Source of the DNA: Colwellia sp.
GTDB taxonomy: Bacteria; Pseudomonadota; Gammaproteobacteria; Enterobacterales; Alteromonadaceae
NCBI GenBank assembly: GCA_013215385.1
Contig: JABSOY010000011.1
Location: 62,001 to 126,000, forward strand
Reading direction: 5' to 3'
DNA: 64,000 bases
This document shows positions 1 to 64,000 of this stretch, in pieces. The notes beneath the pieces are model-generated. The model saw only the letters and a list, made by a program, of their open reading frames with translations. It was not told the DNA's origin and made no database searches. The position numbers and the translations under genes are program-made. How positions within the stretch are numbered: the stretch's first letter is position 1; each line of letters starts with the position of its first letter.

Positions 1-266
1 TGATCAATAGCTATTTCTTCATTGGCACTAAAATACCAAGTAAGTAAACCAAGTGATAATTTATTATCGTGACAAGTAATTTCCCCAACAGATAGCTCTA
101 AACTAGTTATAACATCAAGAAATAAAGGGGTTTTCAGTAAAGAAACTAACTCTATGTCGAGGTGGTTCGCTTTATCTGTAATAACGTCATTACCGGTTTT
201 TTTTAACTGCCAAAGGTCAATACCCATTGCTTGCAGTTGTGAAAATTGTCTTTTGGTAATGGTCAT
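1..266 (-). CDS. holD: DNA polymerase III psi subunit (HolD), C-terminus cut by window edge
   Basis: Psi links the chi subunit, and through it SSB, to the clamp-loader complex of DNA polymerase III. I read an open frame on the minus strand starting at the ATG at 264-266 and running off the left edge, so about 88 residues are visible. The N-terminus contains the family's typical pattern QLQAMGIDLWQLKK, in which a Gln-Leu-rich segment leads into the chi-binding Gly-Ile-x-x-Trp region. The following residues fit the start of the psi fold. The start follows an AT-rich stretch with a GGGAG-like site about 10 bases upstream. Call rests on N-terminal pattern and length only. Confidence 0.72.
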   Translation of the reverse strand, partial: MTITKRQFSQLQAMGIDLWQLKKTGNDVITDKANHLDIELVSLLKTPLFLDVITSLELSVGEITCHDNKLSLGLLTWYFSANEEIAID

Positions 267-571
267 AAAATTATAGGGAGTCGTTGCACTAACAATGATT
301 AATATATGATGACAGAGTTTTATCGTAATACCAAATCAATCGATTAAAACTCTTTGCTGTTTTTGATTTTGGCTTTAATTGCTAATAAAGAGGTCGATAT
401 CTATCCTTCTTTTTATCAAACTGAAAGAGAATAAGCTCGTAGACAACAATAATATCTCATGGTGAAGTAATTATAGAGATAACGTTTACATTAATACTAA
501 ATGAAAATATTAAGTTTTAATTTTACTGAAGGTATTCTGAGAATTGTTTTTTGAAACTATGGCTTGGAAAA
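267..571. other. Intergenic region, no gene seen
   Basis: These 305 bases separate the holD start from the 3' end of tRNA-Trp. They are AT-rich and I see no convincing reading frame, hairpin terminator or RNA gene. The holD promoter should lie here. A segment near 331-345 resembles short dispersed sequences common in marine Alteromonadales, but it is too short to call. Confidence 0.4.
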
Positions 572-648
572 TGGCAGGGGTGGAGAGACTCGAACTCCCA
601 ACCATCGGTTTTGGAGACCGCTGTTCTACCAATTGGAACTACACCCCT
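572..648 (-). tRNA. tRNA-Trp (anticodon CCA)
   Basis: The minus strand reads as a complete 77-base tRNA with the CCA end encoded. The acceptor stem AGGGGTG pairs with CACCCCT, the anticodon loop is CTCCAAA with anticodon CCA, and the T-arm is GGGAG TTCGAGT CTCTC. The discriminator base is G, as in bacterial tRNA-Trp. The outermost anticodon-stem pair is a G-A mismatch, which I believe also occurs in related marine gammaproteobacteria. It is a single tRNA with its own promoter just upstream. Confidence 0.97.
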
Positions 649-661
649 GCAACGGATTCGA

Positions 662-689
662 ATTATACCCATGCAATTACAAAGGTAAA
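662..689 (-). promoter_or_regulatory. Sigma-70 promoter of tRNA-Trp
   Basis: On the minus strand a -35 box TTTACC (684-689) and a perfect -10 box TATAAT (662-667) are 16 bases apart. The predicted start, near 655, is about 7 bases before the mature tRNA 5' end at 648. The position and quality fit a stable-RNA promoter. Confidence 0.7.
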
Positions 690-764
690 GCGCTAATGTT
701 AAAAAAAATGAAATAAACAATTTCTTCGCTCAAATTATCTACATAGCGCTGATTTTAAAATCAA

Positions 765-2492
765 TTAACTTTGTGTATTAGAAAAACGCAGTTCTTCCGG
801 ATAAGGAAATACATCTTCAAATTTTCCTGCCGCAACATTTTTCTGACAATTTTGCCAAAAACTGGCCTCTAGCAAATCAGCATGATGAAGTAAAAAGGCA
901 TTTCGGTATTTAGTATTTGCTAAAGCAAAGGTTGCTAGTTCTTCAGGAAACATATCGCCAGGGGCAACAGCGTACCAAGGTTCAGCTGCATATATCTGTT
1001 CTTCGGTAATAGCTTCGGGTTTTACCCTAAAGTTTACTTCATCCATATAAGTTATTTCATCGTAATCATAAAAAATTACTCGCCCATGGCGAGTTACGCC
1101 AAAGTTTTTCAGTAACATGTCGCCAGGGAAAATATTAGCGGCAATTAATTGTTTAATGGCTTGACCATAACCATACATCGCCTCATTAATTTCTTCTTCA
1201 TTTGCTTCTGACAAATAAATATTCAAAGGGATCATTCTGCGTTCAATATAAAGGTGTTGAATAATAATCATGTCACCTTCATAGCGGATAATTGAAGAAG
1301 CAACCTTATTTAATTCTTCTAATAATTCTTTTGAAAACCGTTTTATCGGAAAGGCAACTTCTGAATATTCCATGGTGTCAGCCATTCGCCCGACTCGGTC
1401 ATGACGCTTTACTAAGAGGTATTTATCCTTTACATCTTGTTTGGTCATGTTTTTACTTGGTGAGAATTTATCCTTGATAATTTTAAAAACATAAGGGTAA
1501 GAAGGAAGAGTAAAAACCGACATCACCATGCCTTTAATACCGGCCGCGAGCACTAATTTGTCATTACTTTTGGATAAATGATCGAGGAAGTCCCGATAAA
1601 ATTGAGTTTTCCCTTGTTTATGAAACCCGATGGCAGAATACAAGTCTGCACGAGTCTTATGAGGGATTAAGGTTTTCAGGAAATTAATTAATGCATGTGG
1701 ATGTTGGCAATTTACAAAAAAGTAAGCGCGTGCAAAACCAAATACCACGGCCATATTTTCATCATCTGTTAATACCGCGTCTATATATAAACCTTTTTCA
1801 TTGTCGTTTAAAAGCGAAAATATAAAAGGGGTAACTCCGGCAGGAGAAATAACACGGCCAATAATATAAGCGCCTTTATTACGATAAAAAACAAAGTTAA
1901 GAATATCAAATTGCATTGTTTCAAATTGAAACATTGTTTTTTTCGCATTTCGACGAAAAACTTGAATTAATTGATTCACATCGTTCTCAATATCAACGTA
2001 TGGAACATTGAAATTTGGTGCAGTGATCATTTCTTTAATGGTTTGGAAAACACCTTTTTCTGCCGGATGATAGCGCGTATAAATAATAGGTGCTGGAGAG
2101 CCGTCAAGACGGTTGGCGGTACTTTCAACAAAAATATAATCGTTATGATAATATTTTTGTGAAAATAAATTGCAAAATACTGAATTGTAAAATGTTTCTG
2201 CCAGCTCGGGCTGTTTATGTGAGGTTAGAATTCCCATGTAAGCAAGTTTTACATTGAGCCACAATTTATCATCAAGTGTGGTGAGTTGATAATTTTTATT
2301 GAGTGTTTTTAATGTTTCAGAAACACGAAGTTCGTAAAAGTCGGTACGCTGTTTCGCAGCTTCTTGTACTTCAGCCCATTGGCATTGTTCAAAACGCTGT
2401 TTAGCTGATTGAGTTATTTCACTGAATAATTCAATGTGATGATTAAACCCCTCAAGAATAGTGCTAGCGATTGTATGGGCAAATTTTTTCAT
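765..2492 (-). CDS. aceK: Isocitrate dehydrogenase kinase/phosphatase AceK
   Basis: This cytoplasmic bifunctional enzyme phosphorylates and dephosphorylates isocitrate dehydrogenase, setting the split between the TCA cycle and the glyoxylate shunt. At 575 residues it is full length for the family. Residues about 315-335 carry the signature GIKGMVMSVFTLPSYPYVFK of the ATP-binding kinase core, and about 455-475 hold the catalytic segment GDMLLKNFGV followed by FYDYDEI with the metal-binding aspartates. In many enterobacteria aceK closes an aceBAK operon. Here the gene upstream on the same strand is absent (a 530-base gap, then queA in the other direction), so it is probably transcribed alone. 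Start is the ATG opening MKKFAHTIAS. Confidence 0.97.
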   Translation of the reverse strand: MKKFAHTIASTILEGFNHHIELFSEITQSAKQRFEQCQWAEVQEAAKQRTDFYELRVSETLKTLNKNYQLTTLDDKLWLNVKLAYMGILTSHKQPELAETFYNSVFCNLFSQKYYHNDYIFVESTANRLDGSPAPIIYTRYHPAEKGVFQTIKEMITAPNFNVPYVDIENDVNQLIQVFRRNAKKTMFQFETMQFDILNFVFYRNKGAYIIGRVISPAGVTPFIFSLLNDNEKGLYIDAVLTDDENMAVVFGFARAYFFVNCQHPHALINFLKTLIPHKTRADLYSAIGFHKQGKTQFYRDFLDHLSKSNDKLVLAAGIKGMVMSVFTLPSYPYVFKIIKDKFSPSKNMTKQDVKDKYLLVKRHDRVGRMADTMEYSEVAFPIKRFSKELLEELNKVASSIIRYEGDMIIIQHLYIERRMIPLNIYLSEANEEEINEAMYGYGQAIKQLIAANIFPGDMLLKNFGVTRHGRVIFYDYDEITYMDEVNFRVKPEAITEEQIYAAEPWYAVAPGDMFPEELATFALANTKYRNAFLLHHADLLEASFWQNCQKNVAAGKFEDVFPYPEELRFSNTQS

Positions 2493-2644
2493 AAGTATTT
2501 TTCAGCGATTAATCTTTTAATAATTTTAGCATACGACATATTTAGATAATGGGGTGATAAAGTTATTAATATGATGATTATAACCAAGGTCAATAATCAT
2601 CAGTTTTTTATTTACTGATTACTGATACTAAGTCGATTAAGTTA

Positions 2645-2800
2645 GTTCTCACTTAGATATTGCCAGCGGTATGAGAACAAATAGAATTTTTTGTATATCG
2701 TTATTCTCGGCTTAGGCATCCTGCGTCGCTTTTCATTCTGCATAGATGCAGACGTAGATAGAAGAAGTTATGTGCAGTTATCGAATCGCTGAAAAACACC
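2645..2800. repeat. Dispersed intergenic repeat, copy 1
   Basis: The stretch 2738-2790 begins CTGCATAGATGCAG, a small palindrome, and ends GTGCAGTTATCGAATCGC. A related sequence occurs at 58512-58560 (CTGCATGGATGCAG ... GAGCAGTTATCGAG). Both copies are intergenic and noncoding. The part from about 2645, with an inverted repeat GTTCTCA/TGAGAAC, may belong to the same unit. The boundaries are approximate. Confidence 0.55.
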
Positions 2801-2814
2801 CAAAGCACGAGTTT

Positions 2815-2898
2815 TAAAGGCTTACAGGTTAGGTTGTTGGTTTTGAGAAGGGAATAATGATTCTCTTCAATCAATGCCTTGTCTCTAAGCCTGTTAAA
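2815..2898. repeat. Large imperfect palindrome
   Basis: TTTAAAGGCTTA (from about 2815) is mirrored by TAAGCCTGTTAAA (about 2886-2898). Inside, GAGAA and TTCTC arms flank the centre. The whole segment could form a long imperfect hairpin of about 85 bases, as miniature inverted-repeat elements do. I see no flanking target duplication. Confidence 0.35.
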
Positions 2899-2909
2899 TT
2901 TCGCTGAGC

Positions 2910-2984
2910 GTGAAGAAACTTCTTGGCATTGGTATTATTGTCTTGTTAGCGGTATTACTTGCTATTGTTGGCGTAGGGCTCTAA
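2910..2984 (+). CDS. Possible 24-residue hydrophobic peptide or gene remnant
   Basis: A GTG-started frame encodes MKKLLGIGIIVLLAVLLAIV followed by GVGL and a TAA stop. The product would be two lysines followed by a single membrane-spanning helix, ending 41 bases before queA. There is no clear ribosome binding site, and the upstream frame is open only back to a TAA a few codons earlier. It looks like the signal or anchor segment of a larger envelope protein, for instance the start of an AsmA-like protein, so it may be a decayed gene. A genuine small membrane peptide or leader is the alternative. I cannot distinguish them. Confidence 0.25.
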   Translation: MKKLLGIGIIVLLAVLLAIVGVGL

Positions 2985-3025
2985 AATTACGCGTTTTTTA
3001 ATCCCTTAATTTATGATGGTTTGTC

Positions 3026-4078
3026 ATGCGCGTAGCCGATTTTTCTTTTGATTTACCCGAAGAGCTTATTGCTCGTTATCCGAAGTTAGAACGTACTTCA
3101 AGCCGTTTAATGTCAGTTAATGGTAACAGTGGTGAAATTGCTGATCTTGGCTTTACCGATATTATTGACCAACTTAATGCCGGCGATCTATTAATTTTCA
3201 ACAATACTCGTGTCATTCCCGCCCGTATGTTTGGACAAAAAGAGAGTGGCGGAAAAATTGAAGTATTGGTTGAAAGGCTGATTGACGACAAGCGCTTTCT
3301 TGCCCATATTCGCGCGAGTAAATCACCTAAAGTTGGTAATAAATTAATACTAGAAGGGAAAGTTTCAGCGACTATGTTGGCACGTCATGGGGCATTATTT
3401 GAAGTCGAAATACATGGTGAACAATCAGTATTATCGGTACTTGATGATATTGGTCATATGCCTTTACCCCCCTATATTGACCGTCCCGATGAAGAGAGCG
3501 ATCGAGAACGTTATCAAACCGTTTATAATGAAAAGCCCGGAGCAGTAGCTGCACCTACTGCTGGCTTACATTTTGATGAACATTTACTCGAACAGATAAA
3601 AGCGAAAGGTATTGAGCTAGCGTTCGTCACTTTACACGTTGGCGCTGGAACATTTCAGCCAGTTAAAGTCGATGAGATTGCAGACCATATTATGCATGCA
3701 GAATATGTTGAAGTTTCCGATGAGGTTGTTCAACAAATAGCTAAAACAAAAACTAATGGCGGGCGAGTTGTTGCTGTAGGCACTACTTCTGTTCGCTCTA
3801 TAGAAAGTGCCGCGAAATTGGCGAAAGAAAAAGGGACTGTGCTAAGCGAATTTTATGGTGATACTGATATTTTCATTACCCCAGGTTATCAGTTTCAAGT
3901 CATTGATGCGTTGATCACTAATTTTCATTTATCAGAATCAACCTTACTGATGTTAGTTAGTGCCTTTGCCGGTTATGAGCACATGATGTCGGCGTACCAA
4001 CACGCAGTTGACGAAAAGTATCGATTTTTTAGTTATGGTGATGCAATGTTTCTCACTAAAAAAACATTAACTGAATAA
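3026..4078 (+). CDS. queA: tRNA preQ1(34) S-adenosylmethionine ribosyltransferase-isomerase QueA
   Basis: QueA transfers and rearranges the ribosyl group of S-adenosylmethionine onto preQ1 at the wobble base of tRNAs for Asp, Asn, His and Tyr, forming epoxyqueuosine. At 350 residues it has the usual length. Family motifs are present in order: [19 protein letters not shown] at the N-terminus, TAGLHFDE near the middle, [13 protein letters not shown], and [21 protein letters not shown] near the C-terminus. It is followed by tgt 109 bases downstream, which performs the preceding step of the same pathway, so the two are probably co-transcribed with yajC-secDF. Confidence 0.98.
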
Positions 4079-4166
4079 TGTTGTGACTATCATTTTATCT
4101 TATTTCAAAGCTTGAAAATAAAATATATTAAATTGTAAATTGATATCCGCTGGCCTGTTTCGCTAG

Positions 4167-5339
<1,173 letters not shown>

Positions 5340-5379
5340 AAAACCATCCATTTATTAACAATAAAAATCAGAGGAAGTT

Positions 5380-5715
5380 ATGAGTTTATTTATCAATGAA
5401 GCACACGCAGCAGCAGGTCCAGCAGCAGGAGCTGATGGCACATCAATGATGATCATGTTAGCCGTTTTCGGTTTAGTATTTTACTTTATGATCTACCGTC
5501 CACAGGCTAAACGTGTAAAAGAGCATAAAGGATTAATGTCTGAATTGTCAAAAGGTGATGAAATATTAACCCAAGGTGGCATTGTTGGAAAAATTGTTAA
5601 AGTTTCCGATGAAAAAGATTTTATCGTCGTAAGTGTTGCTGAAGGTACAGAAGTTGTTCTTCAAAAAGCGGCAATTAATGCTGTTTTGCCTAAAGGCACA
5701 ATGAAGTCATTATAA
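5380..5715 (+). CDS. yajC: Preprotein translocase subunit YajC
   Basis: YajC is a small inner-membrane protein that associates with SecDF at the SecYEG translocon. The 111-residue product has a short periplasmic N-terminus rich in Ala and Gly, one membrane helix at about residues 25-43 (MMIMLAVFGLVFYFMIYRPQ, with the family's YRPQ exit), and a cytoplasmic beta-rich tail containing GDEILTQGGIVGKI. AGAGGAAG precedes the ATG. It lies 41 bases after tgt and 96 bases before secD, the standard gammaproteobacterial order. Confidence 0.97.
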   Translation: MSLFINEAHAAAGPAAGADGTSMMIMLAVFGLVFYFMIYRPQAKRVKEHKGLMSELSKGDEILTQGGIVGKIVKVSDEKDFIVVSVAEGTEVVLQKAAINAVLPKGTMKSL

Positions 5716-5718
5716 TTG

Positions 5719-5783
5719 TAAGTACTTGTAGGTTAGTTATTCGCTTGAGAAATTGGGTATTATTTCTGACCTACCAGCACTTA
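5719..5783 (+). other. Long hairpin in the yajC-secD intergenic region
   Basis: TAAGTACTTGTAGGTTAG (5719-5736) can pair with CTGACCTACCAGCACTTA (5766-5783): 18 positions with two mismatches and one G-U pair, around a 29-base loop. No U-run follows, so it is not a standard terminator. It ends 28 bases before the GTG start of secD and leaves its ribosome binding site free. It could be a processing or mRNA-stability element between yajC and secDF, or an attenuator-like control. Confidence 0.6.
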
Positions 5784-5811
5784 AAAGAAAGTTAATAAAA
5801 AGGATGAACTT

Positions 5812-7659
5812 GTGTTAAACAAATACCCCTTATGGAAAACACTGATGGTGCTATTTATAGTGGCTTTTGGTGCTTTATACGCTTTACCAAATTTATACGG
5901 TAAAGATCCAGCGGTTCAGATTTCAGGTTTGCGTGGTGTTGAAGCCAACGCTGCAACGCTTGATAACGTAAAAAGTCAGTTGAGTGCTAAGAATATTTCA
6001 TTTTTAAGCATTGTTCTTGAGAATGGTCAGCTACTTGTACGTTTTACTGATACCGAACAACAACTTCGCGCTCGTGATTTACTTGATGAAAGCTTAGGTG
6101 ACAAATATTCTGTTGCTTTAAATCTTACACCTGCAACACCCGACTGGTTAGCTAGTGTTGGTGGTACACCAATGAAGTTAGGCTTGGATTTAAGCGGTGG
6201 TGTTAGCTTCCTGATGGAAGTTAATATGACCGAAGCGATTGTAAAAGCGCAAGACGCTTTAGTTGGTGATTTTCGTACGGATTTACGTGGCGAAAAAATT
6301 CGTTACCGTAGTGTGAAAAAAGCAAATAATTCAATCAATGTGCAATTTCGTAATAGCGATGACTTAACGGCCGCGCATGACTTTTTGAAAAAGCGTTATC
6401 GTGATTTTCTGATAACAGAAAATACAGATAATCTAACGTTATCTGCAAAAATGACAGAGCAAAAGATTAAAGAAGTTCGCGAATATGCTCTTCAGCAAAA
6501 TATTACCATTATTCGTAACCGTGTTAATGAACTAGGTGTTGCTGAACCACTCGTTCAACGCCAAGGTAAAAAGCATATTATTATCGAATTACCGGGTGTT
6601 CAAGATACGGCCAAAGCAAAAGAAATCCTTAATGCTACCGCGACAATTGAATTTAGATTGGTCGATACTGAAGGCGATTTAAGCGCTGCTTTAAATGGTC
6701 GTGTTCCTGCAAGTTCAAAATTACTATATGAACGTGACGGAACGCCTGTTTTATTGAAAAAGCGCGTGATGTTAACGGGTGATCATATTGTTGATGCTGG
6801 CTCTGGATTTGATGAATATAATCGTCCAGAAGTAAATATTTCTCTTGATTCTGCTGGTGGCGGAAAAATGTCAAGTGGTACTAAAAGTAACATTGGTAAG
6901 CCAATGGCCACGGTATTTATTGAATATAAACCTACCGATCGTGTTGACAGTGAAGGCAATACAATTTTTGAAAAAATAGAAGAAGTTATCTCTGTTGCCA
7001 CCATTCAAGCGCGTTTAGGGAAATCCTTCCGTATTACTGGCGCAGGAAGCCAAAGTGAAGCGACTAATTTGGCCTTGTTACTACGTGCAGGTGCGTTAGT
7101 GGCACCGATACAAATTGTTGAAGAACGTACTGTTGGACCAACCTTAGGCGCTGAAAACGTTAGATTAGGCTTTCAAGCTATTTTAATTGGCTTTGGTTTA
7201 GTGTTCATCTTCATGATGATTTATTACCGTGCCTTTGGTGTCGTAGCAAACTTAGCACTTGGCGCTAACCTAATATTGATTATTGGCGTAATGTCGTTAA
7301 TTCCAGGCGCAGCCTTATCGTTACCGGGCATGGCAGGGATTGTCTTAACGGTTGGTATGGCCGTTGACGCTAACGTACTTATATTTGAGCGAATCCGTGA
7401 AGAAATTCGTGCAGGTAAATCGATTCAACAATCGATTCATCAAGGGTATGATGCCGCATTTTCAACAATTATTGATGCCAATATTACCACGCTAATTGCC
7501 GCTGTTATTTTGTTTGCTGTTGGTACTGGTCCTATTAAGGGCTTCGCTATAACTTTATCTATTGGTATTCTTACGTCAATGTTCACTGCTGTTATTGGTA
7601 CTCGTACTATCGTGAATGCTGTTTGGGGCGGAAAACGTCTCGACAAAATTTCAATTTAA
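5812..7659 (+). CDS. secD: Protein translocase subunit SecD
   Basis: SecD works with SecF as a proton-driven motor that pulls translocating proteins out of SecYEG on the periplasmic side. The 615-residue length is normal. TM1 lies near residues 11-28, followed by the large periplasmic P1 region with [15 protein letters not shown], and five more membrane helices from about residue 455 to 600. The motif [17 protein letters not shown], with the proton-pathway aspartate, is present. The start is GTG, preceded by AAGGA. An ATG start is not available nearby. secF follows after 13 bases. Confidence 0.98.
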
Positions 7660-7672
7660 GGTGTAGGTTATT

Positions 7673-8620
7673 ATGGAAATTTTAAAATTAAAAGAAACTA
7701 TCAATTTTATGAGCTACCGCAAGGGGGCAATGATATTCAGTATTATATTAATGCTTGCTTCAGTATTTTCTTTAGCTACTAATAAATTAAATTTTGGCTT
7801 AGATTTCACTGGTGGAACTTTAATTGAAGTAGGCTTTGAAGAGGCTGCCGATTTAACTAAGATCCGTAAAGTGATGGATAGTAATGGTTATGGCGATGCT
7901 GTTGTAAAGTTGTATGGAAGCAGTCGTGATGTGGTTATTCGTTTAGCTGACCGTGAAGGCTTAAACGTTGAAATGTTAGGCAACCAAGTGATCAGTGCTT
8001 TAGAAAAAGGCACAGGTCAAAAAATGGACATGCGTCGTATTGAGTTCGTTGGTGGCAGTGTTGGTGATGAATTAGCAGAGCAGGGCGGCTTAGCAATGCT
8101 AACAGCGTTGATTTGTATTCTATTATACGTGGCATTTCGTTTTGAATGGCGTTTTGCGCTAGGCTCTGTATTCGCTTTATTTCACGATGTGTTATTAACG
8201 TTGGGTCTATTTTCAGTGCTGGGATTAGAGTTTGATTTAACGGTACTCGCGGCAATATTAGCGGTTATAGGTTATTCACTCAATGATACCATTGTTGTTT
8301 CGGATCGTATTCGTGAGAACTTTCGTAAAGTTCGTGAAGGCGGTCCAGCTGAAATTATCAATATATCATTGACGCAAACGCTGAGCCGTACTTTCATTAC
8401 GTCGATAACGACTTTACTGGTATTAGCTGCGTTGTTCTTCAGAGGGGGCGAGTTAATTCATGGTTTTGCCACCGCATTATTGTTTGGTGTTTTTGTCGGT
8501 ACATATTCTTCTATTTATGTTGCCAGCTCTGTTGCCTTAGCGTTTGGTGTTTCGAAAGAAGATTTAATACCAGAAGTTATTGAAATAGAAGGTGCTGATC
8601 AGGAAGAAATGACACGTTAA
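7673..8620 (+). CDS. secF: Protein translocase subunit SecF
   Basis: SecF is the inner-membrane partner of SecD. It has 315 residues with six predicted helices: TM1 near residues 19-37, then the periplasmic domain opening with LNFGLDFTGGTLIEV, and five helices after about residue 130. Motifs ALFHDVLLTLG, GYSLNDTIVVSDRIREN and SRTFITSITTLLVL match the family. It ends the operon and is followed by a strong terminator at 8642-8672. Confidence 0.98.
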   Translation: MEILKLKETINFMSYRKGAMIFSIILMLASVFSLATNKLNFGLDFTGGTLIEVGFEEAADLTKIRKVMDSNGYGDAVVKLYGSSRDVVIRLADREGLNVEMLGNQVISALEKGTGQKMDMRRIEFVGGSVGDELAEQGGLAMLTALICILLYVAFRFEWRFALGSVFALFHDVLLTLGLFSVLGLEFDLTVLAAILAVIGYSLNDTIVVSDRIRENFRKVREGGPAEIINISLTQTLSRTFITSITTLLVLAALFFRGGELIHGFATALLFGVFVGTYSSIYVASSVALAFGVSKEDLIPEVIEIEGADQEEMTR

Positions 8621-8641
8621 GTTATTTCTTACCCTACTATA

Positions 8642-8672
8642 AACCGAGTATATTTATATACTCGGTTTTTTA
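8642..8672 (+). terminator. Rho-independent terminator after secF
   Basis: AACCGAGTATA and TATACTCGGTT form an 11-bp stem with a four-base loop, followed by TTTTTA. It lies 22 bases after the secF stop and closes the queA-secF unit. Confidence 0.9.
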
Positions 8673-8824
8673 TTGCTTAAAATACAAGGAGTAATTCTTA
8701 AAACGCTAGGTTATTAGTTATTGCCATTTATAGTAGACTTGAAAGTTAATAACTGAAAAATAGGTGAAGAGTCTAAAGTAATTGCTACTTTTATATTTAA
8801 ATGTAATTTTATTACATGATTTAC

Positions 8825-8852
8825 TTTACATCGTGAAACTAATTAGTATAAT
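8825..8852 (+). promoter_or_regulatory. Strong sigma-70 promoter for the candidate small RNA
   Basis: TTTACA (8825-8830) and a perfect TATAAT (8847-8852) are separated by 16 bases. The predicted start is near 8859. No reading frame follows on this strand; three hairpins and a T-run do. Confidence 0.6.
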
Positions 8853-8858
8853 TACTCT

Positions 8859-8945
8859 AGTTTTTAAGGGCTTTGCTCTTAAGCCCAATTTTTGTAACTC
8901 CCTTACAAATATTTTTATGCCACGTAATTTACGTGGCTTTTTTTT
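8859..8945 (+). ncRNA. Candidate small regulatory RNA, about 87 nt
   Basis: Downstream of a good promoter lie three consecutive hairpins: GGGCTT/AAGCCC (8868-8886), TTTGTAA/TTACAAA with loop CTCCC (8891-8909), and GCCACGT/ACGTGGC (8919-8937), followed by eight T. The last is a textbook terminator that no upstream gene needs, because secF already has its own. The CUCCC loop is complementary to a Shine-Dalgarno sequence, as in many base-pairing sRNAs. I do not recognise it as a named RNA family. Inferred from sequence layout only. Confidence 0.55.
8919..8945 (+). terminator. Rho-independent terminator of the candidate small RNA
   Basis: GCCACGT-AATTT-ACGTGGC is followed directly by eight T residues. 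The reverse complement has no comparable T-run, so it acts mainly on the plus strand. Confidence 0.85.
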
Positions 8946-8963
8946 GCCTTGAAAACCCTTGAA

Positions 8964-10166
8964 CTAGGAAATGATATCACGGATAACTTTAGCACTATTG
9001 ATATTAAAATCCTCAGCACGAACAGAAGCAATAATAGTTACAGGGGAGGTCGTAAGATCGCAATCTTTAGCTTTAACGTATTGCTGCAACTTCAGGCTAT
9101 AGAATACCTTAACTTTAGGCTTTAATGGCTCAGAGCGGTTACCTTCTACGATTACGGCTAGTTTATCATCTGATAACTGTACCAACGAACCAACAGGATG
9201 TACGCCTAAATATTTAATAAATTGCTGTACCAGACTTTGATCAAACTTCTCTTTTTTCCCTAATAAATAACGTAATGCATTGATGGGTTGTTGGCTTTTT
9301 TTATAGGTTTTATCACCTGTCATCGCATCGTAAACATCGACAATTGCGGTGATACGAGCAAGCTTTGAAAGTTTTTCTTGTTTCATTCCTCGCGGGTAGC
9401 CTGAACCATCGAGACGCTCATGGTGATTAATAAGCATATCCATAATGATGGGATCAGTAAAACCATCCCGCTTACAAAGTTGATGTCCCCATAAAAGATG
9501 CTTTTTGACCACGTTCATTTCATTTGTGGTGAGCTTTTCTGGTTTATCAATAATGCCTTTGGCTACTTTTGCTAAGCCAATATCATGCAGTAGTGCACCC
9601 AAAGTCATTTTTTGTGCGGTCTTTTTATTTAAGCCTAGAAAAAGAGCAAAGCCGCAAACTAAAATGGCACAATTTGTTGCATGCTCCCACTGATAAGTCG
9701 AGTGATGTCTGATGCGTGTTAAAATAGTGATTGCATATTCATTACGTATCACGGAATTGGTTATTTCACCAGCAAGCAAGGTTATAGCTTCAGGAGATAA
9801 AGTTTGCTGATTTTGCGCTCGGTTAAGTAACTCTTGAATACACTTAGTGGTATTGTCATAAATTTCACATGAACGAGTAAATTCGTCATCAAGTGAACAA
9901 TGTACGCTATGCGATTTAAGCTTAGATAATGCGGGTTGTTGGTCTATAATATCTGCTTGAGATGTTTCATCGTTTTGAACATGTTCACACTTTATAATGA
10001 CGTGTGTTACCCCCTGTTTAATTAATGACTCTATGGTGCGTTGAGAATTTACTCTGCCTTGATTCTTAACTTTATTCTTTCTGTCGTTAAGAATGACAGT
10101 GGTAACAAACATGCCAGTTTTCAAATCGCTTATGGATAATGTTTTTAACTTTACAGCTTCAGTCAT
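8964..10166 (-). CDS. HD-GYP domain cyclic-di-GMP phosphodiesterase with DUF3391
   Basis: The 400-residue protein has an N-terminal DUF3391 region (about 5-130, LSISDLKTGMFVTTVI...) followed by an HD-GYP domain. The metal-binding HD pair is in LLHDIGLAKV (about residue 194), and HHERLDGSGYPRGM (about 245) contains the intact GYP signature. LARITAIVDVYDAMTGDKTYKK completes the domain. HD-GYP proteins hydrolyse cyclic di-GMP to pGpG or GMP; all key motifs are kept, so activity is likely. It is transcribed alone, opposite to DUF2750. DUF3391 has no known ligand. Confidence 0.93.
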   Translation of the reverse strand: MTEAVKLKTLSISDLKTGMFVTTVILNDRKNKVKNQGRVNSQRTIESLIKQGVTHVIIKCEHVQNDETSQADIIDQQPALSKLKSHSVHCSLDDEFTRSCEIYDNTTKCIQELLNRAQNQQTLSPEAITLLAGEITNSVIRNEYAITILTRIRHHSTYQWEHATNCAILVCGFALFLGLNKKTAQKMTLGALLHDIGLAKVAKGIIDKPEKLTTNEMNVVKKHLLWGHQLCKRDGFTDPIIMDMLINHHERLDGSGYPRGMKQEKLSKLARITAIVDVYDAMTGDKTYKKSQQPINALRYLLGKKEKFDQSLVQQFIKYLGVHPVGSLVQLSDDKLAVIVEGNRSEPLKPKVKVFYSLKLQQYVKAKDCDLTTSPVTIIASVRAEDFNINSAKVIRDIIS

Positions 10167-10301
10167 TAAGAGAGCATACTATTATTGATTATAGGGCTAT
10201 ATTTACGCACTTCATCTGACTTTACAATGAATTGTTATTTTCCAAAGTTTGAGAATATGACATAATTATCCCAGTCTCATTTATTCATTAATGGAAACCC
10301 C

Positions 10302-10688
10302 ATGAACACGACAACATTGAAAACCTTTTTAGCCGATGTAAAAAACACACAATCTTTTTGGGCATTACAAGAAAAGTCGGGTGAAGAATGGGTGGTACTC
10401 GATTCAATTAACTTTGAAAATACCGAAGTCATGCCGTTGTGGTCAACACAAGATCTTGCTCTCCAGCATTGTGTTGATGAATGGGAAGACTATGTACCCA
10501 CTAAAATAACCTTAAGTGATTGGCTGGAATTTTGGTTAGAAGACTTAGGTGAAGACGGGGTGATTGTTGGTCTTAATTGGCAGGAAGAAAGTGCTGATGC
10601 AGACGGTGATAGTGAGGCAGGAAATGAATATTTTGAATTCGATCTAGCCGAATTTAGCCAGTCACTCGCTGAAATAGAAGTGCTATAG
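10302..10688 (+). CDS. DUF2750 domain-containing protein
   Basis: This 128-residue acidic cytoplasmic protein matches the DUF2750 pattern: an N-terminal FWALQEKSGEEWVVLDS, then EVMPLWSTQDLALQHCVDEW, and a C-terminal IVGLNW near residue 92. The last 30 residues are very acidic (Asp/Glu). The family has no known function. No signal peptide or membrane helix is seen. It stands alone, with a palindromic terminator-like element after it. Confidence 0.85.
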   Translation: MNTTTLKTFLADVKNTQSFWALQEKSGEEWVVLDSINFENTEVMPLWSTQDLALQHCVDEWEDYVPTKITLSDWLEFWLEDLGEDGVIVGLNWQEESADADGDSEAGNEYFEFDLAEFSQSLAEIEVL

Positions 10689-10710
10689 CCTTTGTTAAGT
10701 AATTAAGCAG

Positions 10711-10736
10711 CCAGTAAGTTAAATTTAACCTACTGG
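10711..10736. terminator. Palindromic hairpin between convergent genes
   Basis: CCAGTAAGTTAAA is followed by TTTAACCTACTGG, a 26-base near-perfect palindrome between the DUF2750 stop and the converging sulfotransferase stop. It is followed by TTTATTA on the plus strand, so it is a likely but weak bidirectional terminator. Confidence 0.55.
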
Positions 10737-10740
10737 TTTA

Positions 10741-11388
10741 TTAGAGAGAAGACGTTAAATAATCTAATAAACTTATCCGGCCATTTTTTGTCGACTCTAT
10801 TTTATTAGCGTGGATTAAATCTTTCCAAGCAGTCACTTTGCCACCACTATTAAGCTTTTTAAAGTTAGTGGAATCCCCCCATTCATCTGCTGATAAAAAC
10901 GAGAGTAATCTCGGAAAACTTGTCGGTTCACTGATATCAATAGTGAGTAAGTCAGCTGACCGTTTAGCAAAGTATCGATTGATCTCTTGGTTATGCTTTT
11001 GATAGCAAGTTAATAGAAATTCGTTTCTTTCAATATTCTCGAGGGTAAAAGGTGCGAAAGTATGCTGGTAACAACGCTTAATAATTGTATTGGAACCGCC
11101 ATCTTTACGGCTAACATTAACATACATACGCTGTAGTAATTGTTTAATTGACGGTAACCAGTTTTCTGACTGCCGTGTTAAATAGATAAATTTACTACCA
11201 GGATAAAAGCTGTCAAGTCGCTTATAATCACAAAAAACGGGTGTGTCAGCAATAACCTCAGCTTGCTCAAAAGTTTTCTGTGTATAAGCCGTATGGGCAA
11301 CCGTAAAGCCAAGTTCTAGCATGGCTGCACAAATACTCGTGGTACCAGTGCGTGGCAGACCGATAATAAAAATTCTAGAACTTTTCAT
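10741..11388 (-). CDS. Sulfotransferase family protein
   Basis: The N-terminus FIIGLPRTGTTSICAAMLELGF is the 5'-phosphosulfate-binding loop of PAPS-dependent sulfotransferases, and FIYLTRQSENWLPSIKQ in the middle resembles the 3'-phosphate-binding strand with its Arg and Ser. About 215 residues, cytoplasmic, no signal peptide. The acceptor cannot be told from the sequence. The ATG at 11388 (MKSSRIF) is preceded by GAAGAAT and is preferred over a TTG at 11403. The gene follows the larger PH-domain gene by under 20 bases, so it probably belongs to that three-gene operon. Confidence 0.82.
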   Translation of the reverse strand: MKSSRIFIIGLPRTGTTSICAAMLELGFTVAHTAYTQKTFEQAEVIADTPVFCDYKRLDSFYPGSKFIYLTRQSENWLPSIKQLLQRMYVNVSRKDGGSNTIIKRCYQHTFAPFTLENIERNEFLLTCYQKHNQEINRYFAKRSADLLTIDISEPTSFPRLLSFLSADEWGDSTNFKKLNSGGKVTAWKDLIHANKIESTKNGRISLLDYLTSSL

Positions 11389-11405
11389 TATGTTATTCTT
11401 CAATC

Positions 11406-13007
11406 TTACATCCAGGACTGTCGACTACTCTCAACCTGATAAAGGGCATTGTCGAGTAGCTGATAACCGTCATCTTGCAAGATAAAGGGGATGTCTTGTG
11501 CGCCAGCCGCTAGAATTAAGCGTATTGAACATAACTGATGACGCTGTTGAAACCAGCTTTGCTTAAATTGTACTTGTTGGGTTTTATAAATGGGAAAACA
11601 GTAATAGTCGACGCCGAAATATCCTTTACGAATATAAATAAAGTTATCGTCTTTGGCGTAACCCCATCGAAGCCAACGCATATAGATCAATAAGCTAATA
11701 AATGAATAGATTGGCACTATTGCCGAGATAACATTAGCTTTGTCGATAGTAATAAATAGTATCGACAGCGCTAAAAATATTGGCGTTAATATAAAGCCTA
11801 AATTTCGCAGTAAAAAACGTTTACTGATACGTTGATAAGCAATGTCGATCATTTTGTTTTCAGGGTAGACATCGTTTATTAATGCTAAACATTCATCGCT
11901 ATTAATAGATGGGACAATAATGCGACTATTTTGCGCACCCGCTTGAAATTGATTTATGCCACTATTACTTTGCTCAAACTTTAGGTTGATACGTTTGAGT
12001 AAAACATCAAGCCAGTCTTGCTGACGTACCACCATTTGTAAACGTGCTAAGCGCATGGTTACTTCATACTTGGTTAACAAACCGCTGCGACGAATATAAC
12101 GGTCGCCGACTTTACTTAAGGTGTAGTTGTAGAAGGTAATAATTGAACCAGCAATAGAAAACAAGGTAAAGGGTAATAAAATAATGAACGTTAACGTAAG
12201 TGCATAAAGCCCTATTTGCCACATCGGCTTGTCTGAAATTGTCAGTACCTTTTCGAGATCGATGCCTAAACCTTGAAAAAATTCAATAATATAGTTACCA
12301 AAATCATCGAAGAAGGGCGCTAAACCGCCAAGAAAAATCCAAATTCTATTATTAGTTAAACCATGAATGATTAAATCAGGAATACTCCGAGTATTTAAAA
12401 TAACTTCATCGACGTGTTCATGGGGCAGGGCGTTGTTATCTGTGTCGTCATGGTTATTTGTTGAAACAGAGTTAACACTTTGATGTTGAGCTAGTATCTC
12501 TTTTTTAAGTTGCTCAGCAAAATCAATTTTGAGAGCGACAACTTTTGCTTCTTGCTTAGCGGAACCTGCGGTATCAAGTTGCAAGCAGGTAAAACCGAAA
12601 GGTCGGTAATATAGCGGCTGTTCAAGTTTTACGTTCTGAATTTTTGCAAAAGGTAAGTTAACATATTTTTTTGATATAACCCCTGAACGTATTTCTATGT
12701 GATCTTGATTCAACCGGTATTGAAAAAAGTAAAAACTTAGAAAAGTTGACGTTATTATTACGGCTAACAGCCCTAACGCTACGGGGGCAAAAAGGTGGGG
12801 GTGAGCCATGAAACTGTCATAACCAAGATATAACATGGGCAAAAGTACGACAATATTACTTAAAATACCCGTGATAAATTTAACCAAAAAATACAGAATA
12901 GCTATCGGAGATATACGCTGCCAGTCTTGTGTATTTTGTAAGTCTTGAATGGGTTGAGAGTTGTTTGACTCTAATTCATTATTTAGCGCTTGAACAGACT
13001 TATCCAT
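11406..13007 (-). CDS. PH domain-containing membrane protein (YdbT-like)
   Basis: A protein of about 530 residues with several membrane helices in pairs and repeated bacterial PH (bPH2, DUF304) domains. The helix pairs lie near residues 40-95, 215-290 and 390-440. Each is followed by a beta-rich PH segment such as RLNQDHIEIRSGVISKKYVNLPFAKIQNVKLEQ. It resembles the YdbT family of unknown function found next to YdbS in many bacteria. The ATG at 13007 (MDKSVQALNN) overlaps the last 8 bases of the upstream gene, indicating translational coupling. Starts at 13019 or the TTG at 13031 remain possible. Confidence 0.85.
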   Translation of the reverse strand: MDKSVQALNNELESNNSQPIQDLQNTQDWQRISPIAILYFLVKFITGILSNIVVLLPMLYLGYDSFMAHPHLFAPVALGLLAVIITSTFLSFYFFQYRLNQDHIEIRSGVISKKYVNLPFAKIQNVKLEQPLYYRPFGFTCLQLDTAGSAKQEAKVVALKIDFAEQLKKEILAQHQSVNSVSTNNHDDTDNNALPHEHVDEVILNTRSIPDLIIHGLTNNRIWIFLGGLAPFFDDFGNYIIEFFQGLGIDLEKVLTISDKPMWQIGLYALTLTFIILLPFTLFSIAGSIITFYNYTLSKVGDRYIRRSGLLTKYEVTMRLARLQMVVRQQDWLDVLLKRINLKFEQSNSGINQFQAGAQNSRIIVPSINSDECLALINDVYPENKMIDIAYQRISKRFLLRNLGFILTPIFLALSILFITIDKANVISAIVPIYSFISLLIYMRWLRWGYAKDDNFIYIRKGYFGVDYYCFPIYKTQQVQFKQSWFQQRHQLCSIRLILAAGAQDIPFILQDDGYQLLDNALYQVESSRQSWM

Positions 13008-13545
13008 GATGATTAACATCTTTGTGATCAAGAATAAATTGACGAATAGTTTCTGCTGTTTCTAACGGCAAGCCCGGTATTTCAAAAGTATGCAGAGCCC
13101 CGCCCGCACTAAATACTTGCAACTTGGCCAAGCCAACTCTCCGGTCTATTGGACCACGTTTTAATTCTACATGCTGAATACGTAACATAGGTTGACTGAC
13201 CGTTTTTCGAAAAACAAGACCACTTTTATAGCTAAGGTCTTGCTCTCGAAGCGCATAGAATTTTCTCTTGTCAGCAAAAATAGTGTAAAAAATGCTCAAA
13301 GCACCAATAAATGCTACGCCCCATATAACATAGCGAAAAATATTGATCACTTCTTGAGATAAGGGATAAAAACTTTGTAATTGAATAATATATAAAAGGC
13401 TGATTAGCAATAAGGTTGAAAACAAATCAATATAACGATTTGCTTGCGCGTATGCGGGTGACAATGATTCGAATTTCAACTGAGATAATAGTGGAAGTTC
13501 AGTCTTGCTAATTGAATCATTTGTGAAGGCTACAGTTCCCTGCAT
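13000..13545 (-). CDS. PH domain-containing membrane protein (YdbS-like)
   Basis: This 181-residue protein has two membrane helices near residues 39-58 and 68-88 (YIDLFSTLLLISLLYIIQLQ and VIWGVAFIGALSIFYTIFAD) followed by one bPH2 domain (ALREQDLSYKSGLVFRKTVSQPMLRIQHVELKRGPIDRR, ending FEIPGLPLETAETIRQFI). It is the small partner of the following large PH protein, in the usual YdbS-YdbT order. The pair's role is unknown; related pairs have been linked to the cell envelope, but nothing here proves it. Confidence 0.88.
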   Translation of the reverse strand: MQGTVAFTNDSISKTELPLLSQLKFESLSPAYAQANRYIDLFSTLLLISLLYIIQLQSFYPLSQEVINIFRYVIWGVAFIGALSIFYTIFADKRKFYALREQDLSYKSGLVFRKTVSQPMLRIQHVELKRGPIDRRVGLAKLQVFSAGGALHTFEIPGLPLETAETIRQFILDHKDVNHHG

Positions 13546-13603
13546 GGTATTATTCTCTTATATTTATTATAGGTTTTGCAATGACAAAATCTTTATGACT
13601 AAT

Positions 13604-14413
13604 TTATTTAGGTGATAAATAACCTAAATTAGCTAAAGACTTTTCATCGAAAGTATTAATTACATCGCCAATAACGACTAATGTCGGTGGCTTAATGTTA
13701 TGCAGTGCAACCAAGTCATTGAGTTTATCTAAGGTACCACGATAAACTTGTTGTTTAGGACTAGTGCCTTTATGAATTAACGCTGCAGGTGTAGAACCTT
13801 GACGACCGGCTGCCATTAATTGTTGGCTAATTAAAGGTAAGCTTTTTATACCCATATAAAACACGACGGTTTGTTTTTTGTCAGTAAGCGTGTGCCAAGG
13901 TAGCGCTAATTTTCCGTTTTCTTGCACATTGCCGGTAATAAATGTGCAGCTTTGTGCCACTTGTCGATGTGTTAATGGGATACCCACGTAGCTAGTACAG
14001 GCCGAAGCCGCGGTCATTCCAGGTACAATATGGCAGGCAATGTCATGTTTGAGCACAAACTGTGCTTCTTCACCACCTCGACCAAAAACGAACGGATCGC
14101 CACCTTTTAACCGCAATACCTTTTTATTTTGTTTAGCGTAATCAACTAACAATTGATTGATTCCGTCTTGTGGCACACGATGGTCAGCTTGTTTCTTACC
14201 GACATAAACTTTTTTACAGCCTTCGGGTAACAAGGCTAATATCTCCTCACTCACTAAACGATCATAGATAACGATTTCAGCATGTTTGATAAAACGAAAA
14301 GCTTGTAAGGTGAGTAAGTCTGGATCGCCGGGACCCGCTCCGACGAGTGCTACTTCACCGGCAGCAAAGAGTTGTTTATTTGCATGTATTGTATTTGGAA
14401 TAGATAAGGTCAT
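13604..14413 (-). CDS. cobA: Uroporphyrinogen-III C-methyltransferase
   Basis: SUMT methylates uroporphyrinogen III at C-2 and C-7 with S-adenosylmethionine, giving precorrin-2 for siroheme or cobalamin. The 269-residue protein has the full motif set: VALVGAGPGDPDLLTLQA, KVLRLKGGDPFVFGRGGEE, IVPGMTAASACTSYVGIPLTHR and VVFYMGIKSLP. It is a single-domain form, not fused to the dehydrogenase/chelatase half of CysG. It starts at the last base of the can stop codon (1-base overlap), so the two are coupled. Siroheme for nitrite or sulfite reductase is the likelier use, because no corrin-ring genes are nearby. Confidence 0.96.
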   Translation of the reverse strand: MTLSIPNTIHANKQLFAAGEVALVGAGPGDPDLLTLQAFRFIKHAEIVIYDRLVSEEILALLPEGCKKVYVGKKQADHRVPQDGINQLLVDYAKQNKKVLRLKGGDPFVFGRGGEEAQFVLKHDIACHIVPGMTAASACTSYVGIPLTHRQVAQSCTFITGNVQENGKLALPWHTLTDKKQTVVFYMGIKSLPLISQQLMAAGRQGSTPAALIHKGTSPKQQVYRGTLDKLNDLVALHNIKPPTLVVIGDVINTFDEKSLANLGYLSPK

Positions 14414-15012
14414 TATATACCGCTACTAGATACGTCTAGATTTTTTAAAATACCGTCTTGTAAATTATAAACAAAACCATGAACAGTAACATCTTGCTCA
14501 GCTTTCCATGCGTTGACTAACGTCGTTGTATTGCAAACATTAGCAACCTGCTCAATAACATTCAATTCGCATAACAAGTCGATTTTTGTCTTATGATCAG
14601 TAATCGAGTCTAGTTCATCTTTGTGAAAGCGATAGACATCTTTAATATGCCCTAACCAATTATCAATTAAACCATGGCGTTTATTATCAATTGAAGCAAT
14701 AATACCTCCACAACCATAGTGACCACATACTATTATATGTTTTACTTTAAGGTTTTCTACGGCAAATTGAATAACAGAAAGGCAGTTTAAGTCGGTGTGA
14801 ATAACTTGGTTGGCAATGTTGCGATGAACAAATACTTCGCCGGGCGCCATGCCCAATAAATCGTTAGCAGGTACTCTTGAATCAGAACAGCCTATCCACA
14901 AGTATTCTGGGTTTTGTTGCTCAGACAAACGTTGAAAAAATTGAGGATCTTCTTTTTTAATTTTGTCGGACCATCGCTGGTTATTCTCAAACAAATGCTT
15001 GATTGAAGTCAT
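14413..15012 (-). CDS. can: Beta-class carbonic anhydrase
   Basis: It interconverts CO2 and bicarbonate in the cytoplasm. The 199-residue protein has the zinc ligands C42, H98 and C101 (WIGCSDSRVP and VCGHYGCGG) plus the catalytic D44-R46 dyad. Length and motifs match the E. coli Can type. It is the first gene of a two-gene unit with cobA. Bicarbonate supply and tetrapyrrole methylation have no direct link, so the pairing is likely operon housekeeping. Confidence 0.97.
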   Translation of the reverse strand: MTSIKHLFENNQRWSDKIKKEDPQFFQRLSEQQNPEYLWIGCSDSRVPANDLLGMAPGEVFVHRNIANQVIHTDLNCLSVIQFAVENLKVKHIIVCGHYGCGGIIASIDNKRHGLIDNWLGHIKDVYRFHKDELDSITDHKTKIDLLCELNVIEQVANVCNTTTLVNAWKAEQDVTVHGFVYNLQDGILKNLDVSSSGI

Positions 15013-15163
15013 GAACTACCTTGATAAATTATCTATAGATTGATTTTATGAGAATAGTAGATGAAGTGGAAGAAAAAAGTCAGATCAATTGCTTATGGCG
15101 TATATCCATTTAGCCGCTAACTTAGCTATAATTTCAATTAATAAAACTTAATAAGGCAATATT

Positions 15164-15442
15164 ATGGCTACGGCTTGTGCACGACATATTTTAGTTAAAA
15201 CAGAAAAAAAAGCTGCGGAATTAAAAGCTAAAATAGCTAAAGGCGCTGATTTTGCTCAACTAGCAAAGAAAAACTCAACGTGTCCGTCTGCCAAAAAAGG
15301 CGGAGACTTAGGTGAGTTTAAAAAAGGACAAATGGTTAAAGCTTTCGATGATGTTGTTTTTAAATTAAAAGTATTAGAAGTGCATGGTCCAATAAAAACA
15401 AAATTTGGATTTCACCTCATTCAAACTATTTATCGAAATTAG
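15164..15442 (+). CDS. ppiC: Peptidyl-prolyl cis-trans isomerase C, small parvulin
   Basis: A single parvulin domain of 92 residues without signal peptide: [20 protein letters not shown] at the start, [24 protein letters not shown] in the middle, and [14 protein letters not shown] at the end. It matches the small cytoplasmic PpiC of E. coli (93 residues), which isomerises Xaa-Pro bonds. AAGGCAAT precedes the ATG. It converges with the DUF2897 gene, whose stop is only 9 bases away. Confidence 0.96.
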
Positions 15443-15451
15443 CGTATCTTT

Positions 15452-15619
15452 TTACTTATTGTGATTGTCTTTTTCATTTTGCTGTTTTTTACGTAGCTCA
15501 ATATCCTTGAGCTGCTCGTCAGTTAAGTTGAATTTCTTTGCTGACTTCTTCAGTACCATAATGCCACCAACAATCATTGCTAAGGTGATAAAAATAATTA
15601 ATATGGCCGAAAATGACAT
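15452..15619 (-). CDS. Small membrane protein, DUF2897 family
   Basis: A 55-residue frame on the minus strand begins MSFSAILIIFITLAMIVGGI, then has MVLKKSAKKFNLTDEQLKDI and a charged tail rich in Lys, Gln and Asn. One N-terminal helix followed by a Lys-Lys-Ser-Ala segment and a basic cytoplasmic tail fits the DUF2897 pattern of small gammaproteobacterial membrane proteins. Function is unknown. The ribosome binding site is weak. The overlapping plus-strand frame here is a shadow of this gene. Confidence 0.7.
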   Translation of the reverse strand: MSFSAILIIFITLAMIVGGIMVLKKSAKKFNLTDEQLKDIELRKKQQNEKDNHNK

Positions 15620-15810
15620 GACTGATGACCCATTAAGGTTCTTTTAAATTTATATTGTTACAAATATTTAAATGATCTGTTTGTCCAATTTATAATATTT
15701 GCAAATATTGTTAGCTAAATCGTTAAATAGTAGGTAATTTGTAACTGTATAAAAGAAATTGTTTAAATAATTAAGCAATTTAATCATAACTTTAATGTGA
15801 TGGATAATAT

Positions 15811-16977
15811 ATGTTTACTCGCTTAAGCGTGAAATTACTAATACCTACAGCTGTTGTTGGCCTGTTAACTATTTTATCGGTTTTACTTTTTGTGGATGAA
15901 TTAAGTAAATCAGCCATTATTGGCATATTGTCAGGCCTAGTTATCGTACAATTAATTGCTGGCTTCATTTATTATGAAAACAGCTTGTCTACCCGTTTGG
16001 TCAAATTACAAGAATATTTATCTTTAGTGGTCAGTACACAACATACACCACCGGGTCCTTTGGTTGATGATTGTGGTGATGAACTTGCTAATGCAACTAA
16101 CGAGTTAAGTGCATTTATCGACAATTTATCAGACGTCATTGCTGAATTAAGAACAGAATCCGAATCACTTAAAGAAGGGTCAAGTTTACTTGCTTTACAA
16201 ATGAGTAACTCAGTACGATCGGTTGACGATTCTGCGCGCCAAATAGAGCTAATGGCACATTCTATTGATGAAGTTGCATCAACGTCGAGTACGTTAACAG
16301 AAAGCGCGTCGCAGGTTAGCGAAACAACTAATCAAGTCTTATCTATTTTGTCGCAGGGGACCTCTTCGTCAAATACTAGTCAGAAAACCATTGAAGCATT
16401 TTCACAAGAAGTTACTGAAATGGCGACTGATCTAGCATTACTTCAAACTGAGTGTTCTAACATTGGTTCAGTGCTTGATGTTATTCGCGGTATTGCTGAC
16501 CAAACCAATTTATTAGCGTTAAATGCGGCGATAGAAGCGGCACGAGCTGGTGAACAGGGACGAGGTTTTGCGGTAGTTGCAGATGAAGTAAGAGCGCTTG
16601 CCCATCGTACCCAGGAAGCCACTGTTGAAATACAGTCGATGGTCGAAGGGTTACAAGAAAAGTCAACCAATGCGGTAAATGCTATTTCTCGCGGTCAAGA
16701 GTTAACGCAAGACAGTTTAACGCACTCTGGGGAAGTGGTTGAAGCACTAGAGAAAATTGGGCAGGTATTTACAGAAGTGAATGCATTAACGTCCCAGATT
16801 GCTAGTGGTACTGAAGAACAGCAGCAATCAACTGCCTCGGTGAATGCCAATATGGCAGCCGTTGTGGCTCTTAGCCGAGAAATAACTGATGGCTTAAGCT
16901 CTGTTGCACAGCATGCTGAACAACAACAAAACACCTCAAATGATGTAGGTACCACACTCAACCGAATTTGTGTTTAA
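15811..16977 (+). CDS. Methyl-accepting chemotaxis protein without a periplasmic sensor domain
   Basis: The 388-residue protein starts with two membrane helices (about 9-28 and 34-53) joined by only a few residues, so it has no periplasmic ligand-binding domain. A HAMP-like linker (about 55-120) leads into a long coiled coil with the conserved signalling tip [20 protein letters not shown] and [20 protein letters not shown] (about 226-265), which contacts CheA and CheW. Methylatable Glu/Gln pairs lie in both arms. It may sense membrane or cytoplasmic state, or work with a partner protein. No other chemotaxis gene is in the window. Confidence 0.95.
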
Positions 16978-16999
16978 ACATTTATAAATCTTCAATATA

Positions 17000-17022
17000 A
17001 ACCCCATGTTTTGCATGGGGGT
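17000..17022. terminator. Hairpin between the chemotaxis receptor and cobO
   Basis: AACCCCATG and CATGGGGGTT form a stem of about nine pairs with loop TTTTG between the convergent stops. No long T-run follows on either strand, so termination may be weak. Confidence 0.5.
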
Positions 17023-17059
17023 TATATTGTTAAAGTCAAAGTATTAAACTCACACCTAC

Positions 17060-17665
17060 TTACCAATCAATGCCTTTCTGTGCTTTAATTTTATTATCAA
17101 ATGCATGCTTAATTGATTGCACTTCACTTACTGTATCAGCCATTTCAATTAATGAACGATGGGCACCACGACCTGTAGCGATAACGTGTTGCATCGGTGG
17201 TCTATTAGCAATAGCATCTAATACTTCGTCTAGATCTAAATATTTATAAGACAACATATACGTTAATTCATCAAGTAAAACGACGTCAACGCTTTCGTCA
17301 GCGAGTAATTTTTTAGCTTCTTCCCAAACAATTTTTGCTGCGGTAATATCAGCAGACTTATCTTGAGTGTTCCAAGTAAACCCAGTCGCCATTACATGAA
17401 ATGGTACGCCGAGTTTTTCTAAAACATTGCGTTCGCCACAAGCCCAAGTACCTTTGATAAATTGAATTGCAGCAGCATTAAGACCGTGGCCGACAGCGCG
17501 AGTTAGCGTGCCAAATCCTGAGGTCGACTTGCCTTTACCGTTACCGGTAATAACGATTAATATGCCACGTTCATCTGTTGCTGCATCTACTCTGGCATCT
17601 ACTTTATCTTTAACTTTTTGCATGCGAGCTTGGTGTTTTTCATTTTTTTGTGTTTCGTCAACCAT
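17060..17665 (-). CDS. cobO: Cob(I)yrinic acid a,c-diamide adenosyltransferase (BtuR/CobO)
   Basis: It transfers the adenosyl group of ATP to the cobalt of corrinoids, giving adenosylcobalamin. The 201-residue protein has the P-loop ITGNGKGKSTSGFGTLTRAV near residues 37-57, the corrinoid/ATP segment AIQFIKGTWACGERNVLEKL, VDVVLLDELTYMLSYKYLDL and the C-terminal VIATGRGAHRSLIEMADTVS. This is the CobA(O)/BtuR fold, not PduO. AGGAATT precedes the ATG. A cobalamin riboswitch lies upstream, so B12 likely represses it. No cobalamin synthesis operon is nearby, which suggests salvage. Confidence 0.96.
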   Translation of the reverse strand: MVDETQKNEKHQARMQKVKDKVDARVDAATDERGILIVITGNGKGKSTSGFGTLTRAVGHGLNAAAIQFIKGTWACGERNVLEKLGVPFHVMATGFTWNTQDKSADITAAKIVWEEAKKLLADESVDVVLLDELTYMLSYKYLDLDEVLDAIANRPPMQHVIATGRGAHRSLIEMADTVSEVQSIKHAFDNKIKAQKGIDW

Positions 17666-17696
17666 GATAATTCCTGATGATATTTGTAATGATGTA

Positions 17697-17760
17697 AAAT
17701 AAGAGAAAAGGCACGGCTAACGGTAAGGAAATTCCTTAATAGATAGCAAGTTACCGTGTA
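17697..17760 (-). promoter_or_regulatory. Expression-platform hairpin of the cobO riboswitch
   Basis: On the minus strand CACGGTAAC can pair with GTTAGCCGTG across an inner AAGGAATTTCCTT hairpin, ending in CCTTTTCTCTT. It sits between the B12 box and the cobO ribosome binding site. It may act as a terminator or as a translation-control helix; the sequence does not settle which. Confidence 0.5.
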
Positions 17761-17794
17761 TTCCCGCACGATTTTATTGATGTTTCAGATAAAT

Positions 17795-17935
17795 ACTCGG
17801 TATGCTGACTTATTGCTTTTGTTTCTTTATATTAGCTTAGTGCCATCAATTCACAGTTGCGGGTACAGTCAAGGTGTTTCACCTTGTTCCCAGAGTTTTA
17901 ATTATCTGTGACACTATAGTTTACGAGGTTTTGGA
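17795..17935 (-). promoter_or_regulatory. Cobalamin riboswitch upstream of cobO
   Basis: The minus strand contains the aptamer core GGGAACAAGGTGAAACACCT leading into TTGACTGTACCCGCAACTGT (17852-17893), then a GGCACT segment, and the B12 box AAGTCAGCATACC (17799-17811). The order and spacing fit the adenosylcobalamin riboswitch. It precedes cobO, a typical B12-regulated gene. The outer stem boundaries are approximate. Confidence 0.85.
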
Positions 17936-18059
17936 TTATTTACAATACAAGCTATTGTTAAAGTTTTTATTAATATTCGCTAGTTCTCAATAAGACAATG
18001 TTTCAATTTTAGGCTATCACTATTTAGGACTTGAATACGTTTTTATTCTTTATATAAGC

Positions 18060-18088
18060 AAAAGGCCAACAATATTCGTTGGCCTTTG
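18060..18088 (-). terminator. Terminator after the M13 peptidase gene
   Basis: AAAGGCCAAC and GTTGGCCTTT form a 10-bp stem with a short loop; read on the minus strand it is followed by TTTTG. It lies 33 bases beyond the peptidase stop. Confidence 0.75.
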
Positions 18089-18120
18089 AGTTTATATCAT
18101 TATTTAAATAAGCGTTTTGC

Positions 18121-20202
18121 TTACCAAATTTTTACACGTTTCTCAGGTGCAATATACATGGCGTCACCCTCTTTCACGTTAAAGGCTTTGTAGAATTCAG
18201 GCATGTTAGATAAAGAACCTAATGCACGGAATTCACCTGGCGAATGTGAATCAGTTGCTACGCGGTTACGTAATGATTTTTCAACCATTTTTCCACGCCA
18301 TACTTGTGCGTACCCCATAAAGAAACGTTGTTCGCCGGTTAAACCGTCAATAACCGGTGCTTCTTTACCATTTAACGAGGTTATGTAAGCTTTATAAGCG
18401 ATAGTTACACCGGATAAATCACCGATATTTTCGCCCAAGGTTAATGAGCCATTGACATTTAAGTCATCAAAAACTACATAAGCGTCATACTGAGTAACTA
18501 AGTTGTCGGCACGTACTTTAAAGGCAGCTAAATCTTCTTCAGTCCACCAGTTGCGCATGTTGCCGTCGCCGTCATATTTACTACCTTGGTCATCAAAACC
18601 GTGACCCATTTCATGGCCGATAACTGCGCCAATACCACCATAGTTAACCGCGTCGTCAGCGGCCAAGTTAAAAAATGGTGGTTGTAAAATTGCAGCAGGA
18701 AATACAATTTCATTTTTAGTTGGGTTGTAATAAGCATTAACGGTTTGAGGAGTCATACCCCATTCTTCTTTGTCGATTGGTCCGCCCAGCTTAGCCACTT
18801 CTTTTTGATGAGAAACAACACCAGAACGCATGCCGTTACCCACTAGATCGTCACTTTTAATAACAAGTTTAGAATAATCTTTCCACTTGTTAGGGTAACC
18901 AATTTTAGGATCAAAGCTTGCTAACTTAACATGTGCTGCTTTTTTCGTTGGCTCAGACATCCACTCTAATTCGTCGATACTTGCGCCATAAGCGCCACGT
19001 AAGTTTTCGACAAGTTGTGTCATGCGTGTTTTAGCTTCAGGTACAAAATGACGACCGACGTACACTTTACCGATAACCTCACCTAAGTTAGCGTTTACTA
19101 CAGCAACACCACGTTTCCACATTGGCCGTTGCTCTTTACGACCACTTAGCTGTTTTGAGAAAAAATCAAAGTTTTCGTTATCTAACTCAGCGGTTAAAGA
19201 ACCTGAGAAATTACTTAAGGTATGGAATGTAAGGTACGTTTTCCAATCAGCTAATGAAGTTTCTGCAAATATACCGCCAAACCCTTTAATAAATGAAGGT
19301 TGGTTAATAATTAGATCTTTTTGAGCCGCGACACCTTGTGCTGCAAGGAAAGCATTCCAGTTGAATGCATCAGTCACTGTATTTAAGTCAGCAACATTGA
19401 ATTTATTATAACGTTTACTACTATCGCGAGATTCAACTTGTGTCCAATGAAAACCCGCTAATTTCGTTTCAATAGCCATAACTGTTTCAGCGGCAGCTTT
19501 ACCGTCTTTTAAACCGGCTAGGTTAAACATATTTTCAATGTGAGTAACGTAACCATCACGCAATGCAACAAAGCGCTCCGCTTCGTTAAAGTAATAATCT
19601 CGATCTGGTAAGCCTAAACCTGATTGCCATACATGAGTGGCGTAACGAGTTGAGTCTTTAGCATCAACGCTAATGTAAAAGGCTAACGGGCTGCCGACAC
19701 CAATTTTTTGATTTTCACCAAAAAAGGTGGCTAGCTGGTTTTTATCTTTTAAAGCAGAGATACTATCGAAGATAGGTTGAATTGGCGTAATACCTGCGGC
19801 ATTACGAGTATCTGTATCCATATATGAGCGAAATAAGTCTGCTACTTTTTGTTCATCGCTACCCATTTCTAAATTTTTGGTTGCCGCTAACTCTTCAATA
19901 ATCGCTTTTACGTTATCGTCAGCTTCGTCACGCAAGTCATAAAATGAACCAATAGACGTTTTGTCACCAGGAATTTCACTAGAGTTCAACCATGCGCCAT
20001 TTACATAACGATAAAAATTGTCTTGTGGGCGAACCGATAAATCCATGTTGGCTCTGTCTATGCCTGAAGCTAATGCTGTTTTTTGCATGGCTGGCATTTC
20101 TTGTTTACTCGTTTCAGTGCTTTCAGTGCTTTCAGTATTGTTGTTGCAAGCACTAAGGAACAAAAGTGAAGAACATACTGCACTTGTAATTATAGTTTTC
20201 AT
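18121..20202 (-). CDS. M13 family (neprilysin/PepO-like) zinc metallopeptidase lipoprotein
   Basis: A 693-residue exported endopeptidase that cleaves oligopeptides. The N-terminus is a lipoprotein signal (SSLLFLSACNNN, lipidated Cys near residue 19). Asn at +2 permits outer-membrane sorting. The M13 N-domain follows, and the catalytic domain has VIGHEMGHGFDDQGSKYDGDG (zinc HExxH, about residues 528-532) and LGENIGDLSGV with the third ligand Glu in ENxxD. The C-terminal YIAPEKRVKIW matches the family's C-terminal region, with a Trp in place of the last residue of related enzymes. It stands alone, divergent from lolCDE. Confidence 0.96.
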   Translation of the reverse strand: MKTIITSAVCSSLLFLSACNNNTESTESTETSKQEMPAMQKTALASGIDRANMDLSVRPQDNFYRYVNGAWLNSSEIPGDKTSIGSFYDLRDEADDNVKAIIEELAATKNLEMGSDEQKVADLFRSYMDTDTRNAAGITPIQPIFDSISALKDKNQLATFFGENQKIGVGSPLAFYISVDAKDSTRYATHVWQSGLGLPDRDYYFNEAERFVALRDGYVTHIENMFNLAGLKDGKAAAETVMAIETKLAGFHWTQVESRDSSKRYNKFNVADLNTVTDAFNWNAFLAAQGVAAQKDLIINQPSFIKGFGGIFAETSLADWKTYLTFHTLSNFSGSLTAELDNENFDFFSKQLSGRKEQRPMWKRGVAVVNANLGEVIGKVYVGRHFVPEAKTRMTQLVENLRGAYGASIDELEWMSEPTKKAAHVKLASFDPKIGYPNKWKDYSKLVIKSDDLVGNGMRSGVVSHQKEVAKLGGPIDKEEWGMTPQTVNAYYNPTKNEIVFPAAILQPPFFNLAADDAVNYGGIGAVIGHEMGHGFDDQGSKYDGDGNMRNWWTEEDLAAFKVRADNLVTQYDAYVVFDDLNVNGSLTLGENIGDLSGVTIAYKAYITSLNGKEAPVIDGLTGEQRFFMGYAQVWRGKMVEKSLRNRVATDSHSPGEFRALGSLSNMPEFYKAFNVKEGDAMYIAPEKRVKIW

Positions 20203-20527
20203 GATCGTCTCATTTTTAGTGAATTTTTTTATTATAAAAGGGTGAACGCATTGATACTAAAGACTTGGAGAGATATTTGCTAGGCTAATACACATTATTT
20301 TACATATCCATTGGGTAATTTTGTATGTTATTTTGTACATTAATCCTATTTATGTTTGGGGACCTTTATAGTTAGCTGATTTAACATAAAAACTTCTCAA
20401 TTGTATTGCCTATTGTGCGCATTATAATATTTTTGCTGTTCTCTGAAATGTTTGCTGTGATATGCTGTAGATATATAATTAAAATAATATTTTTCTTTCT
20501 TAACTAAAATAAAATGAAGTCAATTTA
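20203..20527. other. Divergent promoter region between the M13 peptidase and lolC
   Basis: These 325 bases hold no gene. The lolC promoter is annotated separately. The peptidase promoter should lie in the left part, which is AT-rich with several possible boxes that I cannot rank. Confidence 0.4.
20401..20428 (+). promoter_or_regulatory. Probable promoter of lolCDE
   Basis: TTGTAT (20401-20406) and a perfect TATAAT (20423-20428) are 16 bases apart. The predicted start, near 20435, is about 90 bases before the lolC ATG. Confidence 0.55.
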
Positions 20528-21775
20528 ATGTTCCAACCCGTCAGTTTTTTCATTGGGTTACGATATAGTCGTAGTCGCCAACGCTCTGGATTTATTTCCT
20601 TTATTACCTTTTTTTCTATAGTCGGTATTGTACTGGGTGTAGCATCACTGATAACGGTCGTTTCAGTGATGGACGGTCTAGAAGGAGAGCAAAAACGTCG
20701 TACCTTAGGCTTAGTTCCTCACATCATTGTCGCAAAAAAAATTCAAAAACCTTCACAGAAAAAACAAACGTCATTATCTGATTGGCAAACACTACGTGAG
20801 CAGTTATTACTTCATCCAAAAGTAAAACATGTAACTCCCTTATTAGAAAGTGAAGCGTTAATACAATCAAACTCTGGTGAGCTAGGTTTTGTGTTAATAC
20901 AAGGGGTAATGCCTGAATTTGAACAGCATAATATTGTTAATAACACTATGCTTGCTGGACGTTTTAACAGTTTATCTCAACAACCTTTCTCAATTGTCAT
21001 AGGACGGGCGCTGGCGCGGCAACTTAATGTAGGTATTGGCGAAAAAGTGCGTTTGACGCTACCTAATAAAACGGTGTTTACCCCGATGGGCCGAATTCCT
21101 GTACAACGTACTTTTACTGTCTCTGGCGTATTCAGTGTCGGCTCAGAAGTTGATAAAGCTATGGTTTATATTCACAGCAGAGACGGTGCCAAGCTACATC
21201 GCGTAAAAGGAGATGGAGTGGAAAAGCTGCGTTTATACCTTGATGATGCATTCTCAGCTGACCAGGTGGTAAAAACATTAAAAATCGACCTGAATCAATA
21301 TACGCTTACCACATGGAGCGATAGCCAAGGTGCACTATTTTCAGCTGTGCGTATGGAAAAAAACATGATGTGGTTAATGCTTAGTTTAATTATTGTTGTG
21401 GCCGCTTTTAATATTGTTTCTGCTTTAGTCATGGTGGTCATTGAAAAACAAGGTGAAATTAGTATTTTACAAACCTTAGGTTTAGACCGCAGTGGGGTTG
21501 TTAAAATATTCATTACCCAAGGTTTAATTAATGGTTTTTGGGGCGTAAGTCTTGGCACCGCCATTGGCTCAATCATTACCTTGAACCTGAACAGTATTTT
21601 TATGTTGCTAGGGGTAAGTTTACTCGGAGCAGGGCAGTCTTTGCCTGTTGAATTATCCGCAAATAATGTCTTAAATATTGTTTTATCCGCATTAGCAATG
21701 AGTTTTGTTGCTACGTTATATCCCGCTTATCAAGCGTCATTAACACAGCCCGCAGAGGTTTTACGAAATGAGTAA
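20528..21775 (+). CDS. lolC: Lipoprotein-releasing ABC transporter permease LolC
   Basis: LolC is one of the two inner-membrane permeases that extract mature outer-membrane lipoproteins and hand them to LolA. The 415-residue protein begins MFQPVSFFIGLRYSRSR, close to the start of E. coli LolC, has TM1 near residues 24-46, a large periplasmic domain, and three C-terminal helices (about 275-300, 320-345, 375-400). It ends with the FtsX/MacB-like VATLYPAYQASLTQPAEVLR. It overlaps lolD by 8 bases (ATGAGTAA), indicating coupled translation. Confidence 0.95.
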   Translation: MFQPVSFFIGLRYSRSRQRSGFISFITFFSIVGIVLGVASLITVVSVMDGLEGEQKRRTLGLVPHIIVAKKIQKPSQKKQTSLSDWQTLREQLLLHPKVKHVTPLLESEALIQSNSGELGFVLIQGVMPEFEQHNIVNNTMLAGRFNSLSQQPFSIVIGRALARQLNVGIGEKVRLTLPNKTVFTPMGRIPVQRTFTVSGVFSVGSEVDKAMVYIHSRDGAKLHRVKGDGVEKLRLYLDDAFSADQVVKTLKIDLNQYTLTTWSDSQGALFSAVRMEKNMMWLMLSLIIVVAAFNIVSALVMVVIEKQGEISILQTLGLDRSGVVKIFITQGLINGFWGVSLGTAIGSIITLNLNSIFMLLGVSLLGAGQSLPVELSANNVLNIVLSALAMSFVATLYPAYQASLTQPAEVLRNE

Positions 21776-22451
21776 AGGTTTACTTTGTCAGCAATTGTCT
21801 AAATCATATTTCCAAGGGAATATTGAAACCAAAGTATTAGATGGGCTAGATTTGTCGATAGATGAAGGTGAGTTGGTGGCCATTGTCGGTACATCAGGTT
21901 GTGGTAAAAGTACCTTTTTACACATCGCTGGCGCGCTAGACTCCCCTTCTTCAGGTCAAGTTTTTATTAGCGGAGTTGATATTCATCAATTGACTGAAAA
22001 GCAACGAGCTAAATTTAGAAATAAACATATTGGCTTTATTTATCAATTCCACCATTTGATGATGGAATTCACTGCAGAAGAAAATGTCGCTATGCCATTA
22101 CTTATTCGTGGTGATTCTCCGAAAAGTGCCTTGAAAGCCGCGCAAGATATGTTAAGCCAGGTGGGATTGAGTCACCGTTGTGAACATCTACCATCGGAGC
22201 TTTCGGGCGGCGAACGTCAACGTGTAGCTATTGCTCGAGCACTCGTGACTAAACCATCATTGATTTTAGCGGATGAACCGACTGGAAATTTAGACTTTGA
22301 TACCGCTGAACAAATTTATCAGTTATTAAGAGCGCTTAATAAAACGGTGAATACCAGTTTTGTGATTGTAACGCATGACTTAACGCTTGCCGCAAGAATG
22401 GACCGTCAGCTATGTTTACAGCATGGTCGTTTAGCACCATTGGAAAGTTAG
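21768..22451 (+). CDS. lolD: Lipoprotein-releasing ABC transporter ATPase LolD
   Basis: LolD powers lipoprotein release by LolCE. The 227-residue ATPase has Walker A (VGTSGCGKST, about residues 42-51), the Q-loop with FIYQFHHLMMEFTAEENVAMP (the LolD-specific HHLM/FTAEENVAMP pattern), signature LSGGERQRVAIARAL, Walker B SLILADEPTGNLD, and the H-loop VTHD. It sits between lolC and lolE with 8-base overlap upstream and 7-base spacing downstream. Confidence 0.97.
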   Translation: MSKGLLCQQLSKSYFQGNIETKVLDGLDLSIDEGELVAIVGTSGCGKSTFLHIAGALDSPSSGQVFISGVDIHQLTEKQRAKFRNKHIGFIYQFHHLMMEFTAEENVAMPLLIRGDSPKSALKAAQDMLSQVGLSHRCEHLPSELSGGERQRVAIARALVTKPSLILADEPTGNLDFDTAEQIYQLLRALNKTVNTSFVIVTHDLTLAARMDRQLCLQHGRLAPLES

Positions 22452-22458
22452 GGCCTAT

Positions 22459-23748
22459 TTGATGAACAAATCTTTGAGTTTATTTTTAGGACTGCGTTAT
22501 GTACGTAGTAGAAATAGTAATGGTTTTTCTTCATTTATTTCGGCTTCTTCTACCATAGGCATCGCCCTTGGTGTGATGGTACTTATTGTCGTCTTATCGG
22601 CAATGAATGGTTTTGAACGAGCATTGTCACAACATTTATTATCGGTGATCCCACACGGTGAACTTATTGCGGTTAATGATCCCATTGAAAAATGGCAAGA
22701 AAAAATAGCGAAAATTCAACTGCACCCCCAAATTATTGCCGCAGCACCAGTAATAAAACTTACCGGTATGATGCAACGCGGCAGCGAACTTAAAGCGGTT
22801 AACGTACGTGGTGTCGATGTAAAACTGGAACAGCAAGTTTCAACAATTTCTAGTTATATGATTGCAGGAAATTGGCAAGCATTAACAGAAAACGATGAAA
22901 ATAAGAGAACAGCTATCGGCGTCGTTATTGGTGCGGGTATTGCTAAAAAGTTACAATTAAAACTGGGTGACTCTCTGCAGCTTTTATTGTCGAGTGCGGT
23001 TGCTACAAATGACCATAATCGAATGAGCACTAACTTTCCTGTGCCGGTCAAACATCAAGTTAACGTGGTCGGCATCTTTAAGTTTGGCGGTACGATGGAT
23101 GACAGCTCAGTCTATATTTCGCTAGCCCATGCTGAAACAATGGCAAATTTACAAGCAGGGCAAGTACAAGGGATCCGCTTAAAAGTGGCTAATGTTTTTC
23201 AAGCTCCTCAGGTTGTTAGTGATGTTGGCTATAATTTTGATGGAGTCGTCGCTTTTTATGACTGGACACGTACTCAAGGCCATATTTATAATGATATTCA
23301 ATTAGTGCGCTTAGTGATGTTTATTGTCTTAGTTTTAGTGATTGCGGTGGCGAGTTTTAATATCGTTTCCACTTTGATTATGGCGGTTAATGAAAAAAAA
23401 GGTGACATCGCTATTTTGAAAACAATGGGAGCACAAACGCCTGTTATTATGGCAACCTTTATGTTTCAAGGGATCGTAAATGGTGTCATCGGTTGTTTGG
23501 TCGGTATGGTGCTAGGTATTCTTATTTCTCTTAATCTAACGGACATTATTATTTCCATAGAAACATTATTAGATGTAAAAGTACTTTCGGGCGGTGTTTA
23601 TTTTATTGACTTTATCCCGACGCATTTACGTCAAGCTGATGTTATTGCGACGGTTGTTACCGCATTACTGATGAGCCTACTCGCAACGTTATACCCAGCA
23701 TGGCAGGCGACTAAAGTGGAGCCGGCTAAAGTACTTGGACAAATGTAG
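22459..23748 (+). CDS. lolE: Lipoprotein-releasing ABC transporter permease LolE
   Basis: LolE pairs with LolC and binds lipoproteins in the first step of release. The 429-residue protein has LGLRYVRSRNSNGFSSFISA, STIGIALGVMVLIVVLSAMN and SVIPHGELIA at the N-terminus, which match LolE rather than LolC (compare VVPHGEIE of E. coli LolE). Four helices flank the periplasmic domain and the end reads LATLYPAWQATKVEPAKVLG. A bidirectional terminator follows. The presence of distinct C and E forms agrees with a gammaproteobacterium. Confidence 0.95.
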   Translation: MMNKSLSLFLGLRYVRSRNSNGFSSFISASSTIGIALGVMVLIVVLSAMNGFERALSQHLLSVIPHGELIAVNDPIEKWQEKIAKIQLHPQIIAAAPVIKLTGMMQRGSELKAVNVRGVDVKLEQQVSTISSYMIAGNWQALTENDENKRTAIGVVIGAGIAKKLQLKLGDSLQLLLSSAVATNDHNRMSTNFPVPVKHQVNVVGIFKFGGTMDDSSVYISLAHAETMANLQAGQVQGIRLKVANVFQAPQVVSDVGYNFDGVVAFYDWTRTQGHIYNDIQLVRLVMFIVLVLVIAVASFNIVSTLIMAVNEKKGDIAILKTMGAQTPVIMATFMFQGIVNGVIGCLVGMVLGILISLNLTDIIISIETLLDVKVLSGGVYFIDFIPTHLRQADVIATVVTALLMSLLATLYPAWQATKVEPAKVLGQM

Positions 23749-23769
23749 TTTTTATTAGTCAATAAAACC

Positions 23770-23803
23770 AAAAAAGGCATGTTATTAACATGCCTTTTTT
23801 ATG
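23770..23803. terminator. Bidirectional terminator between lolE and the DUF2062 gene
   Basis: AAAAAAGGCATGTTA and TAACATGCCTTTTTT form a perfect stem with A-rich and T-rich flanks, 22 bases past the lolE stop. It can serve lolE on the plus strand and DUF2062 on the minus strand. Confidence 0.9.
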
Positions 23804-23831
23804 ATTAATTTTCGATTAGCAGCAGGTGATA

Positions 23832-24341
23832 TTATCTGTTTTTTCGCTTTTGCCACTCTTTTATCACAGAGTAACGCCATAAGCCGAGAATAGTGAAATA
23901 ACCAAGAATTGAAAATACTACCGCTAAAATCCCACAGCCTAATAAAAATGCCGGCCCTATCGTTGATAAACTATCTAAAACCCATTGCCAACTCGCTTCA
24001 AAAACAAATTCTTTTTCACTGCCCCCTAGTATCCAAGTTCCCACCGCATAACAGCCGTAGAAAATTGCCGGCATGGTGAGAGGGTTGGTGATCCAAACTA
24101 GCGCCACTGATAGGGGTAAATTTGAATGTACTATAATAGCAAAACCTGCTGCTAGTACCATTTGAAAAGGGACTGGAATAAAGGCAAAAAATAGCCCAAC
24201 TGCAAAAGCTTTAGCGACGGATCTGCGGTTTAAATGCCATAAATTTGGGTTGTGTAATAAATCACCAAAAATTTGCAAATGCTTATTATTTTTGATGGTG
24301 TTGTGATCTGGCATATAACGTTTAATGAGTTTTTTAGGCAT
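23832..24341 (-). CDS. DUF2062 domain-containing membrane protein
   Basis: The 169-residue protein starts with a basic region ending in WHLNRRSVAKAFAVGLFFAFIPVP, the typical opening of DUF2062, followed by helices at about 45-75, 85-105 and 130-155 and a basic tail (LWRYSVIKEWQKRKNR). LVWITNPLTMPAIFYGCYAVG is the family's conserved centre. Function is unknown. It diverges from comEC with 64 bases between the starts. Confidence 0.9.
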   Translation of the reverse strand: MPKKLIKRYMPDHNTIKNNKHLQIFGDLLHNPNLWHLNRRSVAKAFAVGLFFAFIPVPFQMVLAAGFAIIVHSNLPLSVALVWITNPLTMPAIFYGCYAVGTWILGGSEKEFVFEASWQWVLDSLSTIGPAFLLGCGILAVVFSILGYFTILGLWRYSVIKEWQKRKNR

Positions 24342-24405
24342 ATACTTTACTTATGTTAACGGTACTTATTACTAACAAAACAAATAAATACGGAAATTAA
24401 TCACT

Positions 24406-26820
24406 ATGGAACGGTGGCTATTTACATTTTTTCTTGGTGCTATTTTGTCACTATTCTTACCAATAGTGCCAGATGTTTCTCAACTTTTTATTAGCTTAAG
24501 TCTGGCACTATTTTTTAGCTTAATAAAGTGCCTACGAAATTATAGTGGTTTGTTTTTTGGTTGTTCTTGGTTGTTAATTGCAGCTATTTCGTATGAAAAC
24601 ATTTGGTTGGTTAATAAACTGAATGTTGAAGACTTTGTCGGGAAAACTATTGTTATTAAAGGCACTATAAATAATATTCCCGCACAACAAAAAAAAGCGT
24701 CTCGTTTTAATTTTATTATTGATGAATTTAACGAGAAAAAACTAAATGAAAAAATTAAGCTTAGGCTTCGTTGGGATGACAAAACGCAGTTCTTTGGTGC
24801 AAACTCTTCAGCTTTCTCGTTACAGCAAGGCCAAAAGTGGCAGCTTCATGTACGAATTAAACCTGCCCACGGTTTTGCCAATGTTGGCGGTTTTAGTTAT
24901 CAAACTTGGTTAAGGCAGAAAAGTATCCATGCTACAGGTTATGTTAGAAAATCTAAGCAAAATATTTTACTGGATGCTAGTACTTACTATCGACAAAAAC
25001 TATACCTAAACTTAGATAAATCATTAGCTATAGTGGCAAGTCAGCGTGATGTTGCTCACTTTGTTTACCCGCTTACTTTTGGCGAGCGAAGTCATATTTC
25101 CTCCGAACAGTGGCAAATATTACAAGCAACGGGTACGCAACATTTAATGGCCATCTCAGGTTTACATTTAGGGTTAATCGCGAGTGGTAGTTATTTGTTT
25201 GTGCTGTGGTTAATTCGCTTATTACCGCTAAATTTTATGCTGCCAGCTCAAGTTAATACTTGGCTGCTGCTCAATAATAGCAGGCTACTTGCGTTTGTCT
25301 TCAGTGGGGGGATAGCTGTTTTTTATGCGTACCTTGCTGGATTTTCTCTCCCAACGGTTCGTGCGATGGTAATGCTGTTATTTTTTATTAGCGCAAAAAT
25401 ATTGGCAGTTAAATTGAGTATTGTTCGCTGGTTATTACTTAGTCTTGTCGCTATTATTCTTTTGAATCCTTTCAGCATTTTTAGCGCAAGCTTTTGGTTA
25501 AGTATTTATGCCGTAACGCTAATATTATTAATTATTTGGCGATGCAGAACGTTATTTAATCATTGTGGTGTCAATCGTTTTAGTAAAACCAAAGCATGGT
25601 TATATTCTTTACTCATTGTACAATTAGGTTTGTCTCTTTTTATGCTACCTGTTGCAGCGCTACTTAATTATGAACTGCCATTATCAGCATTTATGGCAAA
25701 TATTATTGCGGTACCTTGGATGAGTTTTACGGCTATTCCACTGTGTTTGTTATCGGTTGTTGTTATGCCTTTTAGTGAAACGCTAGCGCATTTTTTTCTT
25801 GAACTCTCATTATTAAGTTTAGATCTTATTTGGCAATGGTTAGCTTATTTAGCGAGTAATCCGGAATTATTGGTGAAAGTGAGTCATGAGCAATTGATGA
25901 TGTTGTTAGCTTTTATTGGTCTACTTTTTATTAGTGTTTTTTTTAGCCCGCGCAAAAGTGTGTTTGTTGTGCTACTAGCGAGTCTATCTTTGGCTATGGC
26001 GACTAATACCTTATACCGACAGGAAAATAATACCTGGCAAGTTAATGTACTTGATGTTGGTCATGGGCTTGCGGTTATTATTGAAAAAAATGGCCATGCC
26101 GTTTTATATGATACCGGAGCACGTTACCCCAGTGGCTTTAATTTAGCGCAAAGTGTTATTTTGCCCTATTTGCAATACCATGGAATTAGCGCTATCGATC
26201 ATTTAATTATTAGTCATAGTGACAATGACCATGCGGGCGGTTTATCTTATTTTGCCGAACAAGTCGCACTTAACCAGTTAAAAATTAGCGAAATACATAC
26301 CAACATAGCAGCTGTCGATGGTTACAGCTTTGCTGTGAAAAACACTTGTCAGCAGGGCAATAAATTTATCTGGCAAGGATTAATGTTTTCAGTACTATGG
26401 CCAGTTTTAGCGCAAGGTGAAGAGAATGATGACTCTTGTATGATCAAAATATCAGATGGTAAAAATAGCATATTATTAACCGGTGATATTTCTCATAAAG
26501 TAGAAAATACACTAATCGACAATGCCGAAATGGTTCAGCAGCTAAAAGCAGATATTATTATCGCACCCCATCATGGCTCTAAAACGTCATCAAGTTTAGG
26601 CTTTATTCATGCAGTTTCTCCAAAGGCTGTTGTTTTTAGCACTGGCTTCTTAAATCGTTGGCGTATGCCTCATTCCTCGGTCCTTAAACGTTATCAGTTA
26701 TTTAATATCATCCCATACACAACAGCCGAGCAAGGTATGATTCATATTAAAATAAGTGATCAAAGACTTGAAATTCAAAGTTATCGTGAGCATATCAAAC
26801 CTTACTGGTTTGCTAATTAG
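24406..26820 (+). CDS. comEC: DNA uptake channel ComEC/Rec2
   Basis: ComEC forms the inner-membrane channel for transforming single-stranded DNA. The 804-residue protein has the DUF4131 region with OB fold (residues about 40-190), the Competence domain with many membrane helices (about 210-500; signature TGTQHLMAISGLHLGLIASG), and a C-terminal metallo-beta-lactamase domain with SHSDNDHAGG near residue 603, LLTGDIS and HHGSKTSSS. All metal-binding motifs of the lactamase-type domain are intact, so it may keep nuclease-like activity. No pilus genes are nearby. Confidence 0.96.
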   Translation: MERWLFTFFLGAILSLFLPIVPDVSQLFISLSLALFFSLIKCLRNYSGLFFGCSWLLIAAISYENIWLVNKLNVEDFVGKTIVIKGTINNIPAQQKKASRFNFIIDEFNEKKLNEKIKLRLRWDDKTQFFGANSSAFSLQQGQKWQLHVRIKPAHGFANVGGFSYQTWLRQKSIHATGYVRKSKQNILLDASTYYRQKLYLNLDKSLAIVASQRDVAHFVYPLTFGERSHISSEQWQILQATGTQHLMAISGLHLGLIASGSYLFVLWLIRLLPLNFMLPAQVNTWLLLNNSRLLAFVFSGGIAVFYAYLAGFSLPTVRAMVMLLFFISAKILAVKLSIVRWLLLSLVAIILLNPFSIFSASFWLSIYAVTLILLIIWRCRTLFNHCGVNRFSKTKAWLYSLLIVQLGLSLFMLPVAALLNYELPLSAFMANIIAVPWMSFTAIPLCLLSVVVMPFSETLAHFFLELSLLSLDLIWQWLAYLASNPELLVKVSHEQLMMLLAFIGLLFISVFFSPRKSVFVVLLASLSLAMATNTLYRQENNTWQVNVLDVGHGLAVIIEKNGHAVLYDTGARYPSGFNLAQSVILPYLQYHGISAIDHLIISHSDNDHAGGLSYFAEQVALNQLKISEIHTNIAAVDGYSFAVKNTCQQGNKFIWQGLMFSVLWPVLAQGEENDDSCMIKISDGKNSILLTGDISHKVENTLIDNAEMVQQLKADIIIAPHHGSKTSSSLGFIHAVSPKAVVFSTGFLNRWRMPHSSVLKRYQLFNIIPYTTAEQGMIHIKISDQRLEIQSYREHIKPYWFAN

Positions 26821-26920
26821 TTATATTAATTGATGATTAGTTGGTTGCAGCCGAAAAATAGCGTTAAAATAGCTGACGTATAATATATCGACATCAATAG
26901 TAAAGTCATTGAGAAACTAA

Positions 26921-28681
26921 ATGCCAGAAAATAACAATAAAACAGTCATAGAAGCCACTACTTGGCAAAACTTTACCCGCCTGATGAGCTACGCTAAATC
27001 TTACAAAGCAGGTTTTGTTGTCGCCATTTTAGGTATGTTAGGTTATGCGGGCATTGACACGTTATTCTTTGCGCAATTACAACCGCTTATTGACGATGGT
27101 TTAACTGATGCTAATCCAAACTTTATGAAATGGGCGCCATTGTTTGTCATTGTTTGTTTTATTATTCGTGGTATTTGCCACTTTTTTGGTAATTACTGTT
27201 TAGCTTGGGTTGGCAATAATGTTGTTGCTGACTTAAGGCAAAATTTATTCGAACATATTATGGCGCTTCCTGTGACCTTTCATGATAAAGAGTCAACCGG
27301 AACTTTGATTTCAAAACTTACCTTTGATACCGAGCAGGTTTTACAGGCGACCAGTAAAGCGTTGCTGACCTTAGTTCAGCAGGGGGCAATGGTGATTGGC
27401 TTTCTGGCGGTAATGTTTTATAACAGCTGGCAGCTTTCTGCCATATTTTTGCTTATTACCCCTATTATTGCTGTTATTGTTACTGTGGTTTCTAAACGAT
27501 TTCGCCAAGTCAGTAAAAAAATTCAAAATGCAATGGGAGAGGTCACTTCTGCTGCAGAGCAAACCTTTAATGCCCATAAAGTCGTATTAACTTTTGACGG
27601 TCAGCAACGTGAGTTTGAGCGTTTTGGCAAAATTAATAAACATAATCGCCAACAACGGATGAAAATGGTAGCGACTAAATCGGTAAGTGTGCCACTAATT
27701 CAAATTATAGCTTCTTTTGCTCTAGCGTTTGTTTTGTATGTCGCCAATTTAGACTCTATGAAAGAAAGCCTTACGCCGGGGGTTTTTATCACAGTGATCA
27801 CCTGTATGACGATGTTATTGAGACCGCTTAAATTATTAACGACGGTCAACAGTGACTTTCAAAATGGTATGGCAGCATGTGTCAGTATTTTTGCGGTGTT
27901 AGATCAAGACAAAGAGCAAGACTTAGGTAAGTGTTCGCTAACGAAAGCAAAGGGGAGCTTTGCTTTCGAACAGGTTAACTTTTCTTACAAAAATGATGAG
28001 ACCTTGGCGTTAAAAAAATTATCATTTAAAGCTGAAGCCGGTGAAACTATTGCCCTTGTTGGTCGTTCTGGTAGTGGAAAGTCTACTGCCAGTGCGATGC
28101 TATTACGCTTTTATGATGCGAATTCAGGCAAGATATTGATTGATGATAAAGATATCAATTCATATAAGTTGAAAGATTTACGTAAGCAGTTTGCTTATGT
28201 TTCTCAGCAGGTTGTCTTATTTAATGACTCTATCGCTAATAACATTGCCTATGGCAAGCCAGAAGCTAGCCGTGAAGAGATTATTGCTGCAGCAAAAAGT
28301 GCGCATGTCATCGAATTTACCGATAATATGCCAGAGGGAATAGATACCAATATTGGTGAAAATGGTGCACTACTATCAGGCGGTCAACGCCAGCGAGTTG
28401 CCATTGCTCGGGCATTATTATGTGATGCGCCTTTCATAATTTTAGATGAAGCAACCAGTGCCTTAGACACAGAATCTGAACGCCATATTCAGGACGCATT
28501 ACAGATTTTGCAAAAAAACCGGACCTGTATCGTCATTGCCCATCGTTTATCAACTATTGAAAAAGCCGATAAAATTATTGTCATGGAACAAGGCGAAATC
28601 TTGGAGCAGGGCGATCATAAAACCTTGCTGATGAAAGGTGGTGCTTATGCGAAATTACATAACTTTCAGTTCGATGAATAA
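26921..28681 (+). CDS. msbA: Lipid A ABC transporter ATP-binding/permease MsbA
   Basis: MsbA flips core-lipid A across the inner membrane. The 586-residue half-transporter has six helices in residues about 25-320 and an ATPase domain with Walker A LVGRSGSGKST (about 380), Q-loop FAYVSQQVVLFNDSIANNIA, signature LSGGQRQRVAIARAL (about 484), Walker B FIILDEATSALD and H-loop IAHRLSTIEKAD. lpxK follows 16 bases downstream, as in most gammaproteobacteria; the Trm112 gene and kdsB complete the unit. Confidence 0.97.
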   Translation: MPENNNKTVIEATTWQNFTRLMSYAKSYKAGFVVAILGMLGYAGIDTLFFAQLQPLIDDGLTDANPNFMKWAPLFVIVCFIIRGICHFFGNYCLAWVGNNVVADLRQNLFEHIMALPVTFHDKESTGTLISKLTFDTEQVLQATSKALLTLVQQGAMVIGFLAVMFYNSWQLSAIFLLITPIIAVIVTVVSKRFRQVSKKIQNAMGEVTSAAEQTFNAHKVVLTFDGQQREFERFGKINKHNRQQRMKMVATKSVSVPLIQIIASFALAFVLYVANLDSMKESLTPGVFITVITCMTMLLRPLKLLTTVNSDFQNGMAACVSIFAVLDQDKEQDLGKCSLTKAKGSFAFEQVNFSYKNDETLALKKLSFKAEAGETIALVGRSGSGKSTASAMLLRFYDANSGKILIDDKDINSYKLKDLRKQFAYVSQQVVLFNDSIANNIAYGKPEASREEIIAAAKSAHVIEFTDNMPEGIDTNIGENGALLSGGQRQRVAIARALLCDAPFIILDEATSALDTESERHIQDALQILQKNRTCIVIAHRLSTIEKADKIIVMEQGEILEQGDHKTLLMKGGAYAKLHNFQFDE

Positions 28682-28697
28682 TGAGTAAAGGATTCAC

Positions 28698-29750
28698 ATG
28701 CGCTTAATTGAAAAGGTTTGGTTTTTTCAGCATTCGGCAAAATGGCTGTTAGTACCGCTATTATTACCGTTAACCGTTATCTTTTGGTTGTTATCAGCTA
28801 CTCGTCGGCTATGTTTTCAATTCGGGTTATTTAAATCATACGCAATTGATGTTCCTATTATTGTCGTGGGTAATATTGGTGTCGGCGGTAACGGAAAAAC
28901 CCCGGTAGTGCTATACCTTGTTGAGCAATGTTTAGCGCAAGGTATAAAAGTCGGCGTTGTTAGTCGAGGTTACGGCGGAAAAGCACCACACTATCCCTAT
29001 TTATTAAGCAAAAATAGCACAGCGAAAGAGGCCGGTGATGAGCCTTTTTTAATTTATCAACGCCATACAATCCCAGTTGTTGTCGGTAGTGATCGTGTCG
29101 CGAGTGCCAAGCTGCTTGTTGAGCAAGGATGTGAACTTATTATCACCGATGACGGCCTACAGCATTATCGGTTAAAACGTGACCTTGAATTGATTGTTAT
29201 CGACAGTAAACGACAATTTGGCAATGGACTTTTATTACCAGCCGGTCCTTTGAGAGAAAGCTTATGGCGATTAAAAACTGTTGATGCCTTAATTTTTAAT
29301 GGTGAAGCTAGCACTGAAGTAAAGTTTAACAAAGCAGTAAGTATACCTAAAATAAAGATGATACTGGCTGCAGCTAAAGTTGTTAATTTGAAAACTGAAC
29401 AGTGTTTATCGATAACCGACTTTCAACAAACTTACTTGCGTGAAGGTAGTCAACGTATTAATGCGATGGCGGGTATTGGTGACCCTGCTCGTTTTTTTAC
29501 AACCTTAACCGATATTGGTTTTAGTTTGGATAAATCGGTAGGCTTTGTCGATCATCAAGAATTTAATAAAAATCAATTCATTGATTTTTCGGATAATATG
29601 CCGCTGCTAATGACTGAAAAAGATGCGGTGAAGTGCAAAGATTTTGCTAAAATAAATTACTGGTATTTACCTGTTGATGCGCAAATAGAGCAACGACAAA
29701 TATTGCCATTACTTACAATGATTTTTGATAAAGTAAAAATCAGTAAATAA
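28698..29750 (+). CDS. lpxK: Tetraacyldisaccharide 4'-kinase LpxK
   Basis: LpxK phosphorylates the 4'-position of the lipid A disaccharide at the inner membrane. The 350-residue protein has an N-terminal membrane anchor (about 16-40), the unusual P-loop VVGNIGVGGNGKTPVV (about 57-72), VSRGYGG, AGDEPFLIYQR, and the conserved LIITDDGLQHYRL with the catalytic Asp pair. It follows msbA closely. The C-terminal domain with MLMTEKDAVKC (read PLLMTEKDAVKCKDF) is also kept. Confidence 0.97.
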   Translation: MRLIEKVWFFQHSAKWLLVPLLLPLTVIFWLLSATRRLCFQFGLFKSYAIDVPIIVVGNIGVGGNGKTPVVLYLVEQCLAQGIKVGVVSRGYGGKAPHYPYLLSKNSTAKEAGDEPFLIYQRHTIPVVVGSDRVASAKLLVEQGCELIITDDGLQHYRLKRDLELIVIDSKRQFGNGLLLPAGPLRESLWRLKTVDALIFNGEASTEVKFNKAVSIPKIKMILAAAKVVNLKTEQCLSITDFQQTYLREGSQRINAMAGIGDPARFFTTLTDIGFSLDKSVGFVDHQEFNKNQFIDFSDNMPLLMTEKDAVKCKDFAKINYWYLPVDAQIEQRQILPLLTMIFDKVKISK

Positions 29751-29796
29751 TAAATAAACCCCCGAACACCTTACTTAAAAATACAAGAGAATAATC

Positions 29797-29976
29797 ATGG
29801 CATTTGATGTGAAATTAATGGAAATACTAGCTTGTCCGGTATGTAAAGGTAAACTTGACTACAACAAAGAACAGCAAGAACTCGTCTGTAATTTTGACCG
29901 TTTAGCTTATGCGATTGAAAAAGATATCCCGGTATTATTAGAGAGTGAAGCGCGTCGAATTACTCAACGCGATTAA
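29797..29976 (+). CDS. Trm112 family protein (YcaR-like)
   Basis: A 59-residue frame begins [20 protein letters not shown] and continues through [20 protein letters not shown]. The CPVC pair of a zinc-ribbon and the AYxI-x-DIPVLL ending identify a Trm112/UPF0434 protein. E. coli YcaR sits at the same place between lpxK and kdsB. In E. coli it has no settled role; eukaryotic Trm112 activates methyltransferases. AAGAGA precedes the ATG. Confidence 0.93.
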
Positions 29977-30011
29977 TAATACTTATATTGTTAAATCATT
30001 AGGAGAATAAG

Positions 30012-30791
30012 ATGTCTTTTGTTGTTGTTATTCCTGCTCGATTTGAGTCTTCGCGCTTACCGGGTAAAGTATTAGCGGATATTTGTGGTAAACCCATGAT
30101 CCAGTGGGTCGTTGAGAAAGCTCAGCAAAGTGGTGCTAGCCAAGTGATTGTTGCCACCGATAATGCACAAGTTGCAGAAGTCGTGACGGCTTTTGGTGGT
30201 GAGGTCTGTAAAACTCGTGCCGATCATCAATCAGGTACCGAGCGCTTAGCTGAAGTTATGGAAATCTATAATTTTGATGATGACCAAGTGATTGTTAATG
30301 TACAAGGCGATGAACCTTTTATTCCTGCTGAAAATATAACTCAAGTTGCGCGAAATTTAGCAAATCAGCAAAGAACTAATCAGCAACAAGCGAGAATGGC
30401 AACACTCGCTGTCCATATTCATGACGTAGAAGAAGCGTTCAACCCTAATGCGGTAAAAGTACTGACCGATAAAGATGGTTACGCAATGTACTTTAGCCGT
30501 TCAACCATCCCTTATGATCGTGCTCGTTTTCTCAATGAAGGCAGTATTTCAGCGATTGGTGACTTTTATCTACGTCACATTGGTATTTACGCTTATCGCG
30601 CCGGATTTATTAAAGATTATGTGCAGTGGCCTGCCAGTCAACTAGAGCAGATAGAGTCTTTAGAGCAGCTTAGGGTCTTATGGCAAGGTGAAAAAATTCA
30701 TGTTGCTGTTGCAGAAACTCGTTTAGACGTTGAAGGTGTTGATACACCAGAAGACCTTATAAAAGCACGGGCATACGCTTTAACGCTTTAA
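30012..30791 (+). CDS. kdsB: 3-deoxy-manno-octulosonate cytidylyltransferase KdsB
   Basis: KdsB activates Kdo as CMP-Kdo for transfer to lipid A. The 259-residue protein begins with the nucleotide-binding [17 protein letters not shown] and has [34 protein letters not shown], and [14 protein letters not shown]. These are the family's substrate-binding motifs. It ends the msbA-lpxK-Trm112-kdsB cluster with a shared terminator after it; AGGAG precedes the ATG. Confidence 0.98.
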
Positions 30792-30813
30792 TCTTCATAT
30801 TATGATAGCTATA

Positions 30814-30850
30814 AAAAATGGCCTTATGTTTTCACATAAGGCCATTTTTA
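30814..30850. terminator. Bidirectional terminator between kdsB and the M1 aminopeptidase
   Basis: AAAAATGGCCTTATG and CATAAGGCCATTTTT form a 15-bp perfect stem with loop TTTTCA. It lies between two convergent stops and can end transcription in both directions. Confidence 0.92.
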
Positions 30851-30866
30851 TTACATTAAAGTAAAA

Positions 30867-33569
30867 TTATTTTAACAATTTAAGTGCTTTAACACAGCGG
30901 CCAATTTGTTGATGGCTTGATTTAACCGACTTCAATACTTGTGGTTTCATCTCACTATAGTCTTTAATCAATTGTGCTAATTCAGCTTCACTTGCTGGCG
31001 TACATTGTGTTGGCAACATACTACCGGCAAAAGACTCTAATAAACCTAAATCACTTCCTTCATTTAATTTAGGGATGTGCGCTAAGATTTTGGCTTTATA
31101 AGGTGTTTCTAAAGCTTGTTGCTCTGCAGGGAATAAACCCCACATGATATAACGTAAGGTCGATAGTTTCAGTTTGTCAGGGTTATTAACAACTACGTTA
31201 AACCATTTTTCTTTCACTGCTGCTTCCGGACGTAATACTTCCGCGTAAATTGCACTTTTAACACCTGAGTCAGTATTGTCTTTGGCTGTTTCTGAGGTTA
31301 ATAACGCTTGATAGTTGCCATATTGGTAACGATTCATTTTAGCGACTAAGGTCCAACGTTTGTCTTGATCGATAGTGATACCGTCAAACGTTTTTTCACC
31401 ATTTAAAATGTTTTGCAAGTTTGCTAAATGTTTAGTTGTTTTACTTACACTTACATAACGGCTGTACCAAAGTTTCTGGAAATCAGACCCTGGTTGTGCT
31501 TTTTCTACTAAAGTTAAGTATAAATCTTCAACTTCCATATAAAGCGCAGAGTAATCTTTTTGCTCTAAGCGTGTCGCTACGGTTAAGTAACCTAGTGCTG
31601 AAGTTAACGTACTGGCGATTTTACGTGTTACGTTATAATCAGTTTCGCCCTCTAAGTTTGCCATAGCAAAATGTACTAACTGATCGGCAGCTAAGTTTGC
31701 ATCACGAACACTGTCAGACAAACTCTGCCATAACATTAAGCGCATCGTTGCGTTGTCGATGGCATTGATGTGTTTTTGTGCTGAAGCTAATGATTTCTCA
31801 TCAAGGTCAACTTTTACATAACCCCAGTCAGCTTCGTTTGGATAAACCAAATCAGGACAGGCTTGGCCAATAACCTCTTTAATTTCAGTTGTCGCACCTT
31901 TATACATAATTGGCGTTGCTGAAGTTAAGTTCATCGCATTACCATCGGCATTAATATTGTATAAGCCTATTTGTACACGTTGCTCTCTTAACGTAGGGTA
32001 ACCTTCAGGAGCTGTTTGCTTTATAGCGAATTCACTAATCTTGCCATCGTTACATTGGTAGTTAACCTTGATGGTATTTAAGCCCGCGTTAAATAACCAG
32101 TCTTGTGTCCACTGAGTCATGTCTTTATTAGCTGCTTTACCTAATTCGCCAATAAAGTCATCAAGATCAGTATTTTGGTAAGAAAACTTTTTCAAGTAGT
32201 TGCTTACCCCAACACGGAAGTTTTCTTCACCTAAATAATAAGGCAACTGTTTCAAAACTGAAGCGCCCTTACCGTAGGTAATACCGTCAAAGTTTGACAA
32301 AGCAACACCTGTCGATGCAACAGGTAACTCAATTGCATGAGTATTTACCGAGTCATCTGTACGGTAAGCCCATTGTTTAGTACCTGAGTAGAATACATCC
32401 CAGTTATTTTCAAAGTCACTCGCTTCTGCAATAGCTAAGTTAGCCATATAAGTAGCGAAACTTTCGTTTAACCATAAACCATTCCACCAACGCATAGTAA
32501 CTAAGTCACCAAACCACATGTGTGCCATTTCATGAGCAATTACATTGGCTAAACTCATGCGAGCGCTAGTCGATTTTTCACCACGAGCAATATACCCTTC
32601 ATTGAACGTAACCGCGGCAACGTTTTCCATTGCCCCAGCGTTAAAATCAGGAGCTACTATTTGGTCATATTTACCAAATGGATATTTAACTTCAAAGTAT
32701 TTATTGAAAAAAGCAAAACTTTGTTTGGTTGGTATAAACCATTCATCCGTTTTTACATATTCCGCTAAGCTTTGACGAGCGAATAAACGTAAAGTCATAC
32801 CTTCAAAGTCATCTTCCCAAACGGCATAATTACCCGCATGAAGAGAGAATACATAAGATGAAAATTTAGCTGATGCTGGGAATGACCAAACTTTTGTATC
32901 GCCATTTTCGGTGATCTCAGTTTCGCGTGTTGCACTAATTATTTGCCAATGAGCTGGTGCAGTTACTTCTATTTCATAGCTGGCTTTTAGATCAGGTTGG
33001 TCAAAGTGAGGAAATAAGCGGTTTGCATCATAGGGTTCGAAATCTGTGTATAAGTAAACTTCACCATTTTTTGGATCAACAAAACGGTGAAAACCAGAAC
33101 CGTCAGTAGAGTAAGGACGTTGATAATCAATAACAATACTTTGCTTACCTGCGGTTAATTCGTTAGCTGGAATAGTAATAAACCATTTTTCATAACTAAA
33201 GTTAACTGCTTTACCGTTTACTGTTAATGATTTTATGGTGCCTTCATCAAAATCTATGGTTAAGTCGTTTTGGTTGTTTTTTGCTAAATCAAACATTAGC
33301 TCGGTAGAGCCAGAAAAACTTTCGCTCTTGTTATCAATAGTGACGCTTAGTTTGTAACTCACGTTGCTGATTTGCTTAGCGCGCATTTCAGCATAAACGG
33401 CTTCAAGTGATTCACTAGCTGTTCTTGCTAAGTTTGTTTGTTGTTGAGGTGCTGCCACTGTCGTTGAATTATTCGGTGTTTCAGCTTTTTCACAACCCAT
33501 AAGTGCAATGCTTGAGCCGACAATAGCAATGGACAATGCCTTTGCTAATTGAGATTTATTAAGTGTCAT
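30867..33569 (-). CDS. M1 family aminopeptidase, PepN-like lipoprotein
   Basis: The 900-residue protein is a zinc aminopeptidase of the PepN type but exported. The N-terminus is a lipoprotein signal (SIALMGCEKAE). The M1 N-domain is followed by the substrate-binding GAMENVAAVTFNEGY (about 313) and the zinc site HEMAHMWFGDLVTMRWWNGL (about 343-347) with WLNESFATY as third ligand. The rest is the ERAP1-like helical C-domain. Cytoplasmic PepN has no signal, so this paralogue likely works at the cell surface or periplasm on peptides released by other proteases. Its downstream neighbour is convergent. Confidence 0.95.
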   Translation of the reverse strand: MTLNKSQLAKALSIAIVGSSIALMGCEKAETPNNSTTVAAPQQQTNLARTASESLEAVYAEMRAKQISNVSYKLSVTIDNKSESFSGSTELMFDLAKNNQNDLTIDFDEGTIKSLTVNGKAVNFSYEKWFITIPANELTAGKQSIVIDYQRPYSTDGSGFHRFVDPKNGEVYLYTDFEPYDANRLFPHFDQPDLKASYEIEVTAPAHWQIISATRETEITENGDTKVWSFPASAKFSSYVFSLHAGNYAVWEDDFEGMTLRLFARQSLAEYVKTDEWFIPTKQSFAFFNKYFEVKYPFGKYDQIVAPDFNAGAMENVAAVTFNEGYIARGEKSTSARMSLANVIAHEMAHMWFGDLVTMRWWNGLWLNESFATYMANLAIAEASDFENNWDVFYSGTKQWAYRTDDSVNTHAIELPVASTGVALSNFDGITYGKGASVLKQLPYYLGEENFRVGVSNYLKKFSYQNTDLDDFIGELGKAANKDMTQWTQDWLFNAGLNTIKVNYQCNDGKISEFAIKQTAPEGYPTLREQRVQIGLYNINADGNAMNLTSATPIMYKGATTEIKEVIGQACPDLVYPNEADWGYVKVDLDEKSLASAQKHINAIDNATMRLMLWQSLSDSVRDANLAADQLVHFAMANLEGETDYNVTRKIASTLTSALGYLTVATRLEQKDYSALYMEVEDLYLTLVEKAQPGSDFQKLWYSRYVSVSKTTKHLANLQNILNGEKTFDGITIDQDKRWTLVAKMNRYQYGNYQALLTSETAKDNTDSGVKSAIYAEVLRPEAAVKEKWFNVVVNNPDKLKLSTLRYIMWGLFPAEQQALETPYKAKILAHIPKLNEGSDLGLLESFAGSMLPTQCTPASEAELAQLIKDYSEMKPQVLKSVKSSHQQIGRCVKALKLLK

Positions 33570-34087
33570 TCTTCCTGATCCTACTTTATTGTTTGAGATT
33601 TCCTTGCTGGAAATTCTTTAAATGAAAAAATAGTTGATGTTATATCATAGAATTGTAACGAATAACCTTAACCCGTCTTGTAAATAGAGCCATTAAACGA
33701 TTTTTCTAATTTGATAGTAACTAATAAACCAGTTGATTACTGATAGAGTTGTTTGTTTTTAGTGGCTTTTATTTAATTAAAACAACGAATTACTTCGTAA
33801 GTTAACACTGGTCAATGTAAGTTTTTATTATAGAGTATTGTAAATATAATGTTACAAAATATTGTTGTTATTTCAGTGGTTTATTAAATTTCGCATGAAA
33901 AACCACCTGGTATGACCTGTGGTTATATCTGAGTAAAAATTGCACAAAAATATATCTCAGATAGTATCTTGATTGTTACAGAATTGTTAAATAGTTATTA
34001 TTTACTTTCACAGAACAGTTATTTGCATTGTACGTAACAGAAGATAATCAGAACTTAGGTTTTAAAATAATTATAAATGAGAGAGTT
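33570..34087. other. Intergenic region upstream of the trypsin-like protease
   Basis: These 518 bases separate two divergent genes. No coding frame is convincing, although a frame with no proper start runs into the protease gene from about 34028. Two inverted repeats occur near the protease promoter (33901-33924 and 33926-33963). A -35-like TTGATT near 33971 may belong to the protease promoter. Confidence 0.4.
33901..33963. promoter_or_regulatory. Two adjacent inverted repeats upstream of the protease gene
   Basis: AACCAC ... GTGGTT (33901-33924) is an imperfect 24-base palindrome. Next to it, TATCTGAG (33926-33933) and CTCAGATA (33956-33963) form an exact 8-base inverted repeat with 22 bases between. 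They could be operators for a dimeric regulator. No regulator gene lies nearby. Confidence 0.35.
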
Positions 34088-35821
34088 ATGAAAAATACAA
34101 ATACAAATACAAATATAAATAAGAAAAGGTTGATGGCCGCTTTTTCTCTATCTGCTTTAGCGGCGGTGAGTGCTTTGTCTACTCAAGCCGTGGCTGACAT
34201 TCCTACGGAAATTGGCATTCTTGATAGTGGAGTTACCACAAACATTGTTGGTGGCAGTCAAACAACACCACATTCACGTCCTTATCAAGTTGCTTTATTA
34301 ATGAACGGACGCCAAGGTTGTGGTGGTACGCTTATTGGGGCTCAGTGGGTCTTAACCGCAGCACATTGTTTAGATAACGCTTCAACGAGCAGTTTAACGG
34401 TTCGTGTTGGCGCGCATAGTATTCGTGCTAACGACGGAGAAACTATTCGTGTTAGCCAAATCATTACCCATCAGAACTGGCGAGGCGCAGGCGGTATACA
34501 GTCAGGTTATGATATCGGTGTGTTACGTTTGGCGTCACCAGCAAGTAGCTCTATTACACCTGCGTCTTTACCTACGCAAGCTATTGGTGATCAAATTGCC
34601 GCAGTCGGTCAATACGTGACTGTTTCGGGCTGGGGATTAACGTATAATCAAGGTAGCCCAAGCGATACATTACGTGAAGTAGCTTTACCGGTAATTTCAA
34701 ATTCAAGCTGCTCAAGCCAGTTAGGCGCAAACGTTGGTAGTGGTGTTATTTGTGGCGGTGGACCCAACGGTACATCAGCCTGTAATGGTGATAGCGGAGG
34801 ACCTTATGCTGCGCAATCAAATGGTAAGTTTTACAGCATAGGTACGGTTAGTTGGGGTAAAGCTTGTGCCGGGGCAACAGCATTCACACGGACAACCGCT
34901 TATTTAGACTGGATCGAACAGAAAACTGGCATCAAACCAGACGGCGTAACTCCTCCAGATGAATTGCCAGTGGCACGTTTTTCGACAAATGTTAACGGTA
35001 ACTTAGTCTCTTTTACAAATAGTTCAACAGATGACGGCGGTATTTTTACATCAAGCTGGATTTTTGGTGATGGTGGTTCAAGTAGTTCAGAAAACCCTAG
35101 CCATAATTATGTAAATTCAGGCAACTATACCGTTACTTTAACGGTAACAGATACATCAGGACAAACAAACTCTACCTCAGCTATGGTAACTATTGGCACG
35201 GGTGAATGTCCATCACTTACATCTGCGGATTCATTTCCAGCATGGAGCGCATCATCTAGTTATGCTCTAGGAGATAAAGTTAGTTTCCAAGGTAAAAATT
35301 ACCAAGCTATTTGGTGGTCTACAGGGGCGTCGCCTGATATTTTTTCCAATGTATGGAAAGTTATTGGCGATGATGATACCGGTCCAAATTGTCCTGACGA
35401 AAACAAGGCACCCGTTGCTAGTTTTTCTACTTCAGTTGATGAATTAACCGCTACTTTTTCTAATGCGTCTACAGATGATAAAGCGGTTGTTTCATATAGC
35501 TGGAATTTTGGTGACAATTCAACGTCTACTTCGCAAAACCCAAGTCATACTTATGCTGTTGATGGTAGCTACACAGTAACGTTAACAGTTGCTGATGCTG
35601 AAGGTTTAACAAACAGTGCCAGTAGAACGGTAACAGTAGAATTAGGCGGTGTTGATACGGGATGTGATGGTATTGCAGCTTGGTCAGCAACGACTTCTTA
35701 CGCTTTTGGCGATCAAGTGGCTTATAACGGTAAAAAGTACTCTTCTATTTGGTGGTCAACCGGTGCTCGCCCAGATGTATTCAGTAATGTTTGGACGGCT
35801 AACGGTACTTGTTCACAATAG
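34088..35821 (+). CDS. Secreted trypsin-like serine protease with PKD and chitin-binding-type domains
   Basis: The 577-residue secreted protease (start ATG at 34088 after GAGAGTT) has a signal peptide ending near STQAVA, then a peptidase S1 domain from N52-IVGG (residues 53-56) to about 285. The catalytic triad is H93 (LTAAHCL), D142 (GYDIGVLRL) and S236 (CNGDSGGPY). It is followed by PKD (about 297-370), a CBM5/12-type module (about 385-430, WSASSSYALGDKVSFQGKNY then WWSTGASPD), a second PKD and a second CBM5/12. The activation residue before IVGG is Asn, not Arg or Lys. It likely binds chitin or particles and cleaves protein there. Confidence 0.95.
   Translation: MKNTNTNTNINKKRLMAAFSLSALAAVSALSTQAVADIPTEIGILDSGVTTNIVGGSQTTPHSRPYQVALLMNGRQGCGGTLIGAQWVLTAAHCLDNASTSSLTVRVGAHSIRANDGETIRVSQIITHQNWRGAGGIQSGYDIGVLRLASPASSSITPASLPTQAIGDQIAAVGQYVTVSGWGLTYNQGSPSDTLREVALPVISNSSCSSQLGANVGSGVICGGGPNGTSACNGDSGGPYAAQSNGKFYSIGTVSWGKACAGATAFTRTTAYLDWIEQKTGIKPDGVTPPDELPVARFSTNVNGNLVSFTNSSTDDGGIFTSSWIFGDGGSSSSENPSHNYVNSGNYTVTLTVTDTSGQTNSTSAMVTIGTGECPSLTSADSFPAWSASSSYALGDKVSFQGKNYQAIWWSTGASPDIFSNVWKVIGDDDTGPNCPDENKAPVASFSTSVDELTATFSNASTDDKAVVSYSWNFGDNSTSTSQNPSHTYAVDGSYTVTLTVADAEGLTNSASRTVTVELGGVDTGCDGIAAWSATTSYAFGDQVAYNGKKYSSIWWSTGARPDVFSNVWTANGTCSQ
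34091..34121 (+). repeat. Short tandem repeat in the signal-peptide region of the protease
   Basis: About four to five near-copies of a six-base unit (AATACA) lie directly after the start codon and encode Asn-Thr repeats before the lysine-rich segment. The unit length is a multiple of three, so copy change would lengthen the N-region but keep the frame. Confidence 0.65.
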
Positions 35822-35854
35822 TGTAACCTGAACGTTTAATGTCATTAATGAATA

Positions 35855-35890
35855 GGGCAGGGAGCTAAAATCCCTTGCTCTTTTTTTTGA
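35855..35890 (+). terminator. Terminator after the serine protease
   Basis: GGCAGGGA and TCCCTTGC pair with one bulged base around GCTAAAA, followed by eight T. It is 34 bases past the protease stop. Confidence 0.8.
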
Positions 35891-36042
35891 TTCTCTATGG
35901 GTACACATACTTTACTTTGTTATTAACTGAGGCTAAAGAAGGCTGTTCATCTTAATTTATTTTGTTTCGAACGAATAATGCTTGTCATTGACGGTTGTTT
36001 CTTTTTATTATTGGTCTGAACCGTTAATTAAAAGAAATAATA

Positions 36043-37482
36043 ATGAAAATAAAAATATCCCTAACCAGTCTCGCCATTATTGGTGCGATTACTCTTTCTG
36101 GTCATAGTTACGCAGAAACATCAAAAGAAACAAAAGAAAAAAAGACCTCACCATCAAGCTGGCTTAACCTGTCTAAAAGTGAATTAGTCGCCGTTGAAAA
36201 ATACGCCACAGATTATAAAGCCTATATTTATAAAACACCGACAGAATTAACCTTTGTTACTGAAACGATTAAGCGAGCAGAGAAACAAGGTTTTAAACGT
36301 TTAACTGAACAAAGTAACTTAAAACCAGGTGCTCGTTTTTACGATGTGAATCGTGATCGCACTATTTCTTTAATAGTGATCGGTAAAAAAGGTCTTGAGC
36401 AAGGCACGCGTATTGTTGGTGCACACATCGACTCGCCCCGTTTAGAGCTTAAAGGTCGTCCACTTTACGAAAAGCAGAAGTTTGCGATGTTACAAACTTA
36501 TATTCATGGCGGCATAAAAACTTATCAATGGGTGAATATTCCTTTAGCCCTCGTTGGCCGCGTTGATAAAAAAGACGGTAGCATTGTTAATATTTCGGTC
36601 GGCTTTGATGAAAATGATCCTATTTTTATGGTGCCAGACTTAGCACCACATGTTGATCACCCCAATAGAGATCGTAAAAGCCGTGACGTGATCAAAAAAG
36701 AAGAACTTGATGTCATTATTGCCGCTAAACCTGATTTAGATAAATCAATAAAAGAATTAATAACGGATTTCTTGAAAACGGAATACGATATTTCAATTGA
36801 AGATCTAGTCTCAGCAGAATTATCATTAGTGCCAGCAACCAAACCGCGAGATGTCGGTTTTGACCGCAGTTTAATTGCCGCTTATGGGCAAGATGACAAA
36901 GCGAGTTCTATTGCAGCTGTATACGCTATATTTGAGCAGAAAATTCCAGAGTACACTTCAATTGCATTTTTAGTAGATAACGAAGAAGTGGGTAATATTA
37001 ACAATACTGGCGCAAGTTCAACTTACCTTGTCGATATGATCAGTGGCTTGTTATACAACGAAAAGGGCGCAGAATATAATGACTATCAATTACGTAAAGT
37101 ATTGCGTAATACGAAAGTTATTTCTGCTGATGTAAATCCAGGTGTTAACCCTAACTGGGCTGGCGTTTGGGAATTGGGCAATGCACCGCGTTTAGGCAAT
37201 GGCATAAACTTAAAGCTTTACGGTGGTGGCTTTAATGCAAATTCTGAATACATGGCATGGACACGTAATTATTTAGATAATAGTAAAATAAAATGGCAAA
37301 CCTCTACTTATAAAGGTAAAGCTTCTGGTGGCACTATAGGTAGTGATTTGTCGAATGATAATATGGAAGTTATTGATTTTGGCGTGCCGATATTGTCTAT
37401 TCACTCGCCTTATGCAGTGGGGTCAAAAGTTGATTTATATTCGTTGTACAAAGCGATGTCAGCTTTTTATCAGCAAAAATAA
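36043..37482 (+). CDS. M18 family aminopeptidase with an export signal
   Basis: The 479-residue protein is a tetrahedral-type M18 aminopeptidase. Metal-site motifs are intact: GAHIDSPR (H128, D130), GQDDKASSIA, FLVDNEEVGN and ILSIHSPYAVGSK. Most M18 enzymes are cytoplasmic, but this one begins MKIKISLTSLAIIGAITLSG then HSYAETSK, a Sec signal with a likely cleavage after SYA. It probably acts in the periplasm. It shares its strand with the serine protease upstream but has its own leader. A strong terminator follows. Confidence 0.93.
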   Translation: MKIKISLTSLAIIGAITLSGHSYAETSKETKEKKTSPSSWLNLSKSELVAVEKYATDYKAYIYKTPTELTFVTETIKRAEKQGFKRLTEQSNLKPGARFYDVNRDRTISLIVIGKKGLEQGTRIVGAHIDSPRLELKGRPLYEKQKFAMLQTYIHGGIKTYQWVNIPLALVGRVDKKDGSIVNISVGFDENDPIFMVPDLAPHVDHPNRDRKSRDVIKKEELDVIIAAKPDLDKSIKELITDFLKTEYDISIEDLVSAELSLVPATKPRDVGFDRSLIAAYGQDDKASSIAAVYAIFEQKIPEYTSIAFLVDNEEVGNINNTGASSTYLVDMISGLLYNEKGAEYNDYQLRKVLRNTKVISADVNPGVNPNWAGVWELGNAPRLGNGINLKLYGGGFNANSEYMAWTRNYLDNSKIKWQTSTYKGKASGGTIGSDLSNDNMEVIDFGVPILSIHSPYAVGSKVDLYSLYKAMSAFYQQK

Positions 37483-37523
37483 ACTTCGTTAATATGTAAT
37501 GTTTTACGCGATTAACGTTATTT

Positions 37524-37560
37524 AGCGCAGACTTTAAGTAAAGTCTGCGCTTTTTTTTAA
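37524..37560. terminator. Terminator between the M18 peptidase and the lipoprotein gene
   Basis: AGCGCAGACTTTA and TAAAGTCTGCGCT make a 13-bp near-perfect stem with a tiny loop, followed by TTTTTTTT on the plus strand. The two neighbouring genes converge. Confidence 0.92.
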
Positions 37561-37568
37561 AATCAGCA

Positions 37569-39437
37569 TTAAAGTATTGACTGGAAGTCACCATTAGGAA
37601 ATAAGACACCAGGTAATCCTCTAACGGTGATTACTTCTCCAATGATTATGTCGCCAAAATATAATTCGCCAGTGTAGACTTTCCCCCTTTTTCTTAATGT
37701 TAACCAACGTCCATCAAGTCCTTTAACTTTTATATTTTTAGTGTTATTGCTTTGTGCTAAGTTTAGCTCTAATACCTGCCCTTGCATTTTTAAGGCGAAT
37801 TTCACATTGTCCAATAGCTCAAAACTTGTATTTAACCCTGACAGAGATAATCTAAAGTCGGAGCTTCCTGAAGAGGGAAGATCTAATAAGATGTCATAGA
37901 TGAAATCATTTTCATTTTGCTCTAAAGACGCTGAATATTTCGCTGCCATTATGGAAATATTGGTTGTTTGTTTTGTTGTGGTTAACAAACCTGAAAATGA
38001 AAATTGTTTTAAGATAGTAAATAATTGTCCCATTTCATTTTCAACTCTTGCCGCTTCAATGTTAATTCGTCCATCTACTGCTCCGTATTCAGTGACCATT
38101 GAAATATCAGTGATGAAGGTGAATATTGCCGTTTTAGCTTTATCTTCATTAAAAACATCGTCTACACCATCAAATTTAAGCAATAACTTATTCGTGGTGA
38201 TAGTTAAAGTGGTATTAGCACTCTTGACACTGCCGGCGATGGTTGCTTTAAAGAAGTCGCCACGTGCGGCGCTTATTCGCCATTGTGGAATGGCTAATTC
38301 TAAGTTTATTTCTGTTTCTTTATAAACGCCTGATATTACCCAGGTATAAGGAGAACCTCTGTAATTGATATCTAAACCTTGATAATTATAAAGCCCCGAG
38401 GGGGTGTCGTTAACCGGAGAGTATAGATTGAGTATTTCAGCGAGTACCTCACTGAATATGGCGATGGTTTTTTCAGAATCATCGGTAATAACAGTGGATA
38501 GCTCAGTAATTTTACTATCAACTTCATCGTTGTACTTAAGCTCTTGAATATTGATAAAGGCGAGTATATTCCTTAACTGTTTCAGCAATACTCTGTCATT
38601 TAAATCAGCTGAGTGGATAATCGTTGGGTTTTCTGCGGGACTAGCGAGTAACCTGTTTAATTTAAACTTTTCTTCGATTAAATAATCATTGCTTAGCTCG
38701 TTATTAACTGCTTGTACCGACAAGTATTGGTCAATGTTAGTAAAGTAATGAGTCACGATGTCTGATACTTCATTATCTTTAATAAAGCTGGTTAACGAGT
38801 CTTTAATTTGCGCAATTGCTTCAATAGTCTCAGAAGCACTAAATAATGAATAGTAACTTGCTTTGGCTAGGTATTGATAACGTTGAGTATGCTCTTCATC
38901 GACGTAAGTTTGATGATAATTAGGGGTAACGGATAAACTTTTTAAATGACTATTCACTTCATTTGTCGACTCTATAAGCGATAGTAATGAAAAATACACC
39001 TTATTGGTGCCTGGGCTTAAAAATACTCGAGCAGCAAAAAGGTTGTTTACTGAGAAAACTTCATCTTTATCAATAATGTCATTATCATTATTGTCTTCGT
39101 GATAGTAATCATATGAATTACCACAGCCTATTGATACTGGGCAAGTAAGCCTAGTAGAGCTTGGAATATACTCAATTTCGATAACTTGATTAGCATTTAT
39201 AGTGATCAGCTCTTCATTTAACGACGAGGTATTAAGTGACGTGATGATATCGCCACTTTGTGATCTGATTATTATTTCTCCGCTGTGGTCAAACCAAGTA
39301 GGGAGGTAAAATGATAACTGGCTATCGGCTTGAGATATTTCGAGTGTTTTCTCTTCAGCCGCACCCTCAGAGCCACCACCACATGCATTGAGTAAAGCGA
39401 TAATAAAAATTAGGGCGAGCAGATAAAAGTTTTTCAC
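37569..39437 (-). CDS. Uncharacterised outer-membrane lipoprotein, cluster gene 3
   Basis: About 622 residues from the GTG at 39437 (AAGGAAG upstream, only 10 bases after the barrel gene). The signal FYLLALIFIIALLNACGGGS has a clear lipobox; Gly at +2 permits outer-membrane sorting. I do not recognise the family. After a beta-rich N-terminus with a short acidic calcium-like loop (DNNDNDIIDKDE, about residue 125), there is a helical middle (about 180-350) and a long beta-rich C-terminus. The last 35 residues (VYTGELYFGDIIIGEVITVR ending FPNGDFQSIL) resemble the end of the large lipoprotein upstream. Probable partner of the neighbouring barrel. Confidence 0.7.
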   Translation of the reverse strand: MKNFYLLALIFIIALLNACGGGSEGAAEEKTLEISQADSQLSFYLPTWFDHSGEIIIRSQSGDIITSLNTSSLNEELITINANQVIEIEYIPSSTRLTCPVSIGCGNSYDYYHEDNNDNDIIDKDEVFSVNNLFAARVFLSPGTNKVYFSLLSLIESTNEVNSHLKSLSVTPNYHQTYVDEEHTQRYQYLAKASYYSLFSASETIEAIAQIKDSLTSFIKDNEVSDIVTHYFTNIDQYLSVQAVNNELSNDYLIEEKFKLNRLLASPAENPTIIHSADLNDRVLLKQLRNILAFINIQELKYNDEVDSKITELSTVITDDSEKTIAIFSEVLAEILNLYSPVNDTPSGLYNYQGLDINYRGSPYTWVISGVYKETEINLELAIPQWRISAARGDFFKATIAGSVKSANTTLTITTNKLLLKFDGVDDVFNEDKAKTAIFTFITDISMVTEYGAVDGRINIEAARVENEMGQLFTILKQFSFSGLLTTTKQTTNISIMAAKYSASLEQNENDFIYDILLDLPSSGSSDFRLSLSGLNTSFELLDNVKFALKMQGQVLELNLAQSNNTKNIKVKGLDGRWLTLRKRGKVYTGELYFGDIIIGEVITVRGLPGVLFPNGDFQSIL

Positions 39438-39447
39438 ATTAACTTCC

Positions 39448-40533
39448 TTAAAATGAAATAGACATATACGTGTTGAAGTGAAGGTAATAAGCTTTGTCAA
39501 AGTCTAACGAGTCAGTTTTGAAATTAATGCCAATTGATTGCGAGCCAATACCAATTTGCCATGCTTCGCTTTTATCTTCATATCCGGCCTTAACCGCCCA
39601 ATTATCAGCAAAGTGCCAGCGACCTAATATTGAAGTGAACCTGTCTTTATTTATTGAGCGAAAAGATAATTGTGTGGAAAAGTCTGGTGAAATTTGATAA
39701 TTAGCGTAACCATAATAGCGTGCTGGCATCGTTAAGGTATGGTCTTTAGTTTGATTGTTTCCTGACGTTTTTAAGCTAATCGCTGGCTCTGAAAAGACGT
39801 TGCCTGCATTGTCTTCTTGAAAGGGAATATCTTGAATATACCCTATAGCATAACCAACATCAGAGTACTTGTTTTTGTAATATAAGTCTTTCACTGATAA
39901 ACCAAGTGTTAATTGTGCTGATACTTGCCAATCAAGTGCGATATCTAAGCTTACGCCAACCCCTTTGGGTCTTTGTTGAGGGGAAAATGACTTGAATAAC
40001 CTATCCTTGGAAAAGTGATAATCTATCATAAAATTTCCCTGTGGCTTATCAGAAAAAACCTCTCCGTTGATATTACCATCTTGAAAATGTTTACTACTGA
40101 ATATCGATATTTTAGGGGTTAGTGTCACCTTTGGCTCAGCAAAGTCTATTTTATAAGAAAAGAACATGCCATGACTGGTCGCATTTTTTGCATTGAGCTT
40201 ATAAGTATAAAAACGGTTTTCAAATTTAAGGTCGTTTTTTTCGGTGTAAGTATAAAGTGCGGTATCGGGGTCGAATTCCATCACATAATCGTAGCGACTT
40301 TGTAAGCCGAAAGAAAAGTTTGAATAGTTAACTCCTATCTCGAACTGGTTGTAAGTGAAGGCACTATCTCCCTTGGTTACCGGCTGATTAAATTCATCAA
40401 TAAAAGACTTAATCGGTTGTGATTCAGTATAAAGTTCAGAATTGAGAGAGGAAAAGATAGTAAAAGGCGAGGTGGTAGCAAAAGTGTTGAAATGTATAAA
40501 TAAACACGCATATAAAGTAAGCTTTATTTTCAA
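39448..40533 (-). CDS. Predicted outer-membrane beta-barrel protein, cluster gene 2
   Basis: The 361-residue protein has a signal peptide (LTLYACLFIHFNTFATTSPF) and then alternating hydrophobic and polar residues with many aromatics, typical of beta strands (for example FTYNQFEIGVNYSNFSFGLQ). The last residue is Phe in YMSISF, the C-terminal signature recognised by the Bam complex. About 12-14 strands could be drawn, but this is a rough reading. No family is recognised. It lies between two lipoprotein genes on the same strand: 69 bases after the large one with a hairpin between, and 10 bases before the smaller one. Confidence 0.72.
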   Translation of the reverse strand: MKIKLTLYACLFIHFNTFATTSPFTIFSSLNSELYTESQPIKSFIDEFNQPVTKGDSAFTYNQFEIGVNYSNFSFGLQSRYDYVMEFDPDTALYTYTEKNDLKFENRFYTYKLNAKNATSHGMFFSYKIDFAEPKVTLTPKISIFSSKHFQDGNINGEVFSDKPQGNFMIDYHFSKDRLFKSFSPQQRPKGVGVSLDIALDWQVSAQLTLGLSVKDLYYKNKYSDVGYAIGYIQDIPFQEDNAGNVFSEPAISLKTSGNNQTKDHTLTMPARYYGYANYQISPDFSTQLSFRSINKDRFTSILGRWHFADNWAVKAGYEDKSEAWQIGIGSQSIGINFKTDSLDFDKAYYLHFNTYMSISF

Positions 40534-40568
40534 TTTACATCCTTTAATAACTATAGATTGATAAAAGT

Positions 40569-40590
40569 GCGGGAGAAAAAGTTCTCCCGC
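40569..40590 (-). terminator. Intercistronic hairpin inside the lipoprotein cluster
   Basis: GCGGGAGAA and TTCTCCCGC form a 9-bp perfect stem with a four-base loop between cluster genes 1 and 2. The following sequence on the minus strand is ACTTTTAT, a poor T-run. It could be a partial terminator that lowers expression of the later genes. Confidence 0.6.
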
Positions 40591-40602
40591 AAACAGAGTT
40601 AA

Positions 40603-43602
40603 TTACTCATCAATTGTGAAAGATAAATCTAAATATTCAACTTCTTCATCATCAATGTACGTAACAACAACGCCATTGCTCATTTCAACAAAGTCACCAT
40701 AGTTATAATCATCTAACCAGACAGAGCCCATAATGTCAGCGCCATTTTCAGCACTACCTTTCATCATGTAACTATCGCCAATCATTAATGTTACCTCAAG
40801 GGTCTCTTCATCACCCATTTCATCAATGGCAAACGTTAGTGAGAAAGAAACATCTCCAGACATACCCGCCATAACAACTTCTGCTGCAAATACATCAGGA
40901 ACTTCTGTTGTAGATAAGTCATGGTTACTTAAAGTCAAAGTACCCGTGAAGTCGGCATCACCGTCCATGATTGTTAGGGCAGTTGAAACTACCGTAGAAG
41001 TAGGTTCTTCTTCATCCAAGTCACTTAATGAAGTGAAAACACCATCAAAAGTTAATGTTGACTCACTTGAAGAAAAATCAAAAGTAGCTCCAGTGTCGCC
41101 ACTTTCGTTTAAACTAGCTGTCCATTCAAGTAATAAAGTTGTTTCACTGTCTTCATTACTTAACTCGGCAACACCTTCGAACGAACCTAGAGTTTCATGA
41201 CTTGCTGCGATTGTCATGCTTGTTTCGTTGTAGCTGTATATCCAACCGGTATGCATAGATGATGCTTTATCGGTAACGTTGCCTGTTTCTTGATTAGCTT
41301 CGTTAAGAACATCAAACATTATTTCACCAAGGTCACCTAAGGCATCACGACCAGAGGTTGTGATGATATTAATATCGGCAAATGATTGGGTAGTCGCTTT
41401 AACCATAGGAAGTTTAGCAAGAATAACCTGCTTAGCTTTAGCGTCTGCAAGCATATCAGTTAGATGACTCAAACCAGCTTCAGCTAAAACAGCTAACTCA
41501 ACTGCTGCGCTTTTCATTGCTGTTGATGAAATAACTAGAGCCTCGGCTGCTGCAATATCTGTTTCAGTTACCGCTACTGCTGCATAAGCTGTAGCGTCAA
41601 CGAGTGCTATGTTAGCATAGGTTGAATAATCATCAGTCATTGCAATGAAGGCGAACTTATCAGCAAGTGCTTGTTCAGTGGCCATAACATAGGCCGCTGC
41701 AGATTCAACACTTTGAGGATCATTTAACGCCATTGCATCTTCATGACTCGTAGTTGCTGTTGTTTGCGCGGCTGTTGCCATACCTTGCTTAGTCATTGCC
41801 ATGTCATTTGACGACTCTGCTTGAGCTTTGGCTGCAGGTACGACTGCATCAAACTCAATAAGTTTCGCTTTTGCATCAGCTAATAAGTCTTGAGCTTCTT
41901 TATGTATACCATCATCGCCATTAACCTGCATTGCTTCTGAATGCGCTAACAAAGCTGTATCTTTAGCACCATCAAGTAAACTTTGATATTCAGAACTTGC
42001 ACTGACTAAGAATGTAGCCGTATCTACCCAAGCACTAGCGTTATGGTCATAAGTATTTGCTTTATTGCCTAAGACATTGATATCGTCTCTATTAAAAACC
42101 ATATTATAAGCAGCAAATGCTGATTCATAATAGGCAACCGCTGTATCAACATCTGCAACACTTGCCGCTAATGCAGAAGAAGCGGTAATTGCCGCGTTTG
42201 CAGCGTCAATTTCATCAGCAAGGTTTGCGATGTTAGTATCTAACAATGCCAGCTCTGTGGTAACTTCTGCAGCTAAAGATGAGTATAAGTCATCACCGAT
42301 AGTACATTCATCGCCATTACAGCCTAGTTCTTCAACTAAAGCTACAATTTCAATGGCTTGGTTAAAGAGTTCTTGTCGCGTGATTGCGCCACTTGCCACG
42401 GCCATTTCAACAGATGCAGTTATTGAGGCTATACTTCCTGCATCAACACCTAGTGCTTCTAATGTCGTAGTATCACCGGTAACAATCGCCACATAAATAG
42501 CAGCAATCGTTTTAACTCTTGCTTGAATAGCGTCAAATAATGCCGATGCTTTAGCTGAAGAAGCTCTAGATGACAGTGCTTTTCCAGGAGCTGCAGCCGG
42601 ATTTGCTGCAGCTGCACTTAAACTTCCATCAGACACTGAACTTGCTAATTCTGCGATTATTTCTGCTAGCGAGCCATTGTTACCTGCTGCGGCTACAGTT
42701 TGTAAACTTGTGGCAAATTGAGCAAGAGCCGTATTACCGGTATTTAAGCTAGTATCACCGCCAATATCGCTAAGGTCGAAACCAACACCAGTAGATATAT
42801 CTAAAAGTAAACTACCGTTTTCAATAACACCATCTGCTCCAAACAACTGCATTACAGTTTGCACTGAAGCATTTGATATCGCTTGTTGGCTAATAGGGGC
42901 GGTAGCTAAATTGTCTTGTAAAATTGTCGCGACAATTTCACTAAATACCGTTACATTTGCGGTGTAGTTTCTTGACATATCAGGGGTGTCTGATGCCGAA
43001 ATGTATTTTATTGTGGTTAACGTTAAATCTTCTTTATACCATTCGCCAAATTCGATTGCTAAATCATCGTCATTAGGCACAACGGTTGATACTGCGTCTG
43101 CGTCTGCATACACGCCACAACCGGTATAAGAGTCACATCGTAGCCATTGATTTTCTACCGATGAATCGCTTGATACACTGATAAGAACAGCACCAGAAAA
43201 GCTGTCTTCTAGATAAACACTGAGGAGTCCATTATCATCTGTTGGTGGATTTTCAGGGTTTGCTGCAAGTACTTTAGCAGCAATCAATGCGTCGAGTTGA
43301 GTATCGGAAGTGCCCGCAGGCGCTGATACTGTGTAACTTTCAGCCTCAGCAGAACCAGCTACACGAAAACTAATGGGGGTGGTAACGCCTGTAATTGCAT
43401 CAATTTGTTGAACCGAGATGGTTGCATTAGCCATTGTACCTTTAACAGCCATTCCAGTTAAACCAATATTAAATGTAGCGGTTCCTGTTTTTTTCTCTGG
43501 AGCTTCTACTTTTACTGGTGGGACCGAAGTACTACCGCTATCACAGCCTGCAGTAAACAATGTTACTGAAATTAAAGATGACATAATCACATTTTTTTTC
43601 AT
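40603..43602 (-). CDS. Large Ala-rich lipoprotein of unknown function, cluster gene 1
   Basis: A protein of about 999 residues, start ATG at 43602 after AAGGAATAT. The lipobox is LFTAGC with Cys 20. Asp at +2 is the residue that in E. coli retains lipoproteins in the inner membrane. The mature N-terminus (about 45-290) is beta-rich and includes MAVKGTMANATISVQQI, followed by a long Ala/Ser/Asp-rich helical middle (about 300-770) and an acidic beta-rich C-terminal domain. No family is recognised. The two short disulfide candidates CDSYTGC and CNGDEC look extracytoplasmic. The codon use is ordinary for the window. It is the first gene of a three-gene unit. Confidence 0.72.
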   Translation of the reverse strand: MKKNVIMSSLISVTLFTAGCDSGSTSVPPVKVEAPEKKTGTATFNIGLTGMAVKGTMANATISVQQIDAITGVTTPISFRVAGSAEAESYTVSAPAGTSDTQLDALIAAKVLAANPENPPTDDNGLLSVYLEDSFSGAVLISVSSDSSVENQWLRCDSYTGCGVYADADAVSTVVPNDDDLAIEFGEWYKEDLTLTTIKYISASDTPDMSRNYTANVTVFSEIVATILQDNLATAPISQQAISNASVQTVMQLFGADGVIENGSLLLDISTGVGFDLSDIGGDTSLNTGNTALAQFATSLQTVAAAGNNGSLAEIIAELASSVSDGSLSAAAANPAAAPGKALSSRASSAKASALFDAIQARVKTIAAIYVAIVTGDTTTLEALGVDAGSIASITASVEMAVASGAITRQELFNQAIEIVALVEELGCNGDECTIGDDLYSSLAAEVTTELALLDTNIANLADEIDAANAAITASSALAASVADVDTAVAYYESAFAAYNMVFNRDDINVLGNKANTYDHNASAWVDTATFLVSASSEYQSLLDGAKDTALLAHSEAMQVNGDDGIHKEAQDLLADAKAKLIEFDAVVPAAKAQAESSNDMAMTKQGMATAAQTTATTSHEDAMALNDPQSVESAAAYVMATEQALADKFAFIAMTDDYSTYANIALVDATAYAAVAVTETDIAAAEALVISSTAMKSAAVELAVLAEAGLSHLTDMLADAKAKQVILAKLPMVKATTQSFADINIITTSGRDALGDLGEIMFDVLNEANQETGNVTDKASSMHTGWIYSYNETSMTIAASHETLGSFEGVAELSNEDSETTLLLEWTASLNESGDTGATFDFSSSESTLTFDGVFTSLSDLDEEEPTSTVVSTALTIMDGDADFTGTLTLSNHDLSTTEVPDVFAAEVVMAGMSGDVSFSLTFAIDEMGDEETLEVTLMIGDSYMMKGSAENGADIMGSVWLDDYNYGDFVEMSNGVVVTYIDDEEVEYLDLSFTIDE

Positions 43603-43885
43603 TATATATTCCTTCAAAATTAATGATATAAATAAACTCACCGTAAGAGTAGAACAAAAATAAGTACTTGGAAAGAAAAAAATGTAGGTTATTTTATGAA
43701 TGAATTTAGAGTAAAAACTTGTTATTTATCAAAAAAATCGAAGTGGCGATATTTTAATCGATCCAGTCAATTCTTTATTATTAGTAGAATTTAATTGCCG
43801 TTTTATTTTAGTTATGCTTTTAGTCTCGGGACCATTTATTCTATAATCTCATCACTGCATTTTTAATTTAGATAAAAATTTTATT

Positions 43886-45265
43886 ATGATGAAAAAGTTA
43901 TTTTCAATAAATAAACACGCTACAATTTCTTTCTCCTGTTTAGAACATAAAAAATCAGTTTTATTGTTATCAATGTTAGTCAGTCTACAAGGCTGCGGTG
44001 GTGGCAGTAGTGGCTCTGATCCTACCCCCACAACACCTAAAAGTTATGCATTCTCATTAACGTCGACTCTGACCAATAAATGTGGCGAACAATTGCCATT
44101 TGTTGATGTTGAGCTTTTTCTGCAAGCTGAAGATTGGTCAACGATTGAAAAATATACGCCTAATGAAAATGGTGTGTTTAGTTTTACAACTGAAAATGAA
44201 AACATAAATTATACCCTTGCCGCTAAAAACCAAAAAGGTAATAAAGCAGAGGGATATCAGCTTATTAGTTTTTATCAAGCAAGAACAACAACACCTGCTA
44301 TCTATCAAGCACAACACGATGAAATAATCGATAATACAAATTGTGAATGTATTATAAAAAATGTTTCTCTTGAACATGCCACAATCAGTAATATTAATGA
44401 GGTAACAAGTTCTGCTCCTTTTGTTGATGTAACTTTTATTGATAACCGAAATAGCACTTATAATAACGTCGAAATTTGCCGTATAGCAGGGAGTAATTGG
44501 CCGCTTCATTCTTTTTCTCTTGTAGGAGAAGATAACAATAACGAAGTAATAGGGCGTGGAGTATTTATTGAAGAGGATTTTGGTAATGAAACATGGCAAG
44601 CTTTTGCATCTGAATTTTCAACCATGGAATATTTAGAAGATAATCATCAAGCCTTTTCTCATGAGCAAACTATCAAGGGTCGTCGCCACTTTAAGATTGA
44701 TGTGGCAGCAAGTGACACCAGTATTCAAATATTTAGATCGCATGATATTGTCGAACTATTTCGTTCTTCAGCACAAAATATTTTCGAAGAAAGACCAAAC
44801 CTTAATGATTATTTAAGAACATCGAGTAAGCAGGTAATCACTTCTGAAGTTTATACAACTAGCTTAAAAGTTGCAGCTGAAACTAGAGTTCCTGATGCAT
44901 TTAAAGATGATCAAAGTAGGAATGAATTAGCGATAAAGTCAGATGGTAGTTATAATTTTACTTCCTTAGCAGATTTCCCAATGGCTATTGTTAAAATAGA
45001 CTTCCAAGCTATTAATCCAACCACCAATAGTATTATGCCCGTTAGCTGGATAACCTACGGACCCATTGCAGGGGTTGTTCCTATTAAAGCAACATTACTG
45101 GGCTATGAGCATTTAATTGATGAACAAAGCCACTTTCGAATTGATAATGAGGTTATCCAAAGTGCAAGTTCAAATACCTACAATGATTATATTAGTTTTT
45201 ATCAGAACAACTTTGATATGACGTTTGAAGCTAATTTGAACAGCTACCAAATAATTACAGATTAA
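43886..45265 (+). CDS. Uncharacterised lipoprotein divergent to the cluster
   Basis: A 459-residue protein with a long N-region and a lipobox at SLQGCGGGSS (Gly at +2, outer-membrane type). The linker SGSDPTPTTPK leads into a domain with VDVELFLQ and YTPNENGVFSF that looks like a carboxypeptidase regulatory-like fold, then a region with a Cys-x-Cys (NCECI) and several beta-rich segments. I do not recognise the family. It is divergent from the large lipoprotein with 283 bases between, so one control region may serve both. A terminator follows. Confidence 0.7.
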   Translation: MMKKLFSINKHATISFSCLEHKKSVLLLSMLVSLQGCGGGSSGSDPTPTTPKSYAFSLTSTLTNKCGEQLPFVDVELFLQAEDWSTIEKYTPNENGVFSFTTENENINYTLAAKNQKGNKAEGYQLISFYQARTTTPAIYQAQHDEIIDNTNCECIIKNVSLEHATISNINEVTSSAPFVDVTFIDNRNSTYNNVEICRIAGSNWPLHSFSLVGEDNNNEVIGRGVFIEEDFGNETWQAFASEFSTMEYLEDNHQAFSHEQTIKGRRHFKIDVAASDTSIQIFRSHDIVELFRSSAQNIFEERPNLNDYLRTSSKQVITSEVYTTSLKVAAETRVPDAFKDDQSRNELAIKSDGSYNFTSLADFPMAIVKIDFQAINPTTNSIMPVSWITYGPIAGVVPIKATLLGYEHLIDEQSHFRIDNEVIQSASSNTYNDYISFYQNNFDMTFEANLNSYQIITD

Positions 45266-45285
45266 TTAGTGCTGTATTTATTAAT

Positions 45286-45314
45286 TGAAAAAGGCGCTTA
45301 TTAGTGCCTTTTTA
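45286..45314. terminator. Hairpin terminator after the divergent lipoprotein gene
   Basis: AAAAAGGC and GCCTTTTT pair around a short imperfect inner stem (GCTTATTAGT), with T-rich and A-rich ends. It sits between convergent genes and could work in both directions. Confidence 0.75.
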
Positions 45315-45322
45315 TATATTAA

Positions 45323-46429
45323 CTATGAATCTAGTGTTTGTTTTGCGCTTACTGGGTTTGCATACATAGTTAACAACCAATGCTGTTGTTCATGAGTAAG
45401 CTCTGCCATACGACTATTAAGCTGAGCTAATACATTCTGCTTGATATCGTCTTTTTGGTGAAGTTTTGCATAAGCAGTTAGATTACTGTCATACAGTTTA
45501 TAGTTGGCAATAATTTCCTGATCTATTGCCTTTGCGACCGCTTTACTATCAGTAAATTCGCCCTTAATAGCATGGCAAAACTCGACATGAACACGGCCTT
45601 TCTTACCGTTCAGTCCTTGGGTAATACTGTTTAAGTCTTCATTTTCTTTTTTCTGATAACTGCCTGTTGCATCACGTTCAGCAAGTTCAATAGCTTTATC
45701 GCGATCACAGGGATCAAATTCATAAGAGATAGATACAGGCACAATGTTAATTTGAGACAAATAATCGGCTATAGAAACTTGTTTATTTTTATTCAGTAAT
45801 AGCATTGATATTAAAGCAGAGTTAGTTTTATCTATTCCGTCTTTAGCACGACCTTCACGTTGGGCTATCCAAATATTTTGCTGTCTGTCATGCACGGTAT
45901 GATGGATATAAGCAGACAATTGCTTTGAAGCATTAAGCATAGCGCGTTTTGTTTTTTCGCTACGTTTAACAATAAAACTTTTATTAATACGCATTAAATC
46001 GGCAACCCAAGGTTGTTGCAATAAGTTATCGCCAACAGCCGCTTCGACCGTATTAATGTTACTTTTAAATAATGCCCAATTTATCAAGGCGACGTCTAAG
46101 ACGATATCTCGATGATTACTGATAAACAGCATAGGTTTAGTCGTATCAATTTTTTCTAAGCCATGAAAGGTAAAACCGTCGGTACTTTTTTTCACTAAAT
46201 GATGTAAGTACTTAGCCACTTCACTTTGAATTTCTTCAATATTATGAAACTTACTTGAACGCAGTTTTAGCATCCATTTCACTAAAATGCAGCTAAGTTT
46301 AGGCAATGCTTTATATAACCTAGGTAATTTAAAACTCGCAATAGAAGAAAGTAGACCTTGATCATGAATCAGTTTTTGGATTACAACAGCAACCTCATCA
46401 TCACGATAAGGGCGAATATCATCAAACAT
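45323..46429 (-). CDS. Lysophospholipid acyltransferase-like protein (PlsC fold)
   Basis: A 368-residue cytoplasmic-face acyltransferase. The catalytic His is in LFISNHRDIVLDVALINWAL, with five residues between His and the Asp rather than the four of the usual HxxxxD motif, although an Asp also lies two residues after the His. WIAQREGRAKDGIDKTNSAL fits the second block (acyl acceptor binding). It resembles a 1-acyl-glycerol-3-phosphate acyltransferase subfamily of gammaproteobacteria. Exact substrates cannot be told. No membrane signal peptide is seen. Confidence 0.85.
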   Translation of the reverse strand: MFDDIRPYRDDEVAVVIQKLIHDQGLLSSIASFKLPRLYKALPKLSCILVKWMLKLRSSKFHNIEEIQSEVAKYLHHLVKKSTDGFTFHGLEKIDTTKPMLFISNHRDIVLDVALINWALFKSNINTVEAAVGDNLLQQPWVADLMRINKSFIVKRSEKTKRAMLNASKQLSAYIHHTVHDRQQNIWIAQREGRAKDGIDKTNSALISMLLLNKNKQVSIADYLSQINIVPVSISYEFDPCDRDKAIELAERDATGSYQKKENEDLNSITQGLNGKKGRVHVEFCHAIKGEFTDSKAVAKAIDQEIIANYKLYDSNLTAYAKLHQKDDIKQNVLAQLNSRMAELTHEQQHWLLTMYANPVSAKQTLDS

Positions 46430-46753
46430 TTAAGGATCTCTTTTGCTGGTAAACAGCGATTTATACAATAAAAACTGGTCGATATTATAACCGATTTTTA
46501 TATGAAAAGGTTTGTTTTGTTTTATTTTTACTTTTACTTGTTAAGTACTCGGTAAACGAAGCTATTTCATTTACTTAACACTAATAATAAAAAATAATAC
46601 AAAATATTACGCTAAATCAAAAAAAAGTAATTAAATTTTGCTACAGTTAATGAGTAAGCTTTATATGAATATGTTTTTTTTCATGTAAAGGCTTGTGTTT
46701 TTTGACTTAGCCCATAAGTCTTAAAGTAGAGTAATAAATAAAAAGGAATACCT
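46430..46753. other. Divergent intergenic region between the acyltransferase and hpf
   Basis: These 324 bases are strongly AT-rich. I see no gene. A TTGACT box at 46702-46707 could be the -35 of an hpf promoter, but its -10 partner is poor. The left part must hold the acyltransferase promoter. Confidence 0.35.
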
Positions 46754-47110
46754 ATGAAAATAAATCTTTCCGGTCACCACGTAGATGTTACAGATGGTAT
46801 AAAAGAACATATAGATGAAAAATTTTTAAAAATCTCTAATCACTTCCCAACACTTATTGCGCTAGACATTATCCTTTCTAAAGAGCACGGTAAACATAGC
46901 GCTGAAATAACGACAAATTATGAAGGGAGTCGTATTTCCGTTTCAGCTAAAGATGATGTTATGTATCCTACTATTGCTGGAGTTGCCAAAAAGCTTGACG
47001 CAGCCCTTAAACATAGAAAAGGCCAATTAAAGGCAAATTTACACAGTAAACCAAATTCTGTTACTCCTGAAATAGCTCATGAGAAAGTTCAAGAGATGAA
47101 CCTAGGTTAA
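46754..47110 (+). CDS. hpf: Ribosome hibernation-promoting factor / RaiA family
   Basis: The 118-residue protein begins MKINLSGHHVDVTDGIKEHI and contains SAEITTNYEGSRISVSAKDD VMYPTIAGVAKKLDAALKH, the short-form HPF/RaiA fold that binds the 30S subunit in the A and P sites. The C-terminal tail (about 100-118) is longer than that of E. coli HPF (95 residues) and shorter than a dimerisation domain. So it acts as HPF or as RaiA (YfiA); the sequence alone does not decide. It is transcribed alone with its own terminator. Confidence 0.9.
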   Translation: MKINLSGHHVDVTDGIKEHIDEKFLKISNHFPTLIALDIILSKEHGKHSAEITTNYEGSRISVSAKDDVMYPTIAGVAKKLDAALKHRKGQLKANLHSKPNSVTPEIAHEKVQEMNLG

Positions 47111-47140
47111 TTTTCAATAATCATATTAGTCAAAAAATTT

Positions 47141-47168
47141 ACGGGAGCTTTTAGCTCCCGTTTTGTTT
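47141..47168 (+). terminator. Terminator after hpf
   Basis: ACGGGAGCT and AGCTCCCGT pair around TTT, followed by TTTGTTT. It is 31 bases past the hpf stop and 65 before arfB. Confidence 0.88.
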
Positions 47169-47233
47169 GCTAAATATTCTTTTTCTTTACAGTGTTATAC
47201 TGGCAAAAAATCACCCTGTTGTAGATCTCAAGT

Positions 47234-47647
47234 ATGTTATCCCTATCAAATAATGTTTCCTTAGATGAAAGTGAACTCGAATTAACGGCTGTTCGCTCGC
47301 AAGGCGCGGGCGGGCAAAACGTTAATAAAGTATCGTCAGCCATTCATTTGCGCTTCGATATCAAAGCCTCATCATTACCTGATTTTTATAAGGAACGCTT
47401 GCTTGCGCTAAAAGATAAACGCATCACCAAAGATGGCGTTTTAATTATTAAATCACAACAATTTAGAACACAGGAAAAAAACCGAGCATCGGCATTAATG
47501 CGTTTAGTTGAATTAATTAAATCTGCGGTGGTTGTTCAAAAGGCTCGTCGGACAACGAAACCAACAAAAAATTCTAAATTAAGACGTTTGGCAGGAAAGT
47601 CTCACCGCAGTAATGTTAAGGCATTACGCGGTAAGGTTGCCGATTAA
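47234..47647 (+). CDS. arfB: Alternative ribosome-rescue factor ArfB (YaeJ)
   Basis: ArfB enters stalled ribosomes lacking a stop codon and hydrolyses the peptidyl-tRNA. The 137-residue protein has the release-factor GGQ motif in RSQGAGGQNVNKVSSAIHLR (about residues 21-40). The basic C-terminal tail (KARRTTKPTKNSKLRRLAGK) threads into the mRNA channel. It lacks the codon-recognition domains of RF1 and RF2. Start is the ATG of MLSLSNNVSLDESELELT. Its neighbour hpf also acts on ribosomes under stress. Confidence 0.96.
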   Translation: MLSLSNNVSLDESELELTAVRSQGAGGQNVNKVSSAIHLRFDIKASSLPDFYKERLLALKDKRITKDGVLIIKSQQFRTQEKNRASALMRLVELIKSAVVVQKARRTTKPTKNSKLRRLAGKSHRSNVKALRGKVAD

Positions 47648-47653
47648 CTTCTC

Positions 47654-48424
47654 TTAAGCGCTTTTAACTTTTCTTCTTAAGGAGAATAAAGCTAAAGAGA
47701 ATAGGGCAAAGTATGACAATGAACCGCCGCCACTACTACTACCCGATGAATCAGTTGTAGAAAGTAAAGTGTTTTTCACTGATGATAAATTAGCATCAGT
47801 TACTACAGTGGCATCTAGAATAGTAATGCTATTAATCGTTACAAAATTTTCTACACCTGGAACAAAGTTAACATCAGCACATTGCTCAGCGGTATAATCA
47901 GGCATAGGTACCTCTCTGCAGATAAGTAAAGCTGCCATAGCATTTATATTGTCCATACCTTCAATAACTTCACCAAACACGGTGAAACCACCATTTTGTG
48001 TGTCTAAGATTGAGCTATTGTCTTTATAATTAATGAACCATTGGCTTGTTGCCCCATTGGGGTTATTGCCAGGTTTAGCCATCGCAATCGTGCCTTGTAC
48101 ACTTGAATAAACAGGTTCATTTATTACCGAAGCATCAATGCTGATAGGAGTTAACGGAAAGCCGCCCTCTAATGAAAAGCCACCGGCTTGCATAACAAAG
48201 TTTGGAATTAGGCGATGTACAACGGTATTGTTATAATCACCATCTTTTACATAATTTAAAAAATTCTCTACTGTTTTCGGTGTTGTTTGATCATGCAAAT
48301 TTATTTTGAAATTCCCTTGAGATGTTTCAACCTCAACAATGGTTGCATTAGATGAAAAAGATAAAAGTGTAGTAAGAGAAAGAGTGCTAGCAAGTGCTAA
48401 CGATTTGAATACTGCTTTTGACAT
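47654..48424 (-). CDS. Secreted cyclophilin-type peptidyl-prolyl isomerase with GlyGly-CTERM tail
   Basis: A protein of about 256 residues starting at the ATG at 48424 (AAAGG upstream). The signal peptide ends near SFSSNA. A cyclophilin domain follows (TSQGNFKINLHDQTTPKTVE, VVHRLIPNFVMQAGG, GATSQWFINYKDN, FGEVIEGMDNI). A small Cys pair lies in a late loop (CREVP ... CADVNF). The C-terminus is a Ser/Gly linker, then GGGSLSYFALFSLALFSLRR KVKSA: glycines, one helix and a basic tail, the GlyGly-CTERM sorting signal cleaved by rhombosortase. It is probably a surface or secreted foldase. Confidence 0.93.
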   Translation of the reverse strand: MSKAVFKSLALASTLSLTTLLSFSSNATIVEVETSQGNFKINLHDQTTPKTVENFLNYVKDGDYNNTVVHRLIPNFVMQAGGFSLEGGFPLTPISIDASVINEPVYSSVQGTIAMAKPGNNPNGATSQWFINYKDNSSILDTQNGGFTVFGEVIEGMDNINAMAALLICREVPMPDYTAEQCADVNFVPGVENFVTINSITILDATVVTDANLSSVKNTLLSTTDSSGSSSGGGSLSYFALFSLALFSLRRKVKSA

Positions 48425-48923
48425 AATAACCTTTACAAAATTAGTGCGTAGTGCTGAGTAGTTATCGATATTAAGACCATTAGCTGTAAACAACAAGTGC
48501 TTTTCTTGATTGTAACTAAAAAGATCTTTTAGGATGAGGTCTATGCTCTAATCATGAATAATAATTGACTGAAAGTTAAAAATACCAGAGTTCGTTTTTT
48601 GTAAATATTAGCTGACATGTCGCTTTATCTTCTATCATTGTGATAATTAAAAACTATGTTATTGATCAGAGCCTTCATTTCCATTTAGCTTTATGGTGTT
48701 GCTATTACTTTATTCACTGCCGGTTAAGGGTGAACAAAGCCTGCTTATACAAATCAAATTTAGGTGCTAAATGCAGCGCAAGTCTACCAAGGGTATGAGT
48801 CGATTGAAGAGAGCAATGTAATGAACTGAAGTTACTTAATCTTTATATAAGTTACCCCTGAAATAATGGCAAAGCATACCGGGATAAACAAAAGTAATAA
48901 CAGCGATAATAATGATATTACTC
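48425..48923. other. Intergenic region with no recognised gene
   Basis: These 499 bases lie between the cyclophilin start and the HDOD stop on the same strand. I found no frame with a credible start and ribosome binding site on either strand and no clear terminator. The segment 48720-48830 has higher G+C and broken frames, as in a decayed gene, but I cannot name it. Confidence 0.35.
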
Positions 48924-50000
48924 TTATTCCCGTGGTAAAAAATTTAATGCGTACGTTAAAGTTTGCTGGCAAGTTAACTTATCTACGCATGCAAGCTGAT
49001 ACTCTTGTACGCTAACTTTTTTATATTCGAACAAACTTTGCAGTTCACTGATAAAGTTTGCTTGCGCTATAAGTTCACTTAAGTGGGACTGTTTAATTAA
49101 CTTGTCATTTTGTTGACTAATAGTTTCAATAATTAAGGGAGGTAAATTCCATTTCGATATAATCGCTACCGTTAAGCTTATTGAATGCGTAGCGATTAAT
49201 TTCTTAAACGCTTTTGAGCTAGGTGTCGCATCAGGGGCTACATGGTTAAATGCTTCAACCATTAAATCAAAAATGATCATCCCTCCTAAGTTTCTCAACA
49301 AACCGATTAAATAAGCAACATCAGGACTGTCGATAACATCATTTTGTTCTGCTAATTCTTTTGATATTACTGCTGTTTGTAAACTATGCTGCCAAATTTT
49401 ATATCCGAAGTGTTTGAAATATGGACTATTCTTTGGAGTGAAATTATCAAGAAAAACATAAACTACCCCTTGCAATAACCCTTGAGAACCCAAAGTCATG
49501 AAGGCCGACTTCAAGTTAATTACCGGCTTGTTGCTACGACTATACTTGGCACTATTAGCAAGTTTTATTGTGTCTGCCGCCATGATGGGTTCTTTTTCAA
49601 TGATGGTAATAATGTCTTCAACATTAAAGCTATCATTGTTCAAAGCTGTCAATACAGCATCGACTGACGCTGGCATAATGGGCAACTCAGTCATTAAATT
49701 TATTGGGCAAAGCAATAACTCATTTATTTGGCTAGCTACATATTCACTGAGTGGGTCAATGCTCAGTGAGTATTGTTTAACATCTTCTCCAAATAACAAA
49801 TCATAAAAAAGATTTTCATAATTATTATCTTGAGTGTTTGCGCTATCATCATTTATCGACTTAGTGCAGGATAAATTTATCAGTGAAGCTTTGTCGTCAT
49901 CAGGGGTATTTAGCTTTGTTTGCTGGAAATACTCATAGTTAGGGGGGATTTCATCTGACGAAACTGAAGGGAAAATAGTTTTTATAAGGGATTTAAACAT
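48924..50000 (-). CDS. HDOD domain protein
   Basis: A 358-residue cytoplasmic protein with a disordered acidic N-terminus (about 1-80) and an HDOD domain (about 95-300): LPIMPASVDAVLTAL, EKEPIMAADTIKLANSA, LKSAFMTLGSQGLLQGVVYV, WQHSLQTAVISKELAEQ and VAYLIGLLRNLGGMIIFDLM. HDOD domains are HD-type folds lacking catalytic metal residues and act as signalling scaffolds. The N-terminal tail has no partner domain, so its output is unknown. It stands alone. Confidence 0.9.
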   Translation of the reverse strand: MFKSLIKTIFPSVSSDEIPPNYEYFQQTKLNTPDDDKASLINLSCTKSINDDSANTQDNNYENLFYDLLFGEDVKQYSLSIDPLSEYVASQINELLLCPINLMTELPIMPASVDAVLTALNNDSFNVEDIITIIEKEPIMAADTIKLANSAKYSRSNKPVINLKSAFMTLGSQGLLQGVVYVFLDNFTPKNSPYFKHFGYKIWQHSLQTAVISKELAEQNDVIDSPDVAYLIGLLRNLGGMIIFDLMVEAFNHVAPDATPSSKAFKKLIATHSISLTVAIISKWNLPPLIIETISQQNDKLIKQSHLSELIAQANFISELQSLFEYKKVSVQEYQLACVDKLTCQQTLTYALNFLPRE

Positions 50001-50172
50001 AAAGAAAAATTAAACTTATACTGTCATAAGGAAGTTAAATATATGTATCAAATTAAGTTTAATCATAATATTTGAATTAGCGAGTATTTGCTGCAACAAT
50101 TTTTAAATCTGAACTACCTATCAACGACTCAATTTGAGCGCGAAGATAGGTCAGGGGAAGGGAATGTTCGGC

Positions 50173-50826
50173 TTATAACTGATGAAGAAATCGTTCGCTA
50201 CGCGGTAAAAAATAATTGTCATAATCTAGAGAGAAAGCAACTTTACTTGACCGACCAATGATTTCATTTCGAGGTACAAAGCCAATTACGCGAGAGTCTG
50301 CACTATTATCTCTATTATCACCAAGCACTAAGAATCGCTCCTTAGGTACAGTTACTGTCTTAAAGTTAGCAAGCTGCGAGGCAATATTATTCAGACGGAT
50401 AGAATGAGACTGACCATTAATGGTTTCATTGCTTTCATAGTGAGATGCCATTTTTTGATCTTTAATTTCATAAGTAACCGGTTTACCATTTATAAATAGC
50501 TGATTGTTTTTCATTGAAATATTATCGCCCGGTACACCGATAACGCGTTTTACTAGGCGTTTGTCAGCTGCAACTGAGTCAAAGATAATGATGTCGTTAG
50601 GCTGAGGCTCTGCAAGCCTAACCAAAGATATATGAGTAAAAGGGACCCGAATATCGTAAGCCATTTTATTAATGAAAATTCTGTCTCCTTCAACAATAGT
50701 GGGTTTCATTGAACCGGTTGGTACATCGTTCCAGTCGGCGACCGCACTACGAAAAACAAGCATTAAACTAATAAAAACCAGTAGTGATTTATTCTCTTTC
50801 CATAATTTAAATAACATTTTTTTCAT
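50173..50826 (-). CDS. Signal peptidase I (LepB-like), short single-anchor form
   Basis: It cleaves signal peptides from Sec-exported proteins on the periplasmic face. The 217-residue protein has one N-terminal helix (about 13-30), then the catalytic Ser39 in PTGSMKPTI, the general base Lys93 in RLVKRVIGVPGD, and the conserved FLVLGDNRDNSADSRVIGFV box. E. coli LepB is 324 residues with two helices and sits beside lepA; neither applies here. It may therefore be a second signal peptidase I. It stands alone, with its promoter in 50827-51000. Confidence 0.93.
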   Translation of the reverse strand: MKKMLFKLWKENKSLLVFISLMLVFRSAVADWNDVPTGSMKPTIVEGDRIFINKMAYDIRVPFTHISLVRLAEPQPNDIIIFDSVAADKRLVKRVIGVPGDNISMKNNQLFINGKPVTYEIKDQKMASHYESNETINGQSHSIRLNNIASQLANFKTVTVPKERFLVLGDNRDNSADSRVIGFVPRNEIIGRSSKVAFSLDYDNYFLPRSERFLHQL

Positions 50827-51032
50827 AGGTATTCCTTCAGAAGTTTATTTTTAGCACTTTAGCTTGGATTGAATAAATGAAAAATTGTTCCAAAGAATTT
50901 ATAAAAACATGTAACTGAATATGAATAACTATTTCTTTAGTACGTAGCGTATATTTTAAAATGGAAGTCTGGGCTTAATTGATAAGGTTTGCTGAATGGG
51001 GGGAATTCAACAAACCAAAATAGAGAAAAGGA

Positions 51033-51794
51033 TTAAGGTTTTTTAAAGACTAAAGTAAAGCGGTCGGTATTACCTGAAACCGTTTTTCGGCCTACTTCAT
51101 AACGAAGTTCATCATCAGGGCGATAAAACATATTTGACGACTTCTCTAAAATAAATCCTGCATTCTGTACCTCAATGATAACATTAACAGGATCTTCTCG
51201 TCGAGCTAACTCACGAGTTTCAACGGCCATATGACGACGAGAGTGATCTACGATCACGTAAGTGCCGCCAGACTTTAATGCCGAAAAAGCAGCATTATTG
51301 AGCTTTGCTTTGTCTGCGTCGTTAAAGTTGTGATATTCACGAATATTTAAGACCATGTCAGCATCGTTCATACCAAAAGACAACATCCCTAAATCGTAGC
51401 GATAATCTTTATTGTTCCAAGATAACTCAATAGGAAGTTTGTGAGTTGATTTGAAAGCGGCATGGCTGAGTAATTCATTCATGCTTTCTAACCATTCTTT
51501 TTTATACGCTAGGTGTAGCTGACCTTTTTCAGCGAGCAGTGGCGCAAGAATTTTTGTATACCAGCCGTTGCCTGGAGCAAACTCAATCACTTTCATATTT
51601 TGTTCAAAACCAAAAAATGATAACGCTTGAGCAGGAGAGCGATTACTATCTCTCTTGGTATCGGCTTCCGTGCGATACTCCATTTTCATGGCGGTATTCA
51701 CGTTGTCTATCAAGTTGTTTTGCGCAGCTTGGCTAGCAAAGCTTTGTGTAAGTACTATTGCTGCAAGCGATAAATTTATGAGCGTTTTATTCAT
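51033..51794 (-). CDS. Exported class I SAM-dependent methyltransferase-like protein
   Basis: A 253-residue protein with a Sec signal peptide (LSLAAIVLTQSFASQAAQ) and a Rossmann methyltransferase fold: motif I KVIEFAPGNGWYTKILAPLL, GTYVIVDHSRRHM, and a C-terminal TDRFTLVFKKP. Proteins of this predicted methyltransferase group occur with signal peptides in many Proteobacteria. SAM is not thought to be present in the periplasm, so its activity there is unclear. No partner gene is seen. Confidence 0.85.
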   Translation of the reverse strand: MNKTLINLSLAAIVLTQSFASQAAQNNLIDNVNTAMKMEYRTEADTKRDSNRSPAQALSFFGFEQNMKVIEFAPGNGWYTKILAPLLAEKGQLHLAYKKEWLESMNELLSHAAFKSTHKLPIELSWNNKDYRYDLGMLSFGMNDADMVLNIREYHNFNDADKAKLNNAAFSALKSGGTYVIVDHSRRHMAVETRELARREDPVNVIIEVQNAGFILEKSSNMFYRPDDELRYEVGRKTVSGNTDRFTLVFKKP

Positions 51795-51955
51795 TTATAT
51801 CCATGACCTTTTTGTAAAATGTAATTGAGTTAAATATAAGAGTATGAAAGTTGACATATAATTTCGTTGAAAAATAAATATTTATAATTAACTTGAATTT
51901 TCTTTCAAAGCTAAGGAAGATCCACCCCGATGTTTTTGCTTAATATTTGATAAAA

Positions 51956-52519
51956 ATGACTAAAAAGATAAAAGTTCCTCTGAAAAAAAAAATAGCAGAT
52001 GCGGCTGAAATTACGTTAGCTTTAACCGATCCTAAAAGCCCGAGTAATGTTGGCGCGGTGATGCGTGCGGCAGGTTGTTATCATGTTGATAAAGTACTTT
52101 ATAGCGGTCAACGTTATGCACGTGCGGCAAAATTTAATACTGATACACAAAGTGCCAGTAAAAAAATACCTTTAATTGGCGTAGAGTCTTTAGTAGAAAA
52201 TTTACCAGAAGGCAGCCAATTGGTGTGCGTTGACTTAATAGAAGGTGCAATACCTTTGCCTGCCTTTAGTCACCCTAAAAATGCCATGTATGTCTTTGGG
52301 CCTGAAGACGGTACCATTAGCCAAGCAGTTATTGATAAAGCTGATGCTGTCGTTTATATCCCTACTCATGGTTGCATGAATTTAGCCGCAACGGTAAATG
52401 TAGTATTGTATGACCGTCTAGCTAAGTTGGCGATACCGATAGGTGACAATGAACTTATTCGAAAAAGCCGTGATACTAATAATACTGTTAAGGTAAAAAG
52501 TGAATCTCTCTGTGAATAA
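51956..52519 (+). CDS. TrmH/SpoU family RNA methyltransferase
   Basis: A knotted 2'-O-type methyltransferase of about 187 residues using SAM. Motif 1 DPKSPSNVGAVMRAAGCY, motif 2 AMYVFGPEDGTIS and motif 3 MNLAATVNVVLYDRLAKL are all present. It has no N-terminal RNA-binding extension. Its RNA target (tRNA or rRNA) cannot be determined. ATG at 51956 is preferred over an upstream TTG. It precedes the csp promoter. Confidence 0.93.
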   Translation: MTKKIKVPLKKKIADAAEITLALTDPKSPSNVGAVMRAAGCYHVDKVLYSGQRYARAAKFNTDTQSASKKIPLIGVESLVENLPEGSQLVCVDLIEGAIPLPAFSHPKNAMYVFGPEDGTISQAVIDKADAVVYIPTHGCMNLAATVNVVLYDRLAKLAIPIGDNELIRKSRDTNNTVKVKSESLCE

Positions 52520-52569
52520 CCGCCTGTACATAAAATAACCAGTCAATTGTGAGGCGATGGATAAAAAAC

Positions 52570-52597
52570 TTGACTATATAAATGGAATATATATAAT
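52570..52597 (+). promoter_or_regulatory. Strong sigma-70 promoter of the cold-shock gene
   Basis: TTGACT (52570-52575) and a perfect TATAAT (52592-52597) are 16 bases apart. The predicted start, near 52604, leaves a leader of about 183 bases before the cold-shock ATG. Confidence 0.7.
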
Positions 52598-52603
52598 GCC
52601 CGC

Positions 52604-52786
52604 AGCTAGAAAGTAATACCTATATTTATGTACCAAGTTTCGACGTTATGTTAGTAGCTCGTCCTGTTTAATAAGTAATAGCAACACTCTCAGCATCATT
52701 GTTTTAGTCATTATTTTATAATGTCTAAAACGCAAAATTACGATTTAAATTCGATTTAAATCATATTAAACAAATAGGATAAAATT
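52604..52786 (+). promoter_or_regulatory. Long 5' leader of the cold-shock gene
   Basis: About 183 untranslated bases separate the predicted start from the ATG. E. coli cspA has a comparable leader (about 160 nt) that folds differently in the cold and lets translation rise. The region ends with a direct repeat, CGATTTAAAT then TCGATTTAAAT (52741-52762), and the AGGA ribosome binding site. I cannot fold it reliably by eye. Confidence 0.5.
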
Positions 52787-52993
52787 ATGTCTACAACTAC
52801 TGGTACAGTAAAATGGTTTAACGAAGCAAAAGGTTTTGGTTTCATCGAGCAAGAATCTGGTCCTGACGTTTTCGCACATTTTTCAGCAATCTCTGGCGAC
52901 GGTTTCAAAACTTTAGCTGAAGGCCAAAAAGTACAGTTTACTGTTACTCAAGGTCAGAAAGGTCCTCAAGCTGAGAACATTCAAGCTCTTTAA
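52787..52993 (+). CDS. Cold-shock protein (CspA family)
   Basis: A 68-residue single OB-fold nucleic-acid-binding protein. RNP1 KGFGFIEQ and RNP2 VFAHFSAI are intact, with the usual start [16 protein letters not shown]. It binds single-stranded RNA and melts structure in the cold. Which paralogue it is cannot be told. It has a strong promoter, a long leader and its own terminator. Confidence 0.97.
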
Positions 52994-53045
52994 TTTTGCT
53001 TTTTTGAATTAAATTTATAATTTAACTCAAAACAAAATAAGTGCT

Positions 53046-53079
53046 AAAAAGGGTAAGACTTAGGTCTCACCCTTTTTTT
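53046..53079 (+). terminator. Terminator after the cold-shock gene
   Basis: AAAAAGGGTAAGAC and GTCTCACCCTTTTT form a long stem with one mismatch, then TT. It overlaps the position of a GTG that could be read as a longer zapE start, which argues for zapE beginning at 53102. Confidence 0.92.
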
Positions 53080-53101
53080 GTGGGAAAAATTTCACTTTAT
53101 T

Positions 53102-54235
53102 ATGTTAAAAGCCTATCAAAAGTTATTTTATCAAAATAATTTTCAATACGACCACGCACAAGTACATGCTGTCGCCAAGTTAGCCGAACTCTCTACATCA
53201 ATATGCGAACAAGAAAACACCACTTGGTATACGTACTTTCTCAGAAAACCTCCAACCATATTAGGAATTTATTTTTATGGACGAGTAGGGCGTGGGAAAA
53301 CCATGCTTATGGATCTTTTTTATCAAAACTTAACAATCAAAAAGAAAGAACGTATTCACTTTCATCGGTTCATGGAAGAGGTGCACCAACAACTATTTGA
53401 ATGTTCTGGACAAAGTGACCCATTAAAAGTAGTGGCTAAATCTTGGGCAAAAAGAGTTAAGGTATTATGTTTCGATGAATTTTTTGTCTCAGATATCGGC
53501 GATGCAATGTTGTTGTCAGGTTTGTTTAATGAGCTATTTAAACAAGGCGTTATTTTAATTGCGACCTCTAATAGCAAGCCTGAACAGCTTTATCGCAATG
53601 GTTTACAGAGACAACGATTTCTACCTACTATTGATTTGATCAACCAGCATTGCCAAGTATTACCTGTTGATGGCGAAGTCGATCATCGATTAGAGCACTA
53701 TCAAGTAGCGCCAGCCTATAGAGATTATTCATACCCATTTCTTAAAAAAGAAAATGAGCTAACAGACCGTTTCATGCAGTTTACGGGGCAATATTGTCAG
53801 TCGGGCTATTTAACCGTCAATAATAGAGATATTCCCTATCAAGCTAAACATCTTAACGTGATATATTTTGATTTTTACGCTCTTTGCGCGGGACCGAGAA
53901 GCCAACGCGACTACATAAACTTGGCAGACAATTTTCAGATAGTTTTACTCGATAAAGTGCCACAATTTTCGGGTGAAAAAATAAATTCTGTTGCTGCTGG
54001 TGTTGAAGATGGTTATCAACGTAATGCTAGTATGTTGGACCAGCTTCGTCATTTAGATGATGAAGCTAGGCGTTTTATCGCCCTTGTTGATGAATTTTAT
54101 GATCGTAAAGTTCGCCTCATTATTAATGCAGAAGTAGATATTATTGAACTTTATCAAGGGGAACAATTAAGCTTTGAATTTGCCCGCTGCCAATCCCGTT
54201 TAATTGAAATGCAAAGTTTAGCTATTAGCCATTAA
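53102..54235 (+). CDS. zapE: Cell division protein ZapE (AFG1-like ATPase)
   Basis: ZapE is a cytoplasmic AAA-type ATPase that in E. coli binds FtsZ late in division, notably under low oxygen and heat. The 377-residue protein has Walker A GRVGRGKTMLMDLFY (about 65), RIHFHRFMEEVHQQL, Walker B KVLCFDEFFVSDIGDAMLLS, the sensor ILIATSNSKPEQLY, and the C-terminal DEFYDRKVRLII. The start at 53102 (MLKAYQKLFYQN) is used because the earlier GTG sits in the terminator of csp. Residues are somewhat divergent from E. coli, so a paralogue is possible. Confidence 0.9.
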   Translation: MLKAYQKLFYQNNFQYDHAQVHAVAKLAELSTSICEQENTTWYTYFLRKPPTILGIYFYGRVGRGKTMLMDLFYQNLTIKKKERIHFHRFMEEVHQQLFECSGQSDPLKVVAKSWAKRVKVLCFDEFFVSDIGDAMLLSGLFNELFKQGVILIATSNSKPEQLYRNGLQRQRFLPTIDLINQHCQVLPVDGEVDHRLEHYQVAPAYRDYSYPFLKKENELTDRFMQFTGQYCQSGYLTVNNRDIPYQAKHLNVIYFDFYALCAGPRSQRDYINLADNFQIVLLDKVPQFSGEKINSVAAGVEDGYQRNASMLDQLRHLDDEARRFIALVDEFYDRKVRLIINAEVDIIELYQGEQLSFEFARCQSRLIEMQSLAISH

Positions 54236-54400
54236 TTAGCTATATTCACTATTTATTAGTTTTATTAGTTTTTAATTACATTCGCCATACACATATCATT
54301 CTGATTTATAATGACTTTTTTTATTGGCATTGCTCTTGTAATAGGTAATACAAACAGGCATATATTATTAATAAAAAATTCAATTAGAGAAGGAAAGAAT

Positions 54401-55210
54401 ATGAAAACATTAATTGCTAGCGCACTAATCTTAGCAAGCAGCAGTACTTTTGCCTATGAAGCATCATTTTCAAACGATTCATGTGATGCAGATATTTCTG
54501 GTGGAATTAAAATAACGCCTTCTGCTATTGAGTTCTCAAAAAATAAAAAACAACTCTACAAAATTGTTAATAATGAAACCTTATTCGTTGATGACGAGCA
54601 AGTTGATTTAACTTACAGCCAACAGTCATTAGTGACAGAATATTCAACAAGTATACGAGCGGTTGTACCTCAAGTAAAAAATATTGCTTTAGATGCTATC
54701 GATTTGGCAAGTGATGGTGTGAACCTAGCGTTTAATGAGTTGTTAGGTGATGGCAATGATGTTGGTGCTGAAATTACCGCGCAACTTGCTGAGATACGAG
54801 TAGAAGTTGATCAGGGTTTTAGCAGCAATAAAGAAATTTATTTTGACGAAGATGGTTTCTCTGGAGATGACTTTTTTAGTAAAGACTTTGAGCAACGTAT
54901 TGAAAGTGCAGTTGAAAGCACAGTACAAAATTCTATTGGTAGCTTAATGATTGCCGTAGGTCAGCAAATGTTATTCTCAGGTGGAGATTCAGATACTTTT
55001 GAAACACGTATGGAAAATTTTGGCGAAAAAATAGAGCATGAAATGGAAGCTCGTGGCGAACAAATTGAAAAACGTGGCGAAGCTCTTTGTCAGTCAGTGG
55101 TTGCTATTGATGCATTGGAGAATCAATTAGCTAATGACGTTGAAGAACTGCAAGGTATAAATTTATTAACGACCAGTATCTCAGCTAAAACTAATAAAAA
55201 TCTTATGTAA
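54401..55210 (+). CDS. YggN-like periplasmic protein (DUF2884)
   Basis: A 269-residue protein from the ATG at 54401 (AGAAGGAA upstream) with a signal peptide ending near SSTFAYEA. The mature start FSNDSCDADISGGIKITPSA is typical of DUF2884/YggN, followed by LYKIVNNETLFVDDEQVDLT and a helical, acidic C-terminus. Near the end a repeated charged helix (MEARGEQIEKRGEALCQ) suggests a coiled coil. Function unknown. Independent of zapE by a 165-base gap. Confidence 0.85.
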   Translation: MKTLIASALILASSSTFAYEASFSNDSCDADISGGIKITPSAIEFSKNKKQLYKIVNNETLFVDDEQVDLTYSQQSLVTEYSTSIRAVVPQVKNIALDAIDLASDGVNLAFNELLGDGNDVGAEITAQLAEIRVEVDQGFSSNKEIYFDEDGFSGDDFFSKDFEQRIESAVESTVQNSIGSLMIAVGQQMLFSGGDSDTFETRMENFGEKIEHEMEARGEQIEKRGEALCQSVVAIDALENQLANDVEELQGINLLTTSISAKTNKNLM

Positions 55211-55282
55211 TAAGCTGAAAGTAAAGACAGTATTTCTCTAGAGTTATTTATAGTCTCTGACCCCAACCATTTTCTATAAATA

Positions 55283-55325
55283 AAAAAGCGAGCAAAGACT
55301 ATAAATCTTGCTCGCTTTTATTTTT
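55283..55325. terminator. Bidirectional terminator after the YggN-like gene
   Basis: AAAAGCGAGCAA and TTGCTCGCTTTT form a 12-bp stem, with T-rich flanks on both strands. It lies between two convergent genes. Confidence 0.9.
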
Positions 55326-55367
55326 AAGATAAAAGTATTAATTAATGAGACTGGTATGGTAAATATT

Positions 55368-56591
55368 CTAACTATTTGCCAGTTGTGATTGTTCATCTGC
55401 CCAAGCAAGAGCTTCATTATAATCTTTAATAACTTTATCTTTATCAATACCAAGCTTTTTCATAACAACTGCGGTTTTATCCCATTCAGCATGCTCAATT
55501 AATTCCAATAATTTTATTAAGGAAGCTAATACGCCTTTTTTAGTGAGTAAGGGCTCTTTGATTTCTTGGGAAAGTGGTAGTTTTTCTAATACAGTCTCAA
55601 GTGTCTCATCTAAAATAGCATCAATTAATGATAATAGTCCGGTCAAAAAGGCAATGGATGCATCGACAGGTGCACTAATATCTTGAGCGACCAATTCACA
55701 GAATTTTGCCCGTGCCATGGCTGAATTGATTAATTCTGAAGGTTTATCAGGGTTTACATTAACGGCAAACATTAAACCCAAAAAGCGCTTTAACTCACCC
55801 GAACCTAAGGTAACAAGTGCTTGTTTAATCGATGATATTTCGTTTCTTCTTCTAAAGATAGGAGAATTTGCATACCTTAAAAGCTTGTAAGATAAGGTGA
55901 CGTCACGTTCGAAAACTGAGGTTATGTTAACTAAGTCTAATTCAGGTTTAGATGTTTCATAGAGTAATTCTGCCATAGCCATTTGCGAGGGAGATAAACT
56001 TTTTGTTTTAACCATTTCTGGTTTGGCAAAGAAGAATCCCTGAAAAAGCTCAAAGCCTAATTCAAGCGCTTGGTTATATTCCTCGTAAGTTTCAACCTTT
56101 TCAGCCAATAATTTAATATCTGGATAATTGGCAATTGCTTCCTTAACTTCTTTGATGTCTTCTAGACTGGAAATTTTCCAATCTATTTTTATAATTTTGA
56201 TAAAAGGATAAAAATGTGTCCAAACCTTTTTATGTACGTAGTCATCAAGGGCAAGGGTATAACCTTGATCTGAGAGGTCTTTGCAAATAGCGAGGAGTTT
56301 CTTACCGGGTTTAACCGTTTCGAGTATTTCAACGACGACTTCCTCGGGAGACAACATTTTTGCATAGCCAAGGCTAAGTGTTTCAAGGGTAAAATTAATA
56401 AACGCGGGTTTATTGGCGGTAAACTCACCAATGCCCAAATTAAATTTACTGGCCTCGATCATTTTTGTTGTGGCTTCATCACCATCAATTTCAGGAAAAA
56501 CATTATCAATACTGTCTCTAAATAACAATTCATAGGCAAAGAGGTTTTTGTCTTTATCTAGAATGGGCTGCCGGGCGGCATAAAAATACAT
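55368..56591 (-). CDS. EAL-HDOD signalling protein (YuxH-like)
   Basis: A 407-residue cytoplasmic protein. The N-terminal EAL domain (about 1-200) begins ARQPILDKDKNLFAYELLFR, where the EAL triad reads YELL, but it keeps FINF, VVEILE, LALDDY, IIKIDW, LLAEKVE and the GFELFQGFFF end. The C-terminal HDOD domain (about 205-400) includes VTLSYKLLRYANSPIFRRRN. Related EAL-HDOD proteins can hydrolyse cyclic di-GMP or act as sensors; the residue set is compatible with activity but unproven. Unlinked to the HDOD gene at 48924. Confidence 0.92.
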   Translation of the reverse strand: MYFYAARQPILDKDKNLFAYELLFRDSIDNVFPEIDGDEATTKMIEASKFNLGIGEFTANKPAFINFTLETLSLGYAKMLSPEEVVVEILETVKPGKKLLAICKDLSDQGYTLALDDYVHKKVWTHFYPFIKIIKIDWKISSLEDIKEVKEAIANYPDIKLLAEKVETYEEYNQALELGFELFQGFFFAKPEMVKTKSLSPSQMAMAELLYETSKPELDLVNITSVFERDVTLSYKLLRYANSPIFRRRNEISSIKQALVTLGSGELKRFLGLMFAVNVNPDKPSELINSAMARAKFCELVAQDISAPVDASIAFLTGLLSLIDAILDETLETVLEKLPLSQEIKEPLLTKKGVLASLIKLLELIEHAEWDKTAVVMKKLGIDKDKVIKDYNEALAWADEQSQLANS

Positions 56592-56833
56592 AAAAAGTCC
56601 TGATTACATCGTTATTACATTGAATATATTGGAAAAAGCATTAATTAGCATTGTTTTTTTTTACATATTTTAAACTGGCATAAAAACAATACGATTTATA
56701 ACTTATTTATTATAGATGAAAATAAGAAAAGTATAGTAATCAGTCATTATCTCGTCGTACTATTCCATACTTATTTTTCTATCTCATTACATTTGCCAAT
56801 AAATATTAATATTGTTGATGTGATAATTACTTT

Positions 56834-58339
56834 ATGGAGGTTAATTTGGCATTTGGAACCATGATTTCTTTAGCATTATATTTTATTGCTATGATCGGTA
56901 TAGGTTTATACGCTTATAAAAAATCTACTAGCGACGCCGCTGGTTACATGTTGGGGGGACGTAGTTTAAGTCCGTCTGTTACCGCGCTCTCTGCTGGTGC
57001 TTCCGATATGAGTGGCTGGATGTTGATGGGCTTGCCTGGCGCAATGTATGTTACGGGTTTAAGTAGTATTTGGATAGCAATAGGCTTAGTGATAGGCGCG
57101 TATTTTAACTACTTAATTGTCGCACCTCGTCTGAGAACTTATACGGAAGTTGCTAATGACTCAATAACCTTGCCAGACTTTTTTGAGCATCGCTTTAAAG
57201 ATGAACGCCATCTGTTAAGAGTAGTCTCATCCGTAGTTATCATTCTATTTTTTACGCTATATACATCATCAGGTATTGTTGCCGGCGGAAAGTTATTTGA
57301 AAGTTCATTTGGTTTGAATTATGAAATAGGCCTTTATGTGACTGCTGGTGTAGTTGTGCTTTACACGATGTTTGGTGGGTTTTTAGCGGTAAGCTTAACT
57401 GATTTCGTGCAAGGTTGTATTATGTTTATTGCCCTTGTACTGGTACCTTTTGTGGTTATCAGTGATATTGGTGGTTTGTCTGTAATGCACGAAACGATTA
57501 GTACCCTTGATGCTGATAAATTTAATATGTTCCAGGGGGTTAGTGCCCTCGCGATTATTTCGGCTATGGCGTGGGGTTTAGGTTATTTTGGTCAACCGCA
57601 TATCATTGTTCGTTTTATGGCGATTCGTTCCACTAAAGATTTACCTACAGCACGTCGTATAGGTATGACTTGGATGATCGTTACTGTTTGTGGTGCTACA
57701 GCAACCGGTTTTGCAGGCATTGCGTATATAGCCAAAACAGGCGTAACACTGGGGGATCCTGAGACGATTTTTATTCTACTCTCACAAGTTTTATTTCACC
57801 CTTTAATTGCTGGCTTTTTATTAGCAGCAATTTTAGCGGCAATTATGAGTACTATTTCGTCGCAGCTATTAGTGACTTCAAGCTCATTAACGGGGGATTT
57901 TTATCAAGCTTTCCTTAATAAAGAAGCGACAGATAAACAGCTGGTCTTTGTTGGTCGTTTGTCAGTACTTATCGTCGCCATTGTTTCGGTATTTTTAGCG
58001 TACGATCGTAATAGTTCTATATTAAGCTTAGTGAGTAATGCTTGGGCAGGTTTTGGTGCCGCTTTTGGTCCGTTAGTTATATTGAGTCTTCATTGGAAGA
58101 AGATGAATAAACAAGGGGCATTAGCGGGGATGTTAACCGGCGCGTTTACCGTGTTGTTTTGGATTTATGCACCTATAACTATTGGTGGAGAGTCGTTGAG
58201 CTCATTGATGTATGAAATTGTACCAGGCTTTATTTTAGCGACACTTGCTATCGTTGTAGTAAGTAAGATAACTACTGCGCCAGAAGCATCTGTTGAGAAA
58301 ATGTTTGATGATATGGTTGAGCAACATAATAACGGTTAG
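56834..58339 (+). CDS. putP: Sodium/proline symporter PutP
   Basis: PutP imports proline with Na+. The 501-residue protein has about 13 helices with SSS-family motifs: ALSAGASDMSGWMLMGLPGA, VAPRLRTYTEVANDSITLPD, GYFGQPHIIVRFMAIRS, and AILAAIMSTISSQLLVTSSS LTGDFYQ. These carry the Na+ and substrate residues near TM1 and TM8. No putA is adjacent. Its terminator is at 58391-58428. Confidence 0.95.
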   Translation: MEVNLAFGTMISLALYFIAMIGIGLYAYKKSTSDAAGYMLGGRSLSPSVTALSAGASDMSGWMLMGLPGAMYVTGLSSIWIAIGLVIGAYFNYLIVAPRLRTYTEVANDSITLPDFFEHRFKDERHLLRVVSSVVIILFFTLYTSSGIVAGGKLFESSFGLNYEIGLYVTAGVVVLYTMFGGFLAVSLTDFVQGCIMFIALVLVPFVVISDIGGLSVMHETISTLDADKFNMFQGVSALAIISAMAWGLGYFGQPHIIVRFMAIRSTKDLPTARRIGMTWMIVTVCGATATGFAGIAYIAKTGVTLGDPETIFILLSQVLFHPLIAGFLLAAILAAIMSTISSQLLVTSSSLTGDFYQAFLNKEATDKQLVFVGRLSVLIVAIVSVFLAYDRNSSILSLVSNAWAGFGAAFGPLVILSLHWKKMNKQGALAGMLTGAFTVLFWIYAPITIGGESLSSLMYEIVPGFILATLAIVVVSKITTAPEASVEKMFDDMVEQHNNG

Positions 58340-58390
58340 TGAACTCATCGAAGTTGAAAACTGAAAATTGAAAATTGATAATTTAATAAG

Positions 58391-58428
58391 AAAAAGCCTG
58401 ATATTGCTATTCAATATCAGGCTTTTTA
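58391..58428 (+). terminator. Terminator after putP
   Basis: AAAAAGCCTGATATTG and CAATATCAGGCTTTTT make a 16-bp perfect stem with loop CTATT. Confidence 0.95.
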
Positions 58429-58476
58429 TGTTCAGGATGAACGGTCATGATTATTGTTCCAGACAAATCATCAGTC

Positions 58477-58560
58477 CCTACATCCATGTAGGTAATGTCA
58501 CGGAGCTGTGACTGCATGGATGCAGAAAGTAGAATAACGCAGGAGCAGTTATCGAGCTGG
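58477..58560. repeat. Dispersed intergenic repeat, copy 2
   Basis: This segment has two short palindromes, CCTACATCCATGTAGG (58477-58492) and CTGCATGGATGCAG (58512-58525), and ends GAGCAGTTATCGAG. The second part matches the copy at 2738-2790. Located between putP's terminator and the anti-sigma factor stop. Confidence 0.6.
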
Positions 58561-58599
58561 CATAGAGCGACGATTCTAATTCAGGTTAGTGACGAATGA

Positions 58600-59313
58600 C
58601 TAAATCGACCAACGAACATTTTCACCAATTGTTTTTTGCCACTGCTGCAGCGATTCATTTTTGTCGCCAATAACAATAATATTACTGTGTTTAAATTGTT
58701 GAGAATTACCAATAAGTTCTGCATTAGAAAAATTAGCACTAAACTCAAGTTGTTCATTACGAGGAACAACAAAAACAGTTACCGTACTCGTTTCGCCTTG
58801 GAAAACTAAATGCAGGCTTTTCATGCCATCAAAACGACAATAATCAGCAAAAAGTAATTTTCCAATGTCTGAAGTAAAGGTGCCATTAAAGGCGGCCATT
58901 TTAGTGTTTAACGAGCTTAGACTGACAATTGCAGGTGCAGTATTGGAAAAATAATCTTTTTCATGATTAACATGAGCTATCGCATAATCACCCAAGTTAC
59001 TATAAGCACTAGAAAACTGCATAAAATTAAATGTTAATCCCATGACAAAGGCGACAGATGCCGCCAATGCTAAGCGTACTCGACCTTTACGTTTTTGTTG
59101 TTGATGGCTTGCTAACGTTTGACGTAAAATTAATTTGTCACTGAGATCGTCAGGAACATCAACATTCATTGCTTTAAAAAGCCGACTGTCTAAGTCTTCT
59201 AACTCTTGGGTAAACTTTTGCTTTGCGGGATCTTCTTTCATCGCAGCAAGCATGTCTTCTTCACGTGTATTTGGATCTGCATAAATACGACGTCTAAACT
59301 GCAAATCATCCAT
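58600..59313 (-). CDS. DUF3379 protein, probable anti-sigma factor
   Basis: A protein of about 237 residues with an N-terminal cytoplasmic segment (MDDLQFRRRIYADPNTREED), one membrane helix near 77-96 and a periplasmic C-terminal domain. The DUF3379 family is typically encoded after an ECF sigma gene. The start at 59313 overlaps the sigma gene by 8 bases (ATGGATGA) and is preceded by AGAGG; an upstream methionine is less likely. It probably binds the sigma factor at the membrane and releases it on a signal. Confidence 0.83.
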   Translation of the reverse strand: MDDLQFRRRIYADPNTREEDMLAAMKEDPAKQKFTQELEDLDSRLFKAMNVDVPDDLSDKLILRQTLASHQQQKRKGRVRLALAASVAFVMGLTFNFMQFSSAYSNLGDYAIAHVNHEKDYFSNTAPAIVSLSSLNTKMAAFNGTFTSDIGKLLFADYCRFDGMKSLHLVFQGETSTVTVFVVPRNEQLEFSANFSNAELIGNSQQFKHSNIIVIGDKNESLQQWQKTIGENVRWSI

Positions 59314-59845
59314 TGTACTGGCCTCTAACTTTGGGTTCATCATCTAAAGCTTCTTTCAACTGATTACGCGCTCTAAACAACCTTGTCATTACGGTATTTT
59401 TATTTAAATCGAGCAATTTGGCTATTTCTTCACCAGAAAATCCACCAATAACTTGTAATACTAACGGCTCTCGATATTCTTCAGGCATTTTGGCTATTTT
59501 ATCACGTAGCCATTGGTTTTCGATCTCTTGCTCGTTGCTCGCTGAGTGAGTATCGGTGATCGAAGCTTCATCATATTCGCTCATATCAAAGCGCTTACGT
59601 TCGAAACGACGAGCATTCTCTCGACGAAGGATCGTGATCAACCATGACTTAGCTGCTTTTTCATCTTTCAATGAGTCTAAAGCCCGCCATGCCCGTAAAA
59701 ATGTTTCTTGCACCAAATCTTCTGCGACGTGTTTGTCGTGACAAAGCCAATAAGCGTAACGAAATAAATCGCCATGCAAAGCTTTGACTAGTGCTTCATA
59801 TCTAACTTGTTTTGTTGCCATGTTGTAAGAGACCTGAGCGGACAT
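59306..59845 (-). CDS. ECF-type RNA polymerase sigma factor
   Basis: A 179-residue sigma-70 family protein with region 2 (LFRYAYWLCHDKHVAEDLVQ, ETFLRAWRAL) and region 4 (MPEEYREPLVLQVIGGFSGE, EIAKLLDLNKNTVMTRLFRA). It lacks regions 1 and 3, as ECF factors do. Translation may begin at the second methionine (59821). It is coupled to the DUF3379 gene. Target promoters cannot be read from the window. Confidence 0.92.
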   Translation of the reverse strand: MSAQVSYNMATKQVRYEALVKALHGDLFRYAYWLCHDKHVAEDLVQETFLRAWRALDSLKDEKAAKSWLITILRRENARRFERKRFDMSEYDEASITDTHSASNEQEIENQWLRDKIAKMPEEYREPLVLQVIGGFSGEEIAKLLDLNKNTVMTRLFRARNQLKEALDDEPKVRGQYNG

Positions 59846-59880
59846 TATTTTATTTCGCTATTGGTAAATTTATTTTAATT

Positions 59881-61575
59881 TTATGGATTCAACGTTATTA
59901 GAACGGGCTGATGCTGTTTATTACTTTTCAAATTGGTCGCTGAAATACCTTGTTTGTTCATTCTTTGAATAATTATCAACAATTGACTTCCTTGCCACTC
60001 TTTTTGACTTTTTCCGTAATAGCATTGTTGTAAATTATTCATTTCTTGTGCGAGTTCTTTTTCGTCAATGTTAGTTAATGCTTCATCAAGTGTAGCTGTT
60101 TGTAGTAGGCCTGCTTGCATTTGTAAATCATTTAACCAAGATGGCATAAGTGATAAGACGGTTAAACCTTTGTTTTTCTTACATGCAGCTATTAATGCAA
60201 GGTAAGCGTCAGCTGCATGATGCTGCTTATTTGAAGACTTCTTAGCAGATTTTCTTTGCCATTTAGTACTGATAAACCAAGCTAACGTCGTTAATAGCCA
60301 TAACGCTAAAAATAACCACTGTAACCAAGACGTTTTTGTAACAATAATAGTTCTAGCTGGTGTTATTGCTTTTAATTGTTCGTTTGAAGTTATAACGGGA
60401 GCTACTTCTAGATCAGGGTTTGGTAAAACTGTGATTTTTTGTGCAGCAATGGTAGCAACTTGGTAGCGGTTGGTAACGGTATTCCACCAGGGGATATTTA
60501 TTTCAGGTAATTGATACTCTCCTGATTTACTGGCAACAATAGCGAAATTTCTGACTTTTTGACTGACTAAATGTCCACTACTCATACCTGTATGTAGTTG
60601 CGCTTGGTCGGGATATACTTTTAATCCTTTTGGTACTGTCATTTCCAGGACGGGTAATTGTTCTTCAGATAATCCCGCCGCGGTTAAAGTGATTGAGCGA
60701 GTAATAGGCTCACCGACTTTAAATGTAGTCAGTTCTGGTTGCCAGTTCTGATGAATAGCCAATAAGTTACTTGGTAACCAAGTACCTTGAAAAGTATCGG
60801 GTATTGGGCGAACCGTTAATGGCAGTTCATCGCCAATAACACTGACGGGTTTCGTTTCTGAAAAACTAAACATGTTATTTCTACGGGTTGAAGGCACTAA
60901 TATTTCACCTGAAAAAACAGGCGATTTTAAAATAAATTCACCACTTTTTTGCGGGCTAATCGTGTAAGTTCTTTCAATAACGCGGTAACGACGACCATTG
61001 ATGATAGTATCGCTTTCTTTATCTTTGCCTATTTGTGTAATGGTTGCTTCGTTTAAGCTCGGTTCAGTTAAACTGCCACGTTTTAATTCAGCGGCAAAAT
61101 GAAGTTTTACGGTAAGTGTTAGCTGTTGTTGCACATAAACCTCGTTTACTGAAATATTAGAGGTTATAAAGAGATCTTGTTGTTTATCTGCTCGCGGATC
61201 ATTTTCAGCTAATACTTTAACATTGATCGCTTGGGTTGATATTCCTTCAATGGTTAAAGGAGGAATAACAAAGTCTCCAGCGGTTTTGGCAATAATCAAA
61301 GTACTCCATGTCGTGGTCCGTGTAGTTTTAAAGTTCACCATGCTCGTTTGTGAGCTAACGGATGTTCTACCGACAATAAAATCTTTTAGCAATGCCGAAG
61401 TATTAAGGGCATTTGTATTTACATCATCATCAATGATGATTTTCAAAATAAATGATTCGTTAACTACAACAGGGTTTTTATCTATGGTGGCGCTAATTTT
61501 ACTGGCAGCAAAAGCGTTACCTGCAATGGCGATATGACAAAAGAGTATGACAAGTAATGCTGTTATTTTTTTCAT
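59881..61575 (-). CDS. BatD family protein
   Basis: A protein of about 564 residues with a signal peptide (ITALLVILFCHIAIAGNAFA), several Ig-like beta domains (KISATIDKNPVVVNESFILK, VNEVYVQQQLTLTVKLHFAA, GEPITRSITLTAAGLSEEQL), and one helix near 425-445 (WLQWLFLALWLLTTLAWFIS), followed by a cytoplasmic tail. BatD proteins are members of aerotolerance-type operons with MoxR ATPases and VWA proteins, but their exact role is not settled. Start could also be the GTG at 61590, overlapping the VWA gene stop. Confidence 0.9.
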   Translation of the reverse strand: MKKITALLVILFCHIAIAGNAFAASKISATIDKNPVVVNESFILKIIIDDDVNTNALNTSALLKDFIVGRTSVSSQTSMVNFKTTRTTTWSTLIIAKTAGDFVIPPLTIEGISTQAINVKVLAENDPRADKQQDLFITSNISVNEVYVQQQLTLTVKLHFAAELKRGSLTEPSLNEATITQIGKDKESDTIINGRRYRVIERTYTISPQKSGEFILKSPVFSGEILVPSTRRNNMFSFSETKPVSVIGDELPLTVRPIPDTFQGTWLPSNLLAIHQNWQPELTTFKVGEPITRSITLTAAGLSEEQLPVLEMTVPKGLKVYPDQAQLHTGMSSGHLVSQKVRNFAIVASKSGEYQLPEINIPWWNTVTNRYQVATIAAQKITVLPNPDLEVAPVITSNEQLKAITPARTIIVTKTSWLQWLFLALWLLTTLAWFISTKWQRKSAKKSSNKQHHAADAYLALIAACKKNKGLTVLSLMPSWLNDLQMQAGLLQTATLDEALTNIDEKELAQEMNNLQQCYYGKSQKEWQGSQLLIIIQRMNKQGISATNLKSNKQHQPVLITLNP

Positions 61576-61583
61576 CGAGATTA

Positions 61584-63476
61584 TTACCACTGTTTTGTTC
61601 CTTTTGCACTGCTTCGGTTATGGCGACGTTTTTGATATTCAAGCTGCATTTTATTTCTGAGTAACATATAAGGATCGTCGGTTACTTTATTGAGAAGCTG
61701 TTGATGTTTTTGTTTTGTTTCTTCGGCTAACTTTTCTGCTGCGCGCAGTTGTGCAGGTGTTTGCTCAGGCTGATTTTCATCATCTTTATTGGCTTCGTTT
61801 TCTTGTGCTTGTTTTTCTTTTTCATCTTGTTCTTTTTGCTCTTGTTCTTTTTCTTGTTGAGATTTTTCTTGCTCAGACTCAGACTCTTGGTTTTTATTTT
61901 GGTCTTGTTCAGATGGATTTTGCTGAGAATCGTCGTCACTTTTTTGCTGTTCTTTGTCTTGGTCTTTGTCTTGGTCTTTGTTGTCTTGATCTTGCTTTTT
62001 TTCGTCGCTTTGTTCTTTATTATTTTCTTGTTTTTGCTGCTCTTGTTGCTTTTTCATCTCTTCAAGATAAGTCTTGTTCGCTTGAGCATCACTATGTTGA
62101 GCATTATTTTTCAATACTTGCGTATAAGCTTCAATAGCTTCGTCATAGCGCTCTAACTTTGCTAGGGCATTACCTTGATTATATAAAGCCTCAGCAGTTG
62201 TTTGTTGCTGAAAAGCTTGTAGTGCTTGCTCATAATCTCCGGCGCGGTAGTGGGCACTGCCTTGCCATAATTTATCTTCAAAATTTCCAGCGGCTTGTTG
62301 GTAAGCTTGATTATTAAATTGTTTTTGAGCTTGTTGGTCTTTCGTTTTCCATAAGTCCTGCCAAGTGTCTTGAAAGAACGAACGCTCAGCAGCTTCTTTA
62401 CTCGAGGTGGTAGCTTCTTCATTCGCTGCATTAGCCTCTTGTGCATAGCTTTTATCAATAGGTGTTAAAAACAAGCATAAAGGTAAAATTGCTAATAAAC
62501 GCCCGCGGCGAAAGTAGGGCAATAATAAAGGTAACAGCAGCAGCAACAAATAAGGACCTACTTCTTGCCATTGATCGCCGGTATTTGCGGATTCTTTTTT
62601 CTGATGTTCTTCAATATTAACTGGCTGTTTTAATAACTGCTCAATATCGTCATTGTTGTTAGTAATGGTTGAGTAAAAGCCTCGACCTCTTTTGGCTGAA
62701 CCTTGAAGTGCTGCAATTGATAATTTAGGAACAATAATTGCGCCGCTGTTATCTTTCATTAACTCACCCGTATTGAGCTTGATAGGCGCGCCCGTTTTAC
62801 TGCCGATACCTAAAATATTCAAGCGGTGATTATTACTTCTGCTCCAATCCGTAATGTCCTGAATATCAATATTGTCGATGCCATCAGTAAACCAATAGAT
62901 ATCACCTTTTGCATGGCCGGCGTTAGTTAACATATCATGAGCAAGAGTTAGTGCAGCATAGGGGTTACTACCAAGTTCTGGCATTAACTCAGGGGTTAGT
63001 GAGGGGAGTAATAACTTAATATTATTGATGTCGTCAGTTAACGGACTAATGGTAAATGCGTCACCAGCATAGGCAATAAGTCCTATTTCACCTTCGTTCA
63101 ATTGTTCGAGTATATCTATGGCTTTAAAACGAGCGCGAGTTAAACGATTAGGTGATATATCAGTTGCATACATAGAATACGACATATCCATAATGAGTAC
63201 TGAGCCACGTGCAATTTGATAAACAGGCTGTGGTAGTTTTTTCCAGGTTGGTCCAGCTAAAGCGGTTATAGCGAGTAAACCGATAATAAAAGGCAAGGAG
63301 AGTGATAACGATTGTCGCTGTTGTTGGCCATCAACTAAAACGTTAGCTAAATGTTTAGGTAATAGTTGCTGCCAACCCGATTGGCTTAAGCGATATTTTT
63401 TCAGTAAATTTAACGCAAACATTAGAACTAAAATAGCTATCAACCACCATGGGCGAAGAAAATGAAAATCACTCAT
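61584..63476 (-). CDS. VWA and TPR domain membrane protein (BatB/BatC-like)
   Basis: A 630-residue protein. One helix near 10-25 and another near 60-75 precede a VWA domain whose MIDAS reads DMSYSMYATD (about 95). A further helix lies near 310-330. Then come TPR-like repeats (about 390-470: HYRAGDYEQALQAFQQQ, ALYNQGNALAKLERYDEAIE) and a long low-complexity tail rich in Gln, Glu, Lys and Asp (about 475-590). The order suggests a fused BatB and BatC. It lies 1 base after the upstream VWA gene's stop and overlaps the batD start region. Confidence 0.92.
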   Translation of the reverse strand: MSDFHFLRPWWLIAILVLMFALNLLKKYRLSQSGWQQLLPKHLANVLVDGQQQRQSLSLSLPFIIGLLAITALAGPTWKKLPQPVYQIARGSVLIMDMSYSMYATDISPNRLTRARFKAIDILEQLNEGEIGLIAYAGDAFTISPLTDDINNIKLLLPSLTPELMPELGSNPYAALTLAHDMLTNAGHAKGDIYWFTDGIDNIDIQDITDWSRSNNHRLNILGIGSKTGAPIKLNTGELMKDNSGAIIVPKLSIAALQGSAKRGRGFYSTITNNNDDIEQLLKQPVNIEEHQKKESANTGDQWQEVGPYLLLLLLPLLLPYFRRGRLLAILPLCLFLTPIDKSYAQEANAANEEATTSSKEAAERSFFQDTWQDLWKTKDQQAQKQFNNQAYQQAAGNFEDKLWQGSAHYRAGDYEQALQAFQQQTTAEALYNQGNALAKLERYDEAIEAYTQVLKNNAQHSDAQANKTYLEEMKKQQEQQKQENNKEQSDEKKQDQDNKDQDKDQDKEQQKSDDDSQQNPSEQDQNKNQESESEQEKSQQEKEQEQKEQDEKEKQAQENEANKDDENQPEQTPAQLRAAEKLAEETKQKHQQLLNKVTDDPYMLLRNKMQLEYQKRRHNRSSAKGTKQW

Positions 63477-63477
63477 A

Positions 63478-64000
63478 TTATGACTTCGCTCCCTTTAATG
63501 TGAAGGTAGGTAAATTAATAAATAATAAATAAGTAAACGCTAAGAATAATGAGAAAGCGAGTGGCCAATAAAAAAGTGCAGTAAGAGGACGCATTTGTTG
63601 TTGGTCTTGTTCTATCGGTTCTAATTCGTCAAGTAATTGATATATTTCGTTCATGTCACTACTGCTTTTAGCGCGAAAGTAATGCCCATTGGTCTCACTT
63701 GCTAAGCGTTGTAATGATTCTTCGTCTAATTCACTTGAAGGGTTAATACGGCGCTTACCAAATAATGAGTTTTGGATCATTACATCAGCACCAATGCCGA
63801 CAGAGTAAATCGTGATACCTTTAGCTACGGCAAGCTCTAATGCTTGTTCTGGCGTTATTTTACCGGCAGTATTTTGCCCATCGGTTAATAATAATAAAAC
63901 ACGATTTGATTTTTTCTTTTCGTCAAACCGCTTTACTGCTAAAGCAATAGCGTCGCCAATTGCCGTTTGTTTTCCTACTAAACCAAGTACTGTTTCATCA
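63478..64000 (-). CDS. VWA domain protein (BatA-like), C-terminal part only
   Basis: The frame is open from the right edge to a TAA at 63478-63480, so about 173 C-terminal residues are visible. It reads VLLLLTDGQNTAGKITPEQA and GITIYSVGIGADV, the later half of a VWA domain, then a linker and a C-terminal helix (YWPLAFSLFLAFTYLLFINL). An internal methionine at 63780 does not mark the start, because the VWA fold continues upstream without a stop. It is the gene before BatB in the usual order. Confidence 0.9.
   Translation of the reverse strand, partial: DETVLGLVGKQTAIGDAIALAVKRFDEKKKSNRVLLLLTDGQNTAGKITPEQALELAVAKGITIYSVGIGADVMIQNSLFGKRRINPSSELDEESLQRLASETNGHYFRAKSSSDMNEIYQLLDELEPIEQDQQQMRPLTALFYWPLAFSLFLAFTYLLFINLPTFTLKGAKS

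What the first reader, a model, noticed from the sequence alone, without database searches (positions are those of the whole stretch)
37569..45265. Unrecognised lipoprotein-barrel-lipoprotein cluster with a divergent lipoprotein
Seen directly: three genes on the minus strand encode a large Ala-rich lipoprotein (40603-43602), a signal-bearing protein with beta-barrel character ending in Phe (39448-40533) and a second lipoprotein (37569-39437), with a fourth lipoprotein gene divergent at 43886. I recognise none of the four. The tight spacing (10 bases between genes 2 and 3) suggests joint function. Inference: an outer-membrane barrel flanked by two surface-type lipoproteins could be an export, adhesion or nutrient-uptake device.
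Basis: partly seen in the sequence, partly recalled or inferred. Interest (0 to 1): 0.75.

Follow-up and report, generated by a model that had tools for sequence, protein, structure and literature searches.

The report
Outer-membrane barrel with duplicated partner lipoproteins
A small outer-membrane barrel protein is nearly always encoded right after a large lipoprotein in scattered gammaproteobacteria, and in this window a second, related lipoprotein follows it; the set may be an undescribed way of holding or displaying large proteins at the cell surface.

Summary
The divergent fourth lipoprotein is a neighbour, not a part.

The unit is A-B. In 36 of 36 barrel loci of the family search and 18 of 20 wider loci the barrel directly follows a large same-strand gene, nearly always a lipoprotein. 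C is found in one barrel clade only. Profiles show that A and C belong to one lipoprotein family. Two-gene A proteins end in a conserved tail (Y-x-D-G-x-x-E-S/T-L); three-gene A lacks it and C carries it, in variant form in this window. A hairpin sits between A and B in 75 of 81 junctions, against 0 of 36 B-C and 17 of 145 other close gene pairs.

The barrel model weakly resembles FadL-type barrels. A few A proteins carry collagen, cadherin or surface-Ig inserts. Best reading: a dedicated barrel that docks its partner lipoprotein's conserved end and displays or anchors it at the surface, with A in excess. Docking, topology and function are inferred. Layout resembles Slam/T11SS, membership does not.

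The parts
40603..43602 (-). gene A: large lipoprotein, 999 aa; lipobox TAGC with Asp at +2
   Evidence: homologues directly before the barrel in 36 of 36 loci
43033..43473 (-). conserved N-terminal domain of A (G-x-A-V-K-G-T motif to the FGEWY stretch)
   Evidence: profile match two-gene A vs three-gene A 99.6%, two-gene A vs C 91.9%; coordinates approximate
43114..43137 (-). CD-x3-GCG motif (two Cys) of A
   Evidence: C156, D157, C162, G163 invariant in 15 rows
40568..40591 (-). hairpin between A and B (10 pairs, loop 4, then CTTTTATC), terminator-like
   Evidence: a hairpin of this kind in 75 of 81 A-B junctions
39448..40533 (-). gene B: signal-bearing outer-membrane barrel, 361 aa, TTG start
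   Evidence: AlphaFold pLDDT 84, pTM 0.80; outer-membrane barrels as Foldseek matches
37569..39437 (-). gene C: second lipoprotein, 622 aa, GTG start, 10 bases after B
   Evidence: AlphaFold pLDDT 79
39120..39143 (-). CP-x3-GCG motif of C, counterpart of A's CD-x3-GCG
   Evidence: C99, P100, G104, C105, G106 invariant in 29 rows
39060..39095 (-). EF-hand-like 12-residue loop of C (D-x-N-x-N-x-x-I-D-x-x-E)
   Evidence: D115, N119, D123, E126 invariant and N117, I122 nearly so in 29 rows; 35 of 36 C fit the pattern, one not scored
37572..37907 (-). C-terminal domain of C, homologous to the C-terminus of two-gene A; ends PGVLFPNGDFQSIL
   Evidence: hhalign 97.3%, 112 columns to the last residue; coordinates approximate
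37524..37551 (+). hairpin with T-run between C and the convergent aminopeptidase gene, probable terminator

Best explanation
A-B(-C) is a conserved module made of one outer-membrane barrel and its own partner lipoprotein. B looks like a FadL-type barrel without a periplasmic domain. The partner lipoprotein has a conserved N-terminal domain near the lipid anchor, a variable middle and a conserved C-terminal beta domain whose tail, in the loci read, is seen only in B's partner. I propose that the C-terminal domain docks on B, and that B thereby moves, anchors or displays the lipoprotein at the cell surface. In the clade of this window the lipoprotein gene was probably duplicated to both sides of B: C kept the docking end, while A kept the N-terminal domain and has a long Ala-rich middle and an altered tail. 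A hairpin after A lowers read-through, so A is made in excess of B and C, as for a cargo and its transporter. Shown: gene order, homology, where the tail sits, the single clade and the hairpin. Inferred: docking, surface exposure, duplication and its direction, expression ratio.
For: Barrel directly preceded by a same-strand gene of 733-1332 aa in 36 of 36 loci and by an A-like gene in 18 of 20 wider loci; lipobox in 44 of 46 two-gene A, 36 of 36 three-gene A, 36 of 36 C. Tail, strict form: two-gene A 29 of 46, three-gene A 0 of 36, C 32 of 36, barrels 0 of 84, other ORFs 0 of 364; loose form: 43, 0, 32, 1 and 0. Of 45 profile pairs of slices, only A-N/A-N, A-N/C-N, A-C/C-C and weakly A-C/A-C stand out, apart from overlapping slices. 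Sampled barrels of three-gene loci form one clade, 100/98. Hairpin in 75 of 81 A-B junctions vs 0 of 36 B-C and 17 of 145 other close pairs. An EF-hand-like loop after the GCG motif is shared by C (35 of 36) and three-gene A (12 of 36 strict, 33 of 36 relaxed) and in neither form by the 35 two-gene A scored. Surface-type inserts in 4 A proteins. FadL homologues that partner surface or exported proteins are known in Bacteroidota (passages of PMC12578637).
Against: No experiment or co-fold shows contact between B and A or C. Two of 20 wider loci (L134, L135, one genus) have the barrel without A beside it. The strict tail in C is found only in the 32 Pseudoalteromonas proteins; the other four C, this window's included, have variants without the Glu (FQSIL, FHSIF, FLSLF, FISVF). 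The tail may be a structural hairpin and not a docking tag. A of this window has Asp at +2, the only case among 80 scored A proteins; in E. coli that favours the inner membrane (recalled). The A N-terminal domain also occurs in lipoproteins without a barrel homologue beside them. The Foldseek superpositions are poor (rmsd 8.7 and more, TM at most 0.47 in the rows shown), and the best hits include transport channels. The direct A-C comparison within three-gene loci fails at the C-terminus (2.3%); the link runs through two-gene A.
Confidence: 0.42

Rival explanations
1. B is a FadL-type uptake channel for a hydrophobic or other small substrate, and A and C are substrate-capturing lipoproteins.
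For: Foldseek hits include AlgE, TodX, TbuX and FadL with E about 1e-6 to 1e-5. Loci are patchy. C has a long beta sheet that could bind ligand. A lipoprotein with the A-type N-terminal domain in another genome follows a protein that by eye looks like a TonB-dependent receptor.
Against: No FadL/Toluene_X family match by sequence. In the model the first strand starts at residue 24, soon after the signal, leaving no room before it for a FadL-type hatch. By eye I saw no recurrent uptake or catabolic gene beside the loci beyond flanks shared by close relatives, but did not test this.
Confidence: 0.25
2. A and C face the periplasm and assemble or plug B, as LptE does for LptD; B is the working part.
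For: Conserved lipoprotein-barrel pairing; the C-terminal domain and tail are constant while the middle varies. The Asp at +2 of this A.
Against: A is about 490-1330 aa with collagen, cadherin or surface-Ig inserts in 4 cases, odd for an assembly factor; A, not B, lies before the hairpin, so the presumed helper would be the more abundant product if the hairpin terminates.
Confidence: 0.18
3. A and C reach the surface by another route (type II secretion or BAM) and B is a surface receptor or anchor that they bind afterwards.
For: Lipoprotein transport to the surface by T2SS is reported in Acinetobacter (PMC12802150, title and abstract start in the listing). FadL-like PorV is a proposed cargo-binding shuttle in T9SS (passage).
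Against: Nothing tested here separates this from the best explanation; no T2SS gene was looked for.
Confidence: 0.12
4. The genes are neighbours without joint function.
For: L134 and L135 have B without A beside it.
Against: Order kept in 36 of 36 and 18 of 20 loci, with flanking genes that by eye differ between clades.
Confidence: 0.03

Closest known systems
Slam / type XI secretion (DUF560 barrel with TbpB-type lipoproteins)
   Same: One outer-membrane barrel encoded beside its own lipoprotein; a C-terminal beta domain as the shared part of the partners (passages of PMC8406197).
   Different: No DUF560 match, no TPR domain in the model, no TbpBBD match in the partner; partner gene first with a hairpin between; partner paralogue on the other side in one clade.
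FadL/OmpP1/TodX barrels, including BamG of Bacteroidota BAM and PorV of T9SS
   Same: Among the top Foldseek matches; BamG sits with surface lipoproteins and PorV is a proposed cargo shuttle (passages of PMC12578637).
   Different: No sequence family match; no hatch before strand 1 in the model; low TM-scores; encoded with A and C.
DUF5723 (Pfam PF18990)
   Same: Sub-threshold match over residues 55-331 of B.
   Different: 23.7 bits against a cut-off of 26.8; only 2 of 25 family members match at E 0.01. Family of unknown function.
LptD-LptE type barrel with lipoprotein plug (recalled)
   Same: Barrel and lipoprotein as a fixed pair.
   Different: B is a small barrel without a periplasmic domain; A and C are far larger than LptE.

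Membership tests
Slam / T11SS | DUF560 barrel domain | tested here: not met
   no such Pfam match in B or in the 25 barrels of alignment A1
Slam / T11SS | N-terminal periplasmic TPR domain | tested here: not met
   mature B is about 340 aa, strands from residue 24 to 360 in the model
Slam / T11SS | partner with TbpBBD beta-barrel domain | tested here: not met
   no match in A and C of the window, 27 two-gene A or 29 C
Slam / T11SS | barrel needed for surface display of the partner | not testable with these tools
   needs a deletion or a reconstituted strain
FadL/OmpP1/TodX | FadL/Toluene_X sequence family | tested here: not met
   no such match
FadL/OmpP1/TodX | 14-stranded FadL fold | tested here: inconclusive
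   Foldseek probability 1.00 but query TM 0.26-0.47 for FadL-type hits shown; the model lists 16 strands of 7 or more residues
FadL/OmpP1/TodX | N-terminal hatch domain (recalled) | tested here: not met
   first strand at residues 24-36 in the model, just after the signal
DUF5723 | score above Pfam's cut-off | tested here: not met
   23.7 vs 26.8 bits; 2 of 25 members at E 0.01
bacterial lipoprotein | signal peptide with lipobox Cys | tested here: met
   two-gene A 44 of 46, three-gene A 36 of 36, C 36 of 36 by pattern
EF-hand-type calcium site | 12-residue loop with ligands at 1, 3, 5, 9, 12 | tested here: inconclusive
   pattern fits 35 of 36 C and 12 of 36 three-gene A, 0 of 35 scored two-gene A; no Pfam EF-hand match in 29 C; binding not tested

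The most novel reading that the evidence does not exclude
A lipoprotein surface-display system distinct from Slam: a bare FadL-like barrel recognises a conserved C-terminal domain ending in an E-S/T-L type tail, and in one clade the partner gene has been duplicated so that one copy keeps the address tail and the other the bulk of the surface structure.
Probability: 0.33. Interest if true: 0.8.

Novelty: new variant of a known kind. Interest (0 to 1): 0.6.

Why it matters
How large lipoproteins get to the surface of gammaproteobacteria is known for few systems. Here is a compact, recurrent barrel-lipoprotein pair with a tail that sits on one or the other paralogue and a conserved hairpin that may set the dose, so the questions of what addresses a lipoprotein to a barrel, and in which ratio, can be tested with two or three genes.

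Tried and rejected
Fourth lipoprotein (43886): rejected as a member. Homologues in 35 of 196 genomes; in the same-genus genomes G025, G101 and G150 they are on another contig or about 270 kb from the barrel.

Barrel-lipoprotein fusion: the genome search showed an open frame of 1186 aa at G487. Reading L117 showed two separate, slightly overlapping ORFs, so no fusion.

A as the N-terminal piece of a simply split two-gene lipoprotein: less likely than duplication, because three-gene A still carries a weak, altered copy of the C-terminal domain (48.9%) and C has its own lipobox and N-terminal motif.

BAM end signal at the C-terminus of A or C: by reading, the tail does not alternate as an outer-membrane-protein end signal does (pattern recalled, not scored).

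Fold search of C: no PDB match at E 0.001, best 0.042 to an OspA mutant. Of the libraries, NCBIfam, PHROGs and PADLOC gave nothing usable. Paper searches for DUF5723, for Alteromonadales or Pseudoalteromonas barrel-lipoprotein sets and for Slam-like systems showed no description of this module in their listings. The library is limited, so this is no proof of absence.

Limits of the counts. The tail, hairpin and loop patterns were written after looking at the sequences; the background counts are the guard, and the background ORFs and gene pairs come from the first 34 loci and the window only. The three-gene rows are mostly Pseudoalteromonas and not independent. Left out of the tail count: L138 (barrel broken by a stop), the genes before L134 and L135 (not A), and rows with identical last 300 residues. 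In the loop count 11 of 46 two-gene A and 1 of 36 C gave no Cys motif by the pattern and were not scored. The tree used 14 of 36 different three-gene barrels and 48 others, two of which (L134, L135) have no A beside them. The 34 named loci were found with a query made of three-gene barrels, so 34 of 34 three-gene there is partly selection. In the order, class and phylum searches not all first-look candidates were scored, so those counts are lower bounds. Of the 23 non-own genomes that match I fetched regions from 19; G286, G350 and two weak partial hits (G475, G667) were not followed.
Full report
Observation. The window lies at G000:C4:62001-126000. Its nearest named relative for this locus is Colwellia sp. 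MB3u-41 (barrel 80% identical). Genes A, B and C are on the minus strand at the stated places, with 69 bases between A and B and 10 between B and C. A fourth lipoprotein gene starts at 43886 on the plus strand. A, B and C have no match above a curated cut-off in Pfam or NCBIfam, none in PADLOC, and no close PDB sequence. B has a sub-threshold DUF5723 match.

Conservation. With B as query, 33 of 196 genomes of the same family match, the own genome counted. Reading 36 barrel loci, the barrel is directly preceded by a same-strand gene of 733-1332 aa in 36 of 36. A third gene of the C type follows in 7 of 36. With an alignment of 25 barrels (A1), 9 of 247 genomes of the order, 16 of 274 of the class and 2 of 349 of the phylum match, the own genome counted each time; these are lower bounds, since not all first-look candidates were scored. 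I fetched 20 regions from 19 of these genomes; an A-like gene precedes the barrel in 18 of 20, in one of them (L138) beside a barrel broken by a stop. The two exceptions, L134 and L135, are one genus. A scan of named genomes with three-gene barrels gave 34 loci (32 Pseudoalteromonas, 1 Colwellia, 1 Algicola), all A-B-C. The module is therefore recurrent but patchy in Gammaproteobacteria.

One lipoprotein family on both sides. I split A of two-gene loci (46 different), A of three-gene loci (36) and C (36) into N-terminal, middle and C-terminal slices and compared all profile pairs with each other and with the barrel's C-terminal slice (45 pairs). Slices of different proteins that match: two-gene A and three-gene A at the N-terminus (99.6%), two-gene A and C at the N-terminus (91.9%), three-gene A and C at the N-terminus (89.2%), two-gene A and C at the C-terminus (97.3%, 112 columns to the last residue) and weakly two-gene and three-gene A at the C-terminus (48.9%). 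Three further high scores are overlapping slices of one protein set. Every other pair is at 2.7% or less, three-gene A against C at the C-terminus included (2.3%). The N-terminal match holds two conserved Cys (CD-x3-GCG in A, CP-x3-GCG in C). So C is a relative of A, best seen through two-gene A.

A shared loop. After the GCG motif, an EF-hand-like 12-residue loop fits 35 of 36 C (one not scored), 12 of 36 three-gene A (33 of 36 in a relaxed form) and, in neither form, any of the 35 two-gene A scored. By eye three two-gene A from other families (L125, L127, L129) have a longer stretch there that comes near it. The shared loop favours a duplication of A within or near the three-gene clade; the C of this window fits it and the A of this window only in relaxed form at most.

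The tail. Two-gene A ends in a pattern like I-V-x-Y-x-D-G-x-x-E-S/T-L. In its strict form it is in 29 of 46 two-gene A, 0 of 36 three-gene A, 32 of 36 C, 0 of 84 barrels and 0 of 364 other ORFs of the first loci; in a loose form in 43, 0, 32, 1 and 0. The 32 C with the strict form are all Pseudoalteromonas. The other four C (this window, Colwellia MB3u-41, Algicola, G022) have variants without the Glu, here FPNGDFQSIL. Three-gene A mostly ends in a related but different way, with a V-x-Y-I-D stretch followed by Y-T-D or Y-L-D and a few more residues. In these loci the tail stays with the lipoprotein that carries the canonical C-terminal domain.

Tree. In a maximum-likelihood tree of 62 barrels, 14 three-gene rows (of 36 different ones) lie on one side of one branch (100/98) and the 48 others on the other side; shuffled labels need 12.7 changes on average. 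Two of the 48 (L134, L135) have no A beside them. The drawn root is a midpoint. That two genes came first is likely from breadth, but the root is not tested.

Hairpin. The stretch after A holds a stem of at least 7 pairs with at least 4 G-C pairs in 75 of 81 different A-B junctions, 57 of them with a T-run. Before removal of identical stretches it was 43 of 46 two-gene and 33 of 36 three-gene loci. B-C junctions: 0 of 36. Other same-strand pairs with similar gaps: 17 of 145 (7 with T-run). Ends of genes that face an opposite-strand gene: 36 of 102 (23). Simple shuffles of the A-B stretches: 1.4 of 81. In this window it is at 40568-40591. A partial terminator after A, giving more A than B, is the simplest reading; a full terminator with a separate promoter for B is not excluded.

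Structure. The AlphaFold model of B (30-row alignment) has mean pLDDT 84.1 and pTM 0.80, with strands from residue 24 to 360, 16 of them of 7 or more residues, and no separate domain. Foldseek's best PDB match is a chain of the Flavobacterium johnsoniae BAM complex (E 5e-7, TM 0.34), followed by AlgE, TodX, TbuX and FadL (E about 1e-6 to 1e-5, query TM 0.26-0.47, rmsd 8.7 and more). Passages of PMC12578637 say that the Bacteroidota BAM holds a FadL homologue, BamG, that binds a surface lipoprotein, and that PorV of T9SS is also a FadL homologue. That the matched chain 9n2d_B is BamG is my inference. The model of C (29-row alignment, pLDDT 79.2, pTM 0.74) has a first beta part (38-148), a helical part (151-338) and a long beta sheet (348-620) without a PDB match at E 0.001. 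A was not modelled.

Surface signs. Four two-gene A proteins carry modules typical of surface proteins: a surface-Ig domain at 40-109 (L054), DUF7151 and collagen repeats at 49-124 (L132; the collagen score is just under Pfam's cut-off), Big_9/cadherin repeats with the best stretch at 418-490 (L060) and 370-451 (L064). In an alignment of 27 two-gene A, conservation is highest in the N-terminal part and in the last 23 well-filled columns. This is the pattern of a cargo with constant ends, but it is indirect. Against it, this window's A has Asp at +2, alone among 80 scored A proteins.

How it most likely works. A and, in this clade, C are lipidated, taken to the outer membrane and engaged by B through the C-terminal beta domain, with the tail as a likely contact, so that the large N-terminal and middle parts stand on the surface as adhesin or protective layer. 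Engagement and topology are inferred. The FadL-like channel reading and the periplasmic-helper reading remain open.

Comparison. It works like Slam/T11SS in layout (passages of PMC8406197 and PMC9090332) but lacks DUF560, TPR and TbpBBD matches, so it is not a member. It is FadL-like by fold only, and weakly. No description was seen in the listings.

Noticed in passing
window 43886-45265: Divergent lipoprotein belongs to its own family, with homologues in 35 of 196 family genomes and a second, weak copy in this genome (G000:C3:83937).
   Followed up: partly
window 43540-43545: Gene A of this window has Asp right after the lipid-bearing Cys, unlike the other 79 scored A proteins; in E. coli this would favour the inner membrane (recalled).
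   Followed up: no
L134 and L135: Barrel homologues without A beside them, after a ligase-like gene and before a UbiX-like gene (names by eye only).
   Followed up: partly
L138: Barrel split by an in-frame stop with a shortened A before it: probably a decaying copy of the pair.
   Followed up: no
L057: Two A-B units in tandem in one genome of the same genus.
   Followed up: no
L153:7894-10623: A lipoprotein with the A-type N-terminal domain but no barrel homologue beside it; it follows a 988 aa protein that looks by eye like a TonB-dependent receptor.
   Followed up: no
window 34028-35821: Secreted trypsin-like protease with two PKD and two CBM5/12 stretches.
   Followed up: no
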